From the IMG/VR virus record IMGVR_UViG_3300025646_000156, positions 1-36,133 of that record: a DNA stretch of 36,133 bases; one strand, written 5' to 3'. This stretch comes from a virus. Of this stretch, positions 1-36,133 are shown one piece after another. Each line of letters starts with the position of its first letter. The stretch's first letter is position 1. The translations under genes and the position numbers were made by a program. The notes under the pieces were generated by a model. The model saw only the letters and a program-made list of their open reading frames with translations, was not told where the DNA came from and searched no databases.

Positions 1-2
1 CT

Positions 3-170
3 GTGGTGCGCTGCACCTACGGCACCAACGCGGTGACCGTTCGCATCAATGATCGAGGTCCGTTCGTTAATGGCAGGACCATTGATCTTTCTCGTGCAGC
101 ATTTGCCCGACTGTGCGATGTGGATAAAGGGCTCATCAAAGTAAACATCGAGATAAAAGAACACAAATAA
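3..170 (+). CDS. RlpA-like double-psi beta-barrel protein, C-terminal part (5' end outside window)
   Basis: The open frame enters from the left edge and ends at TAA 168-170, giving 55 residues. It contains the RlpA-type block VRINDRGPFVNGRTIDLSRA, including the Asp of NDRGP and the IDLS strand, and ends in a short lysine-rich tail. RlpA proteins carry a double-psi beta-barrel fold; some are lytic transglycosylases acting on peptidoglycan stripped of stem peptides. In a phage it could be a cell-wall-degrading lysis or entry protein, but with most of the gene missing this is an inference. The stop codon overlaps the start of the next gene (TAATG), so the two are probably co-translated. Confidence 0.75.
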   Translation: MVRCTYGTNAVTVRINDRGPFVNGRTIDLSRAAFARLCDVDKGLIKVNIEIKEHK

Positions 171-427
171 TGAGAGCAATCATCGAGACGAGAGGAATAA
201 GGACAGGTAGCAGCAAATACACACGCCCCAGCAAATACGTTGCGGTTCAGCTGGTGCCTGATGGAGTGGAGCCACTGACTGCACTGCGCAGTGATGTGGC
301 AGCGAAGCGTGGCATACAGATCATCCATTGCGGTGAGTATTACTGGAACAGCCTCGGGCCGCGCTCAATGTATGCAAAGGCGATGGCTAAGGCTAAGGCG
401 ATTGTCGCTGAGCACAACGGTAAATAA
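170..427 (+). CDS. Small phage protein of unknown function (85 aa)
   Basis: The ATG overlaps the stop of the RlpA-like gene (TAATG at 168-172), which supports this start. The product is basic, with an N-terminal part rich in R/G/S/K and a C-terminal helix made of MAKAKAI-type repeats. It has no signal peptide or membrane segment. I recall similar short proteins in other phages but no assigned function. It is the last plus-strand gene before the convergent integrase, and a strong hairpin separates the two. Confidence 0.6.
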   Translation: MRAIIETRGIRTGSSKYTRPSKYVAVQLVPDGVEPLTALRSDVAAKRGIQIIHCGEYYWNSLGPRSMYAKAMAKAKAIVAEHNGK

Positions 428-487
428 AACTGTGCGGAGATTGTGCGGAAGAGTGTCAGTCTCTTTAGCCATCACGCTACCAACGGT

Positions 488-514
488 CGTGCACAGGTTT
501 CAACCCTGTGCACG
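488..514. terminator. Hairpin between convergent genes, possible bidirectional terminator
   Basis: A perfect 10-bp inverted repeat (CGTGCACAGG / CCTGTGCACG) with a 7-base loop lies between the 170-427 gene and the integrase. The integrase stop codon (500-502 on the minus strand) falls within the loop. No clear T-run follows on either strand, so it is not a classic intrinsic terminator. It could also be a protein-binding palindrome or a block to convergent transcription. Confidence 0.45.
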
Positions 515-1339
515 ATTAAGCTCAGGTGGTTGCTCCTCTGTTTTTATCACTTGAGGAAGTGACAGGCAGGGGGCGACCACTTTGGCATTCTTAGCATACG
601 CCCTGTGGATAGCAGCTGAGTTGTGACCGAGAGCCACCATTGCCAGCCGTTCGGGGATGCCCATCTCAAACGCACGTTCAGCCCACGCATACCGATAACT
701 GTGCAGGGTGACACCTTCGATTCCCACCCGCTTGCATGCTCTTCGAAAGATGCCAGCTCGATCCTTGCTCTCAAGCTTCTGTATGCCGGGGAGGAAGTAT
801 CCAGTGCTCCTGCCACATGCAGCTGAGTGAAGGCTGGTGAGCAGTTCCTCAGACACACGCAGTGCTGCACGCTGACCTGTCTTCTGCCGGTGGTATTCAA
901 TCACGTTACCTTCCAGCTTCTCAATGCGGAACGAGGCAGCGTCAGCCTGTGCTGCACCTGTCTCCCATAGTACCTGAAGGAAGAGCTTCCAACGCCACGT
1001 GCGCAGGTTTGAAACCAACATGCGGTGTTCAGCCTCGGTGATGGCACGCTTCTGTTCCTTATGAATTTTGGGCCAGTGTTTCTTTGGCAGGATGTGGTGA
1101 CCGATGGCTCCGATGTCCAGTGCCAGCGTCTGTAATGCTGCCAGATATACCTGTGTCATCTGCCCTCCTTTTTGGATTAATTCCAGAAAGTCTGAGCCCG
1201 TGGTGTCAGCTACCGGCATGCGCTTGAAGTCATGCCACCTCTTCTGTTTGAACTCGTTAAGCTTCCTGTCCTTTGTGGCCTGCTTGCCGTTGGCGCAGAA
1301 GATTTGTATGAGATTATCCCAAGTCATTTGCTTACTCAT
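500..1339 (-). CDS. int: Tyrosine recombinase (phage integrase)
   Basis: 279 aa. It catalyses site-specific recombination between attP and a host attB. Visible motifs are K153 (QKTGQ), H213-x-x-R216 (LHSYRYAW), H239 (ALGHNS) and the presumed nucleophile Y248 (HRAYAK). The position where the first catalytic Arg is normally found (TGLRxSEL) reads TGAAQAD at 127-133, so that Arg is not apparent. From memory, the C-terminal block is typical of integrases in Verrucomicrobiota. The start is ATG 1337-1339, with AGGG a few bases upstream; an alternative Met lies at residue 5. The gene is transcribed toward the left edge. A truncated tRNA-like sequence lies about 80 bp upstream of its start, as expected for an int/attP pair. 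Confidence 0.9.
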   Translation of the reverse strand: MSKQMTWDNLIQIFCANGKQATKDRKLNEFKQKRWHDFKRMPVADTTGSDFLELIQKGGQMTQVYLAALQTLALDIGAIGHHILPKKHWPKIHKEQKRAITEAEHRMLVSNLRTWRWKLFLQVLWETGAAQADAASFRIEKLEGNVIEYHRQKTGQRAALRVSEELLTSLHSAACGRSTGYFLPGIQKLESKDRAGIFRRACKRVGIEGVTLHSYRYAWAERAFEMGIPERLAMVALGHNSAAIHRAYAKNAKVVAPCLSLPQVIKTEEQPPELNRAQG

Positions 1340-1418
1340 CGTGATGCCCTTTATGGTTTTTATTGTTGCATTGGTTTACTGTGATGCGTAGCTTCGGCGT
1401 TGCTTACTCGCAACAAAC

Positions 1419-1482
1419 GCACGCTTAGCTCAGTGGTAGAGCACTGCCTTCACACGGCAGGTGTCGCAGGTTCGAACCCGAC
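1419..1482 (+). other. attP: Truncated tRNA-Val(CAC)-like sequence, probable attP core
   Basis: The D arm (1428-1442 region), the anticodon stem CTGCC/GGCAG around loop TTCACAC (anticodon CAC at 1451-1453), the variable loop and the 5' T stem plus TTCGAAC T loop are all present. After 1478 the similarity stops: the 3' T stem reads CCGAC instead of pairing with GCAGG, and the 3' acceptor side AATTATT cannot pair with GCACGCT (1419-1425). It therefore cannot fold as a full tRNA. Its position between the integrase and the early genes fits an attachment site derived from a host tRNA-Val gene, with sequence identity ending in the T arm. Confidence 0.65.
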
Positions 1483-1531
1483 AATTATTCACGGTGACGT
1501 GACACTTTCGGTTAAGCTTTGAACGATTTAA

Positions 1532-1747
1532 GTGTGGCGATCCGTGCTGAATCTTCCTAATATAAATAGCGTGATCAACAACTACCAACCTGTTACCCTT
1601 TCTGGACACGCTTCCGCTTACCTTTTGGAGCTGGCGAATCTTTGGGGAATGGCTCCCAGCGAGGCGTTAAATTACCTAATCGCTGCTGCTCCAGATGTTC
1701 CTTTTCAATCCAGTAGTTTATCAGATCAGTCTTCGAATACAAACTAG
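1532..1747 (+). CDS. Possible ribbon-helix-helix protein (71 aa)
   Basis: A GTG-started frame. Residues about 18-54 have an RHH-like pattern: a short strand (QPVTLSG), a helix (ASAYLLELANLWG), a turn and a second helix (PSEALNYLIAAA). This is an inference from pattern only. Its 3' part overlaps the 3' part of the minus-strand RHH gene by 155 bp, so one of the two reading frames could be accidental; the minus-strand gene has the stronger claim. No clear ribosome binding site is seen. If real, it could be a DNA-binding regulator near the attachment site. Confidence 0.35.
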   Translation: MWRSVLNLPNINSVINNYQPVTLSGHASAYLLELANLWGMAPSEALNYLIAAAPDVPFQSSSLSDQSSNTN

Positions 1748-1853
1748 CTGCTGACAGTTGGTTAAGCTTTTCAACAACATCTCTGTGCAAGTAAAAGGTC
1801 TGAGACCTTTTGTTGGGGTCGCGTCTTTTATTCGGGTCAGTCTCGTGGCTCAT
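1593..1853 (-). CDS. Ribbon-helix-helix transcriptional regulator (86 aa)
   Basis: The start is taken at ATG 1851-1853, giving MSHETDPNKR...; the frame stays open upstream but with less plausible sequence. Residues about 14-55 follow the RHH pattern: strand QTFYLH, helix DVVEKLNQLSAAS, turn, then helix SKTDLINYWIEKEHLEQ. The C-terminal 30 residues are proline- and lysine-rich. RHH proteins bind operators as dimers through the N-terminal strand and often repress their own promoter. The gene is divergent from the early rightward genes, with a shared AT-rich control region (1854-1990) between them, which suits a lysogeny or early-gene repressor. Confidence 0.6.
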   Translation of the reverse strand: MSHETDPNKRRDPNKRSQTFYLHRDVVEKLNQLSAASLYSKTDLINYWIEKEHLEQQRLGNLTPRWEPFPKDSPAPKGKRKRVQKG

Positions 1854-1927
1854 ATGGTTCTTTTCTCGGTTACGTGATGCACCCCCAACCTGCCACACTG
1901 GAAATTATATTCAATTATATTTTGAAA

Positions 1928-1956
1928 TTGACGCAACCAACACACAATGTTACTGT
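1928..1956 (+). promoter_or_regulatory. Candidate early rightward promoter
   Basis: TTGACG (1928-1933), a 17-base spacer and TACTGT (1951-1956) resemble a sigma-70 promoter reading toward the early genes. The -35 is a good match and the -10 is only fair. It lies in the divergent region between the minus-strand RHH gene and the plus-strand RHH gene at 1991. A TATAAT on the minus strand at 1904-1909 may serve the opposite direction, but its -35 is poor. Confidence 0.4.
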
Positions 1957-1968
1957 GTCATTACACAG
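1953..1968. promoter_or_regulatory. Palindromic operator candidate overlapping the -10
   Basis: A perfect inverted repeat CTGTGT-CATT-ACACAG overlaps the -10 hexamer of the candidate early promoter. Its size and position fit an operator for a small dimeric repressor such as one of the neighbouring RHH proteins. Binding is inferred, not shown. Confidence 0.4.
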
Positions 1969-1990
1969 CACAACACAACACAAAACATCT

Positions 1991-2137
1991 ATGAGCACCG
2001 AACAGACTACCAAACGAAAACACCGCCTTATAATTGTAAACAAAACCACCCACTCAAGAGTCAAGCGATACGCTAAGAGTCTCGGGGTCACGATGCAGCA
2101 AGCAGCGAACAAGCTAATCAGGGAGGCATTAAAATGA
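1991..2137 (+). CDS. Ribbon-helix-helix-like small DNA-binding protein (48 aa)
   Basis: The start is ATG 1991-1993, directly after the promoter region. After a lysine-rich N-terminus the product has the RHH order: strand HRLIIVN, helix THSRVKRYAKSLG, turn, and helix TMQQAANKLIREALK. This matches the classic pattern in which the first helix ends in LG and the second begins at S/T. It is the first gene of the rightward early operon; its TGA overlaps the next ATG (ATGA at 2134-2137), so translation is probably coupled. It is likely an early regulator; the function is inferred. Confidence 0.55.
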   Translation: MSTEQTTKRKHRLIIVNKTTHSRVKRYAKSLGVTMQQAANKLIREALK

Positions 2138-2385
2138 ATGACGCTGAACTAAGGGACTCAGCACTGTGCCGTTTCGGGAAAGAGTTTCCTGAGAAATTTA
2201 ATGCCGGCATGCGAGAGCACAATCCGGATGGCACTAATGGGATGATGAGGATGACGGTTCCTCAGCTTATCACCGCAGCGAGAGAAGAAGTGTATGACCT
2301 CATGTCCTACCTCGAAGCACTCGAAAAGAAATTTCATGCAGCTGAAGCTGCGATGGAAATGAGAAACAACAACACAAAACAATAG
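2134..2385 (+). CDS. Small early phage protein (83 aa), unknown
   Basis: The start is set by the ATGA overlap with the preceding RHH gene. The product is mostly helical. Residues about 47-63 (AAREEVYDLMSYLEALE) loosely resemble the EExxDxxxYL helix of MazG-like nucleotide pyrophosphohydrolases seen in phages, but the protein is too short for the full fold, so I do not assign that activity. It precedes the ssDNA-binding-like gene by 15 bp in the same operon. Confidence 0.55.
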   Translation: MNDAELRDSALCRFGKEFPEKFNAGMREHNPDGTNGMMRMTVPQLITAAREEVYDLMSYLEALEKKFHAAEAAMEMRNNNTKQ

Positions 2386-2400
2386 AAAGAAGAACAAGAA

Positions 2401-2898
2401 ATGTTCATAAGCAACGAAACTAAAGCATCAAAAGACTTCCAACCCCACCCCAAAGGTCCAGCCAGAGGAGTGTGCGTGGAAGTAGTTACCACTAACAAGA
2501 AGACCGGCGAACCGTTCACCAAGACTGGTATGGATGGATCGGTGAAGTATCAGGTCATCTTCGTGTTCCAAACCGATAAGAAGGTTGAGACAGAGGAAGG
2601 TGTGTTTGAACCCTGCGTGCACTGGGAGTGGGTCAACATTCCTCAGAGCATTCAGAATGAGAACAGCAAACTTCACAAGCTGTTCGTCAACTGGGAGGTT
2701 CCTATTAAAGAGTATCCCACAAAGGAAGCTCTGGAGGATGAGGTTATTGGTCGACCTGCTTACCTCGTGTTCACGCACAACAAGTCTGAAAAAGATGGGC
2801 GCATCTATTCCAACCTTACCAGCTGCACTGCTGTCGATGATCCGAAGGATGCGTATGCTGCGGTTGATTACAAGCCCTACAATCAGGAGGCGTTTTAA
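2401..2898 (+). CDS. Phage ssDNA-binding / recombination accessory-like protein (165 aa)
   Basis: The layout resembles a widespread phage family found next to recombination nucleases. It has an N-terminal PKGPARGVCVEVV strand, a central KYQVIFVFQTDKKVE and HWEWVNIPQSIQNENSKLHKLFVNWE segment, and a C-terminal GRPAYLVFTHNKSEKDGRIYSN segment (equivalent to 'GkPC.l.v.H...dGk.Y'). Members are usually annotated as single-strand binding or of unknown function, probably with an OB-type beta fold. The next gene, which starts at the overlapping stop codon (TAATG), is a PD-(D/E)XK nuclease, which supports a role in replication or recombination. The acidic C-terminal tip typical of bacterial SSB is absent. 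Function rests on family recollection. Confidence 0.6.
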   Translation: MFISNETKASKDFQPHPKGPARGVCVEVVTTNKKTGEPFTKTGMDGSVKYQVIFVFQTDKKVETEEGVFEPCVHWEWVNIPQSIQNENSKLHKLFVNWEVPIKEYPTKEALEDEVIGRPAYLVFTHNKSEKDGRIYSNLTSCTAVDDPKDAYAAVDYKPYNQEAF

Positions 2899-3770
2899 TG
2901 TTTATCTCCGCTGAACCCCACACCAGAACCAGTAGAGAGTTAAGCGGAGACGAAGGGAGCCATTGGTATGATGCCAATGGCTCTCCTCATCACACCGTTA
3001 GAGCTGCATCCACTGGTGAGCTTCGCCCAACCACACTGCGTGACGCACGTAAGAACGGGTGGCTACCCAGCGTAACCACAGTTACGAAGGTGATGGCTAA
3101 CACATCGCTGGACAGGTGGAAACAGCAGCAGGTCATTGATGCTGCGTTTGATTACGCCACATCCGGAAGACCGTTGACTAGGGAGACGTTTGATCAGGCT
3201 GTCAGGAATGAGTCTCAGCGTATTATGGTGGACGCCCGTGCGTTCGGGTCAATGTTTCATAACGCTGTCGATGAATTCCACAGGACTGGTTTCCTGTCCG
3301 ATGACAGGGCTGAGGTTGCTCCACAGTTTGAGCAATACGTCAAATGGATCAGGGACAATGATGTGAAAATGATTGCCACTGAGTTTGTGGCAGTCAATAA
3401 CAGCCTCGGTTATGCAGGTCAGGTAGACGCTCTCGCTCGTGTGAATGGTAAGCTCACCCTGCTGGACTATAAGACACAGCGTGTCCGGACTGAGGAAGGC
3501 GCACCAGCCACTGCCAGTGACGTAAGCTTCTACCCGAGCTGGGCGCAGCAGCTGGCTGCTTACTGGTATGCTGATTGGGATTACAAGCCGAAGCGCAGAC
3601 CGGTGATCATGTCCGTTGTTATCAACTCGCTACAGCCTAACTACCCCATTGTAAAGGAGTGGTCTACCGCTGAGATAGACCAGCAATGGAAGCTGTTCAA
3701 AGCAAGCCTGAATCTTTGGAAGCTTGCTAAGAACTACGATCCAGTTAAGGCAAACAGGAATCCATTCTGA
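2898..3770 (+). CDS. PD-(D/E)XK exonuclease (RecB/Cas4-like)
   Basis: 290 aa. The nuclease core is visible: GSMFHNAVDEF supplies the upstream His/acidic helix, GYAGQVDAL gives the catalytic Asp, LTLLDYKTQ gives D-x-K, and QLAAYW is the QxxxY helix typical of RecB/Cas4/lambda-exonuclease-like proteins. Such proteins trim DNA ends for recombination or replication. It follows the ssDNA-binding-like gene with a TAATG overlap and precedes a second PD-(D/E)XK gene by 2 bp, giving a compact recombination block. All key residues look intact. Confidence 0.75.
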   Translation: MFISAEPHTRTSRELSGDEGSHWYDANGSPHHTVRAASTGELRPTTLRDARKNGWLPSVTTVTKVMANTSLDRWKQQQVIDAAFDYATSGRPLTRETFDQAVRNESQRIMVDARAFGSMFHNAVDEFHRTGFLSDDRAEVAPQFEQYVKWIRDNDVKMIATEFVAVNNSLGYAGQVDALARVNGKLTLLDYKTQRVRTEEGAPATASDVSFYPSWAQQLAAYWYADWDYKPKRRPVIMSVVINSLQPNYPIVKEWSTAEIDQQWKLFKASLNLWKLAKNYDPVKANRNPF

Positions 3771-3772
3771 TT

Positions 3773-4132
3773 ATGGGAAAATCACAGAGAGAAAAAGGGA
3801 AGAGGGGTGAGCGCATGTTTCGTGATGTCCTGCGTGCAGCCGGCTTCGATCCTGAGCACACCTACCGAACCCAGCAATACTCTGGTAAGGCAGCTGATGG
3901 CACGTCCAGCGATGTGACGTGTCGCCAGCTGCCATCACTTTACTGGGAGGTGAAGAACGTGGAGAGGCTGAACCTGTGGTCAGCATTCGCTCAAGCATCA
4001 AGCGACTGCCCTGATGGGCGCATGCCTATCGTGGCTCACACACGTAACCACCACCCGTTTCTAGTAACATTAAAAGCTGAGGACTTCTTGGAGATAGTCC
4101 GACGAAGCGACATCATTGAAGAGGTGGAATAA
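3773..4132 (+). CDS. Holliday-junction-resolvase-like PD-(D/E)XK nuclease (119 aa)
   Basis: The residue layout fits the small Hjc/resolvase-like phage nucleases: RGERMFRDVL (Glu in the first helix), GTSSDVTC (Asp), LYWEVKNVERLNLW (E-x-K) and AQASSDC followed by PIVAHTRN. These cut branched DNA during recombination or replication, or before packaging. The length is typical. The gene begins at ATG 3773, two bases after the preceding stop, and its TAA overlaps the initiator ATG (TAATG at 4130-4134). The exact substrate cannot be told from sequence. Confidence 0.7.
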   Translation: MGKSQREKGKRGERMFRDVLRAAGFDPEHTYRTQQYSGKAADGTSSDVTCRQLPSLYWEVKNVERLNLWSAFAQASSDCPDGRMPIVAHTRNHHPFLVTLKAEDFLEIVRRSDIIEEVE

Positions 4133-4731
4133 TGGCAATCAACACGCAACTGCTGGAAGGCATCGCCAGCTCGCCCGACCTGACACTTGGGGACAAGTTG
4201 ATCATCTCGGTATTCAAAGCCAACCCTCGTTGGTCAAAAAGAAACATTTCAAAGGTGCTCGGAACCAGTGAGAGAACGGTTCATCGGGCTATCGAGAAGT
4301 CAAAAAAGTATGACACCGGCGGCGTAGAGTGTGACGCCCGTGTCATACAGTATGACACCGGCGGCGCACAGTATGACACCCGTGTCACACAGTATGACAC
4401 CGGTGGCGTAGAGTATGACACCGGTGGCGCACGTAGTAGTAGTAGTAGTAGTAAAGAAGAAGAGAAGCCGAAGAGGAAGACGCCAACGAAGGAGGAGGTG
4501 ACGAAGTTCGCCTACCAGATGAGGAGGGGTGACCTCGCTGAAGAGTTCTTCGATCACTACGAGGAGAACGACTGGATACACAACGACACTCCTCTTATTC
4601 ACTGGAGAGCTATGTTCAGGGGCTGGGCTCGCAGGACGCCTATCGCTACCGAACCTGTCACCAATGGTTTTTCTTCAAAGGGTCGTCTCACTGCTGAGGA
4701 GGCGAGGTTCCAACAGGATAACAGTTACTAA
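4132..4731 (+). CDS. Replication initiator (lambda O-like organisation) with embedded iterons
   Basis: 199 aa. Residues about 20-58 form a helix-turn-helix (DKLIISVFKANPRWSKRNIS, then GTSERTVHRAIEKSK). Residues 60-101 are six tandem 7-residue repeats of the YDTGGxx type, followed by a serine run, a charged linker, and a C-terminal domain (about 122-170) containing FFDHYEENDW and LIHWRAMFRGWARR. That last pattern is common in phage replisome organisers that contact helicases. The repeat is the protein image of six 21-bp DNA iterons. The gene directly precedes a DnaB-type helicase, as O precedes P in lambda or gene 18 precedes 12 in P22. The best reading is an initiator that binds iterons within its own gene. 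No sequence match to lambda O itself is claimed. Confidence 0.7.
   Translation: MAINTQLLEGIASSPDLTLGDKLIISVFKANPRWSKRNISKVLGTSERTVHRAIEKSKKYDTGGVECDARVIQYDTGGAQYDTRVTQYDTGGVEYDTGGARSSSSSSKEEEKPKRKTPTKEEVTKFAYQMRRGDLAEEFFDHYEENDWIHNDTPLIHWRAMFRGWARRTPIATEPVTNGFSSKGRLTAEEARFQQDNSY
4308..4433 (+). repeat. ori: Six 21-bp iterons, candidate replication origin
   Basis: Direct copies of GTATGACACC begin at 4308, 4329 (degenerate, GTGTGACGCC), 4350, 4371, 4392 and 4413, exactly 21 bp apart, which is about two helical turns. Units 2 and 4 end in the inverted half (GTGTCATAC, GTGTCACAC), so they form near-perfect palindromes with the next unit at 4340-4358 and 4382-4400. A GTA x7 run (4433-4453) and a purine-rich strand (4453-4478 region) follow on the right. 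Regular iterons inside an initiator gene, followed by a strand-biased tract, are the layout of the lambdoid origin. Confidence 0.75.
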
Positions 4732-4761
4732 TGCATCAGTGTAACTACACGTAATAACGAG

Positions 4762-6135
4762 ATGAGCACATACAACATACCACACGATCAGGCAGCGGAG
4801 CTTGCTGCCATAGGAGCTGCGGTGCAGGGGAAATACAACGACCTCGCTGCATTCGGGATTAACTCAGACCACTTCCATCACTTTAAATGCAGGATAATGT
4901 GGGAGGAGATGGTCGCAATGGACCGAGAAGGGGTGCCTATCGGCGTTGAAACCCTCTGCCACAGGTTTGTGGGTGCAGATAAAATAAACAGCCCCACAAT
5001 AGTCGATGTGAACCACGCAGTCGATGCCTGTCCTACCACTATAAGTTGGCTCTATTGGGCTGAGATGGTGGAGAGCAAACGGAAAGCTAGAGTAATACAG
5101 GAAGCAGGGCTCAAGCTCGCACAGACGAGCGGTGAGTGCGACAATCTCGATGATCTCGTCGCCACTGCTGAAACAGTTATCTACAGTTTGAATCAATCTA
5201 TCACCACTGCAACAGGTGACAGGAAAGAATCCTTCCAGCGAGTCATCGGGATGCTGGAGGAAGCACACAGCGGTAAGAAGGTGGGGATACCAACAGGGTT
5301 CCCATCCATTGACCGTATCCTCGGAGGGATGCGTGGCGGACAGCTACTCGTCTTAGCTGCGCGTCCCTCCGTAGGTAAGTCGGCTATCGCCGGCAACATC
5401 GCAGAAAACCTCGTGCTACAGGATGTGCCGGTAGGCTTCTTCAGTTACGAAATGACACAGGATGAGCTTAACATGCGCATGCTTAGCAGCGTGTCAGACA
5501 CGAACCTTACTGGTGACATCCTGAACCAGAATGCTGACGAGCAGGGCAGGCTGGCAACAATGGCAAAGGCATCGTCTAGGGTTGTCGATCTGTGCAAAGC
5601 CCCTATCCATATAATCGACAACCCATCACTGACAGTAAACCAGATCAGAGCACACGCTCGTAGGCTGGTTAAGGATTACGGAGTGAAGCTGCTAATCATT
5701 GATTACATCCAGCTAATCAAGCCCGGTGTAGATGAGGGCAGGAAGGACAGGCACCTCCAGATCGCAGCTATTACTGGAGGGCTGAAGCAGCTGGCAATGG
5801 AGCTGAACATACCGATCTTAGGGCTGGCGCAGCTGAGCCGAGAGGCTGAGAAGTTCGCCGGCAAACGACCAACGATGAGCATGCTGAGGGAATCAGGCAG
5901 CATTGAGCAGGATGCTGATGTGGTGATGTTCCTTTACTGCGCTGACACATCAATGTTTGAAGGGCCGAACACACTGCTCAACGTGGCAGTAGGGAAGAAC
6001 AGGTCGGGCAGGTTAGGCGACACTGAGCTAGTGCTGGTCCGGAATAAGACACGATTTGAGGAGGCGACTGAACCTCACCACGAGGAGTGGTTAAACAGAA
6101 GAAGAGCAGAACAAGTAGAGCGAGAAGGCAGGTAG
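4762..6135 (+). CDS. dnaB: Replicative DNA helicase, DnaB type
   Basis: 457 aa, near the usual DnaB length. The N-terminal helical domain (about 1-150) is followed by a RecA-type ATPase: GIPTGFPSIDRILGGMRGGQ, Walker A ARPSVGKS (200-207), FSYEM with catalytic Glu 230, and Walker B LLIIDYIQL (about 310-318), then QLSREAEK and DADVVMFLYC. It unwinds DNA 5' to 3' as a hexamer at the fork. It lies 30 bp after the initiator, which probably recruits it to the iterons. As no primase or polymerase gene is visible in the window, host DnaG and Pol III are presumably used. Confidence 0.95.
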   Translation: MSTYNIPHDQAAELAAIGAAVQGKYNDLAAFGINSDHFHHFKCRIMWEEMVAMDREGVPIGVETLCHRFVGADKINSPTIVDVNHAVDACPTTISWLYWAEMVESKRKARVIQEAGLKLAQTSGECDNLDDLVATAETVIYSLNQSITTATGDRKESFQRVIGMLEEAHSGKKVGIPTGFPSIDRILGGMRGGQLLVLAARPSVGKSAIAGNIAENLVLQDVPVGFFSYEMTQDELNMRMLSSVSDTNLTGDILNQNADEQGRLATMAKASSRVVDLCKAPIHIIDNPSLTVNQIRAHARRLVKDYGVKLLIIDYIQLIKPGVDEGRKDRHLQIAAITGGLKQLAMELNIPILGLAQLSREAEKFAGKRPTMSMLRESGSIEQDADVVMFLYCADTSMFEGPNTLLNVAVGKNRSGRLGDTELVLVRNKTRFEEATEPHHEEWLNRRRAEQVEREGR

Positions 6136-6139
6136 AGCT

Positions 6140-7336
6140 ATGAATGAAACAGTAGAGAAAATACTCAACACCATCGGCGACATTATTGAGTTGCCCAACA
6201 GGTTCAATATCCTGAACAAATCAATTCAGGATCAAATGAACGTCATCAGTGCTAACGCAACGCACGCTGAGCAGACTGCTGCACAAGCTTTGGCAGCAGC
6301 TAATGAAGCGAAGGCATTGCCAGTCGGGACAGCACCGACAGGTTTGCCACGCTACCACTACGAGCTGGATGCGGGTAATCCGGATGAGAGCTGGGACCGT
6401 ATCATTCGAGAGGGGCAAGCCATCCAGCGGAAAGCATACATCGAGGGTGAGCGTTATTGGCAAGCCAAACAGGGGGATAGCCCGAGCGGGCGGGGATGGT
6501 ATGGCAGCGTCAGTATGCCTGTCATAACCATTGTAGCCAGCGAACCGGAGTATAACTTCCGAAGCACGAAACGACTGCCCGGTCGGTTTAGGTTGTGGTC
6601 GCCAGCTAGATGGGGTTCCGCTCTACGCTTCCATTGCGACCGAGGGCCAACACTCCACGACAGCTGGACAACAGCTACCGGCATTGCCTACGGGTTTAAT
6701 ACCGGAGCACCCATTGGTATCTACGTTGAACCGAGTGTGGATGTGGACGAACAATTCAGGACACGACCCTTTGAACAGAGCATCGAGAACTGTCTAATCG
6801 TCGCACACAACGGGACGTTGCCAATTTACTTAGCTGATAATCAGGACAGGTTTTGGATCAAAAGCTGCAACATCCAGCAGCATCAGGGTGCGATGGTCGG
6901 GATCAAACACGGTCCACCGATTCAGACTGACATCATCAGGCAAGCCCCGATGGCAAACGTCTACCTCGCTGACCCGAGGTTTATGGATCTTCAGATGGAA
7001 GGACCACACACGATGAAGCGTCCACAAGCTGGAATATTTGCCTCAGGAAACAACGTGCATATCAGAGGGTTAAATAGCTATGGGTGGTTGCAGGCTGTGT
7101 ATTTGCACGGTGGAAACAATCGTTATGTACAGGTGCAAGTCCACAAATCCAACACTCACAACGGGAGGGTTCCGTTGAAGATGGATGAAGTATGCGGCAT
7201 CACGCTGAACCAATATAAGGACCACGAATATGCACACACGATAGGAGCAGAAACCCTTTTACTGAAACCTGAACTCACAACCTCACCTAAGACTTTAGGA
7301 ACACATCAACGAGGAGACGGGTTATTTGGAGGATAA
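6140..7336 (+). CDS. Parallel beta-helix protein, tailspike- or pectate-lyase-like (398 aa)
   Basis: An N-terminal amphipathic, probably coiled-coil segment (about 1-58, with many A/Q/N heptads ending AAQALAAANEAKAL) precedes a region of repeated short strands such as ENCLIVAHNG, DRFWIKSCNIQQHQ, NNVHIRGLNSYGW and NRYVQVQVHKS. That pattern is typical of right-handed parallel beta-helices in tailspikes and polysaccharide lyases. No catalytic set can be assigned. It starts 4 bp after the helicase gene, well away from the virion genes, which is an odd place for a tailspike. It may be a receptor-binding or polysaccharide-degrading protein, or an early glycan-acting enzyme. Confidence 0.5.
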   Translation: MNETVEKILNTIGDIIELPNRFNILNKSIQDQMNVISANATHAEQTAAQALAAANEAKALPVGTAPTGLPRYHYELDAGNPDESWDRIIREGQAIQRKAYIEGERYWQAKQGDSPSGRGWYGSVSMPVITIVASEPEYNFRSTKRLPGRFRLWSPARWGSALRFHCDRGPTLHDSWTTATGIAYGFNTGAPIGIYVEPSVDVDEQFRTRPFEQSIENCLIVAHNGTLPIYLADNQDRFWIKSCNIQQHQGAMVGIKHGPPIQTDIIRQAPMANVYLADPRFMDLQMEGPHTMKRPQAGIFASGNNVHIRGLNSYGWLQAVYLHGGNNRYVQVQVHKSNTHNGRVPLKMDEVCGITLNQYKDHEYAHTIGAETLLLKPELTTSPKTLGTHQRGDGLFGG

Positions 7337-7339
7337 GCT

Positions 7340-7657
7340 ATGAAACCGAGAGAGAGACTGATTGAGAATATTGTGGACATCACCCACGCCCGAAAAGGTG
7401 ATGGTAATTATGACAACCTCGTCCGGTTGTTGGAGGCCACGCTCAAAACCCACTACGCCATCGGCAAATGGGTGAGCGTGGAGGAGCGGTTGCCTGAGTT
7501 TGATGAGTTTGGTGTGTGGGAAGGCTACGCCCGTTTAAATAATGAGATCAAGTCCGTTGAGGCTGGTCAATGGGATGAGCTGTTGCTGGAGCATACAACC
7601 CACTGGCTGGAACTGGAGATGCCGGAGGTGGAAATTAAAGAACAAAATGAAAACTAA
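7340..7657 (+). CDS. DUF551-like small protein (105 aa)
   Basis: It contains KWVSVEERLPEFDEFGVW followed near the end by THWLELEMPEVE. This is the W-x-S-V-x-x-x-L-P...THW-x-x-L-x-x-P frame of DUF551 domains that are common in phages and prophages. The domain's function is unknown. A GGAGG lies just before the ATG (7328-7332), a better ribosome binding site than most genes here have. Its stop overlaps the start of the next gene by 11 bp. Confidence 0.65.
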   Translation: MKPRERLIENIVDITHARKGDGNYDNLVRLLEATLKTHYAIGKWVSVEERLPEFDEFGVWEGYARLNNEIKSVEAGQWDELLLEHTTHWLELEMPEVEIKEQNEN

Positions 7658-7811
7658 ACAATGCGGAGGCTGCGAAGAGGTCAAGCCGATCACCGATTTT
7701 GCCATCCGGAGACGATCTAAAGATGGGAGGCAAGCAAGCTGCAGGACTTGCCTCAATGAATATAACATCATCAGAAATCACGCCATCAAAGATGGTAGCT
7801 GGAGGAATTAA
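7647..7811 (+). CDS. Small zinc-ribbon protein (54 aa)
   Basis: The start is ATG 7647-7649, overlapping the DUF551-like gene. The product begins MKTKQCGGCEEVKPITDF and carries two CxxC pairs (C6/C9 and C31/C34) with basic residues between them. This matches the zinc-ribbon that precedes HNH or endonuclease VII-type nucleases in phages ('C..C...kp...F......dG....C..C'). No HNH motif follows within the frame, so only the zinc-binding part is present. A nucleic-acid-binding role is likely but unproven. Confidence 0.6.
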   Translation: MKTKQCGGCEEVKPITDFAIRRRSKDGRQASCRTCLNEYNIIRNHAIKDGSWRN

Positions 7812-7815
7812 TACT

Positions 7816-8169
7816 ATGTATCAATACAAAGCAACTGTTGAACGCATCATAGATGGAGACACTGTGGTGCTAACCATCGACCTCGGGTTCAATGTTACAC
7901 TCACAGGGCAGCACGTGAGGCTGACCTACGATGCACCTGAGCTTAGGACACGAAACAAAGCTGAGAAGAAGCGAGGCATAGCTGCGAGAGACCATCTGGC
8001 CTCACTCATCCCAGCTGGGTCACGGTGTCACCTGATCTCAGAGTCATTCAATCCGGATAAAGGGAAGTATGGCAGGATCATTGGTGACATCACTTGCATC
8101 AGTCCAAACGGGGACCACGATGCTGAGAGTGTTGAGTATCTGATGACAGCGGCTGGTCACCTTAAATGA
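7816..8169 (+). CDS. Thermonuclease (staphylococcal nuclease family)
   Basis: 117 aa from ATG 7816, preceded by GGAGGA at 7801-7806; the frame is open further upstream but that part overlaps the zinc-ribbon gene. The SNase signature is complete: ERIIDGDT with D13/D15, then VRLTYDAPE with R35, D39 and E42, then KYGR with R87. These match the metal-binding and catalytic residues of the family, so the enzyme should hydrolyse DNA or RNA in a calcium-dependent way. No signal peptide is seen, so it would act in the cytoplasm, for example in host DNA breakdown. Confidence 0.85.
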   Translation: MYQYKATVERIIDGDTVVLTIDLGFNVTLTGQHVRLTYDAPELRTRNKAEKKRGIAARDHLASLIPAGSRCHLISESFNPDKGKYGRIIGDITCISPNGDHDAESVEYLMTAAGHLK

Positions 8170-8224
8170 TTGTTGTATTGCTTTTTTTATTTCACTACGT
8201 GACACTACACAAAACCACACAAAG

Positions 8225-8545
8225 ATGACTGACGAGGAAATAACACAATCAATCGCAAAAGCATTCGATGCAACTGTTGTTCCCTATTGGAAACTCAAAC
8301 ACCCGCCTACTTACTCCGAGCTTGAGGAATCTATGGCAAGCCGCAGCGAAGGCGGCGGGGTCAGCCCTGACCTGCTTCAATACGCAGCTGACGTTAAAGC
8401 ACGCAAATACTGGAAGCAAAAAGCTGTTGAGATATGCCAACGACCACGCATCACCAAAGCCGAAGTCTACACTGCAATGGAAGGCGTGAAGAGGGATAAT
8501 GAAATGCTCAACTTACTCAAGCAGCAGTTGAAGCGTGCTAAATAA
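8225..8545 (+). CDS. Hypothetical phage protein (106 aa)
   Basis: Not recognised. It is a soluble, mainly helical protein with a G-rich turn (SEGGGVSP, about 41-48) and a lysine-rich C-terminal helix (NLLKQQLKRAK). AAAG lies just before the ATG. The stop overlaps the next ATG (TAATG at 8543-8547), so the pair is probably translationally coupled. The 55-bp AT-rich gap before it (8170-8224) could hold a promoter, but I see no clear one. Confidence 0.55.
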   Translation: MTDEEITQSIAKAFDATVVPYWKLKHPPTYSELEESMASRSEGGGVSPDLLQYAADVKARKYWKQKAVEICQRPRITKAEVYTAMEGVKRDNEMLNLLKQQLKRAK

Positions 8546-8979
8546 TGGGAAGACTCAGGATCAAGCTAGGAGAAGGGGAGCTACTGCCGCATCTGCTTGA
8601 TCCGCGCAAACCGCAGGGGCTATGGAGCCACGGGTATCTGGCCGCTGCAATTATAGCTAGAGCCATTGAAGACTACATAGATTTTTACCAGCTGGGATTC
8701 ATTAACGACGACCATACGATGCACACAGAGAACGTGCGCAGAGAGGTTAACCACAGGTTGCTCACGAAGAAGCAGCCTACATCACAGCTACCGAGGCACG
8801 CTGACGTGAGGGACGTTGTTACATGCATATCATTTCTCTTCGACGAAGGCGTGCTTGAAAGCTTTATCCCGAATGACTGGGTGCTAACAGCACCACGGCT
8901 GCGAGACATTGCTGACACATTTGCAAAGCGAGGTCAGCGCATCAGCAGCCTGTTCAGCTTTGATCAGAAGATAAGATGA
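8545..8979 (+). CDS. Hypothetical phage protein (144 aa)
   Basis: Not recognised. It begins MGRLRIKLGEGELLPHLLDP and is mostly helical. A segment ADVRDVVTCISFLFDEGVLES near residues 84-106 looks like a small winged-helix-like or helical bundle, without certainty. It overlaps the previous gene by one base and the following glycosyltransferase by four (ATGA), so it belongs to the same transcript. A partner role with its upstream neighbour is possible because the two are coupled. Confidence 0.55.
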   Translation: MGRLRIKLGEGELLPHLLDPRKPQGLWSHGYLAAAIIARAIEDYIDFYQLGFINDDHTMHTENVRREVNHRLLTKKQPTSQLPRHADVRDVVTCISFLFDEGVLESFIPNDWVLTAPRLRDIADTFAKRGQRISSLFSFDQKIR

Positions 8980-9725
8980 AAATACAAACCATAACGCAAA
9001 TCCACACCAGCTACGACAGGTTGGGAGTTTACGAGCGAGTGTCTCTGGAACGCTGGCGAGCATTGAATCCAGACATTAAGTATCAGTTCATCACTGACGC
9101 AGACATTGATGATTTCATTGCGCAGGAGTGGCCTAACAAGCAAGCCACCTATCAAAGCATGATGCCTATATGCAGAGCTGGCATACAGAGGGCAGCAGCT
9201 GTGCTGAGGTGGGGCGGTCTTTACACTGACTGCGGATCTTATCCCGTCAGGCCAATCGAAGATTTCAGACCGAGCGGCACATGGAATAGTGACATAGCTA
9301 TGTTTAAGCTCAGAGATAGAGAAGGGTCTCCGCCACTCATTACGGACTGCATGTTCGCAGCCGAAAAGGGGCACCCTGTTTTAAGGGCTTTGATTGACGA
9401 GATATTCAACAGAACAGAGAGCGATGCATATAAAGCAGCTTGCGTTGAGAGCCACTACTTCAACTACAAGAGGTGGGTGTTCGACACTGCGAGTGTCCAC
9501 GTCTACAGCGACATCGCCAACAGCCACGGCGTAACAGGTATTGACGGCTTAGTTGACGCTGACGGAGCCGACCTGCGTGAAAGGCTGGACCGAGTGAATA
9601 TATTCCGGTTCTCAACTGAAAGCTGGGTCAGGAGTGGTGACAGCAGGTGGGACAGGGATAAGGGGGATAGAATGAAGGATGAGATGAACACTCTGGTCGG
9701 CATTAAAGCGATAGCGGGCATATGA
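8976..9725 (+). CDS. GT32-type glycosyltransferase with altered DxD motif
   Basis: 249 aa. The N-terminus (ITQIHTSY, then SLERWRALNPDIKYQFI) and the core (RAGIQRAAAVLRWGGLYTDCG) match the Gly_transf_sug/GT32 family, which transfers sugars from nucleotide sugars through a metal-binding DxD. Here the motif reads D85-C-G87, whereas the paralogue at 24867-25604 has D85-C-D87 at the same residue numbers. Metal binding may be weakened or another residue may substitute. It starts a sugar-related cassette and overlaps its neighbours by ATGA on both sides. Acceptor and donor are unknown; the fucose pathway gene downstream hints at a deoxyhexose-containing glycan. Confidence 0.75.
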   Translation: MKIQTITQIHTSYDRLGVYERVSLERWRALNPDIKYQFITDADIDDFIAQEWPNKQATYQSMMPICRAGIQRAAAVLRWGGLYTDCGSYPVRPIEDFRPSGTWNSDIAMFKLRDREGSPPLITDCMFAAEKGHPVLRALIDEIFNRTESDAYKAACVESHYFNYKRWVFDTASVHVYSDIANSHGVTGIDGLVDADGADLRERLDRVNIFRFSTESWVRSGDSRWDRDKGDRMKDEMNTLVGIKAIAGI

Positions 9726-10222
9726 ACAAAGAGGACAGAAGAAAAGAGGCAGCGAGTGCTGAGGATAAGGTGATTGATGCAATCAAGAGAAGCTTGCCCA
9801 ACAAGCTCGTTGTCAGAACTCACGAAAGATACAGTGAGGTAGATGGCTTCACTGTCAACAGAGACACTCACGCAGTTGAGTCTGTGTTTGAGGTTAAGTG
9901 CAGAAACCTCAGCATGCCCGACTTGATGGGTAAGTTCAGATGCAGCATCACCATTGCCAGTAACAAGCTCAACTCGATGCAGAAGCTGAGCGAGCACATG
10001 AAGATTCCATCCATACTTTACACATATACAATGATGGACGGATGTTTGTTTGCTCTACAGATAACCGACAAGAACGGGGCGTGGACATGCCGTCGGGTTG
10101 AGTCAGCTGAGAAGGAGGTTCCGGCCACTGTTGGAGGCGAACCGGTGATGAGGAACATGTCCGACATCAGTATGGCTGGATGCACGATAGTATCAGTGAA
10201 TGGATGGACTGGAGTCATATGA
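9722..10222 (+). CDS. PD-(D/E)XK-like putative nuclease (166 aa)
   Basis: An N-terminal helix with Glu (AASAEDKVIDAIKR) is followed by SEVDGFTVNRDTHAVESVFEVKCRN, giving Asp then E-x-K as in restriction-endonuclease-fold proteins, and by a helix and strand typical of the fold (KLNSMQKLSEHM, SILYTYTM). This supports the fold; activity is inferred. It overlaps by four bases both the glycosyltransferase before it and the methyltransferase after it, an odd place for a nuclease. It could also be a non-catalytic relative. Confidence 0.5.
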   Translation: MNKEDRRKEAASAEDKVIDAIKRSLPNKLVVRTHERYSEVDGFTVNRDTHAVESVFEVKCRNLSMPDLMGKFRCSITIASNKLNSMQKLSEHMKIPSILYTYTMMDGCLFALQITDKNGAWTCRRVESAEKEVPATVGGEPVMRNMSDISMAGCTIVSVNGWTGVI

Positions 10223-11079
10223 AGGATATTAAAACAGAAGTAGCACTGTGCAACAGCTACATAAAGAGCGTTTCTTTTGATGTCCAAAGCAGCAACAACT
10301 TCAGGCAGGTATTAAGCCACCCGAACCCTCTCGCCAGATATGGTAGGCAAATGTTTTCGCAAGCCTTTGAGGACGGTATCACTTTGGAGATAATGAGCCG
10401 AATCAAACCTGAACTCAGGCACGAATTCTTCTTAGAGATCGGCAGTGGTGACGGCACTCAGAACAACACTCTCGCACTAGCTGCACTCGGATGGGATGGC
10501 GTGTGGGTTGACTGCATGCCACTGCACTACCAGTTACCAAATAACAGCAGGGTGTCTTTCTATCAGCGAAAGGTGAACACTGAGACAGCCTGTGATATTG
10601 CATTGAACGCTTTGGAGAAGGCTTCAAAAAAGAACTACGATGCAGTCAGTATAGACGTAGATGGTATCGACTATTACATCACCGAAGGACTGCTTAAATC
10701 AGGGATCAGGCCAAACCTGTGGATCATTGAATACAATGCTCTGTTTATCCCACCAGTTAAGTTCGTGATAGACTACGATCCAAATAATACGTGGGACAGA
10801 TCCAGCCATTATGGAGCATCGCTTCAATCACTCGTAAACTTAATGCATAGATATGGCTACTGCCTCGTGTGCTGCACGCCAGCTACGGGGACCAATGCTT
10901 TCTTTGTTCCAAGAGGAGTCATGTATGCCTTCACCGATGTTCCCGACAGCATCGAAGACATCTATGTAGGGCCACACTACAGGCTGGACATCAACTTCGG
11001 GCACCCTATCGGGGTTAAACTGATCCAACACCTACTAGACAAAACCAAAACCTACCACACACAAACAGGACAAGCATAA
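10219..11079 (+). CDS. FkbM-like SAM-dependent methyltransferase
   Basis: The start is ATG 10219-10221, in an ATGA overlap with the preceding gene; a longer frame exists but is less likely. 286 aa. The SAM-binding loop FLEIGSGDGT (71-80) is followed by GWDGVWVD, and YDAVSIDVDGIDYYI with IIEYNALF follows the pattern of FkbM-type enzymes, which methylate sugar or related hydroxyl groups. Its position between a glycosyltransferase and GDP-fucose synthase suggests sugar methylation of a surface glycan. The exact acceptor cannot be inferred. Confidence 0.65.
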   Translation: MKDIKTEVALCNSYIKSVSFDVQSSNNFRQVLSHPNPLARYGRQMFSQAFEDGITLEIMSRIKPELRHEFFLEIGSGDGTQNNTLALAALGWDGVWVDCMPLHYQLPNNSRVSFYQRKVNTETACDIALNALEKASKKNYDAVSIDVDGIDYYITEGLLKSGIRPNLWIIEYNALFIPPVKFVIDYDPNNTWDRSSHYGASLQSLVNLMHRYGYCLVCCTPATGTNAFFVPRGVMYAFTDVPDSIEDIYVGPHYRLDINFGHPIGVKLIQHLLDKTKTYHTQTGQA

Positions 11080-12038
11080 TGAAAAGAGTATTAATAGCAG
11101 GACACACTGGAATGACTGGACGCGCAGTGATGCGCCGACTAAGCAATCAAGAGGCTGGATTCATTCCGGTTGATGCAAGCCTTAACGGAAATCGAATTGA
11201 CTTCCGTGACCCTATCATGACGCAGCAGCTGATAGGAGATAAGCAGCCTGATGCGATTGTTATCTGTGCCGGCAGGGTAGGTGGCATCGCTGACAATATC
11301 AGCAGACCAGCCGACTACATACACGACAACGCACTCATGCAGTGCAACATCATTAAGGCAGCTCACGCACACAACGTGCCGAAGCTGATCACGCTTGGGA
11401 GCAGCTGCATTTACCCGAGAGGCTGCGACCAGCCTATGAAGGAGGAACACTTTCTCACCGGCACATTTGAGCCTACCAACCAGTCATATGCTGTGGCTAA
11501 AGCAGTTGGGATTGAGATGTGCCGAGCTTACCACAAGCAATACTCCCGTAACTACTACTCTATAATGCCACCTAACCTGTACGGTCCTCACGACAACTTC
11601 AGGCCGCATCAATCTCATGTAGTGGCAGCACTGCTGCGCAAAGCGAAAGAGGTGGCGGATGGTGGTCAGCTGGAAGTCTGGGGAACAGGTCGTCCACTAA
11701 GAGAGTTTATGCACGTTGATGATCTGGCCTCAGCTGTTGAGTTCTGCTTGATGAATGTGAATGCGTGGGACTGTGATCCTTACAGCTTCATTATTAACGC
11801 CGGCACCAACTCGTCCCACACCATCAAGCAGCTTGCTGAGGCTGTCGGGGAAGTCAGCGACACGTTCGGCTCACTAAGGTTTGATCAATCTAAACCAGAT
11901 GGAATGCCGATGAAGCAGATGGACTCATCACGGATAAACGATCTCGGGTGGAGCCACAGCATCAACCTGCTCGACGGGCTTGATGATGCGTGGAGATGGA
12001 TGAATGAGAACTGGAGATCTGATGTTATCAGAAAGTAA
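11079..12038 (+). CDS. fcl: GDP-L-fucose synthase
   Basis: 319 aa, the usual length. The enzyme converts GDP-4-keto-6-deoxy-mannose to GDP-L-fucose with NADPH. The motifs present are GHTGMTG (8-14, Rossmann loop), AGRVGGIADN, LGSSCIYP (Ser/Cys 108-110), SYAVAK (Y137, K141), PPNLYGPHDNF and the His after FRPHQSH. All catalytic positions of the family are present. No GDP-mannose dehydratase (gmd) is visible in the window, so the substrate probably comes from the host. The gene ends exactly where the convergent minus-strand gene ends, with no gap. Confidence 0.92.
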   Translation: MKRVLIAGHTGMTGRAVMRRLSNQEAGFIPVDASLNGNRIDFRDPIMTQQLIGDKQPDAIVICAGRVGGIADNISRPADYIHDNALMQCNIIKAAHAHNVPKLITLGSSCIYPRGCDQPMKEEHFLTGTFEPTNQSYAVAKAVGIEMCRAYHKQYSRNYYSIMPPNLYGPHDNFRPHQSHVVAALLRKAKEVADGGQLEVWGTGRPLREFMHVDDLASAVEFCLMNVNAWDCDPYSFIINAGTNSSHTIKQLAEAVGEVSDTFGSLRFDQSKPDGMPMKQMDSSRINDLGWSHSINLLDGLDDAWRWMNENWRSDVIRK

Positions 12039-12653
12039 TCAAAAGCCTTTATAGATCACCTGATACCCATTGCTAAAGAGGGCGGGGTTGTGAATCGAGC
12101 CCATAAACTCATCTATTAACCTGCCCTTTCCTTCTAAAGCCCCATCCTTATTCCTGCGGGTGTCGTCTACAAGTATCATCGTGTTCTCGTTGATCAAGTG
12201 ACGAGCAGCTACCAGCTCCTTCAAATGATGCTCCGATGAAGGGGTGTCATTATCAAACACAACATCGAAACTATCCAGATAGAGAAGAGATGCAGTTCCT
12301 TTAAGCAGATTTAAGGCAGCAATGGAATCTGAGCACAACTGCGAAACACGAGGGCATCGGTTTCTGGTAACGGTGGATGCACCGTGCCCTATGTCAATAG
12401 AGACACACCTCCCGCTGTGGTGCTTCAGAAACTCGTTGAACATCCACGTACTAGCCCCATCCCCGAAGTTCTCACCTGCCTCACTGTCATCACGCATACT
12501 GCCTGTCTCAACAATCAAAGGGCAGCAACACTTACTCAAATGGTTGAAGGCTATATCCCAGCTATCAGCCCTCATATGCAGCTTAGGGCGAACCTCAGCC
12601 CAAGCGTCTTCCCAACTGTTCCAAGTCTTATCAAAGAAGCTCATACTGATCAA
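12039..12653 (-). CDS. Class I SAM-dependent methyltransferase-like protein
   Basis: 204 aa from a TTG (12651-12653) that overlaps the stop of the preceding gene as TTGA. An ATG at 12642-12644 is an alternative start, three residues shorter; neither has a clear ribosome binding site. VETGSMRDDSEAGENFGDGA (about 48-67) resembles the glycine-rich SAM loop, SIDI (85-88) supplies the acidic residue, and later strands LLYLDSFD and ILVDD fit the Rossmann core. It is the last gene of the leftward late operon. It could modify sugars or small molecules; the acceptor is unknown. Confidence 0.6.
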   Translation of the reverse strand: MISMSFFDKTWNSWEDAWAEVRPKLHMRADSWDIAFNHLSKCCCPLIVETGSMRDDSEAGENFGDGASTWMFNEFLKHHSGRCVSIDIGHGASTVTRNRCPRVSQLCSDSIAALNLLKGTASLLYLDSFDVVFDNDTPSSEHHLKELVAARHLINENTMILVDDTRRNKDGALEGKGRLIDEFMGSIHNPALFSNGYQVIYKGF

Positions 12654-13096
12654 AGATGTGACAGCACTTTCTGGATAAGGCGTTGAGTGCCACTGGCACG
12701 CTGCTCAGCAACAACACTCTTCTTCACACTGTCAGACCTTTCCTTACTGACTTCTCTCAGCTCACGCTTGAATGCCTGTGCAGCAGATACACCCGATACG
12801 GCAGCTCTCTTCCACTGCTTACCCCTTATGGCTGCACCGACACCTAGCACAGCGATAAGTGCGTTAGAAGCCAAGCCAGCCCACGGGAAAGGGGCCACAT
12901 CACCAGCCAACTCAATGCCTCCTCTGATCGAAGGGTTCAACACCCAGCCGTTTGTCGAGACGACTGGGTAGTTACCGCTCGGTGTAGTGACGATGTTGGT
13001 CGTCACGACCGGATCGTAGATAGCATTGCCCAGCGAGTCGAGCTGCTTGCACCCAGTCACCATTACGATCAATACCGCAACACACAGTAGTTTCAT
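12650..13096 (-). CDS. Phage lipoprotein with internal membrane segment, possible lysis protein
   Basis: The start is ATG 13094-13096 (MKLLCVAV...), in an ATGA overlap with the holin-like gene; the longer frame lacks a sensible N-terminus. A short hydrophobic signal ends in the lipobox VTGC with C16, so the protein should be lipid-anchored after cleavage. A second hydrophobic stretch (about 69-90) and a charged, helical C-terminus (about 110-148) follow. That layout could suit a spanin-like or other envelope-disrupting protein, as does its position after a holin-like gene, but I cannot assign a family. Confidence 0.6.
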   Translation of the reverse strand: MKLLCVAVLIVMVTGCKQLDSLGNAIYDPVVTTNIVTTPSGNYPVVSTNGWVLNPSIRGGIELAGDVAPFPWAGLASNALIAVLGVGAAIRGKQWKRAAVSGVSAAQAFKRELREVSKERSDSVKKSVVAEQRASGTQRLIQKVLSHL

Positions 13097-13242
13097 TTCG
13101 CGAGTAGCTGTCGGATTTTTAGGCTGATGTAGATCAGGGATGCCACGCTGATCGCAAGCTGCAAAACTACGTCGATGTTGACTGCCCAATTGAGCAATCC
13201 AGCGATCGTCGCAAATCCTACTTTCAGATCATCAATGTTCAC
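13093..13242 (-). CDS. Small holin-like membrane protein (49 aa)
   Basis: Starts at GTG 13240-13242 and ends at TGA overlapping the lipoprotein ATG. Translation begins MNIDDLKVGFATIAGLLNWA and continues to two hydrophobic stretches (about 9-20 and 24-42), ending in the basic tail KIRQLLAK. Size, membrane character and position next to a lipoprotein suggest a holin that permeabilises the inner membrane, although small phage membrane proteins have other roles. The overlapping GTGA and ATGA junctions on both sides support it being translated. Confidence 0.55.
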   Translation of the reverse strand: MNIDDLKVGFATIAGLLNWAVNIDVVLQLAISVASLIYISLKIRQLLAK

Positions 13243-13337
13243 TTTTTGCCCTTGCGTTTTTGTTTGGCGCGAGCTTTTTTTGCAGCAGCTTTCCCTGCAT
13301 TTGTGTATGGGTAATGTTTAGATCCAACCTTCGGCAT
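13239..13337 (-). CDS. Very small basic protein of the MPKVGxKxxPYT type (32 aa)
   Basis: ATG 13335-13337 to TGA 13239-13241. The product starts MPKVGSKHYPYTNAGK and is followed by a K/A/R-rich tail. Short basic proteins with this N-terminus occur in many podovirus-like phages near virion genes; their role is unknown. The strong N-terminal pattern and the GTGA overlap with the holin-like gene argue that it is real despite its size. Confidence 0.6.
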   Translation of the reverse strand: MPKVGSKHYPYTNAGKAAAKKARAKQKRKGKK

Positions 13338-13342
13338 AATCT

Positions 13343-13615
13343 TTACCATTTCACTTTGTCCGCCCAGTAGGCAGCACTCATTTTTCCCTTAGAGATATTC
13401 CTCGCGTGACGAGCTTTGAAAGATTTTCGACGCGCCTTTTCGCTTGCAGTCTTTGGTGACTTACCAGCCCCCGACACACCCTGCTGGCCGAAGCGAATGA
13501 GTTTGACCTGCTCACCCGACTTAGCCAGCACAGCGTGTGATTTAGTCGGGTGAGATGGAGTTTTTTTGGGTTTGTTGTAGCCCTCAAACTTTTCGCCAGA
13601 TCGTTCGACAGTCAT
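13343..13615 (-). CDS. Small basic phage protein (90 aa), DUF6321-like
   Basis: The product has EGYNKPKKTPSHPTKSHAVL followed by KLIRFGQQGVSG and the C-terminal block FKARHARNISKGKMSAAYWA. This combination is widely conserved in podovirus-type genomes and I recall it as a domain of unknown function (DUF6321); the number is from memory. It is strongly basic, so nucleic-acid or virion association is possible. The gene lies 5 bp before the 32-aa basic gene in the late operon. Confidence 0.65.
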   Translation of the reverse strand: MTVERSGEKFEGYNKPKKTPSHPTKSHAVLAKSGEQVKLIRFGQQGVSGAGKSPKTASEKARRKSFKARHARNISKGKMSAAYWADKVKW

Positions 13616-13629
13616 ATGCTATGTCATTC

Positions 13630-13962
13630 TTAAGCCCAAACTCTAGCGGGAGTGTTTGGCTCAGGGTCCACTTTGTATGCATCGAGAACTGCCGTGTCTT
13701 CCCCAACTGCGCGAATGTTGACATGAAATCCATCAACAAAAGTTGCTTCGGTGATAACTTCGCCCTCTTCATTTAGCACCGCTGGCGTGTCAACAATGAG
13801 TCCGATTATGTCCGTGTTGCGGAATAACTGCCGCTCCTCCCACGCTGTTGCCACTGGGTTTTCTGGGTCGCTTCGGTCCCATTCCGTTGGCACTTTTTCA
13901 AAAAGAACGGAGCGCATTTCAGCTTCGTCCGCAAATTTTAAGTATAGGTCTGTGAATGTCAT
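13630..13962 (-). CDS. Conserved-looking late phage protein (110 aa)
   Basis: Begins MTFTDLYLKFADEAEMRSVL and is acidic, with no membrane segment. Similar short proteins sit downstream of tail-fibre genes in other phages, to my recollection, without a function. It lies between a large fibre-like gene and the small basic proteins on the same strand with short gaps (20 bp on one side, 14 bp on the other). A virion-associated or fibre-assembly role is only a guess from context. Confidence 0.55.
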   Translation of the reverse strand: MTFTDLYLKFADEAEMRSVLFEKVPTEWDRSDPENPVATAWEERQLFRNTDIIGLIVDTPAVLNEEGEVITEATFVDGFHVNIRAVGEDTAVLDAYKVDPEPNTPARVWA

Positions 13963-13982
13963 TTGATTCGTAGTCAGTTGGT

Positions 13983-15752
13983 TTAGGATGTCAGTGCAGC
14001 GAGTTCAGTCGAGGACAACGCTTGTCCGTAAAGCGTCACTCTTTTCAAAGTTCCATCGAGCTGGAGTGTGCCAGCGTACCATTCCCCCAGATGCAACGAA
14101 TTATAATTAGGCACCGTCCCAGAAGTATCTTCAGCTCCAGCAATGCCGTTCGCAGCATAGTTGAACGAGTTTGGCTTCGCGCTTACTGCAGCTTTAAATT
14201 CGCCAGTCGTGACACCGCTCCAATCCGCTTGCGACACTCCCCCATAATTTATGTAACCGGTTCCACTGTATCCGGACCCATTGTAGAGATTTATGTAATT
14301 GCCAGAGTCTTGTTGAAGAATTACCGCTATTCGGTTTGAGGCTTTAACAGCTGGGTCCCCAAAGTCTCCCTCGGCATACAAAGTTACATCTTGACCGTCA
14401 GCTAGGATGCCGTCCAAATCCACTGAGCAGGAGTCAGCAGAGCGGGTTGTACTACTGCCCGAATTGCTTTTTATATACGACGAGCTTGCTGAAACTCCCG
14501 TCTCCAGTTGATAACCCCAGACCAGTATGCCCGAGTAGCTATTTCCGGTGTAAGAGGTCCCGCTACCGTTATCCAGCAATATGTATACGGCAGACGTTGC
14601 ACTGTAGTCGCATGTTGGAATTATCGTGCAGCGAAACCAACCGTTACCACAATTTTGTATCGACCCGTCTCCCGTCACAACGGTTCCGCTGGATAAATCA
14701 AACGTAGTCGTGCCGGGAGTGCTTTGGTTGTTGTCGTACATGTTAATTCTGCTTCGCCCAGCAGCTTTTACAAAAATAGAAACTGCATATTTAGTTGTCC
14801 CAACAGACAGACCCGTATTCGTCACTGTATTAAAATAATGAGTATTGCTGGCGGTTGCGTCTTCTCTGAGAAAACTAGCCGTCAAGGTTCCGTCTGGGGC
14901 GATTGCGGATGCAGGTTCTATTGTCGCTCGGTATTTATTGTAAACAGCATTGGTGAAGTCTTCGCTGTAAGTCGCTTTGTTAGTGGCTTGCGCTTCAATC
15001 AGCAGACCCTCTGACTCACCATCAGCCGTGTATTCAAAGCGCGGCTCATTGGCGGCGTAGGTTTTCAGCGTCGGAGCATATTCGCGGTGTATTTGGGTTG
15101 TGGTCGAATTAAAAACTTTTTGATTAGTGCTGCTAAAATTTGCACCCCACGCAAAAATTGAACTCGTTGATGTTGAGTCCTCATACCGGGCAGCAGTGTT
15201 ACTGTCCACCATAACCAAATAATAATTCGTTGCAATACTTAACGAGCTGCTAGTTATTGTTATGCGATACCAATCGCCCATTTTGTCAATGGATGCTGCA
15301 TCGTTGGTGCCGTTGCCCAAAGTTCCACTCCCGCTTAAATGAAAGTTTTGATAAATTGTAGTGGCACCTCCAAACATTATTTGCACATACTCATGCCCGT
15401 TTGGTTTGACGTAAAAAATGCCAGTATTACTTCCAGTCGAAGCACTTATAGGGTAATAAATCCCTTTTTTATTTGTGCCAGTTAAGCCAGTAATTTGTGC
15501 TGCTGTAGTCGTGCCGTCTGGCGCAGCGGTGGCGTTGCTGGTGATTGTCGTGAACGCACTGCTGGCCTCGCTCCAGCTACCCAAATCTGCGCTTTGACTG
15601 ATTAGGTTTTCCGAACTCAAATGCCGCTCTGAGCTTAACGCCGTCCCCGTGCTGGAACGGGCGTAGCTGATGCGCGAGTCGAGTTTCCCCGAATTGGCGA
15701 AATCTAGGTTCAGCGTGGGGCGTTGTGTGGGAAAAGAATTTGAATAGCTCAT
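13983..15752 (-). CDS. Head or tail fibre protein with carbohydrate-binding-like modules (589 aa)
   Basis: The N-terminus RPTLNLDFANSGKLDSRISY followed by ARSSTGTA is the start of a common phage fibre/spike family. Two modules of the type ENLISQSADLGSW...APDGTTTAAQITG and ATYSEDFTNAVYN...APDGTLTASFL (about 48-210 and 255-430) look like duplicated jelly-roll carbohydrate-binding domains. The C-terminus (about 440-589) resembles a LamG-like concanavalin fold ending LDGTLKRVTLYGQALSSTEL. It is Ser/Thr/Gly-rich, as fibres often are. Likely a receptor- or glycan-binding virion appendage. It lies 12 bp from the next upstream fibre-like gene. Confidence 0.65.
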   Translation of the reverse strand: MSYSNSFPTQRPTLNLDFANSGKLDSRISYARSSTGTALSSERHLSSENLISQSADLGSWSEASSAFTTITSNATAAPDGTTTAAQITGLTGTNKKGIYYPISASTGSNTGIFYVKPNGHEYVQIMFGGATTIYQNFHLSGSGTLGNGTNDAASIDKMGDWYRITITSSSLSIATNYYLVMVDSNTAARYEDSTSTSSIFAWGANFSSTNQKVFNSTTTQIHREYAPTLKTYAANEPRFEYTADGESEGLLIEAQATNKATYSEDFTNAVYNKYRATIEPASAIAPDGTLTASFLREDATASNTHYFNTVTNTGLSVGTTKYAVSIFVKAAGRSRINMYDNNQSTPGTTTFDLSSGTVVTGDGSIQNCGNGWFRCTIIPTCDYSATSAVYILLDNGSGTSYTGNSYSGILVWGYQLETGVSASSSYIKSNSGSSTTRSADSCSVDLDGILADGQDVTLYAEGDFGDPAVKASNRIAVILQQDSGNYINLYNGSGYSGTGYINYGGVSQADWSGVTTGEFKAAVSAKPNSFNYAANGIAGAEDTSGTVPNYNSLHLGEWYAGTLQLDGTLKRVTLYGQALSSTELAALTS

Positions 15753-15764
15753 ATGCGTTATGCG

Positions 15765-16460
15765 TTATGCGTTAGTGTGGTAAGTGAAAGAGATGTAGTA
15801 TTCGTCGTTCGCTTCGGGCGTGTGCCGCACTTGCACGTAGTCGTTCCCCTCTTCAAACGTAGCGTAACCAGCGGTGTATGTCCCAGCTGAACTGTCAAGT
15901 ATACCAACGCTCGCAAAACCGTTTCCGCTTGCGTTACCAAAATCGCCAACTACATACGGAAGAGTGAATCGCAGTTGATTGGTAGCACTGGTTGTTTGCA
16001 CCATTAAGCGTCCAGTGACGCTGACAACTGGACCGTTTTTCACGCAATATAGCTTAGTATTGTTTGCGTAAAAATTCACAGCCACTCCACCAGCGTCCGT
16101 CCCAACGCTAGTATGCTCAGTGACGATACAGTCGTTTTCACGGAATGCGCCACTCCCTAAGAATCCACAAAGCGGCACTTCGTTTGCACCTGTGCCGATG
16201 TCGGGGATTTGTAGGTTTGTTTTGGCCGTGCCTACTGTTGTCGCTCCGGTTCCACCTTTGGCTAACTCAACAGCACCACCACTAAGCGGGGCCAAGTTGT
16301 AGGTTGCAGGATCAGCCACAAACGCAGCTGCCATATCAATACGCTTGTTGTCGCGTGAGATTTTCTCTGTGCCGCCCGATGCACTGTCGATCACTTCGTA
16401 TGCATCTGCTGGCACGGATGTCGCTGTATTAGCGAGGTCTTTAATTCTGATGTCTGCCAT
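15765..16460 (-). CDS. Tail-fibre-associated protein with GGTGATT motif (231 aa)
   Basis: The N-terminal part (MADIRIKDLANTATSVPADAYEVIDSA) and the motif ELAKGGTGATTVGTAKTNLQI near residue 66 are typical of phage tail-fibre N-terminal and shaft regions. The C-terminal half is beta-rich (FTLPYVVGDF, YATFEEGNDYVQV, YYISFTYH) and may form a trimeric tip. It lies in a run of fibre-like genes downstream of the capsid. Likely a short fibre or fibre component. Confidence 0.55.
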   Translation of the reverse strand: MADIRIKDLANTATSVPADAYEVIDSASGGTEKISRDNKRIDMAAAFVADPATYNLAPLSGGAVELAKGGTGATTVGTAKTNLQIPDIGTGANEVPLCGFLGSGAFRENDCIVTEHTSVGTDAGGVAVNFYANNTKLYCVKNGPVVSVTGRLMVQTTSATNQLRFTLPYVVGDFGNASGNGFASVGILDSSAGTYTAGYATFEEGNDYVQVRHTPEANDEYYISFTYHTNA

Positions 16461-16544
16461 AATGTTTTAGTAGTTTAATAAGAGGATGTAATTGCCCAAA
16501 TCATCGACAACAGTGTTGCCGGTGCTTGTTCCAAGTGTGCCGGT

Positions 16545-16832
16545 TTAGATAGGTGCGGGACCGTTATCAATAAGGATGAGGTTGTCTCCGCCATCAGTGA
16601 CAATGTGATTACCCACATCATCAACGAGCTGAGCTGATATTGGAGAAGCGAAGACGATGGCATTGCCAGCATCATCCACAATCCGATTACCGAGGTGATC
16701 CACCCAATTGTAGTTGATAATGTAGTAAGGTGACTCAACTCCCACATCGGCCATTTGAATCAGCCGCTTACCTCCCCCACTGATTGAGAAGGTGACAGCT
16801 CGCGCCAAACCGAGATCGAATCCAACCGTCAT
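16545..16832 (-). CDS. Small repeat protein, possibly truncated by an in-frame TAA (95 aa)
   Basis: Starts at ATG 16832. Contains repeated units of the form VDDxGNxIV: HLGNRIVDDAGNAIV, LVDDVGNHIVTDGG, DNLILID. After TAA (16545-16547) the same frame continues for about 23 codons to a second TAA, encoding another copy, VVDDLGNYILLL. So the gene may once have been longer, or may be read through. A similar ending (VTDLGEYIVIG) occurs in the small gene at 30226-30408. Function unknown; probably a minor virion-region protein. Confidence 0.5.
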   Translation of the reverse strand: MTVGFDLGLARAVTFSISGGGKRLIQMADVGVESPYYIINYNWVDHLGNRIVDDAGNAIVFASPISAQLVDDVGNHIVTDGGDNLILIDNGPAPI

Positions 16833-16854
16833 TGCCGGTTCCTTTCAGTTTCGA

Positions 16855-17259
16855 TTAAGTGAACTGAGTGATTGCAACATCGGAGTTTCCCGATGCTGTC
16901 ACTGCATGAACACTGCCGGTGTATGTCTGCAACGAGAGAACACCACCATCACCACCGTTCACTGCGGTTGCTGGCTTCAGAATGAAAGCAAAGGACTTCG
17001 GAGAGACTGTCGGGTTTGATCCGAACTTCACGAAGACTTCCTGCGTGCCTGTGTTCTGAAGCGTAAGAAATTTGCGAGAGGTGTTTGCTGCGAGAATCTG
17101 AGCGGCAACAGCTGTGACAGTTGTGACTGTCTGTGTTGCGGCACTGGTCGCATCTCCACCCATATTTTTGAGCGCACCGAGCATTTTCTGCTGAGTGCGA
17201 AGAGGACTGTCCTGTATCGAGTTTGCCAGCCCATCAGAATAAATTGCGGGATTGTCCAT
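16855..17259 (-). CDS. Small virion-region protein (134 aa)
   Basis: The start is placed at ATG 17257-17259 (MDNPAIYSDG...); an upstream GTG at 17307 would extend it into the terminator hairpin and is unlikely. The N-terminal third is helical and the C-terminal part is beta-rich (SRKFLTLQNTG, EVFVKFGS, VHAVTASGNSDVAITQF). This resembles small decoration or cement-like proteins found next to capsid genes, but I do not recognise a family. It is the first gene after the capsid terminator. Confidence 0.55.
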   Translation of the reverse strand: MDNPAIYSDGLANSIQDSPLRTQQKMLGALKNMGGDATSAATQTVTTVTAVAAQILAANTSRKFLTLQNTGTQEVFVKFGSNPTVSPKSFAFILKPATAVNGGDGGVLSLQTYTGSVHAVTASGNSDVAITQFT

Positions 17260-17288
17260 AAGTGTTTTCTGCTGCTTCGACTTATTGT

Positions 17289-17333
17289 GAAAAGAGCTGG
17301 CACCCACCCACCATTAGAGAGTGAGTGCCAGCT
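17289..17333 (-). terminator. Intrinsic terminator downstream of the capsid gene
   Basis: A perfect 9-bp inverted repeat AGCTGGCAC/GTGCCAGCT (17295-17303 and 17325-17333), extended by several wobble pairs, is followed on the minus strand by CTTTTC. It lies just after the capsid stop codon, so it should end or attenuate leftward late transcription there, raising capsid message relative to the downstream fibre genes. Confidence 0.7.
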
Positions 17334-17347
17334 TTGAATACTATCCA

Positions 17348-18628
17348 CTAGCTAGAACAAGCTGTTACGTCAGTCATGCTGATAGCACCGCTTGCACCGC
17401 AAGCACGCTTGAAGATCAGAGTCATTCCGTAGTTCGGGAACTCTGGTCGAGGTGCGTGCTTGAACTCTGCGAAGTGGCGACCAAGCTTGTCCAGAGGATC
17501 AAGACAGTCAGCACCAGCTGATTGAATCTTATTACCACCGGTCACCCACTGCCATTCACCCATATAGGTCGTAGGATTCCAACTGACACCGCCAGCAGCG
17601 TTGATGGGTGGAACGATCTCAGAAGTGAACACGTTCGGGTTCATCACGATTGCGGCTTCGTATGGGGCTGCTTTGTATGCTGCCGTCAGCTGGGCTTTCA
17701 GCCCAGACCCAGAGGCAGGAGCTACCATCTCGTAAGTAGCAACACGATTGTAAGTGTTGGAACCAGCGTCCCACGTAAAGCGAGGTGGACGCAGGTTTGG
17801 AACGTGACGGAAGTTTTTGATCACGCGTGTAGCCCCGATGCGGCTCATCAATTCAGATGCTCCACCTTTGCCACTTTCAGCGTGACGGAAATCATTCCGC
17901 AGCTCGCTGTTGTTGAGAGCAATTTGCTGAGAGGCTTCCAAACCGATCAACAGAGGGAATACGGGTCCGTCTTCTCCGAAGGAAATGAACCCATTGGAAT
18001 CGGGATTGGTTGCCCCGCGATCAATCAGCTCAACAGCAATCTGGTCAAGCAACTGCTGTGTGATGGTAGAGGTGGAGACACCGCCGTCACCGGAGAAATC
18101 AATGTCACCAATGAAGTCTTCAGTGTCAACGATAGTCGCTGCATCACCAACGGAAAGCTTGCTGGCGAACTTCATGTAAAGCTGTTCGTAGCGTTTTTCC
18201 CAGCTGCGCTGAGCACGCTTGGTCAGCTCTTCAATGTATGCCCGCAGGAACACATCGACGTTGTGGTCATAGATAAGGTCATCCTTGCAAATGATAGGAC
18301 CGGACAATGCGAAAACTTCCGGATTGTACGTGCGGGTCGAGAACCCGACACCAACTTCATTGAAGGTTGATGCACAGCTTCCGCCTGCGCCGCCACCAGC
18401 ACCGCCGCCAACAGCTGCGCTGTTAATCTGTGCCCACGTTTCTTCATCAGAAGTGGGTTCAGAGTTTTCGATTGCGAAAGTTGTTTTTGTGGTTCCTACA
18501 CCCGTCTCAAACTTTGATCGAGGGACTGCGTTCAGCCACACTGAACGATACGAAGCATTGCGATAAACCTCGTCAGAAAGGTTTTCTGTCGCAATAGCGA
18601 ATGCGTCAAATACGTTTGCACATGCCAT
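17348..18628 (-). CDS. Major capsid protein
   Basis: 426 aa, starting MACANVFDAFAIA. The assignment rests mainly on position: it is directly after the scaffold-like gene, has its own structured leader and a terminator behind it, and lies in the portal-scaffold-capsid order. Sequence features fit: a helix-rich middle (RAYIEELTKRAQRSWEKRYEQ) as in the HK97 spine helix, and a glycine run (GGGAGGGAGG, about 73-82) in a probable loop. Forms the icosahedral shell. I do not recall a specific family for it. Confidence 0.75.
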   Translation of the reverse strand: MACANVFDAFAIATENLSDEVYRNASYRSVWLNAVPRSKFETGVGTTKTTFAIENSEPTSDEETWAQINSAAVGGGAGGGAGGSCASTFNEVGVGFSTRTYNPEVFALSGPIICKDDLIYDHNVDVFLRAYIEELTKRAQRSWEKRYEQLYMKFASKLSVGDAATIVDTEDFIGDIDFSGDGGVSTSTITQQLLDQIAVELIDRGATNPDSNGFISFGEDGPVFPLLIGLEASQQIALNNSELRNDFRHAESGKGGASELMSRIGATRVIKNFRHVPNLRPPRFTWDAGSNTYNRVATYEMVAPASGSGLKAQLTAAYKAAPYEAAIVMNPNVFTSEIVPPINAAGGVSWNPTTYMGEWQWVTGGNKIQSAGADCLDPLDKLGRHFAEFKHAPRPEFPNYGMTLIFKRACGASGAISMTDVTACSS

Positions 18629-18809
18629 AATAGTTTTTCTGTGTAAGTTAGCTTCAGAATGCTGCGTGCTGGGTCTGTCAACTGAGACAGGGCACGAGCG
18701 TGCTATAACGGCTGGCCAAAACCGAACTTAGGCCGAAAGGAGGTTGCCATCCTCAGCGTAGGGCTATTTAAGGTGAGCTGCTTTTATGCGTGCTGCTCTC
18801 CACGCGATT

Positions 18810-18871
18810 CCCTTTTCGGGAATGTTGGCAATTGTTGTCAAGCTGGAAAAAGAGATCCCCCTTTTCGGGAA
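18810..18871. repeat. 13-bp direct repeat CCCTTTTCGGGAA
   Basis: Identical copies at 18810-18822 and 18859-18871, 49 bp apart, with an inverted partial copy CCGAAAAGGG at 18884-18893. All three lie in the capsid leader. They may be regulatory binding sites or parts of RNA stems. Confidence 0.6.
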
Positions 18872-18895
18872 ACGTAAACTAAACCGAAAAGGGGG
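18847..18895 (-). terminator. Strong hairpin in capsid leader, terminator or attenuator candidate
   Basis: Perfect 12-bp arms CCCCCTTTTCGG (18857-18868) and CCGAAAAGGGGG (18884-18895) with a 15-base loop. On the minus strand the stem is followed, after a 5-base gap, by TTTTT. The gap is longer than ideal for an intrinsic terminator, so it could instead stabilise a processed capsid mRNA 5' end. Confidence 0.5.
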
Positions 18896-19003
18896 GGTCA
18901 CCGAGAGGTGTGTTGTTATGCAGTCAGGAAACCATATAACGAGATAATCAACGGGCATCACTCCGTTTGATGTGTGTAATGTATCGGCGGTACACGTATT
19001 GGT

Positions 19004-19044
19004 CAAATAAAAAGGCAACCTGTCTGCCCGTAAGTGCGACAGGT
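19004..19044 (-). terminator. Intrinsic terminator after scaffold gene
   Basis: On the minus strand ACCTGTC/GACAGGT (19038-19044 and 19018-19024) forms a 7-bp stem with a 13-base loop, followed by TGCC and a T-rich run (TTTTTATTT). The loop contains CTTACGG as read on the minus strand, which is complementary to CCGTAAG just upstream in the transcript (plus 19089-19095), so an alternative pairing is possible. Confidence 0.6.
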
Positions 19045-19113
19045 CGGAGGTGCAACTCTACAGGGTAAAGACAACGGGAACCCCTGCGCTTACGGACCCC
19101 ACAGCCAAACTTG

Positions 19114-20289
19114 CTAACGAGCACCTATGCCCAGCCCTCGCAGTTCACCCATCACTCTATCAGAGAAAGAGTTGCCACCCGGCTTTGACCTGCTGGACGC
19201 CCCGTTGCTTGTTGTTCCTGCTGCGCTGGGCTCAGCCCCTTTCAGTTGCTCAAGCTCCTGAGCCAGCCTGCGATTGTGCTCTACCAATGCTGCATTCTGC
19301 TCAACTAATGCTCCACCGCTTGCTGCCCACAGGGCTGCTGTTGCTGCGTCCTCAAATGTGTTCTGTTCCATTAGAATCTTCTTAGCTAAGTTGACTCGCT
19401 CACGGACACCAGTGTTCCACTCCTCGTCACCTTCACGCAGCTGGTAAATGCCAATCTGATCCTGTGCCTGCTTGAGCATTGAGTTGAACGATTTCTCCAG
19501 TGCTTGATTTCTTTCAGCAGTCTTCTTTTCAGTGATCAGATTCTCTTCCTGTTGGAGCTTTTCGTAGCTTTCACGCGCAGCACTAATGCTTTGGTCACGC
19601 TCGTAGCTAATCTCATCAATTCGACTCACAATGTTCTGAAGGTAAGCTTGCCGAGATGCCGGCAGGTCGCCAGTCAGTTCGTCGATAGCGTTAGCCCTTT
19701 CATCACCGACAGGCATGCGCAAAATCTTTGCAAGCTTTTCACGCTGTTCAGCGGGGACATAAGCCTTTGCTCTGTCTATCTGCGTTTCAATAGGTTTGAC
19801 ATACTGCTCCTTAAACTTGGGGTGACGTTCCAGATTGGTAACAGTAAGCGTCTCGCTCATCTGATCATACTCAGACTTGAGCTTATCGTATTCACTCTTC
19901 ACACCCTCCAGTCCTTCAAAGTCGCTCAGCTTTGACATCAGCTCAGCGACCTGCTGCTTAGCTGCGTCACGCTCCTGCTTGATCAGCTTGAAATCTGCGG
20001 CACTGCGAGAGACTGGCTTTTCGTTAGCCTGCGCTGAGTCAGTGCTTTTGGAATCATCTAAACTAATGTCATCGTTGCCAGCAGGTTCTGCGCTTTGCTT
20101 ACTGGTGTCAGCAGGTTCCACTGCCTTTGGTGAAGGTGCTTCAGTCCCCTTCATCGCATTGCGGAAAGCATCTGCCATTGAGGAGATTTTCTTATTGGTG
20201 TCAGGATGAAGCCCCGGCTTACCACTGATTGCAGCTGGTTCTGCCTGCACTGGTTCGTTCACTGTTGTTGCTGTATTGTCTTCACTCAT
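19114..20289 (-). CDS. Scaffolding-like protein
   Basis: 391 aa. A disordered, acidic N-terminus rich in E/P/A/S (about 1-95) leads into long charged coiled-coil helices (about 98-160 and 230-350), and the tail is Ser/Gly-rich and basic (SRSKPGGNSFSDRVMGELRG). This is the typical make-up of phage scaffolds, whose basic C-terminus binds capsid protein. It lies between the portal region and the capsid. The stop of the small upstream gene overlaps its start by 8 bp. The assignment is by composition and position. Confidence 0.7.
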   Translation of the reverse strand: MSEDNTATTVNEPVQAEPAAISGKPGLHPDTNKKISSMADAFRNAMKGTEAPSPKAVEPADTSKQSAEPAGNDDISLDDSKSTDSAQANEKPVSRSAADFKLIKQERDAAKQQVAELMSKLSDFEGLEGVKSEYDKLKSEYDQMSETLTVTNLERHPKFKEQYVKPIETQIDRAKAYVPAEQREKLAKILRMPVGDERANAIDELTGDLPASRQAYLQNIVSRIDEISYERDQSISAARESYEKLQQEENLITEKKTAERNQALEKSFNSMLKQAQDQIGIYQLREGDEEWNTGVRERVNLAKKILMEQNTFEDAATAALWAASGGALVEQNAALVEHNRRLAQELEQLKGAEPSAAGTTSNGASSRSKPGGNSFSDRVMGELRGLGIGAR

Positions 20290-20566
20290 AATTAGCCTTA
20301 CTGAATGTTGCTTCTGGTTCGGTTGGTAGCTCTGGTGCCTGTTGCGCCATAGCCTTTAAGAGTTTAATCGCATACTCATACCCTTTCTGCATGCCGTGAG
20401 CGTATGCGAAGTCTGTTGCCGTTGACCCAAACGGGACGTGGTTGCGTGATAATGGCGACTCCTCCGCCATTACATTCATCATCCGACTAAACGTCTCAGT
20501 AGATTGAATCTTCTGAGCAGCTGCTACTGCTGCCGGGTCTGTTATCCATTGGGTTAGTGCTGTCAT
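20282..20566 (-). CDS. Small head-operon protein (94 aa)
   Basis: Not recognised. Helical, with HVPFGSTATDFAYAHGMQKGYEYAIKLLKAMAQQ in the middle; this FAYxxGxxxGY helix is like the short pre-scaffold proteins found near portal genes in podoviruses. It overlaps the scaffold start by 8 bp and so is probably co-translated with it. A head-assembly role is inferred from context. Confidence 0.5.
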   Translation of the reverse strand: MTALTQWITDPAAVAAAQKIQSTETFSRMMNVMAEESPLSRNHVPFGSTATDFAYAHGMQKGYEYAIKLLKAMAQQAPELPTEPEATFSKANYE

Positions 20567-20579
20567 AGTTTGGTTGCTG

Positions 20580-21245
20580 TTAAATAGGTCTGGATTCTAG
20601 TGCGAACTTTCCTCGATTAATGTTGCGTGTTGCCCCGTGGCTGAAGTGGACAAGTGGTGCTTCTTTCCACCCTTTTGTTCCATACTGCTTAACGATTGGG
20701 CATGTCGCATAAATGCCGCTATGCTTCATGTGTTGAAGTATGATCATATCACTTGTGTGCGGCGTGCTACCTTCATCCAGCCTGACGCTATTGCCATCGC
20801 ATGTGGCGAAAATCATTGCCGCCGTAGTAAATCCTGCTGCACTCCCTCCTACCACCGATGGTGTAACATTGTCTTCCGTTGAGTTTGATTCAAATATAAC
20901 CAAATCAGCTTGAGGCTGAGTAGGCGTAAACGAGTAATTTATTACATCGTAATCAGACATAAACCCGCCACCCTTAGCGGCCACAGCTAACCACCTGTGG
21001 TAGCATGCCATTTCGTAAGCAGGCATGTTGGCAGTCGGAAGCTTGCTGCATCGCTCAGTGTACATATCGTAGAGAGGGTGAAGCATTGCATCCTTTGCTG
21101 TCAGCACTTGGGGGGACCAGCCACGCTTAGACCAGCTCCTCTTCCATCCCGCCATCAGTTCGTGCTGCTTTTCAGCGTCTTCGCTCAGAACATCTCCATC
21201 ACCTTCATAAATGCCATCGTAGTATGTGTAGACTATGTTGCTCAC
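20580..21245 (-). CDS. Glycosyltransferase-like protein with SDYD motif (221 aa)
   Basis: The start is GTG 21243-21245 in a GTGA overlap with the upstream glycosyltransferase gene. The N-terminus NIVYTYYDG and the segment YHRWLAVAAKGGGFMSDYDVINYSF (97-100 SDYD) match the sugar-transfer family in which GG...DxD binds the nucleotide sugar and metal. HPLYDMYTERCSKLP and MPAYEMACYHRW resemble the helix before the motif in GT32 enzymes. It lies between portal and scaffold, a rare place for a glycosyltransferase. Donor and acceptor unknown. Confidence 0.65.
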   Translation of the reverse strand: MSNIVYTYYDGIYEGDGDVLSEDAEKQHELMAGWKRSWSKRGWSPQVLTAKDAMLHPLYDMYTERCSKLPTANMPAYEMACYHRWLAVAAKGGGFMSDYDVINYSFTPTQPQADLVIFESNSTEDNVTPSVVGGSAAGFTTAAMIFATCDGNSVRLDEGSTPHTSDMIILQHMKHSGIYATCPIVKQYGTKGWKEAPLVHFSHGATRNINRGKFALESRPI

Positions 21246-22069
21246 TTCCGCCTCCTCGCTTTGCGTTTGGCCTTACGTTTAGGCTCTGACGGTATGAGTG
21301 ATGCTGGTTCCTGTGTCTCAGGCTCATTCTCTTCAGGTTTAGGTAGCCTTTCCCTAAGCCTGTCGATCAGCGTCCCGTCTTTTGCCCGATGGAACAGAGC
21401 GGCATCGAAGTCCACTAAATCATCAACTGCTTTTTGATCAGGGAATGTTGGGTGGATGCCCCCGCTGATGACAGGTTTGTTGTTCTCATCAATTTCCCAC
21501 ACATTCATGATGAGCTTTGAGTGACGGGCATTCTGAACAACACTGCCGTAGCTGCCTGCAACGTCCCACGCCATACCATCTGGGGGAATCATCATAGCCG
21601 TGGAGTATTCGTGTAGGTTTGGCGGGTAGACTGCAACGCCATTCAGGTGCAGTGACGTTGGCGTGATCGCCCCGTGAACAATATGCCCCATAAACGGTTT
21701 CCCGCATGCCTGATAGTCAGACCATATGTCATGAGCCCATCCGCTTCGGATTGGGACAGCATCAGGTTCCATAAACAGGAACGGCTTCTTATGCTTGTTG
21801 ATAATCTCCCAGCACAAGCATTGGAAAGCATAGTTCTGAGGGTTGGGCCAGTTGGGTCTTCCTTTCCATTCGTTGTAACGGAAGTGAATGACCCCGCTGA
21901 ATGCTTTGTTGGCAACTGCGTCAATGTCAGTTACCAGCATTTCTGGCACGTCAGTGTCATACGAGAGGATCACTTCAAACGGAAGCTTTCCATCCAACTC
22001 GTATATCCACTCGATAGTCTTTAATGCGACTCTGCAATCCTTAATGCAGAAGGGAATAACGATTATCAT
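21242..22069 (-). CDS. Glycosyltransferase-like protein, GT-A fold, basic tail (275 aa)
   Basis: Begins MIIVIPFCIKDCRVALKTIEWI, a GT-A type first strand and helix. Residues 98-106 (LFMEPDAVP) hold the acidic motif in place of DxD, and HLNGVAVYPP follows a pattern I recall from glycosyltransferase-like proteins in phage genomes. The last about 13 residues (KRKAKRKARRRK) are almost entirely Lys/Arg, which could tether it to nucleic acid, capsid or membrane. It is 21 bp downstream of the portal gene on the same strand and coupled to the next glycosyltransferase by GTGA. Confidence 0.65.
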   Translation of the reverse strand: MIIVIPFCIKDCRVALKTIEWIYELDGKLPFEVILSYDTDVPEMLVTDIDAVANKAFSGVIHFRYNEWKGRPNWPNPQNYAFQCLCWEIINKHKKPFLFMEPDAVPIRSGWAHDIWSDYQACGKPFMGHIVHGAITPTSLHLNGVAVYPPNLHEYSTAMMIPPDGMAWDVAGSYGSVVQNARHSKLIMNVWEIDENNKPVISGGIHPTFPDQKAVDDLVDFDAALFHRAKDGTLIDRLRERLPKPEENEPETQEPASLIPSEPKRKAKRKARRRK

Positions 22070-22090
22070 TTGTTGTCTTTTTTATTGTTG

Positions 22091-24283
22091 CTACAAGCTT
22101 GCAGCAGTTCTGGCGTCAGCTATTGCCATCTCCTGTTGCAGCTTGAGATTGTTGCGTTCTATCTCAGCCTTCAGTGCGGCATCCTTACGGGCTTCCTCTC
22201 TCTCCATCTGTGAGATTTTTAGTTGCTCCTCTAAGCTAGGACCAGCTTGTGCTTGCTGCTGTTCAGCCACCTGCTGCTCCATTTGCTGCGAAACCTGATT
22301 GGCGAGTTCGTTTGCAAATGCGGTCAACTCTTCAAGCTGATCTTCTAACTGTTTTGCCTGCTGCTTCCTGTTCGGGTCAGCGGAAAGTTGCATCAGATGC
22401 TCGCCTATGTGAGGCAGCAGTAGCCCGAAGAACTCAGCAACAGGCTCAGGTGCAGCACCCTGCTGGACAGCTTGAGCAAGCTCTACCCCTTTGGACAGGT
22501 GCGCCTGTGCATGCAGCATGTGGTTCTGAGAGTTGGTGATGATTGCGGGATTACCGATCTGCATAATTGAGTTCTCAATGTTAGCTTCGGCAAGCTGGTC
22601 TTGAGCATAAATGTCCTGATCAGGTTCCGCGATGTATCTACCTACCTGCTGCTGGCCGGCAAGTGCTGCAATGTAGTCGCGCAGTAATGCCTCTCTTCCG
22701 GACTCGGGCAGCTGGCCACTGATCTGCATTAGTCCAGCGAGTGTCTGTAGTCTCAGGAACGCTGAACCCTGACCGTAGTTGCGGCTGGCTTGCACGTAGT
22801 CAATATCATTCATTGCTTCAGCTGGAACCCCGCGCTCACGCACGCGCTTCTGAAACTCCATTGCATCACGGTCAGTTGTGTTAGGTGATGAAGCCCTCCG
22901 GAATCGTTCCTCAAAAAACCTGTCTAGTTGCTGATAGTAGCGTGCAATCTGTGTCTTCCCGAGAACGCTTGCCTGCTGCACGATAGCTTGAACCTCTGTT
23001 GCGGTCTTCGGGTTGCCCTGAGGCTTGTCCAGCCTCTGCCTGTACTGAGACAAGTTGGACTGCATTACGTTCTCCAACTCCCTGTCCACTGCCATAGGTG
23101 CGTCAATGATACCCGAAAACTGACGCTGCACTACATTGTATCTATGAGGCAGGACCGTAACTGAGCCTAAGTTTACGAGATTAACCTGCTGCTCCACTTC
23201 TGGGGATTCTGGTTGCAGCAGTATTGAGCTGGACATTGCGGCGGCATCAATCATCTGACACTTCTGCCTGTTCTTCAGTTCAATAACTGGATACATCTTA
23301 ACACCCAGCCCTTTGACACTGTGGTGCTGTCCGTCCCCTTTGTCGTAATACATTGGGTGAACAACCTGATCCCAGTTGTTGTATTTCCGGATATGCTTGT
23401 AGAGAAATTCCTTCCCTTCACTGTTTTCCAAAACAATGAAACAGCTGATCTTTCCTTCAGCCTCACCGTCCTGCGGGTATTCCCTTACATAAACATGAGC
23501 TGCACTGATAACTCCGCACTGAGCTGAGTAATGCAGGTCGTTGTTGCGTATGCGCTGTTGATGCCACTCCCAATTCTGCTGTCTCCTAAACTCCTCAGGT
23601 CCGGAGTTGATGATTGCTTTACGAACGCAATCAACATTCCACCCCACCTGAGATGCAGCTGATTCATTTTGGATATAGCGGTAAAGCTCGTGAGCTTGAA
23701 ACCCTCTTCGCACAACAGCAACCTCCCAGTCAGTCGTGTTGCTTCTAGTCCCCTCAGGAAGGAGCAAGTCTCCGGATTTCATAGCTCTCGCACGCCAGCT
23801 GGTAGGATTCTCAAACACCATTGGGCCAACACCGAACAGCACCATCTCGTGCTGGCTCAGCTGCATCGTGTAGTCGAATTCACGATCCTTCTTTTGCAAG
23901 CGATCAAACTCTTCAGTGATGATGCGGGAGTAATGAACCTTCTCTGAGTCGTTGCCCGTATTCGTCCGGACAGTGGCGTATGTCGGCGTCTCACTGAAGA
24001 TGTCATAGAAAGCTGTCAGTGAGACCGAGAAGAACGCTTCTGCTTCTCTGAAGTTCACGTTGGCTCTGTATGCTTGGCCTGTTGATCTTAGCTTTGATGG
24101 GCTGTAAGGGGGGTTACCATCGACTAGACCCTTCACCTTAGCTCTCACCCTGTTCCGCTCTTCGTCGGACCTGATCATCATATCAACCAGTGACACAACA
24201 GATGCGGCGTCAGACATGCGTGACTCTGGCGGGTTGCCCTTCTCATCAATGTTCTCCAGCGGGAGTGTGTTGGATGTGTTCAT
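22091..24283 (-). CDS. Portal protein
   Basis: 730 aa, in the size range of podovirus portals (T7 about 536, P22 725). N-terminal helices (SLVDMMIRSDEERNRVRAK) and YSPSKLRSTGQAYRANVNFREAEAF, then a wing and stem region, and a long Gln-rich coiled C-terminus (about 640-725, with repeated EQL/QQQ), which could form the barrel. It forms the dodecameric vertex for DNA entry and exit. Its position, one Cys-rich gene and one glycosyltransferase after terL, and before scaffold and capsid, fits. Its ATG overlaps the stop of the preceding gene (ATGA). Confidence 0.85.
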   Translation of the reverse strand: MNTSNTLPLENIDEKGNPPESRMSDAASVVSLVDMMIRSDEERNRVRAKVKGLVDGNPPYSPSKLRSTGQAYRANVNFREAEAFFSVSLTAFYDIFSETPTYATVRTNTGNDSEKVHYSRIITEEFDRLQKKDREFDYTMQLSQHEMVLFGVGPMVFENPTSWRARAMKSGDLLLPEGTRSNTTDWEVAVVRRGFQAHELYRYIQNESAASQVGWNVDCVRKAIINSGPEEFRRQQNWEWHQQRIRNNDLHYSAQCGVISAAHVYVREYPQDGEAEGKISCFIVLENSEGKEFLYKHIRKYNNWDQVVHPMYYDKGDGQHHSVKGLGVKMYPVIELKNRQKCQMIDAAAMSSSILLQPESPEVEQQVNLVNLGSVTVLPHRYNVVQRQFSGIIDAPMAVDRELENVMQSNLSQYRQRLDKPQGNPKTATEVQAIVQQASVLGKTQIARYYQQLDRFFEERFRRASSPNTTDRDAMEFQKRVRERGVPAEAMNDIDYVQASRNYGQGSAFLRLQTLAGLMQISGQLPESGREALLRDYIAALAGQQQVGRYIAEPDQDIYAQDQLAEANIENSIMQIGNPAIITNSQNHMLHAQAHLSKGVELAQAVQQGAAPEPVAEFFGLLLPHIGEHLMQLSADPNRKQQAKQLEDQLEELTAFANELANQVSQQMEQQVAEQQQAQAGPSLEEQLKISQMEREEARKDAALKAEIERNNLKLQQEMAIADARTAASL

Positions 24284-24870
24284 AGCTTTTTCTTCCAGCA
24301 GTTGTCTGGCAACGCTTGGTTCTCTTCTTCTGAAATTGATTTCTGCAACGCATTAACCGGCATCCATATCTGAGCTGCATTGAAGCAGCCGCAGTGTCTG
24401 CACGATTTGAGCTGTGAATCCTTTGATGTCGTTTTGCTGCCAGTTACAAAGGATATAACCTTCTTAACAATGCCTTTCGTGCACCCGTTGCACCCTATTG
24501 GTTCAACATTGCTTTCGCATGTCGAGCAGACTTCAGCTCGGGATTCAGCTTCGACCTGATCAACCCTTTCGCCGGCAGCGTAAAAGAGTGTCTTCGTAAA
24601 CCTGACAGCAAGCTCAAGTGTGATTTGTTGATCCCGTTTCGGAATCTTTACATCTTTGTCTCTACAGAAGTCGGGATGCTCACTGCATACATGACTCTCA
24701 ACAATGTCGTCGATGTTGAACGGGACCGGGATGTTGTTTGCCTTTCGGTGCTCGATCACCTTATTCAGCAGGCCAGCAAATGTGCGGTCGCTCATGTGGT
24801 ACCCGGTTTCCTCCTGAGTGTAACTAAACCCGCCATGAGGGTGTGTTGTGACTGGTCTGAGTTTCTTCAC
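24280..24870 (-). CDS. Cysteine-rich putative zinc-binding protein (196 aa)
   Basis: The start is GTG 24868-24870, overlapping the preceding stop as GTGA. The C-terminal half holds CSTC (115-118), CNGC (127-130) and CRHCGC (157-162), with C62, H65 and C69 further upstream. This suggests two zinc-ribbon sites. A helix and basic segment between the clusters (GIVKKVISFVTGSK) is also seen. I recall such Cys-rich proteins beside glycosyltransferases in phages, where they have no known role. It sits between the GT32-type gene and the portal. Confidence 0.55.
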   Translation of the reverse strand: MKKLRPVTTHPHGGFSYTQEETGYHMSDRTFAGLLNKVIEHRKANNIPVPFNIDDIVESHVCSEHPDFCRDKDVKIPKRDQQITLELAVRFTKTLFYAAGERVDQVEAESRAEVCSTCESNVEPIGCNGCTKGIVKKVISFVTGSKTTSKDSQLKSCRHCGCFNAAQIWMPVNALQKSISEEENQALPDNCWKKKL

Positions 24871-25604
24871 AGCTTCCTGCCTGTTGGCCCGAACATCTCA
24901 TGCAACGCATTCAGATTGATGTTCTGCTCGTTATACATGTCCTGAGGCTTTACAGCACTCCTCCTCGGCATCCACAGGCCGGTCCCAAAGTGCATCGCTT
25001 TCATATCGCTCGGAGCATTACCATCAGCTACATCGTGATGGTGATAATGAAGTCCCGATATTGCATCCTCCATCCTGTAAGGTGATGCGCCAAAAACATC
25101 CTGACAACATAACACGCCTGTCGTGTGGAAGTGCCACGAGAGCCAGTCATCAGACTTCTGATCGCTTGGCTGTTCTAAGTCAAACGTTCTACGTAGCCCT
25201 TCAAATGCAAGCTGTTTCATAAGCTCCTGCCCCTTGTCGGACGCAAAGCAAGCGTTCATATACATATTGCGAATCGGGTGAGAGAAGAGCACCACTTCAG
25301 ATTTTTCAGGGATATACTCACTGAGAGGAACAACTGGACACAGATCACAGTCAACGTAAATGCCTCCAATGTTGAAAAGGATGGCAGCTCTTCTGATATT
25401 GCTTTGAGAACCTAATGGCAGTGATTCATAGTGCTCCTTCCATTCCGGAAATAAATCGTAAACATGCTGGTCAGCTTCATCGTGGTTTAGAAAGTAGTAA
25501 GTGTATTCCGGATTGAACCTCTGCCACCGCTCAACGCTAACCTTCTCATAAAGCGACAAAGCTTTGTAGCTCCTGTGGATTTGTATGATGTTCTTATCCT
25601 TCAT
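24867..25604 (-). CDS. GT32-type glycosyltransferase with intact DxD
   Basis: 245 aa, clearly paralogous to the 8976-9725 protein: the two align without gaps through residue 90 (IIQIHRSY..L.LYEKVSVERW / GGIYVDCD). The DxD is intact (D85, D87). Family members transfer a hexose from a nucleotide sugar. It lies directly after terL, with an ATGA overlap, and so is expressed with packaging and head genes. It could glycosylate a virion protein, or host surface glycans late in infection. Confidence 0.75.
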   Translation of the reverse strand: MKDKNIIQIHRSYKALSLYEKVSVERWQRFNPEYTYYFLNHDEADQHVYDLFPEWKEHYESLPLGSQSNIRRAAILFNIGGIYVDCDLCPVVPLSEYIPEKSEVVLFSHPIRNMYMNACFASDKGQELMKQLAFEGLRRTFDLEQPSDQKSDDWLSWHFHTTGVLCCQDVFGASPYRMEDAISGLHYHHHDVADGNAPSDMKAMHFGTGLWMPRRSAVKPQDMYNEQNINLNALHEMFGPTGRKL

Positions 25605-27271
25605 GCGAAAGTGTCGTAGTAAATGCTATCGTAACGCTTCACCATCTGGTCCCAGCTACTACCGTTACTTGAGCGCTTCTTGGCTGTAGCATACCCACCG
25701 ATGTGACGAGCCATTTCAACCACGATTGCGACAGCGTCAGCTAAGTCAGGAGACTTGCCAGTGCGGGCTTTCATATCGGCTTTTCGCTCGATGATGGTCA
25801 TACGCTTCTCGTCGTCAAACATTCTGCTACAGAATTCCACAGCTGAGTCGATACTCATCCCTCGCAACTGCTCATTGATTACCCACTGCCTCACGCTGAA
25901 CCAAAGCTCAGTCACCTTATTGGCGTAAACATCGCTGCTCTTACGGTAGTCTTCAGGTGATACAGGCCTGTCGCTTGCTTTCCCGCCGAACTCGACGCGA
26001 TGGATGGCTGGACTCCACACCTTTGAGAGAATGTCGCACAGGCCACCACCTTCACCTGTGGCGTCAATAGCGAGTCTGTTAGGTGACACCTTATACTCCT
26101 CACACAGAGTCTTCACCCTGTTGGCAATCTGGAAATGCACCGGCTCAGATGATTGAGCGTTGATCTCAATGATCTCGCTGTGCTCCATCTGAATTCCCAT
26201 CTTCCCGTTATCAAAGTCACCGTAACGTGCGAACTGAATCACACACCTGTCACCACCATTGAAAGCTGGATCAAGCCCAGCAATCATCTCGCTGCGACTG
26301 ACGAACGTAGCTGGATGTGTGGCTTTGTATTTCTCAACCAGACTCTCGCTAAGGACTGTTTTGCACACCCCTTCCGGAGCCCACATGCCTCGTGTGTATT
26401 TCCAGAACTTAGGCGAATCTACACCATCATATTTCTGTGCCTGCTTGATCTGGTCTTCATTGATGAGGTAGTCGTATTTGTTTTTGCCAGCAAGCATGTT
26501 GGGGGACTTCATCCCGTCAAACCGAACGCATACACCTCTCTCAGTTTCCCATTCCTCATCCTCAACGCTTACTGATCCCCATCCATTCTTAGGCGTGGCG
26601 AACCTGCCGTGCTGATCAAACTTGCTGTGAGGGTTACCAATGGCGAGGAACTTGAACTCTCGTGTTCCTTTCTGAAGATTGGAGCAAGCTTCAAAAGCTG
26701 CTTCAGGTGTGTCTGTTGCTTCGTCAACGATGACAAATGTGCGCGGTGAACGTATGCCCTGAATGTTTGCAACAGCTTTGGACGTAGCACCATCGAGCAC
26801 TGGTATAGCGAAGATTGCGTGCTTATCGTCACCTCTGATAGCTTGCAGCGTTGTCTTACTGTCAACCATATGCGCTGGGTATCCACCTTTGGCAGTTCGA
26901 TACAGCTCCTGAATCACAGGCCAAGCACGCTTGCGGATCATCTTAGCTGTGGTGGAGGTGAGTATGACGGAAGTGTTCAGCGGGTCTGCTGCGAACCATA
27001 TCATCGAGAATAGACTCGCTCCGAATGTTTTGCCGCTCGCACCACAACCAGCCCAGCATGTCCACTGCTCATCACAGAGGCACTCAATCATCCGTTCAAG
27101 CCACGGGTTCCAACTGAGTTTAGGCCACATGATGTCGGCAACATTGCGGCAGTGCTGGTATCTGCCCAAGCCTCCACGCTCAACAGGAAGCCCGACTTTA
27201 AACGCAAATAGCTCCAGCTCAAGTTCATTGAGCTGTATATCGAAGGCGAGATTGTATTTGTGCTTAATCAA
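25601..27271 (-). CDS. terL: Terminase large subunit
   Basis: 556 aa. ATPase: Walker A GCGASGKT (75-82) and Walker B FVIVDEATD (from about 179). Nuclease: GLDP (D334), AIDATGEGG (D403) and DLADAVA (D512) give the three acidic residues of the RNase H-like domain. It packages DNA into the prohead through the portal. The start is TTG 27269-27271; no ATG is found in frame upstream. No small terminase is seen nearby. It is the first gene of the leftward late operon and is divergent from the fibre gene at 27395. Confidence 0.93.
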   Translation of the reverse strand: MIKHKYNLAFDIQLNELELELFAFKVGLPVERGGLGRYQHCRNVADIMWPKLSWNPWLERMIECLCDEQWTCWAGCGASGKTFGASLFSMIWFAADPLNTSVILTSTTAKMIRKRAWPVIQELYRTAKGGYPAHMVDSKTTLQAIRGDDKHAIFAIPVLDGATSKAVANIQGIRSPRTFVIVDEATDTPEAAFEACSNLQKGTREFKFLAIGNPHSKFDQHGRFATPKNGWGSVSVEDEEWETERGVCVRFDGMKSPNMLAGKNKYDYLINEDQIKQAQKYDGVDSPKFWKYTRGMWAPEGVCKTVLSESLVEKYKATHPATFVSRSEMIAGLDPAFNGGDRCVIQFARYGDFDNGKMGIQMEHSEIIEINAQSSEPVHFQIANRVKTLCEEYKVSPNRLAIDATGEGGGLCDILSKVWSPAIHRVEFGGKASDRPVSPEDYRKSSDVYANKVTELWFSVRQWVINEQLRGMSIDSAVEFCSRMFDDEKRMTIIERKADMKARTGKSPDLADAVAIVVEMARHIGGYATAKKRSSNGSSWDQMVKRYDSIYYDTFA

Positions 27272-27314
27272 ATGCTTGACAGCTAAGTTGCGTGAACTGC
27301 CTATGGCTCCTATA

Positions 27315-27369
27315 GGGTAACCCCTACCTTCATATCAGGGCTAACCCTGATATGAAGAAGGTAATACCC
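27315..27369. promoter_or_regulatory. Long palindrome in the divergent late promoter region
   Basis: A perfect 13-bp inverted repeat CTTCATATCAGGG / CCCTGATATGAAG with loop CTAA (27328-27357) is nested in weaker outer arms GGGTA/TACCC (27315-27319, 27365-27369). It lies in the 123-bp gap between the divergent terL and fibre genes. It could be an operator for a late-gene regulator, or an RNA stem at the 5' ends of both transcripts. No T-run follows, so it is not a good terminator. Confidence 0.65.
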
Positions 27370-27394
27370 CTTAACTCATAATACTTGTCAAGCA

Positions 27395-28471
27395 ATGACT
27401 GTTACTCTGAACAAAACCTCCGACTGCTGCGATCCCGTATGTGATACAACTGTCGTGAACACACCCGGTCCAGCCGGCAATGCTGGAGCTGCTGGTGCAG
27501 CCGGCAATGATGGCACTGATGGAAAGAACGGTTACTCGCTGACAACAAGCAACTTTACGATACCGAACGTAGGGAATGCTGTTAATGTCTACGTTGACAA
27601 TACGACCATATGGTCAGCAAACGCTTACTGCTATATCGAAGGTTCCGGACATTATCTTATAGCTGGCAGAGGTGCTTCACACATCACTGTTGTTCGCCTC
27701 GGCTACCCAACCGACACAGGGGTCACTGGTAACACGGTAGCATCAGGCGCAACAGTCGCTCCCGCTGGGGCGAGAGGTGCTGCAGGTGCGTCTGGTTCGC
27801 TTGCCCTCCTGTCTGCTAAGGCGCAACTGCTGACACACACGGGCTCGGCTCAGGTGGCACTCAGCGGTGGTGGTGATGACACCTATGCGCTGTTTAACAA
27901 ATCCTCCGCTGCAACCGGCTTAGCGTGGCGCAAGCCTGCATTCACTGACTTCTCTGATCAGTTGGATCTGACCAGCCAAGTTAAGAACAAGCTCCCGTTA
28001 ACGGATCTAGATAACGCAGGAGGGGCAGTTGGCGACATTGCTTACTGGAACGGGACAAGCTGGGTGAAGCTCTCAGCTTATGGTGCTGAAGGTAAGTTTT
28101 TTAAAATCTCTGGAGGTATCCCTACCTACGCTGATCTCGGTGTCACAGCGTTGAGCGTTGGTGCGAGGGCTGATATTGAGGTTACAACATCAGCATCGAA
28201 CATCACAGGCTCTACCGCAACGAACGCAACTAACATTGCTGCAAGCGGTGCGCTCACTGGTGCTGTCGGTGGAACACTCACATGCACGCTGGTGTTCACT
28301 TCCGCTCTAAGCACAGCAAACCCAATCATCGTTGCAAACTTCAAGCACGATTCGTCTGCGTCATTTCAGCCTGTGCAGATTGTGTCAACCTCAGTGAACA
28401 GTGTTGAGATGCATATTGACGGAACATCGCTTCCTTCACCTTTCACTCTTTATTTTGCTGCCTTAGTGTAA
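27395..28471 (+). CDS. Tail fibre-like protein with collagen-type repeat (358 aa)
   Basis: A Cys-rich N-terminus (SDCCDPVCDTTVVNT, about 9-23) is followed by a short collagen-like Gly-X-Y run (GPAGNAGAAGAAGNDG and on, about 25-46), common in phage fibres as a trimeric linker. A second Gly/Ala stretch occurs near 125-137 (AGARGAAGASG). The C-terminal part is beta-rich with VGDIAYWNGTSW, a motif frequent in fibre tips. It is the first gene of the rightward virion operon, and its stop overlaps the next ATG (TAATG). Confidence 0.65.
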   Translation: MTVTLNKTSDCCDPVCDTTVVNTPGPAGNAGAAGAAGNDGTDGKNGYSLTTSNFTIPNVGNAVNVYVDNTTIWSANAYCYIEGSGHYLIAGRGASHITVVRLGYPTDTGVTGNTVASGATVAPAGARGAAGASGSLALLSAKAQLLTHTGSAQVALSGGGDDTYALFNKSSAATGLAWRKPAFTDFSDQLDLTSQVKNKLPLTDLDNAGGAVGDIAYWNGTSWVKLSAYGAEGKFFKISGGIPTYADLGVTALSVGARADIEVTTSASNITGSTATNATNIAASGALTGAVGGTLTCTLVFTSALSTANPIIVANFKHDSSASFQPVQIVSTSVNSVEMHIDGTSLPSPFTLYFAALV

Positions 28472-30222
28472 TGCCGGTATTTGATTCACAACGCATCAGT
28501 GATGGGTTCATGACGCTGGAGAGAGGCGTTGATGGAGGGAAAGCCTCTAGCCTACTGCCCCGCAATCAGCTTAGCTCTGCGGTTAATGTTACAATGCGAG
28601 GCGGCTTTGCCAAGACCAGACCAGCGTTCAACGATATGCCGCTCACCTTTGCTGCCGGCACGTCTCAGGATGCTGATCAAATGGAGTCACGCTTTAAGAC
28701 TGGTCTGTTTCAGGGAGCTTCTGCATACAAGTCTGGCGGCAGCTCTTACATCATCTGCTCTGTTGCTGGCTACATTTACAGAATTGACCTGAGGACTGGC
28801 GTTGTGAACGACATTACGCCGCTGTCATCGAACAGGACTCCGGACCCCAATTCATCCCGCATACGGGTAGCTTACTTCCAACAGGCTGAGCATTATCTCA
28901 TCATACAGGACGGCAGAAACCGGCCCATTATCTTTGATGGTGCGAACTGCCGCCGCTCTGACATTGGCGCAAACGAAGTCCCTACCGGAACAGCAATGGC
29001 TTACGGTGGCGGCAGGCTGTGGGTGGCACGCGGTCGTGAGTTTGTTGCGGGCGACATTGTTGGTGGTCCTACTGATGTGATCAAGTTCACTGAGAACACT
29101 TACATCAATGAAGGTGGTGCATTCGCTGTGCCACTGGACACAGGTGACATTACGGCTATGAAGTTTATGAACCAGCCTGACACCAGCTTGGGTCAGGGGG
29201 AATTGCTGGTTCACACGGCAAACGCCATCTTTGCTGTCAATGTGCCGGTTGATCGAGACTCGTGGAAGAATGTCGAATACCCCACCGTTCGGATCGTTGC
29301 TATCAGCTACGGCTCTGTTAGTGATCGCAGCTGCGTGCTGGTGAATAGTGATATGTTCTACCGATCCCCGGACGGCATCCGAAGCTACGTCAGTAGCAGA
29401 AGAGAGTGGCAGCAATACGGGCAGATACCTGTGAGCAGAGAGGTGAACCCTTTCATTGCTCAGGACACACAGGCTGACACTTACGAAACCTCAAGCGCAG
29501 TTCTGTTTGATAACAGATTACTAGCAACCGTATCTCCCCAGAGGCACGACAGTGGCACCTACTACAGGGGGCTGGTTGTGATGGACTTTGATTCAGTTGG
29601 TGGCAGCGGCGATAAGATGCCGCCAGTGTGGGATGGTTTGTGGACTGGTTTGAAGTTTCTTCAGCTCATCAGCACTGAGGTTGATTACGAAGATAGGTGC
29701 TTTGCTTTCCATCTGGACACCGAGAACAGCTGTGGAATTCAGCTGTGGGAGATTACGCGGAACGGAAGGAAGGACAACGGGACTACGGACATTGCCTCAT
29801 TTATTGAGAGTTCCAGTTTCTCTTTTGAGAACCCGTTTGAGATGAAGTCGCTGGAGTATGGCGAGATGTTCGTGGATGAACTGAAAGGCAATGTTAGCTT
29901 CGACATTAAATACAAGCCGAACCAATACCCTGTGTGGGTAGACTGGAATTCTTTCAGCGAGTGTGTGAAGTATGAGAACTGCACTCCGGACTCAGGCTGT
30001 CTGACGTTTAACAATTACAAGCCGCAGTATAGGACGAGGATGTTAATACCTCAGCCAGCTGACGACTGTGAGTCTACCAATGGAATGCCAATGAGAAAAG
30101 CCTACGAGTTCTCTGTGAGAATCGGTTGGACCGGTGATGCTCGTATTAAAGGATTCAGGCTGCACGCTTACCCTGTTGTTGAAGAGCCTTACAGCGGATG
30201 CATCACAACCACTTGTTCATAG
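28471..30222 (+). CDS. Tail nozzle / tubular protein B-like beta-propeller protein (583 aa)
   Basis: Residues 1-50 (GGKASSLLPRNQLSSAVNVTMRGGFAKTRP) and repeated blade strands with GGGRLWVARG, DIVGGP..DVIKF, GELLVHTANAIFAV and AISYGSVSDRSCVL correspond to the family of phage tail nozzle/gp12-like proteins, in which a propeller-type repeat closes the tail tube of podoviruses. The C-terminus carries several Cys (CVKYENCTPDSGC). The position before the collar-domain fibre and adaptor-like gene suits a tail-tube role. The family is assigned by pattern, not by a match. Confidence 0.6.
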   Translation: MPVFDSQRISDGFMTLERGVDGGKASSLLPRNQLSSAVNVTMRGGFAKTRPAFNDMPLTFAAGTSQDADQMESRFKTGLFQGASAYKSGGSSYIICSVAGYIYRIDLRTGVVNDITPLSSNRTPDPNSSRIRVAYFQQAEHYLIIQDGRNRPIIFDGANCRRSDIGANEVPTGTAMAYGGGRLWVARGREFVAGDIVGGPTDVIKFTENTYINEGGAFAVPLDTGDITAMKFMNQPDTSLGQGELLVHTANAIFAVNVPVDRDSWKNVEYPTVRIVAISYGSVSDRSCVLVNSDMFYRSPDGIRSYVSSRREWQQYGQIPVSREVNPFIAQDTQADTYETSSAVLFDNRLLATVSPQRHDSGTYYRGLVVMDFDSVGGSGDKMPPVWDGLWTGLKFLQLISTEVDYEDRCFAFHLDTENSCGIQLWEITRNGRKDNGTTDIASFIESSSFSFENPFEMKSLEYGEMFVDELKGNVSFDIKYKPNQYPVWVDWNSFSECVKYENCTPDSGCLTFNNYKPQYRTRMLIPQPADDCESTNGMPMRKAYEFSVRIGWTGDARIKGFRLHAYPVVEEPYSGCITTTCS

Positions 30223-30225
30223 GAT

Positions 30226-30408
30226 ATGAGTCAGAAAACATTAACGGTAGAGTGTAGCGACATCACAGACCAGAGCCCTTTTGCATTCTCCTCGACAGTG
30301 GACGTGGATGAGTGCTCATCAGGCACGCAATTCTCTCTCACCGTTTTAAGCGGTGACGCTGACAGCCCGATGGTCACAGACCTCGGTGAATACATTGTGA
30401 TAGGATAA
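30226..30408 (+). CDS. Small virion-region protein (60 aa)
   Basis: Starts MSQKTLTVECSDITDQSPFAF and ends MVTDLGEYIVIG. It is acidic and beta-rich. Its C-terminal motif resembles VVDDLGNYILLL found after the in-frame stop of the gene at 16545-16832, so the two may share ancestry. It lies 3 bp after the nozzle-like gene and 3 bp before the collar-domain gene. Function unknown. Confidence 0.55.
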   Translation: MSQKTLTVECSDITDQSPFAFSSTVDVDECSSGTQFSLTVLSGDADSPMVTDLGEYIVIG

Positions 30409-30411
30409 TAT

Positions 30412-31164
30412 ATGCCAACTAATCAATCAGTCATTCTACAGAAGGGGACAGTTCCACCTGACGCTTGCTTCAATAACGTGAGCGAGCTTTACGATCTGTT
30501 CATCGGCACTACCACTGCATATGTGAACGGCAATTACTCACTGTTTAACTACGGTGAGAACAAGCCTTCTACCGACGACACTGACAAGCCGTGGATTCGC
30601 ACTGTCGGAAACCTGCCTGACAGAGTTTATGTGTATGCCAGTGGTTACTGGCTTTCAAAACATCAGACACCAGCTGGCGGAGATGAGCGAAGGATATGGG
30701 TTGGATCACTGGTAGACCTAAAGACATACGATGGAGGAGCTGATGAGGATGTTAATGATTTCAGTGGTCCGTTTTGGGAAGTAGATGAAGGGCTTGCCGC
30801 AAAGTTTCCGGTTGGTGTCGGTGAGTTTCCTTCGGGTGCGGATGTTGCCATCAATGGGATCGGTGGTTCTGAAACTGTTACATTGACCTCAGACCAACTA
30901 CCGAATCACGAGCATTTGGGAGAAGCTTACTATCGTGCTGTAGCAGGACCGGCGTCTACTTCAGATCCTTCGGGTTTAGCGGACGCTACATTGCATGAAA
31001 ATAGTGGTCACACCACTAACGCTAGTTACAACAACTTTAATAAAGCAGGAGTAATAACAACATCAATGACGGGAGCTTCCGGTCAGGCCCACACGAATCT
31101 GCCTCCTTATTACGGTGTTTACTTCATCAAACGCACTGGCCGCATATACTACGCTATCAAGTAA
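30412..31164 (+). CDS. Tail fibre with collar / MdpB-like C-terminal domain (250 aa)
   Basis: The C-terminal half has ETVTLTSDQLPNHEH, then GHTTNASYNNF, and ends GQAHTNLPPYYGVYFIKRTGR. These are the His-rich metal-binding and 'NlPPYyav.fIkr' signatures of the phage tail collar domain. The N-terminal half is beta-rich and unmatched. Such domains form the tips of short fibres or collars. The stop overlaps the next ATG (TAATG). Confidence 0.7.
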   Translation: MPTNQSVILQKGTVPPDACFNNVSELYDLFIGTTTAYVNGNYSLFNYGENKPSTDDTDKPWIRTVGNLPDRVYVYASGYWLSKHQTPAGGDERRIWVGSLVDLKTYDGGADEDVNDFSGPFWEVDEGLAAKFPVGVGEFPSGADVAINGIGGSETVTLTSDQLPNHEHLGEAYYRAVAGPASTSDPSGLADATLHENSGHTTNASYNNFNKAGVITTSMTGASGQAHTNLPPYYGVYFIKRTGRIYYAIK

Positions 31165-32171
31165 TGAAGACCACCTTAGCTACAGCAAAGTCCCGAATCG
31201 CTAAGCATCTCAACCTTTGCGAGACGGATGCCCGCGTTACGGAATACATCAATGAAGCTCAGCGCAGACTGATTGAGAGCGGGAAGTGGAAGGGGACATA
31301 TGGAAGGTTCACGTTGTGCGCTACTGATGGTTGCATTGTGTGGCCGCGTCAGATTGAAACCATTGAAACCTTTGCCATAGACAAGACACCGGGCACAGTT
31401 CGTAACGGATGGTTTGAGTTTTTGGAAAGCGGTTACGGCTTACAGACTGATGAGTGTGGTTCTAGTGGCCAGCTCATAGACAGGGGGGAAGTCCCTACTT
31501 ACCGAAGCATGTCTGGCAATGGGAAGCCGGTGCGTGTGTATGCGTTCTTAGAGGCTGACGCAGGAAAGACCATTACCATTATGGGGTATGACTCCAACGG
31601 TAATTGGGTGCGCACTCTGAAGAGCGGTTCCGGAGCAACAGCTGTTTATCAGGATGGTGAAGTGGTGACATTGAATAACGGGTTTGTCGATACAGCCACG
31701 AGCTTCCAGTCTATTACCGGAGTTCTGAAGGATACCACTGAGGGTAACATAATGCTTTATGAGTTGGTTGATGCAACTCCGACCCTTCTGGACCTCGCTT
31801 CGTATGAGCCATCAGAGACAATACCGAGCTACAGGAAGTCGCTGATACCGAATCTATCTGATTGCGGGACATGCACTGAAGGTAATGTTGGGACTGTGTC
31901 TATCACAGTGATTGCGAAGCTTCGATTTATTGAGGCTGTCAGTGATACGGATGTTCTGCTGATCAATGATCTTTACGCCATTAAGAATATGGCGATAGCT
32001 ATCAAGATGGAAGAGAACCGGGACTTTGCAACAGCTGCTGAGTATCGCACTCTGGCTGTTGAATCTTTGCGCAATCAGTTAGCCAACTACCACGGTGACG
32101 GAGTAGTCCCCGTGCTGCGTATGACCAACCTCGAAACCCACGGTGGCGGTGGGATAGAAAGCGTGATTTAA
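31164..32171 (+). CDS. Head-tail adaptor / tail tubular protein A-like (335 aa)
   Basis: The N-terminus TTLATAKSRIAKHLNLCETDARVTEYINEAQRRLIESGKWKGT is the helical start shared by phage adaptor (head-to-tail joining) proteins, and the rest is beta-rich. It sits between fibre/nozzle genes and internal virion proteins, as adaptors do in podoviruses. I propose a connector role with moderate certainty; a minor tail protein is possible. It is coupled to the collar fibre gene and 4 bp before the next gene. Confidence 0.5.
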   Translation: MKTTLATAKSRIAKHLNLCETDARVTEYINEAQRRLIESGKWKGTYGRFTLCATDGCIVWPRQIETIETFAIDKTPGTVRNGWFEFLESGYGLQTDECGSSGQLIDRGEVPTYRSMSGNGKPVRVYAFLEADAGKTITIMGYDSNGNWVRTLKSGSGATAVYQDGEVVTLNNGFVDTATSFQSITGVLKDTTEGNIMLYELVDATPTLLDLASYEPSETIPSYRKSLIPNLSDCGTCTEGNVGTVSITVIAKLRFIEAVSDTDVLLINDLYAIKNMAIAIKMEENRDFATAAEYRTLAVESLRNQLANYHGDGVVPVLRMTNLETHGGGGIESVI

Positions 32172-32175
32172 AATT

Positions 32176-32898
32176 ATGTTTGGAGCAATGATGGGAATAG
32201 GTGCCGTTGCTGGGATAGCTGGCGGCTTAATGAAGAAGAAGCCTAAGATACCTACATACAAGCCAGTCGATCAAACAGCTGAGCAGGAAGCTGCCATTGC
32301 AGCCAACCTAGCCAGCTTTGATAGTGCGAAGCAGCTCGCTGATCAGACTACGATGGCAGATCAAGATCGTCTTGACTCAATACTGGCCCGCACTATGCCT
32401 AACTATAAAGAGATGTTGGCAGGGTCTGGGCGTGCTATTCAGGACATGATTGCCGGCAATCTGCCGAACGCTGATCAGAACGTGCTGATGCGCAAAGCTG
32501 CTGAAAGAAGTGGCGCACTGGGTATTGGTGGCAGCTCTGCTGGTAGGAAACTGACAGCTCGTGACTTGGGTTTGTCCAGCCTACAGATGACTCAAGCTGG
32601 TCTTAACTCATTCAATGCTTTGTCCAGCAACCTCAGGCAGAATTACACTGTGAACCCGATGTCAACAGCTTCAATGTATGTGACACCATCACAATGGATA
32701 TCCAATGCGATCAATGAGAATCAATTCAGTTATAACGCACTGACCCAAAAGCGTATCAGCGATGCCAACAACAGCACAATGAGTCGGCTTGGGAACAGCT
32801 TGAGTGCGTTGGGTGGTACAGCATTTGGAGCTGGAGCGCAGGGGATGGCGATGAAGGGCATGTTCGGGCAGACAGGTAATACACCTAAACCGGCATAA
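32176..32898 (+). CDS. Internal virion / ejection-like protein A (240 aa)
   Basis: A Gly/Ala/Met-rich hydrophobic N-terminus (MFGAMMGIGAVAGIAGGLMKKK) precedes a Gln/Ala/Asn-rich helical body, and the tail is GAGAQGMAMKGMFGQTG. This composition is typical of podovirus internal virion proteins that enter the host with the DNA and form a channel. There is no homologue I can name; role inferred from composition and position before two similar genes. Confidence 0.5.
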   Translation: MFGAMMGIGAVAGIAGGLMKKKPKIPTYKPVDQTAEQEAAIAANLASFDSAKQLADQTTMADQDRLDSILARTMPNYKEMLAGSGRAIQDMIAGNLPNADQNVLMRKAAERSGALGIGGSSAGRKLTARDLGLSSLQMTQAGLNSFNALSSNLRQNYTVNPMSTASMYVTPSQWISNAINENQFSYNALTQKRISDANNSTMSRLGNSLSALGGTAFGAGAQGMAMKGMFGQTGNTPKPA

Positions 32899-32911
32899 CA
32901 CAATAAACATT

Positions 32912-33808
32912 ATGGCAGAACCTACAGACTACTTTTTACAGGGTGCAAACCTCGGGATGAAGGCAGTGCAAGCTGGTGCTCAGATGGATCAGTTTCGCAC
33001 TAATCTCGCTGAGCGTGCGCGGCAGTTCAACGAAGGGCTGGATCTTCAGAGAGATCAGGTGAACGCCGCCATTGCTCGTGATAATGCCTACTTGAAGAAG
33101 CTTGAGTTTGACCTGAAGACGCAGAGTGATGCGTTTAATAGGGAGGCTATAGAGCTTGAAGAGCTGGATAAGTTTACAGCTCTGATCAATAAGGAATACA
33201 CTGAAAACGCGCCAAGCCTGTCCCTGCCTCCGTCTGGACTAACGGGTGAGAGATTTGAGATGGCTATGTCGGTGAGGGAAGCAGCTTACGCATCTCAGAA
33301 GCGCAGCCTTCAGTATCAAGCCGTCTCACAGGACAGGGCTGATGAGATGGATTTGATTCGCAACTATGGGCTTCCTGCCAACTGGGAGGATTACGGGGAA
33401 GACGGGATGTCTTTCATGCAGGCGGCACGGGACAGAAGGAGCATGACGGAGGCTGACGCCATAGCTTCAAAGTATGGCACAACTGCGGCAGACGTAATTC
33501 AAGCAGACCCTTCAGTTAGCTCTGTTCAACTCTCCGACTATAAAGGCAATCTGAATAAAGCGTTATGGGAAGGCATCGTTCAGCGTGTTACTGGGCGCAC
33601 GAAATCCGCCCCTTCCAGACAGTCGGCCAGACAGTCTGACTACTTGAAAATCGTTAAACAGGCTACAGAGCTGGCAACCACTGAGGACGTGGATGGCAGC
33701 AAAACTGTGAACGGAGAGCTGAGGCGTCAATGGATACAGCACCTGCAAAACCCTGATCAGTATCCTGCCCCAGAGGGTCCAGACAGGGAAGATGTGTTAC
33801 TGAAATAA
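32912..33808 (+). CDS. Internal virion / ejection-like protein B (298 aa)
   Basis: Mostly charged helix (FRTNLAERARQFNEGLDLQR, AIARDNAYLKKLEFDLK), with a coiled-coil-prone N-terminal half and a disordered C-terminus (RTKSAPSRQSARQS). It follows the protein A gene by 13 bp and precedes the giant virion gene by 12 bp. The arrangement of small Gly-rich, mid-size coiled and giant protein recalls the T7 gp14-gp15-gp16 order, but no sequence match is claimed. Confidence 0.5.
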   Translation: MAEPTDYFLQGANLGMKAVQAGAQMDQFRTNLAERARQFNEGLDLQRDQVNAAIARDNAYLKKLEFDLKTQSDAFNREAIELEELDKFTALINKEYTENAPSLSLPPSGLTGERFEMAMSVREAAYASQKRSLQYQAVSQDRADEMDLIRNYGLPANWEDYGEDGMSFMQAARDRRSMTEADAIASKYGTTAADVIQADPSVSSVQLSDYKGNLNKALWEGIVQRVTGRTKSAPSRQSARQSDYLKIVKQATELATTEDVDGSKTVNGELRRQWIQHLQNPDQYPAPEGPDREDVLLK

Positions 33809-33820
33809 AACAAACAAGCT

Positions 33821-36133
33821 ATGCCATCCAAAACGCTGTCCAGAATCAGGAAAAAATATCCTCAGCTTAACGATCTTTCTGATCAGGAATTAACTCTGCG
33901 CATCGGTGAAAGGTTGCCCGACCTTCTGGAGCAAGATGCTGAGCTCGCATCCGAATACAACAACTACAAAAACCCCGCAGGTTTTGTAGAGAACTTCACC
34001 AAGTCAGCCATTGCGTCTACTGTATTTGACAATGCTGCTGCTGGCTTCGGTGTGCTTGAAACAGTGTCTAAGCCGTTCAGTGATGAAATGTCTAAGCGGA
34101 TGAGGCAGCTGTCTGATCGGGCTGCGGAGGAAGGTGCTGAGCTGAGAGAGACGGGTGACATAGCTTTCGGCATAGGATTTGACCGTGGGGTGAATCAGGA
34201 TGCGTGGGCATCAAAGCTTGGCAGCGGTGCGGGTAGCTTGGTTCCAATGCTTGCCACCGGCGGTGCCGGGGCAGCTGTTGGGCTAACTGCCAGAGCTGCT
34301 TCTGTGGCTGGGATGGCTGTGGCAACGCTTCAATCTTATGGTTCCACTTATCAGCAGGCACGGAAAGGTTACGAAGGGCAGGGCTTGCCTGCTGAAGAGG
34401 CAGCTTCGAAGGCTACTCTGCCTGCCGCAGCGCAAGCTACATTGGACGCTGTTCTGATGGGTGCTGGCGGGAAGGTTGCAAACAAGCTCGGGCTCACTGA
34501 TCTTGAGAAACTTGCCACCACATTGCGAAGCAAGCCTGTCAGAGAGTCTGTTGAGTCTGTTGCCAAAGCTTCAGGGCTCAAGAGGCTTGTTGGAAGTGGC
34601 GTTGTCGAGGGCGCAGAAGAAGGTGCATCCGGATTCATTGGCTCTTACGTGATTGCCCGCCATTCATACGACCCGACAGTTACACTTGAGGAGTCCATTG
34701 GTGAAGCTTGGGATAGTTTTACCGTGGGTGGTGCGCTGGGTAGTGCGGGTGATGTTGCTCGCCGTGTTATTCAGCCTAAATCACCGGAAGAACTGGCCAG
34801 ACGAAACACTATCCGGAAAGTAGCACCGGCAACTGCCGCCAAACTGGACGAGAATGACACACGCAACGCTCTGATACCGGATGAAGCTGCTGTGGTTGCC
34901 GATACTCGGGCTGAAGCGGCGCAGCGCAGCGTTACAGTGGACACTGAGCGCGGGAAGATTGTCGAAGAAGCCAGAGAAGATGGAAAATTGCCCCTATGGT
35001 GGGACCGATATGACAGCGAAGGAGTTGATTCAAGCGGAGAAGTGCCGACAGGCTTACGTTACGCGGATCAAGAGACGGTCGATAAGTTTATCGAAACGCA
35101 GGAAGCTTATAATGAGTTCTTGCAGTTCCAAATATCGGAGACGGAGGGTGGTTTCGAGGTTTACAAAGGGGACAAATTGCTTACTACCACCGAAACTAAG
35201 GAGGAGGCTGATCAGTTCGTGCGTCAGGCAGCTGTTTCGGCAGCTCCGGAGAGTGTTCGCAAGCAGATAGAAGCTTACAAGCAGCTTACCCGCACTCTTT
35301 CGGCTATTGATGAGCGTGAGAAACGCTACAAAACCACTCTGGAAACCTCCAAGCAACAACAATCCGAGCGTGACAGCACTGTTGAGCAGCCTGTTTCCGA
35401 TGAGGACATGCAATTTGCAGCTCAGGCACTGGGTATTCCGGCGGAAGAGTTGCCATTTACGGGTATTGCCATCACGCAGCAGATGGTTGATGAGCTTCGT
35501 TTCGCGCCTGAAACCGGTTTGACTAAGTTTATTCAGCAGGCAGAGGCTCAGAGAGAGCTTCAAGCTGAACAAGTCAGGCAGATTCCTGTTCAAGTGTCGC
35601 AGGAATTGAGGGCTCAGGAGGCAGAGGTCGAAAACCTGAAGAATCAGGCAAGAGCCATTACTTCCCGTATCGAAGCTTTACCAGACAGTGAGCGCACTGA
35701 GCTTCCTGCATCCACCCCCAGAAGCTCTCAGGACTTGTCTGAGTTCGTTGAGATAGCTTTAGCCGGGGGTAGCTTAAACCAAACACAGCGATTGATTGTT
35801 GAAAAGTTGCAGGACCGTAAGTCTGCTCTCATTGTCGGTAGTATTGGTGAGACAAACCCTGACACTGTTGATGCTACCATCGCTGAGATTGAAGCCATTG
35901 ATCGCAATCTCGCCAATGTGCTTCCCGTTAGCATAACACCTCCTTCCGGTTTACTTTCTTATCAGGATTTACAGCAGATGCAGCAACTGGTGAGTGAGCC
36001 GCCACGACCGAAAGCTGTGGAAACTGACGCGCCGCCGGCAATTGTTGTTGATGGTGTATCGGTGAGCGGTGGCGAGTTAAGCAATGACCTGTCGTCTAAG
36101 CTGAACAAAGCCATTAAAGCTGTTGAGAAGCGA
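33821..36133 (+). CDS. Giant internal virion protein, N-terminal 771 residues (3' end outside window)
   Basis: ATG 33821 (MPSKTLSRIRKKYPQL) opens a frame with no stop to the window edge. Residues about 130-180 are Gly/Ala-rich and hydrophobic (GSGAGSLVPMLATGGAGAAV), perhaps a membrane-active segment. Later parts are charged, Gln/Glu-rich helices with coiled-coil tendency (about 455-640). Large proteins of this type in podoviruses are ejected into the host envelope to help DNA entry and often carry a lytic or protease domain further along; none is visible in the part seen. Confidence 0.65.
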   Translation, partial: MPSKTLSRIRKKYPQLNDLSDQELTLRIGERLPDLLEQDAELASEYNNYKNPAGFVENFTKSAIASTVFDNAAAGFGVLETVSKPFSDEMSKRMRQLSDRAAEEGAELRETGDIAFGIGFDRGVNQDAWASKLGSGAGSLVPMLATGGAGAAVGLTARAASVAGMAVATLQSYGSTYQQARKGYEGQGLPAEEAASKATLPAAAQATLDAVLMGAGGKVANKLGLTDLEKLATTLRSKPVRESVESVAKASGLKRLVGSGVVEGAEEGASGFIGSYVIARHSYDPTVTLEESIGEAWDSFTVGGALGSAGDVARRVIQPKSPEELARRNTIRKVAPATAAKLDENDTRNALIPDEAAVVADTRAEAAQRSVTVDTERGKIVEEAREDGKLPLWWDRYDSEGVDSSGEVPTGLRYADQETVDKFIETQEAYNEFLQFQISETEGGFEVYKGDKLLTTTETKEEADQFVRQAAVSAAPESVRKQIEAYKQLTRTLSAIDEREKRYKTTLETSKQQQSERDSTVEQPVSDEDMQFAAQALGIPAEELPFTGIAITQQMVDELRFAPETGLTKFIQQAEAQRELQAEQVRQIPVQVSQELRAQEAEVENLKNQARAITSRIEALPDSERTELPASTPRSSQDLSEFVEIALAGGSLNQTQRLIVEKLQDRKSALIVGSIGETNPDTVDATIAEIEAIDRNLANVLPVSITPPSGLLSYQDLQQMQQLVSEPPRPKAVETDAPPAIVVDGVSVSGGELSNDLSSKLNKAIKAVEKR

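Follow-up and report, generated by a model that had tools for sequence, protein, structure and literature searches.

The window analysed here, a stretch of 36,133 nucleotides making up the IMG/VR virus record IMGVR_UViG_3300025646_000156, very probably contains a theta-type replication origin at 4308-4453, inside the linker-coding part of the gene for its own initiator. As far as the sequence can tell, the best reading of the locus is a lambda-like layout, with iterons followed by a putative opening tract, on an unrelated initiator and beside the phage's own helicase (Table 1). The lambda-style origin proposed in the initial annotation is borne out as to layout: a DNA-binding domain, iterons in a coding linker, an easily opened tract, a C-domain and a gene for a replication partner. 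Computed support comes from the array itself, its conservation at the DNA level, the way it covaries with the recognition helix, the linker predicted to be disordered, the weakly paired tract and the adjacent helicase gene.

Table 1 Features of the putative origin and its surroundings (window coordinates)
Feature	Position	Strand	Details or support
PDDEXK / RusA-like resolvase gene, upstream in the same module	3773..4132	+	PHROG 244 2.6e-17
Initiator gene (199 aa); N-domain with helix-turn-helix, disordered linker encoded by the iterons, and C-domain	4132..4731	+	
N-terminal helix-turn-helix domain, residues 5-60	4144..4311	+	Pfam HTH_24 E 1e-3, under curated cut-off
Six 21-bp iterons	4308..4433	+	Starts 4308, 4329, 4350, 4371, 4392, 4413; repeat finders and half-site counts
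(TAG)6 tract, then TA; AGT-coded polySer	4434..4453	+	TAG excess over synonymous shuffles
Low-stability stretch, putative opening element: TAG tract and purine-rich AAAGAAGAAGAGAAG	4434..4475	+	
C-terminal domain, residues 116-170, motif EEFFDHYEENDW...PLIHWRAMFRGW, putative helicase/partner contact	4477..4641	+	
DnaB-type replicative helicase	4762..6135	+	Pfam DnaB_C 2.2e-72; PHROG 19 3.4e-88

TRF reported a 21-bp period with 6.0 copies (4307-4432) and a second array with a 42-bp period and 2.9 copies (4307-4426), and a repeat finder gave unit spacings of 21, 21, 21 and 21 bp. The half-site GTRTGACRC occurs nine times in the whole window, eight of these within 4308-4421 (six forward, two reverse); dinucleotide shuffles of the whole window contain 1.16 on average and never more than 4. 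By all of these measures, the 21-bp array that had been described inside the gene before dnaB is real. Some details of that description need revision. Six 21-bp units are present as claimed, but GTATGACACC is exact in five of them (4308, 4350, 4371, 4392 and 4413), while the second (4329; GTGTGACGCC) deviates by two mismatches. The iteron dyad has the form GTATGACAC-nn-GTGTCATAC; its left half is strong in 6/6 units, its right half is strong in units 2 and 4 and decayed in units 1, 3, 5 and 6. The reported alternation of palindromic units is a local detail, as every unit is a dyad. Both palindromes that had been located were found, a perfect one at 4340-4358 and one with a single mismatched pair at 4382-4400, but both straddle adjacent units; the dyad conserved in relatives lies within the unit (e.g., 4329-4348, 4371-4390). 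The encoded heptads are in frame, but only 4/6 contain the YDTGG that had been ascribed to all, the remaining two reading CDARV and YDTRV. Elsewhere in the window, a weak second 21-bp tandem repeat (19268-19312, 2.1 copies) lies in a structural-region gene and is apparently unrelated to this array.

The GTA/TAG repeat (4433-4453), the purine-rich strand and the DnaB-type gene directly downstream, all noted in the initial annotation, are likewise present. TAG occurs eight times in the linker compared to 1.45 times under synonymous shuffling, and 0/1000 shuffles reached eight. In terms of nearest-neighbour stability, the 40-bp window starting at 4435 belongs to the weakest 1.4% of the whole window and is directly adjoined by the iteron windows, which are among its most stable ∼10%. 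Of 21 tabulated sequences, 18 have a TAG-rich tract after the iterons (it is absent from L106 and L111/L112), and TAG counts exceed those of synonymous shuffles in most lineages. The in-frame codon of the tract is either AGT (Ser) or GTA (Val), depending on the lineage; L116, L124 and L129 use both phases. In L118, L126 and L128 it starts with a short dyad, ACCTAGTAGGT, that is common to lineages with different iterons.

The genes near the array encode a resolvase, an exonuclease, a single-strand-binding-like protein and the helicase. GC skew of the window tracks gene orientation, which makes it uninformative about the origin, and shows no switch at 4.3 kb. Further along, at 8976-12653, 20580-22069 and 24867-25604, ORFs that by eye resemble glycosyl-/methyltransferases and epimerases lie amid structural genes. 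The initiator protein matched no curated initiator family in Pfam and NCBIfam profile scans. Its N-domain helix-turn-helix resembles AsnC/Lrp-like proteins (Pfam, PDB fold matches), and the PDB fold search returned generic helix-turn-helix regulators only, none with E below 0.3. Among the best BFVD fold matches are proteins that bear the names replication initiator, replisome organizer and Lin1244/Lin1753-like. AlphaFold2 gave a pLDDT of 73-90 over residues 11-60 and of ∼81-87 over residues 121-170 of the C-terminal domain, which is kept in all relatives. The linker between the two folded domains is predicted to be disordered (pLDDT ∼31) exactly where the iterons are encoded. A putative recognition helix (∼residues 45-58) varies in step with the iteron sequence. 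Searched against named phages, the full-length protein gave weak C-domain matches in Vibrio phages only (E above 0.01), and the N-domain alone as query gave no credible match.

Two contigs carry the initiator gene at 96-98% identity, with one change (L001) or six changes (L002) in the array. Four of the six changes in L002 fall outside the 9-mer cores and two at the A/G-tolerant third position, so that 8/8 cores are intact; four changes are non-synonymous (R to G, T to I, Q to L, Y to C). Few as these changes are, they point to selection on the DNA. A terminase scan yielded 55 related contigs, and a helicase and initiator search of these found the gene pair in three, with different linker repeats of the same 21-bp period, GGAACnnnnGTTCC and GTATCGATATCGATAC. 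By helicase alignment we obtained ∼30 loci with an initiator-helicase pair, from which 15 representative lineages were taken. In each of the 15 the linker dyads follow a 21-bp grid, and their centres coincide with boundaries between codons. The half-sites differ between lineages (GTATGACAC, TGTTGCAC, GGAAC, GTATCGAT, GTAAAG, TGCGACAC, TGTGAACA, GTATCC, GTATCAA, GTGTC and GTGTCAAG, among others), and the linker peptides differ along with the dyad sequence.

Dyads were evaluated by a phased score; a greedy exact-arm count mixes within-unit and between-unit dyads. In most lineages the dyads were stronger than in protein-preserving synonymous shuffles (Fisher combined p ∼9e-17 for 15 non-independent lineages, whose relatedness makes the p-values overstate independence), with weak pairwise support in L118 and L125 (P 0.39 and 0.12). 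Relatives that retain the protein repeat and lose the DNA motif had been named from the outset as a refutation; the outcome was the reverse, in that the 21-bp grid, the dyad symmetry and the position are kept, and the motif letters and the peptide change. The combination of a DNA and a protein repeat, initially considered unusual, is instead the norm in this initiator gene family. Beyond the two near-identical relatives, the exact 21-bp motif pattern retrieved only unrelated repeats from viral contigs, namely isolated coincidences, AT-rich stretches and the repeat of a coil protein. Several viral contigs (L005, L008, L009 and similar loci) encode a conserved coil-like protein that contains a YDTLSGLYDTLTSNYGT repeat. 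Scans of bacterial genomes with DnaB, as single sequence or alignment, gave no relatives.

Single loci show peculiarities. At L122:1249-1420 the C-domain is accompanied by an extended array, with about five dyads of the GTATC...GGTAC type, and no helix-turn-helix is recognisable upstream; a separate ORF ends right at the array. This may be a real rearrangement or an assembly chimera. The third dyad in the L125 linker is inverted relative to the first two (GTACCAATATGGATAC vs GTATCCAAATTGGTAC). In L116 (1650-1800 and similar), L117 and L120 the frame is open far upstream of the conserved start, so that the start codon is uncertain there.

The more two lineages differ in the recognition helix, the more their iterons tend to differ (Mantel r 0.45, p 0.0002, a measure of covariation that is short of a full phylogenetic test). 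The correlation was 0.42 (p 0.0004) when partial on the C-domain and 0.37 (p 0.001) when partial on the rest of the N-domain, while C-domain distance given the helix had no residual correlation with the iterons (0.01, p 0.43). Natural swaps illustrate this: L111 and L115 share 93% of the N-domain and 38% of the C-domain, and their iterons are the same. L126 is 95-98% identical to L118 or L128 in the C-domain and 55-58% in the N-domain, and the iterons are different. Since dyads and peptides differ by lineage and lineages with similar iterons resemble each other in the recognition helix rather than in the C-domain, the array is a DNA-level feature and is most likely bound by the initiator's own N-domain.

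We infer from these features binding, dimerisation, melting, helicase recruitment and the use of the array as an origin. As 21 bp correspond to two helical turns, dimers of the N-terminal helix-turn-helix domain would occupy the six dyad iterons along a single face of the DNA helix. The nucleoprotein array may then help to melt the weak TAG/purine tract just downstream, and the C-domain, tethered via the disordered linker, could recruit the DnaB-type helicase that the phage itself encodes in the following gene. The strict 21 bp is the sole spacing near two B-DNA turns that is also a whole number of codons; as it equals seven codons, the array can grow, shrink and change its sequence in frame. 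More speculatively, the locus might represent a self-contained origin family in which recognition helix and iterons co-switch specificity within one gene on a fixed 21-bp/7-codon grid, and in which the TAG tract, in the manner of a DnaA-trio, provides the single strand on which a non-AAA+ initiator or its helicase lands, but we regard this extended version as rather unlikely.

More distant homologues are free of the 21-bp grid, with repeats of 11 or ∼22 bp. The C-terminal motif F..Y...W....P...W+A..R.W is shared by the window protein and initiators of the Vibrio phage 1.259.O and 1.167.O type, and the C-domain aligns with the 1.259.O protein (hhalign 96.4%). The Vibrio phage homologue contains four TCCGGAG repeats 11 bp apart. 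Similarly, GGTTGCC occurs four times at 11-bp intervals in the linker of the distant homologue at L161:2904-2990, with AATAG repeats after it. In L029 and L161 alike, four 11-bp copies run across all three frames and precede a TAG-containing AT-rich tract. Since such arrays run through three frames, a DNA-level array extends well beyond the window's initiator family. Linker repeats of ∼22 bp accompany the same C-domain motif at L162:2944-3075 (GGTGCC...GTCACCCC) and L164:1325-1455 (GGGTGCAAAC...GCACCC), and the linker iterons of L028 are weak. The initiator regions of Pseudomonas phage F10 and Halomonas phage YPHTV-1 showed no repeats, hence not every phage dnaB is preceded by linker iterons.

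The main rival to the origin reading is an operator array for autoregulation, in which the helix-turn-helix protein blocks transcription of its own gene and dnaB and replication starts elsewhere. The AsnC/Lrp-like resemblance of the N-domain would suit such a role, helix-turn-helix repressors typically use dyad operators, and the sites lie inside the gene to be controlled. However, three to six phased sites in coding sequence, together with a weak TAG tract and a helicase gene downstream, fit an origin better, and a repressor needs neither a conserved C-domain nor a long disordered linker. We therefore consider pure autoregulation improbable, but both roles can coexist, and binding at the origin may itself repress.

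That the heptads have a structural or binding function, with tandem duplication producing the DNA repeat as a side effect, would agree with units that are in frame and form heptads. This explanation is already strongly disfavoured and has hardly any probability left: the peptides differ in most lineages while the 21-bp dyads persist, the dyads exceed synonymous shuffles, changes in close relatives spare the DNA cores and alter the peptide, the linker is predicted to be disordered, and in distant relatives 11-bp repeats are spread over three frames. Plasmid partition sites, too, are marked by iteron arrays, but no partition ATPase was found among the genes examined near the array, making a partition or packaging (centromere/pac-like) site bound by the initiator protein extremely improbable as well.

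Under the origin reading, the peptide repeat is explained as a shadow of the DNA sites. In each lineage one short gene naturally pairs a recognition helix with its cognate dyad, so the set lends itself to reading and testing a protein-DNA specificity code, and it also serves to study how origins switch specificity. For uncharacterised phages a simple search rule for origins emerges: a helix-turn-helix gene beside dnaB whose linker holds 21-bp dyads. The occurrence of TAG tracts outside DnaA systems raises a testable question.

Among known systems, the lambda ori is made up of iterons and an AT-rich tract midway through gene O, and in Stx-phage relatives of lambda the number of iterons (four or six) varies with in-frame linker length (PMC7466680). 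The window shares with lambda the dyad iterons in mid-initiator gene and the easily melted tract that follows. In contrast, the iteron spacing of lambda is irregular (20, 24, 23) compared to the strict 21 bp, its neighbour gene encodes the loader P and not a DnaB-type helicase, and the TAG tract is a feature of the window. The initiator matched neither TIGR01610 nor Phage_rep_O, and hhalign against lambda O gave a probability of 0.2%; the same NCBIfam scan does detect O in L030.

RepA_N plasmid initiators and PLE RepA combine a helix-turn-helix N-domain, semi-palindromic iterons and a variable C-domain (PMC7145576). The window protein resembles them in all three features, and RepA_N is absent from its Pfam matches at E up to 1. 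In some plasmids the origin lies within the coding sequence. The PLE origin is non-coding, unlike the array in the window. The phage proteins of the Lin1244, DUF4373, DUF6291 and replisome-organizer families have, like the window protein, a helix-turn-helix, a linker and a W-rich C-domain, and the window protein had no Pfam match to these families. Linker iterons are common to Vibrio phage 1.259.O and the window, but they are spaced by 11 bp in 1.259.O, and the N-domains differ in details.

The DnaA-trio of bacterial oriC has consensus 3'-GAT-5' repeats, which follow a DnaA-box and a spacer and run away from the box, and as in the window TAG trinucleotides are repeated a short distance from the initiator sites in a weak stretch (PMC8287927). 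However, the polarity of the repeats relative to the sites appears opposite, the window protein is not AAA+/DnaA, and the trinucleotide phasing of the TAG tract is not kept in all lineages. No DnaA-box was seen by eye, and we take the apparent resemblance as a lead only. In P22-type gene 18/12 modules the initiator gene directly precedes the phage's own DnaB-type helicase gene and the origin lies in the initiator gene. The window shows the same initiator-helicase order.
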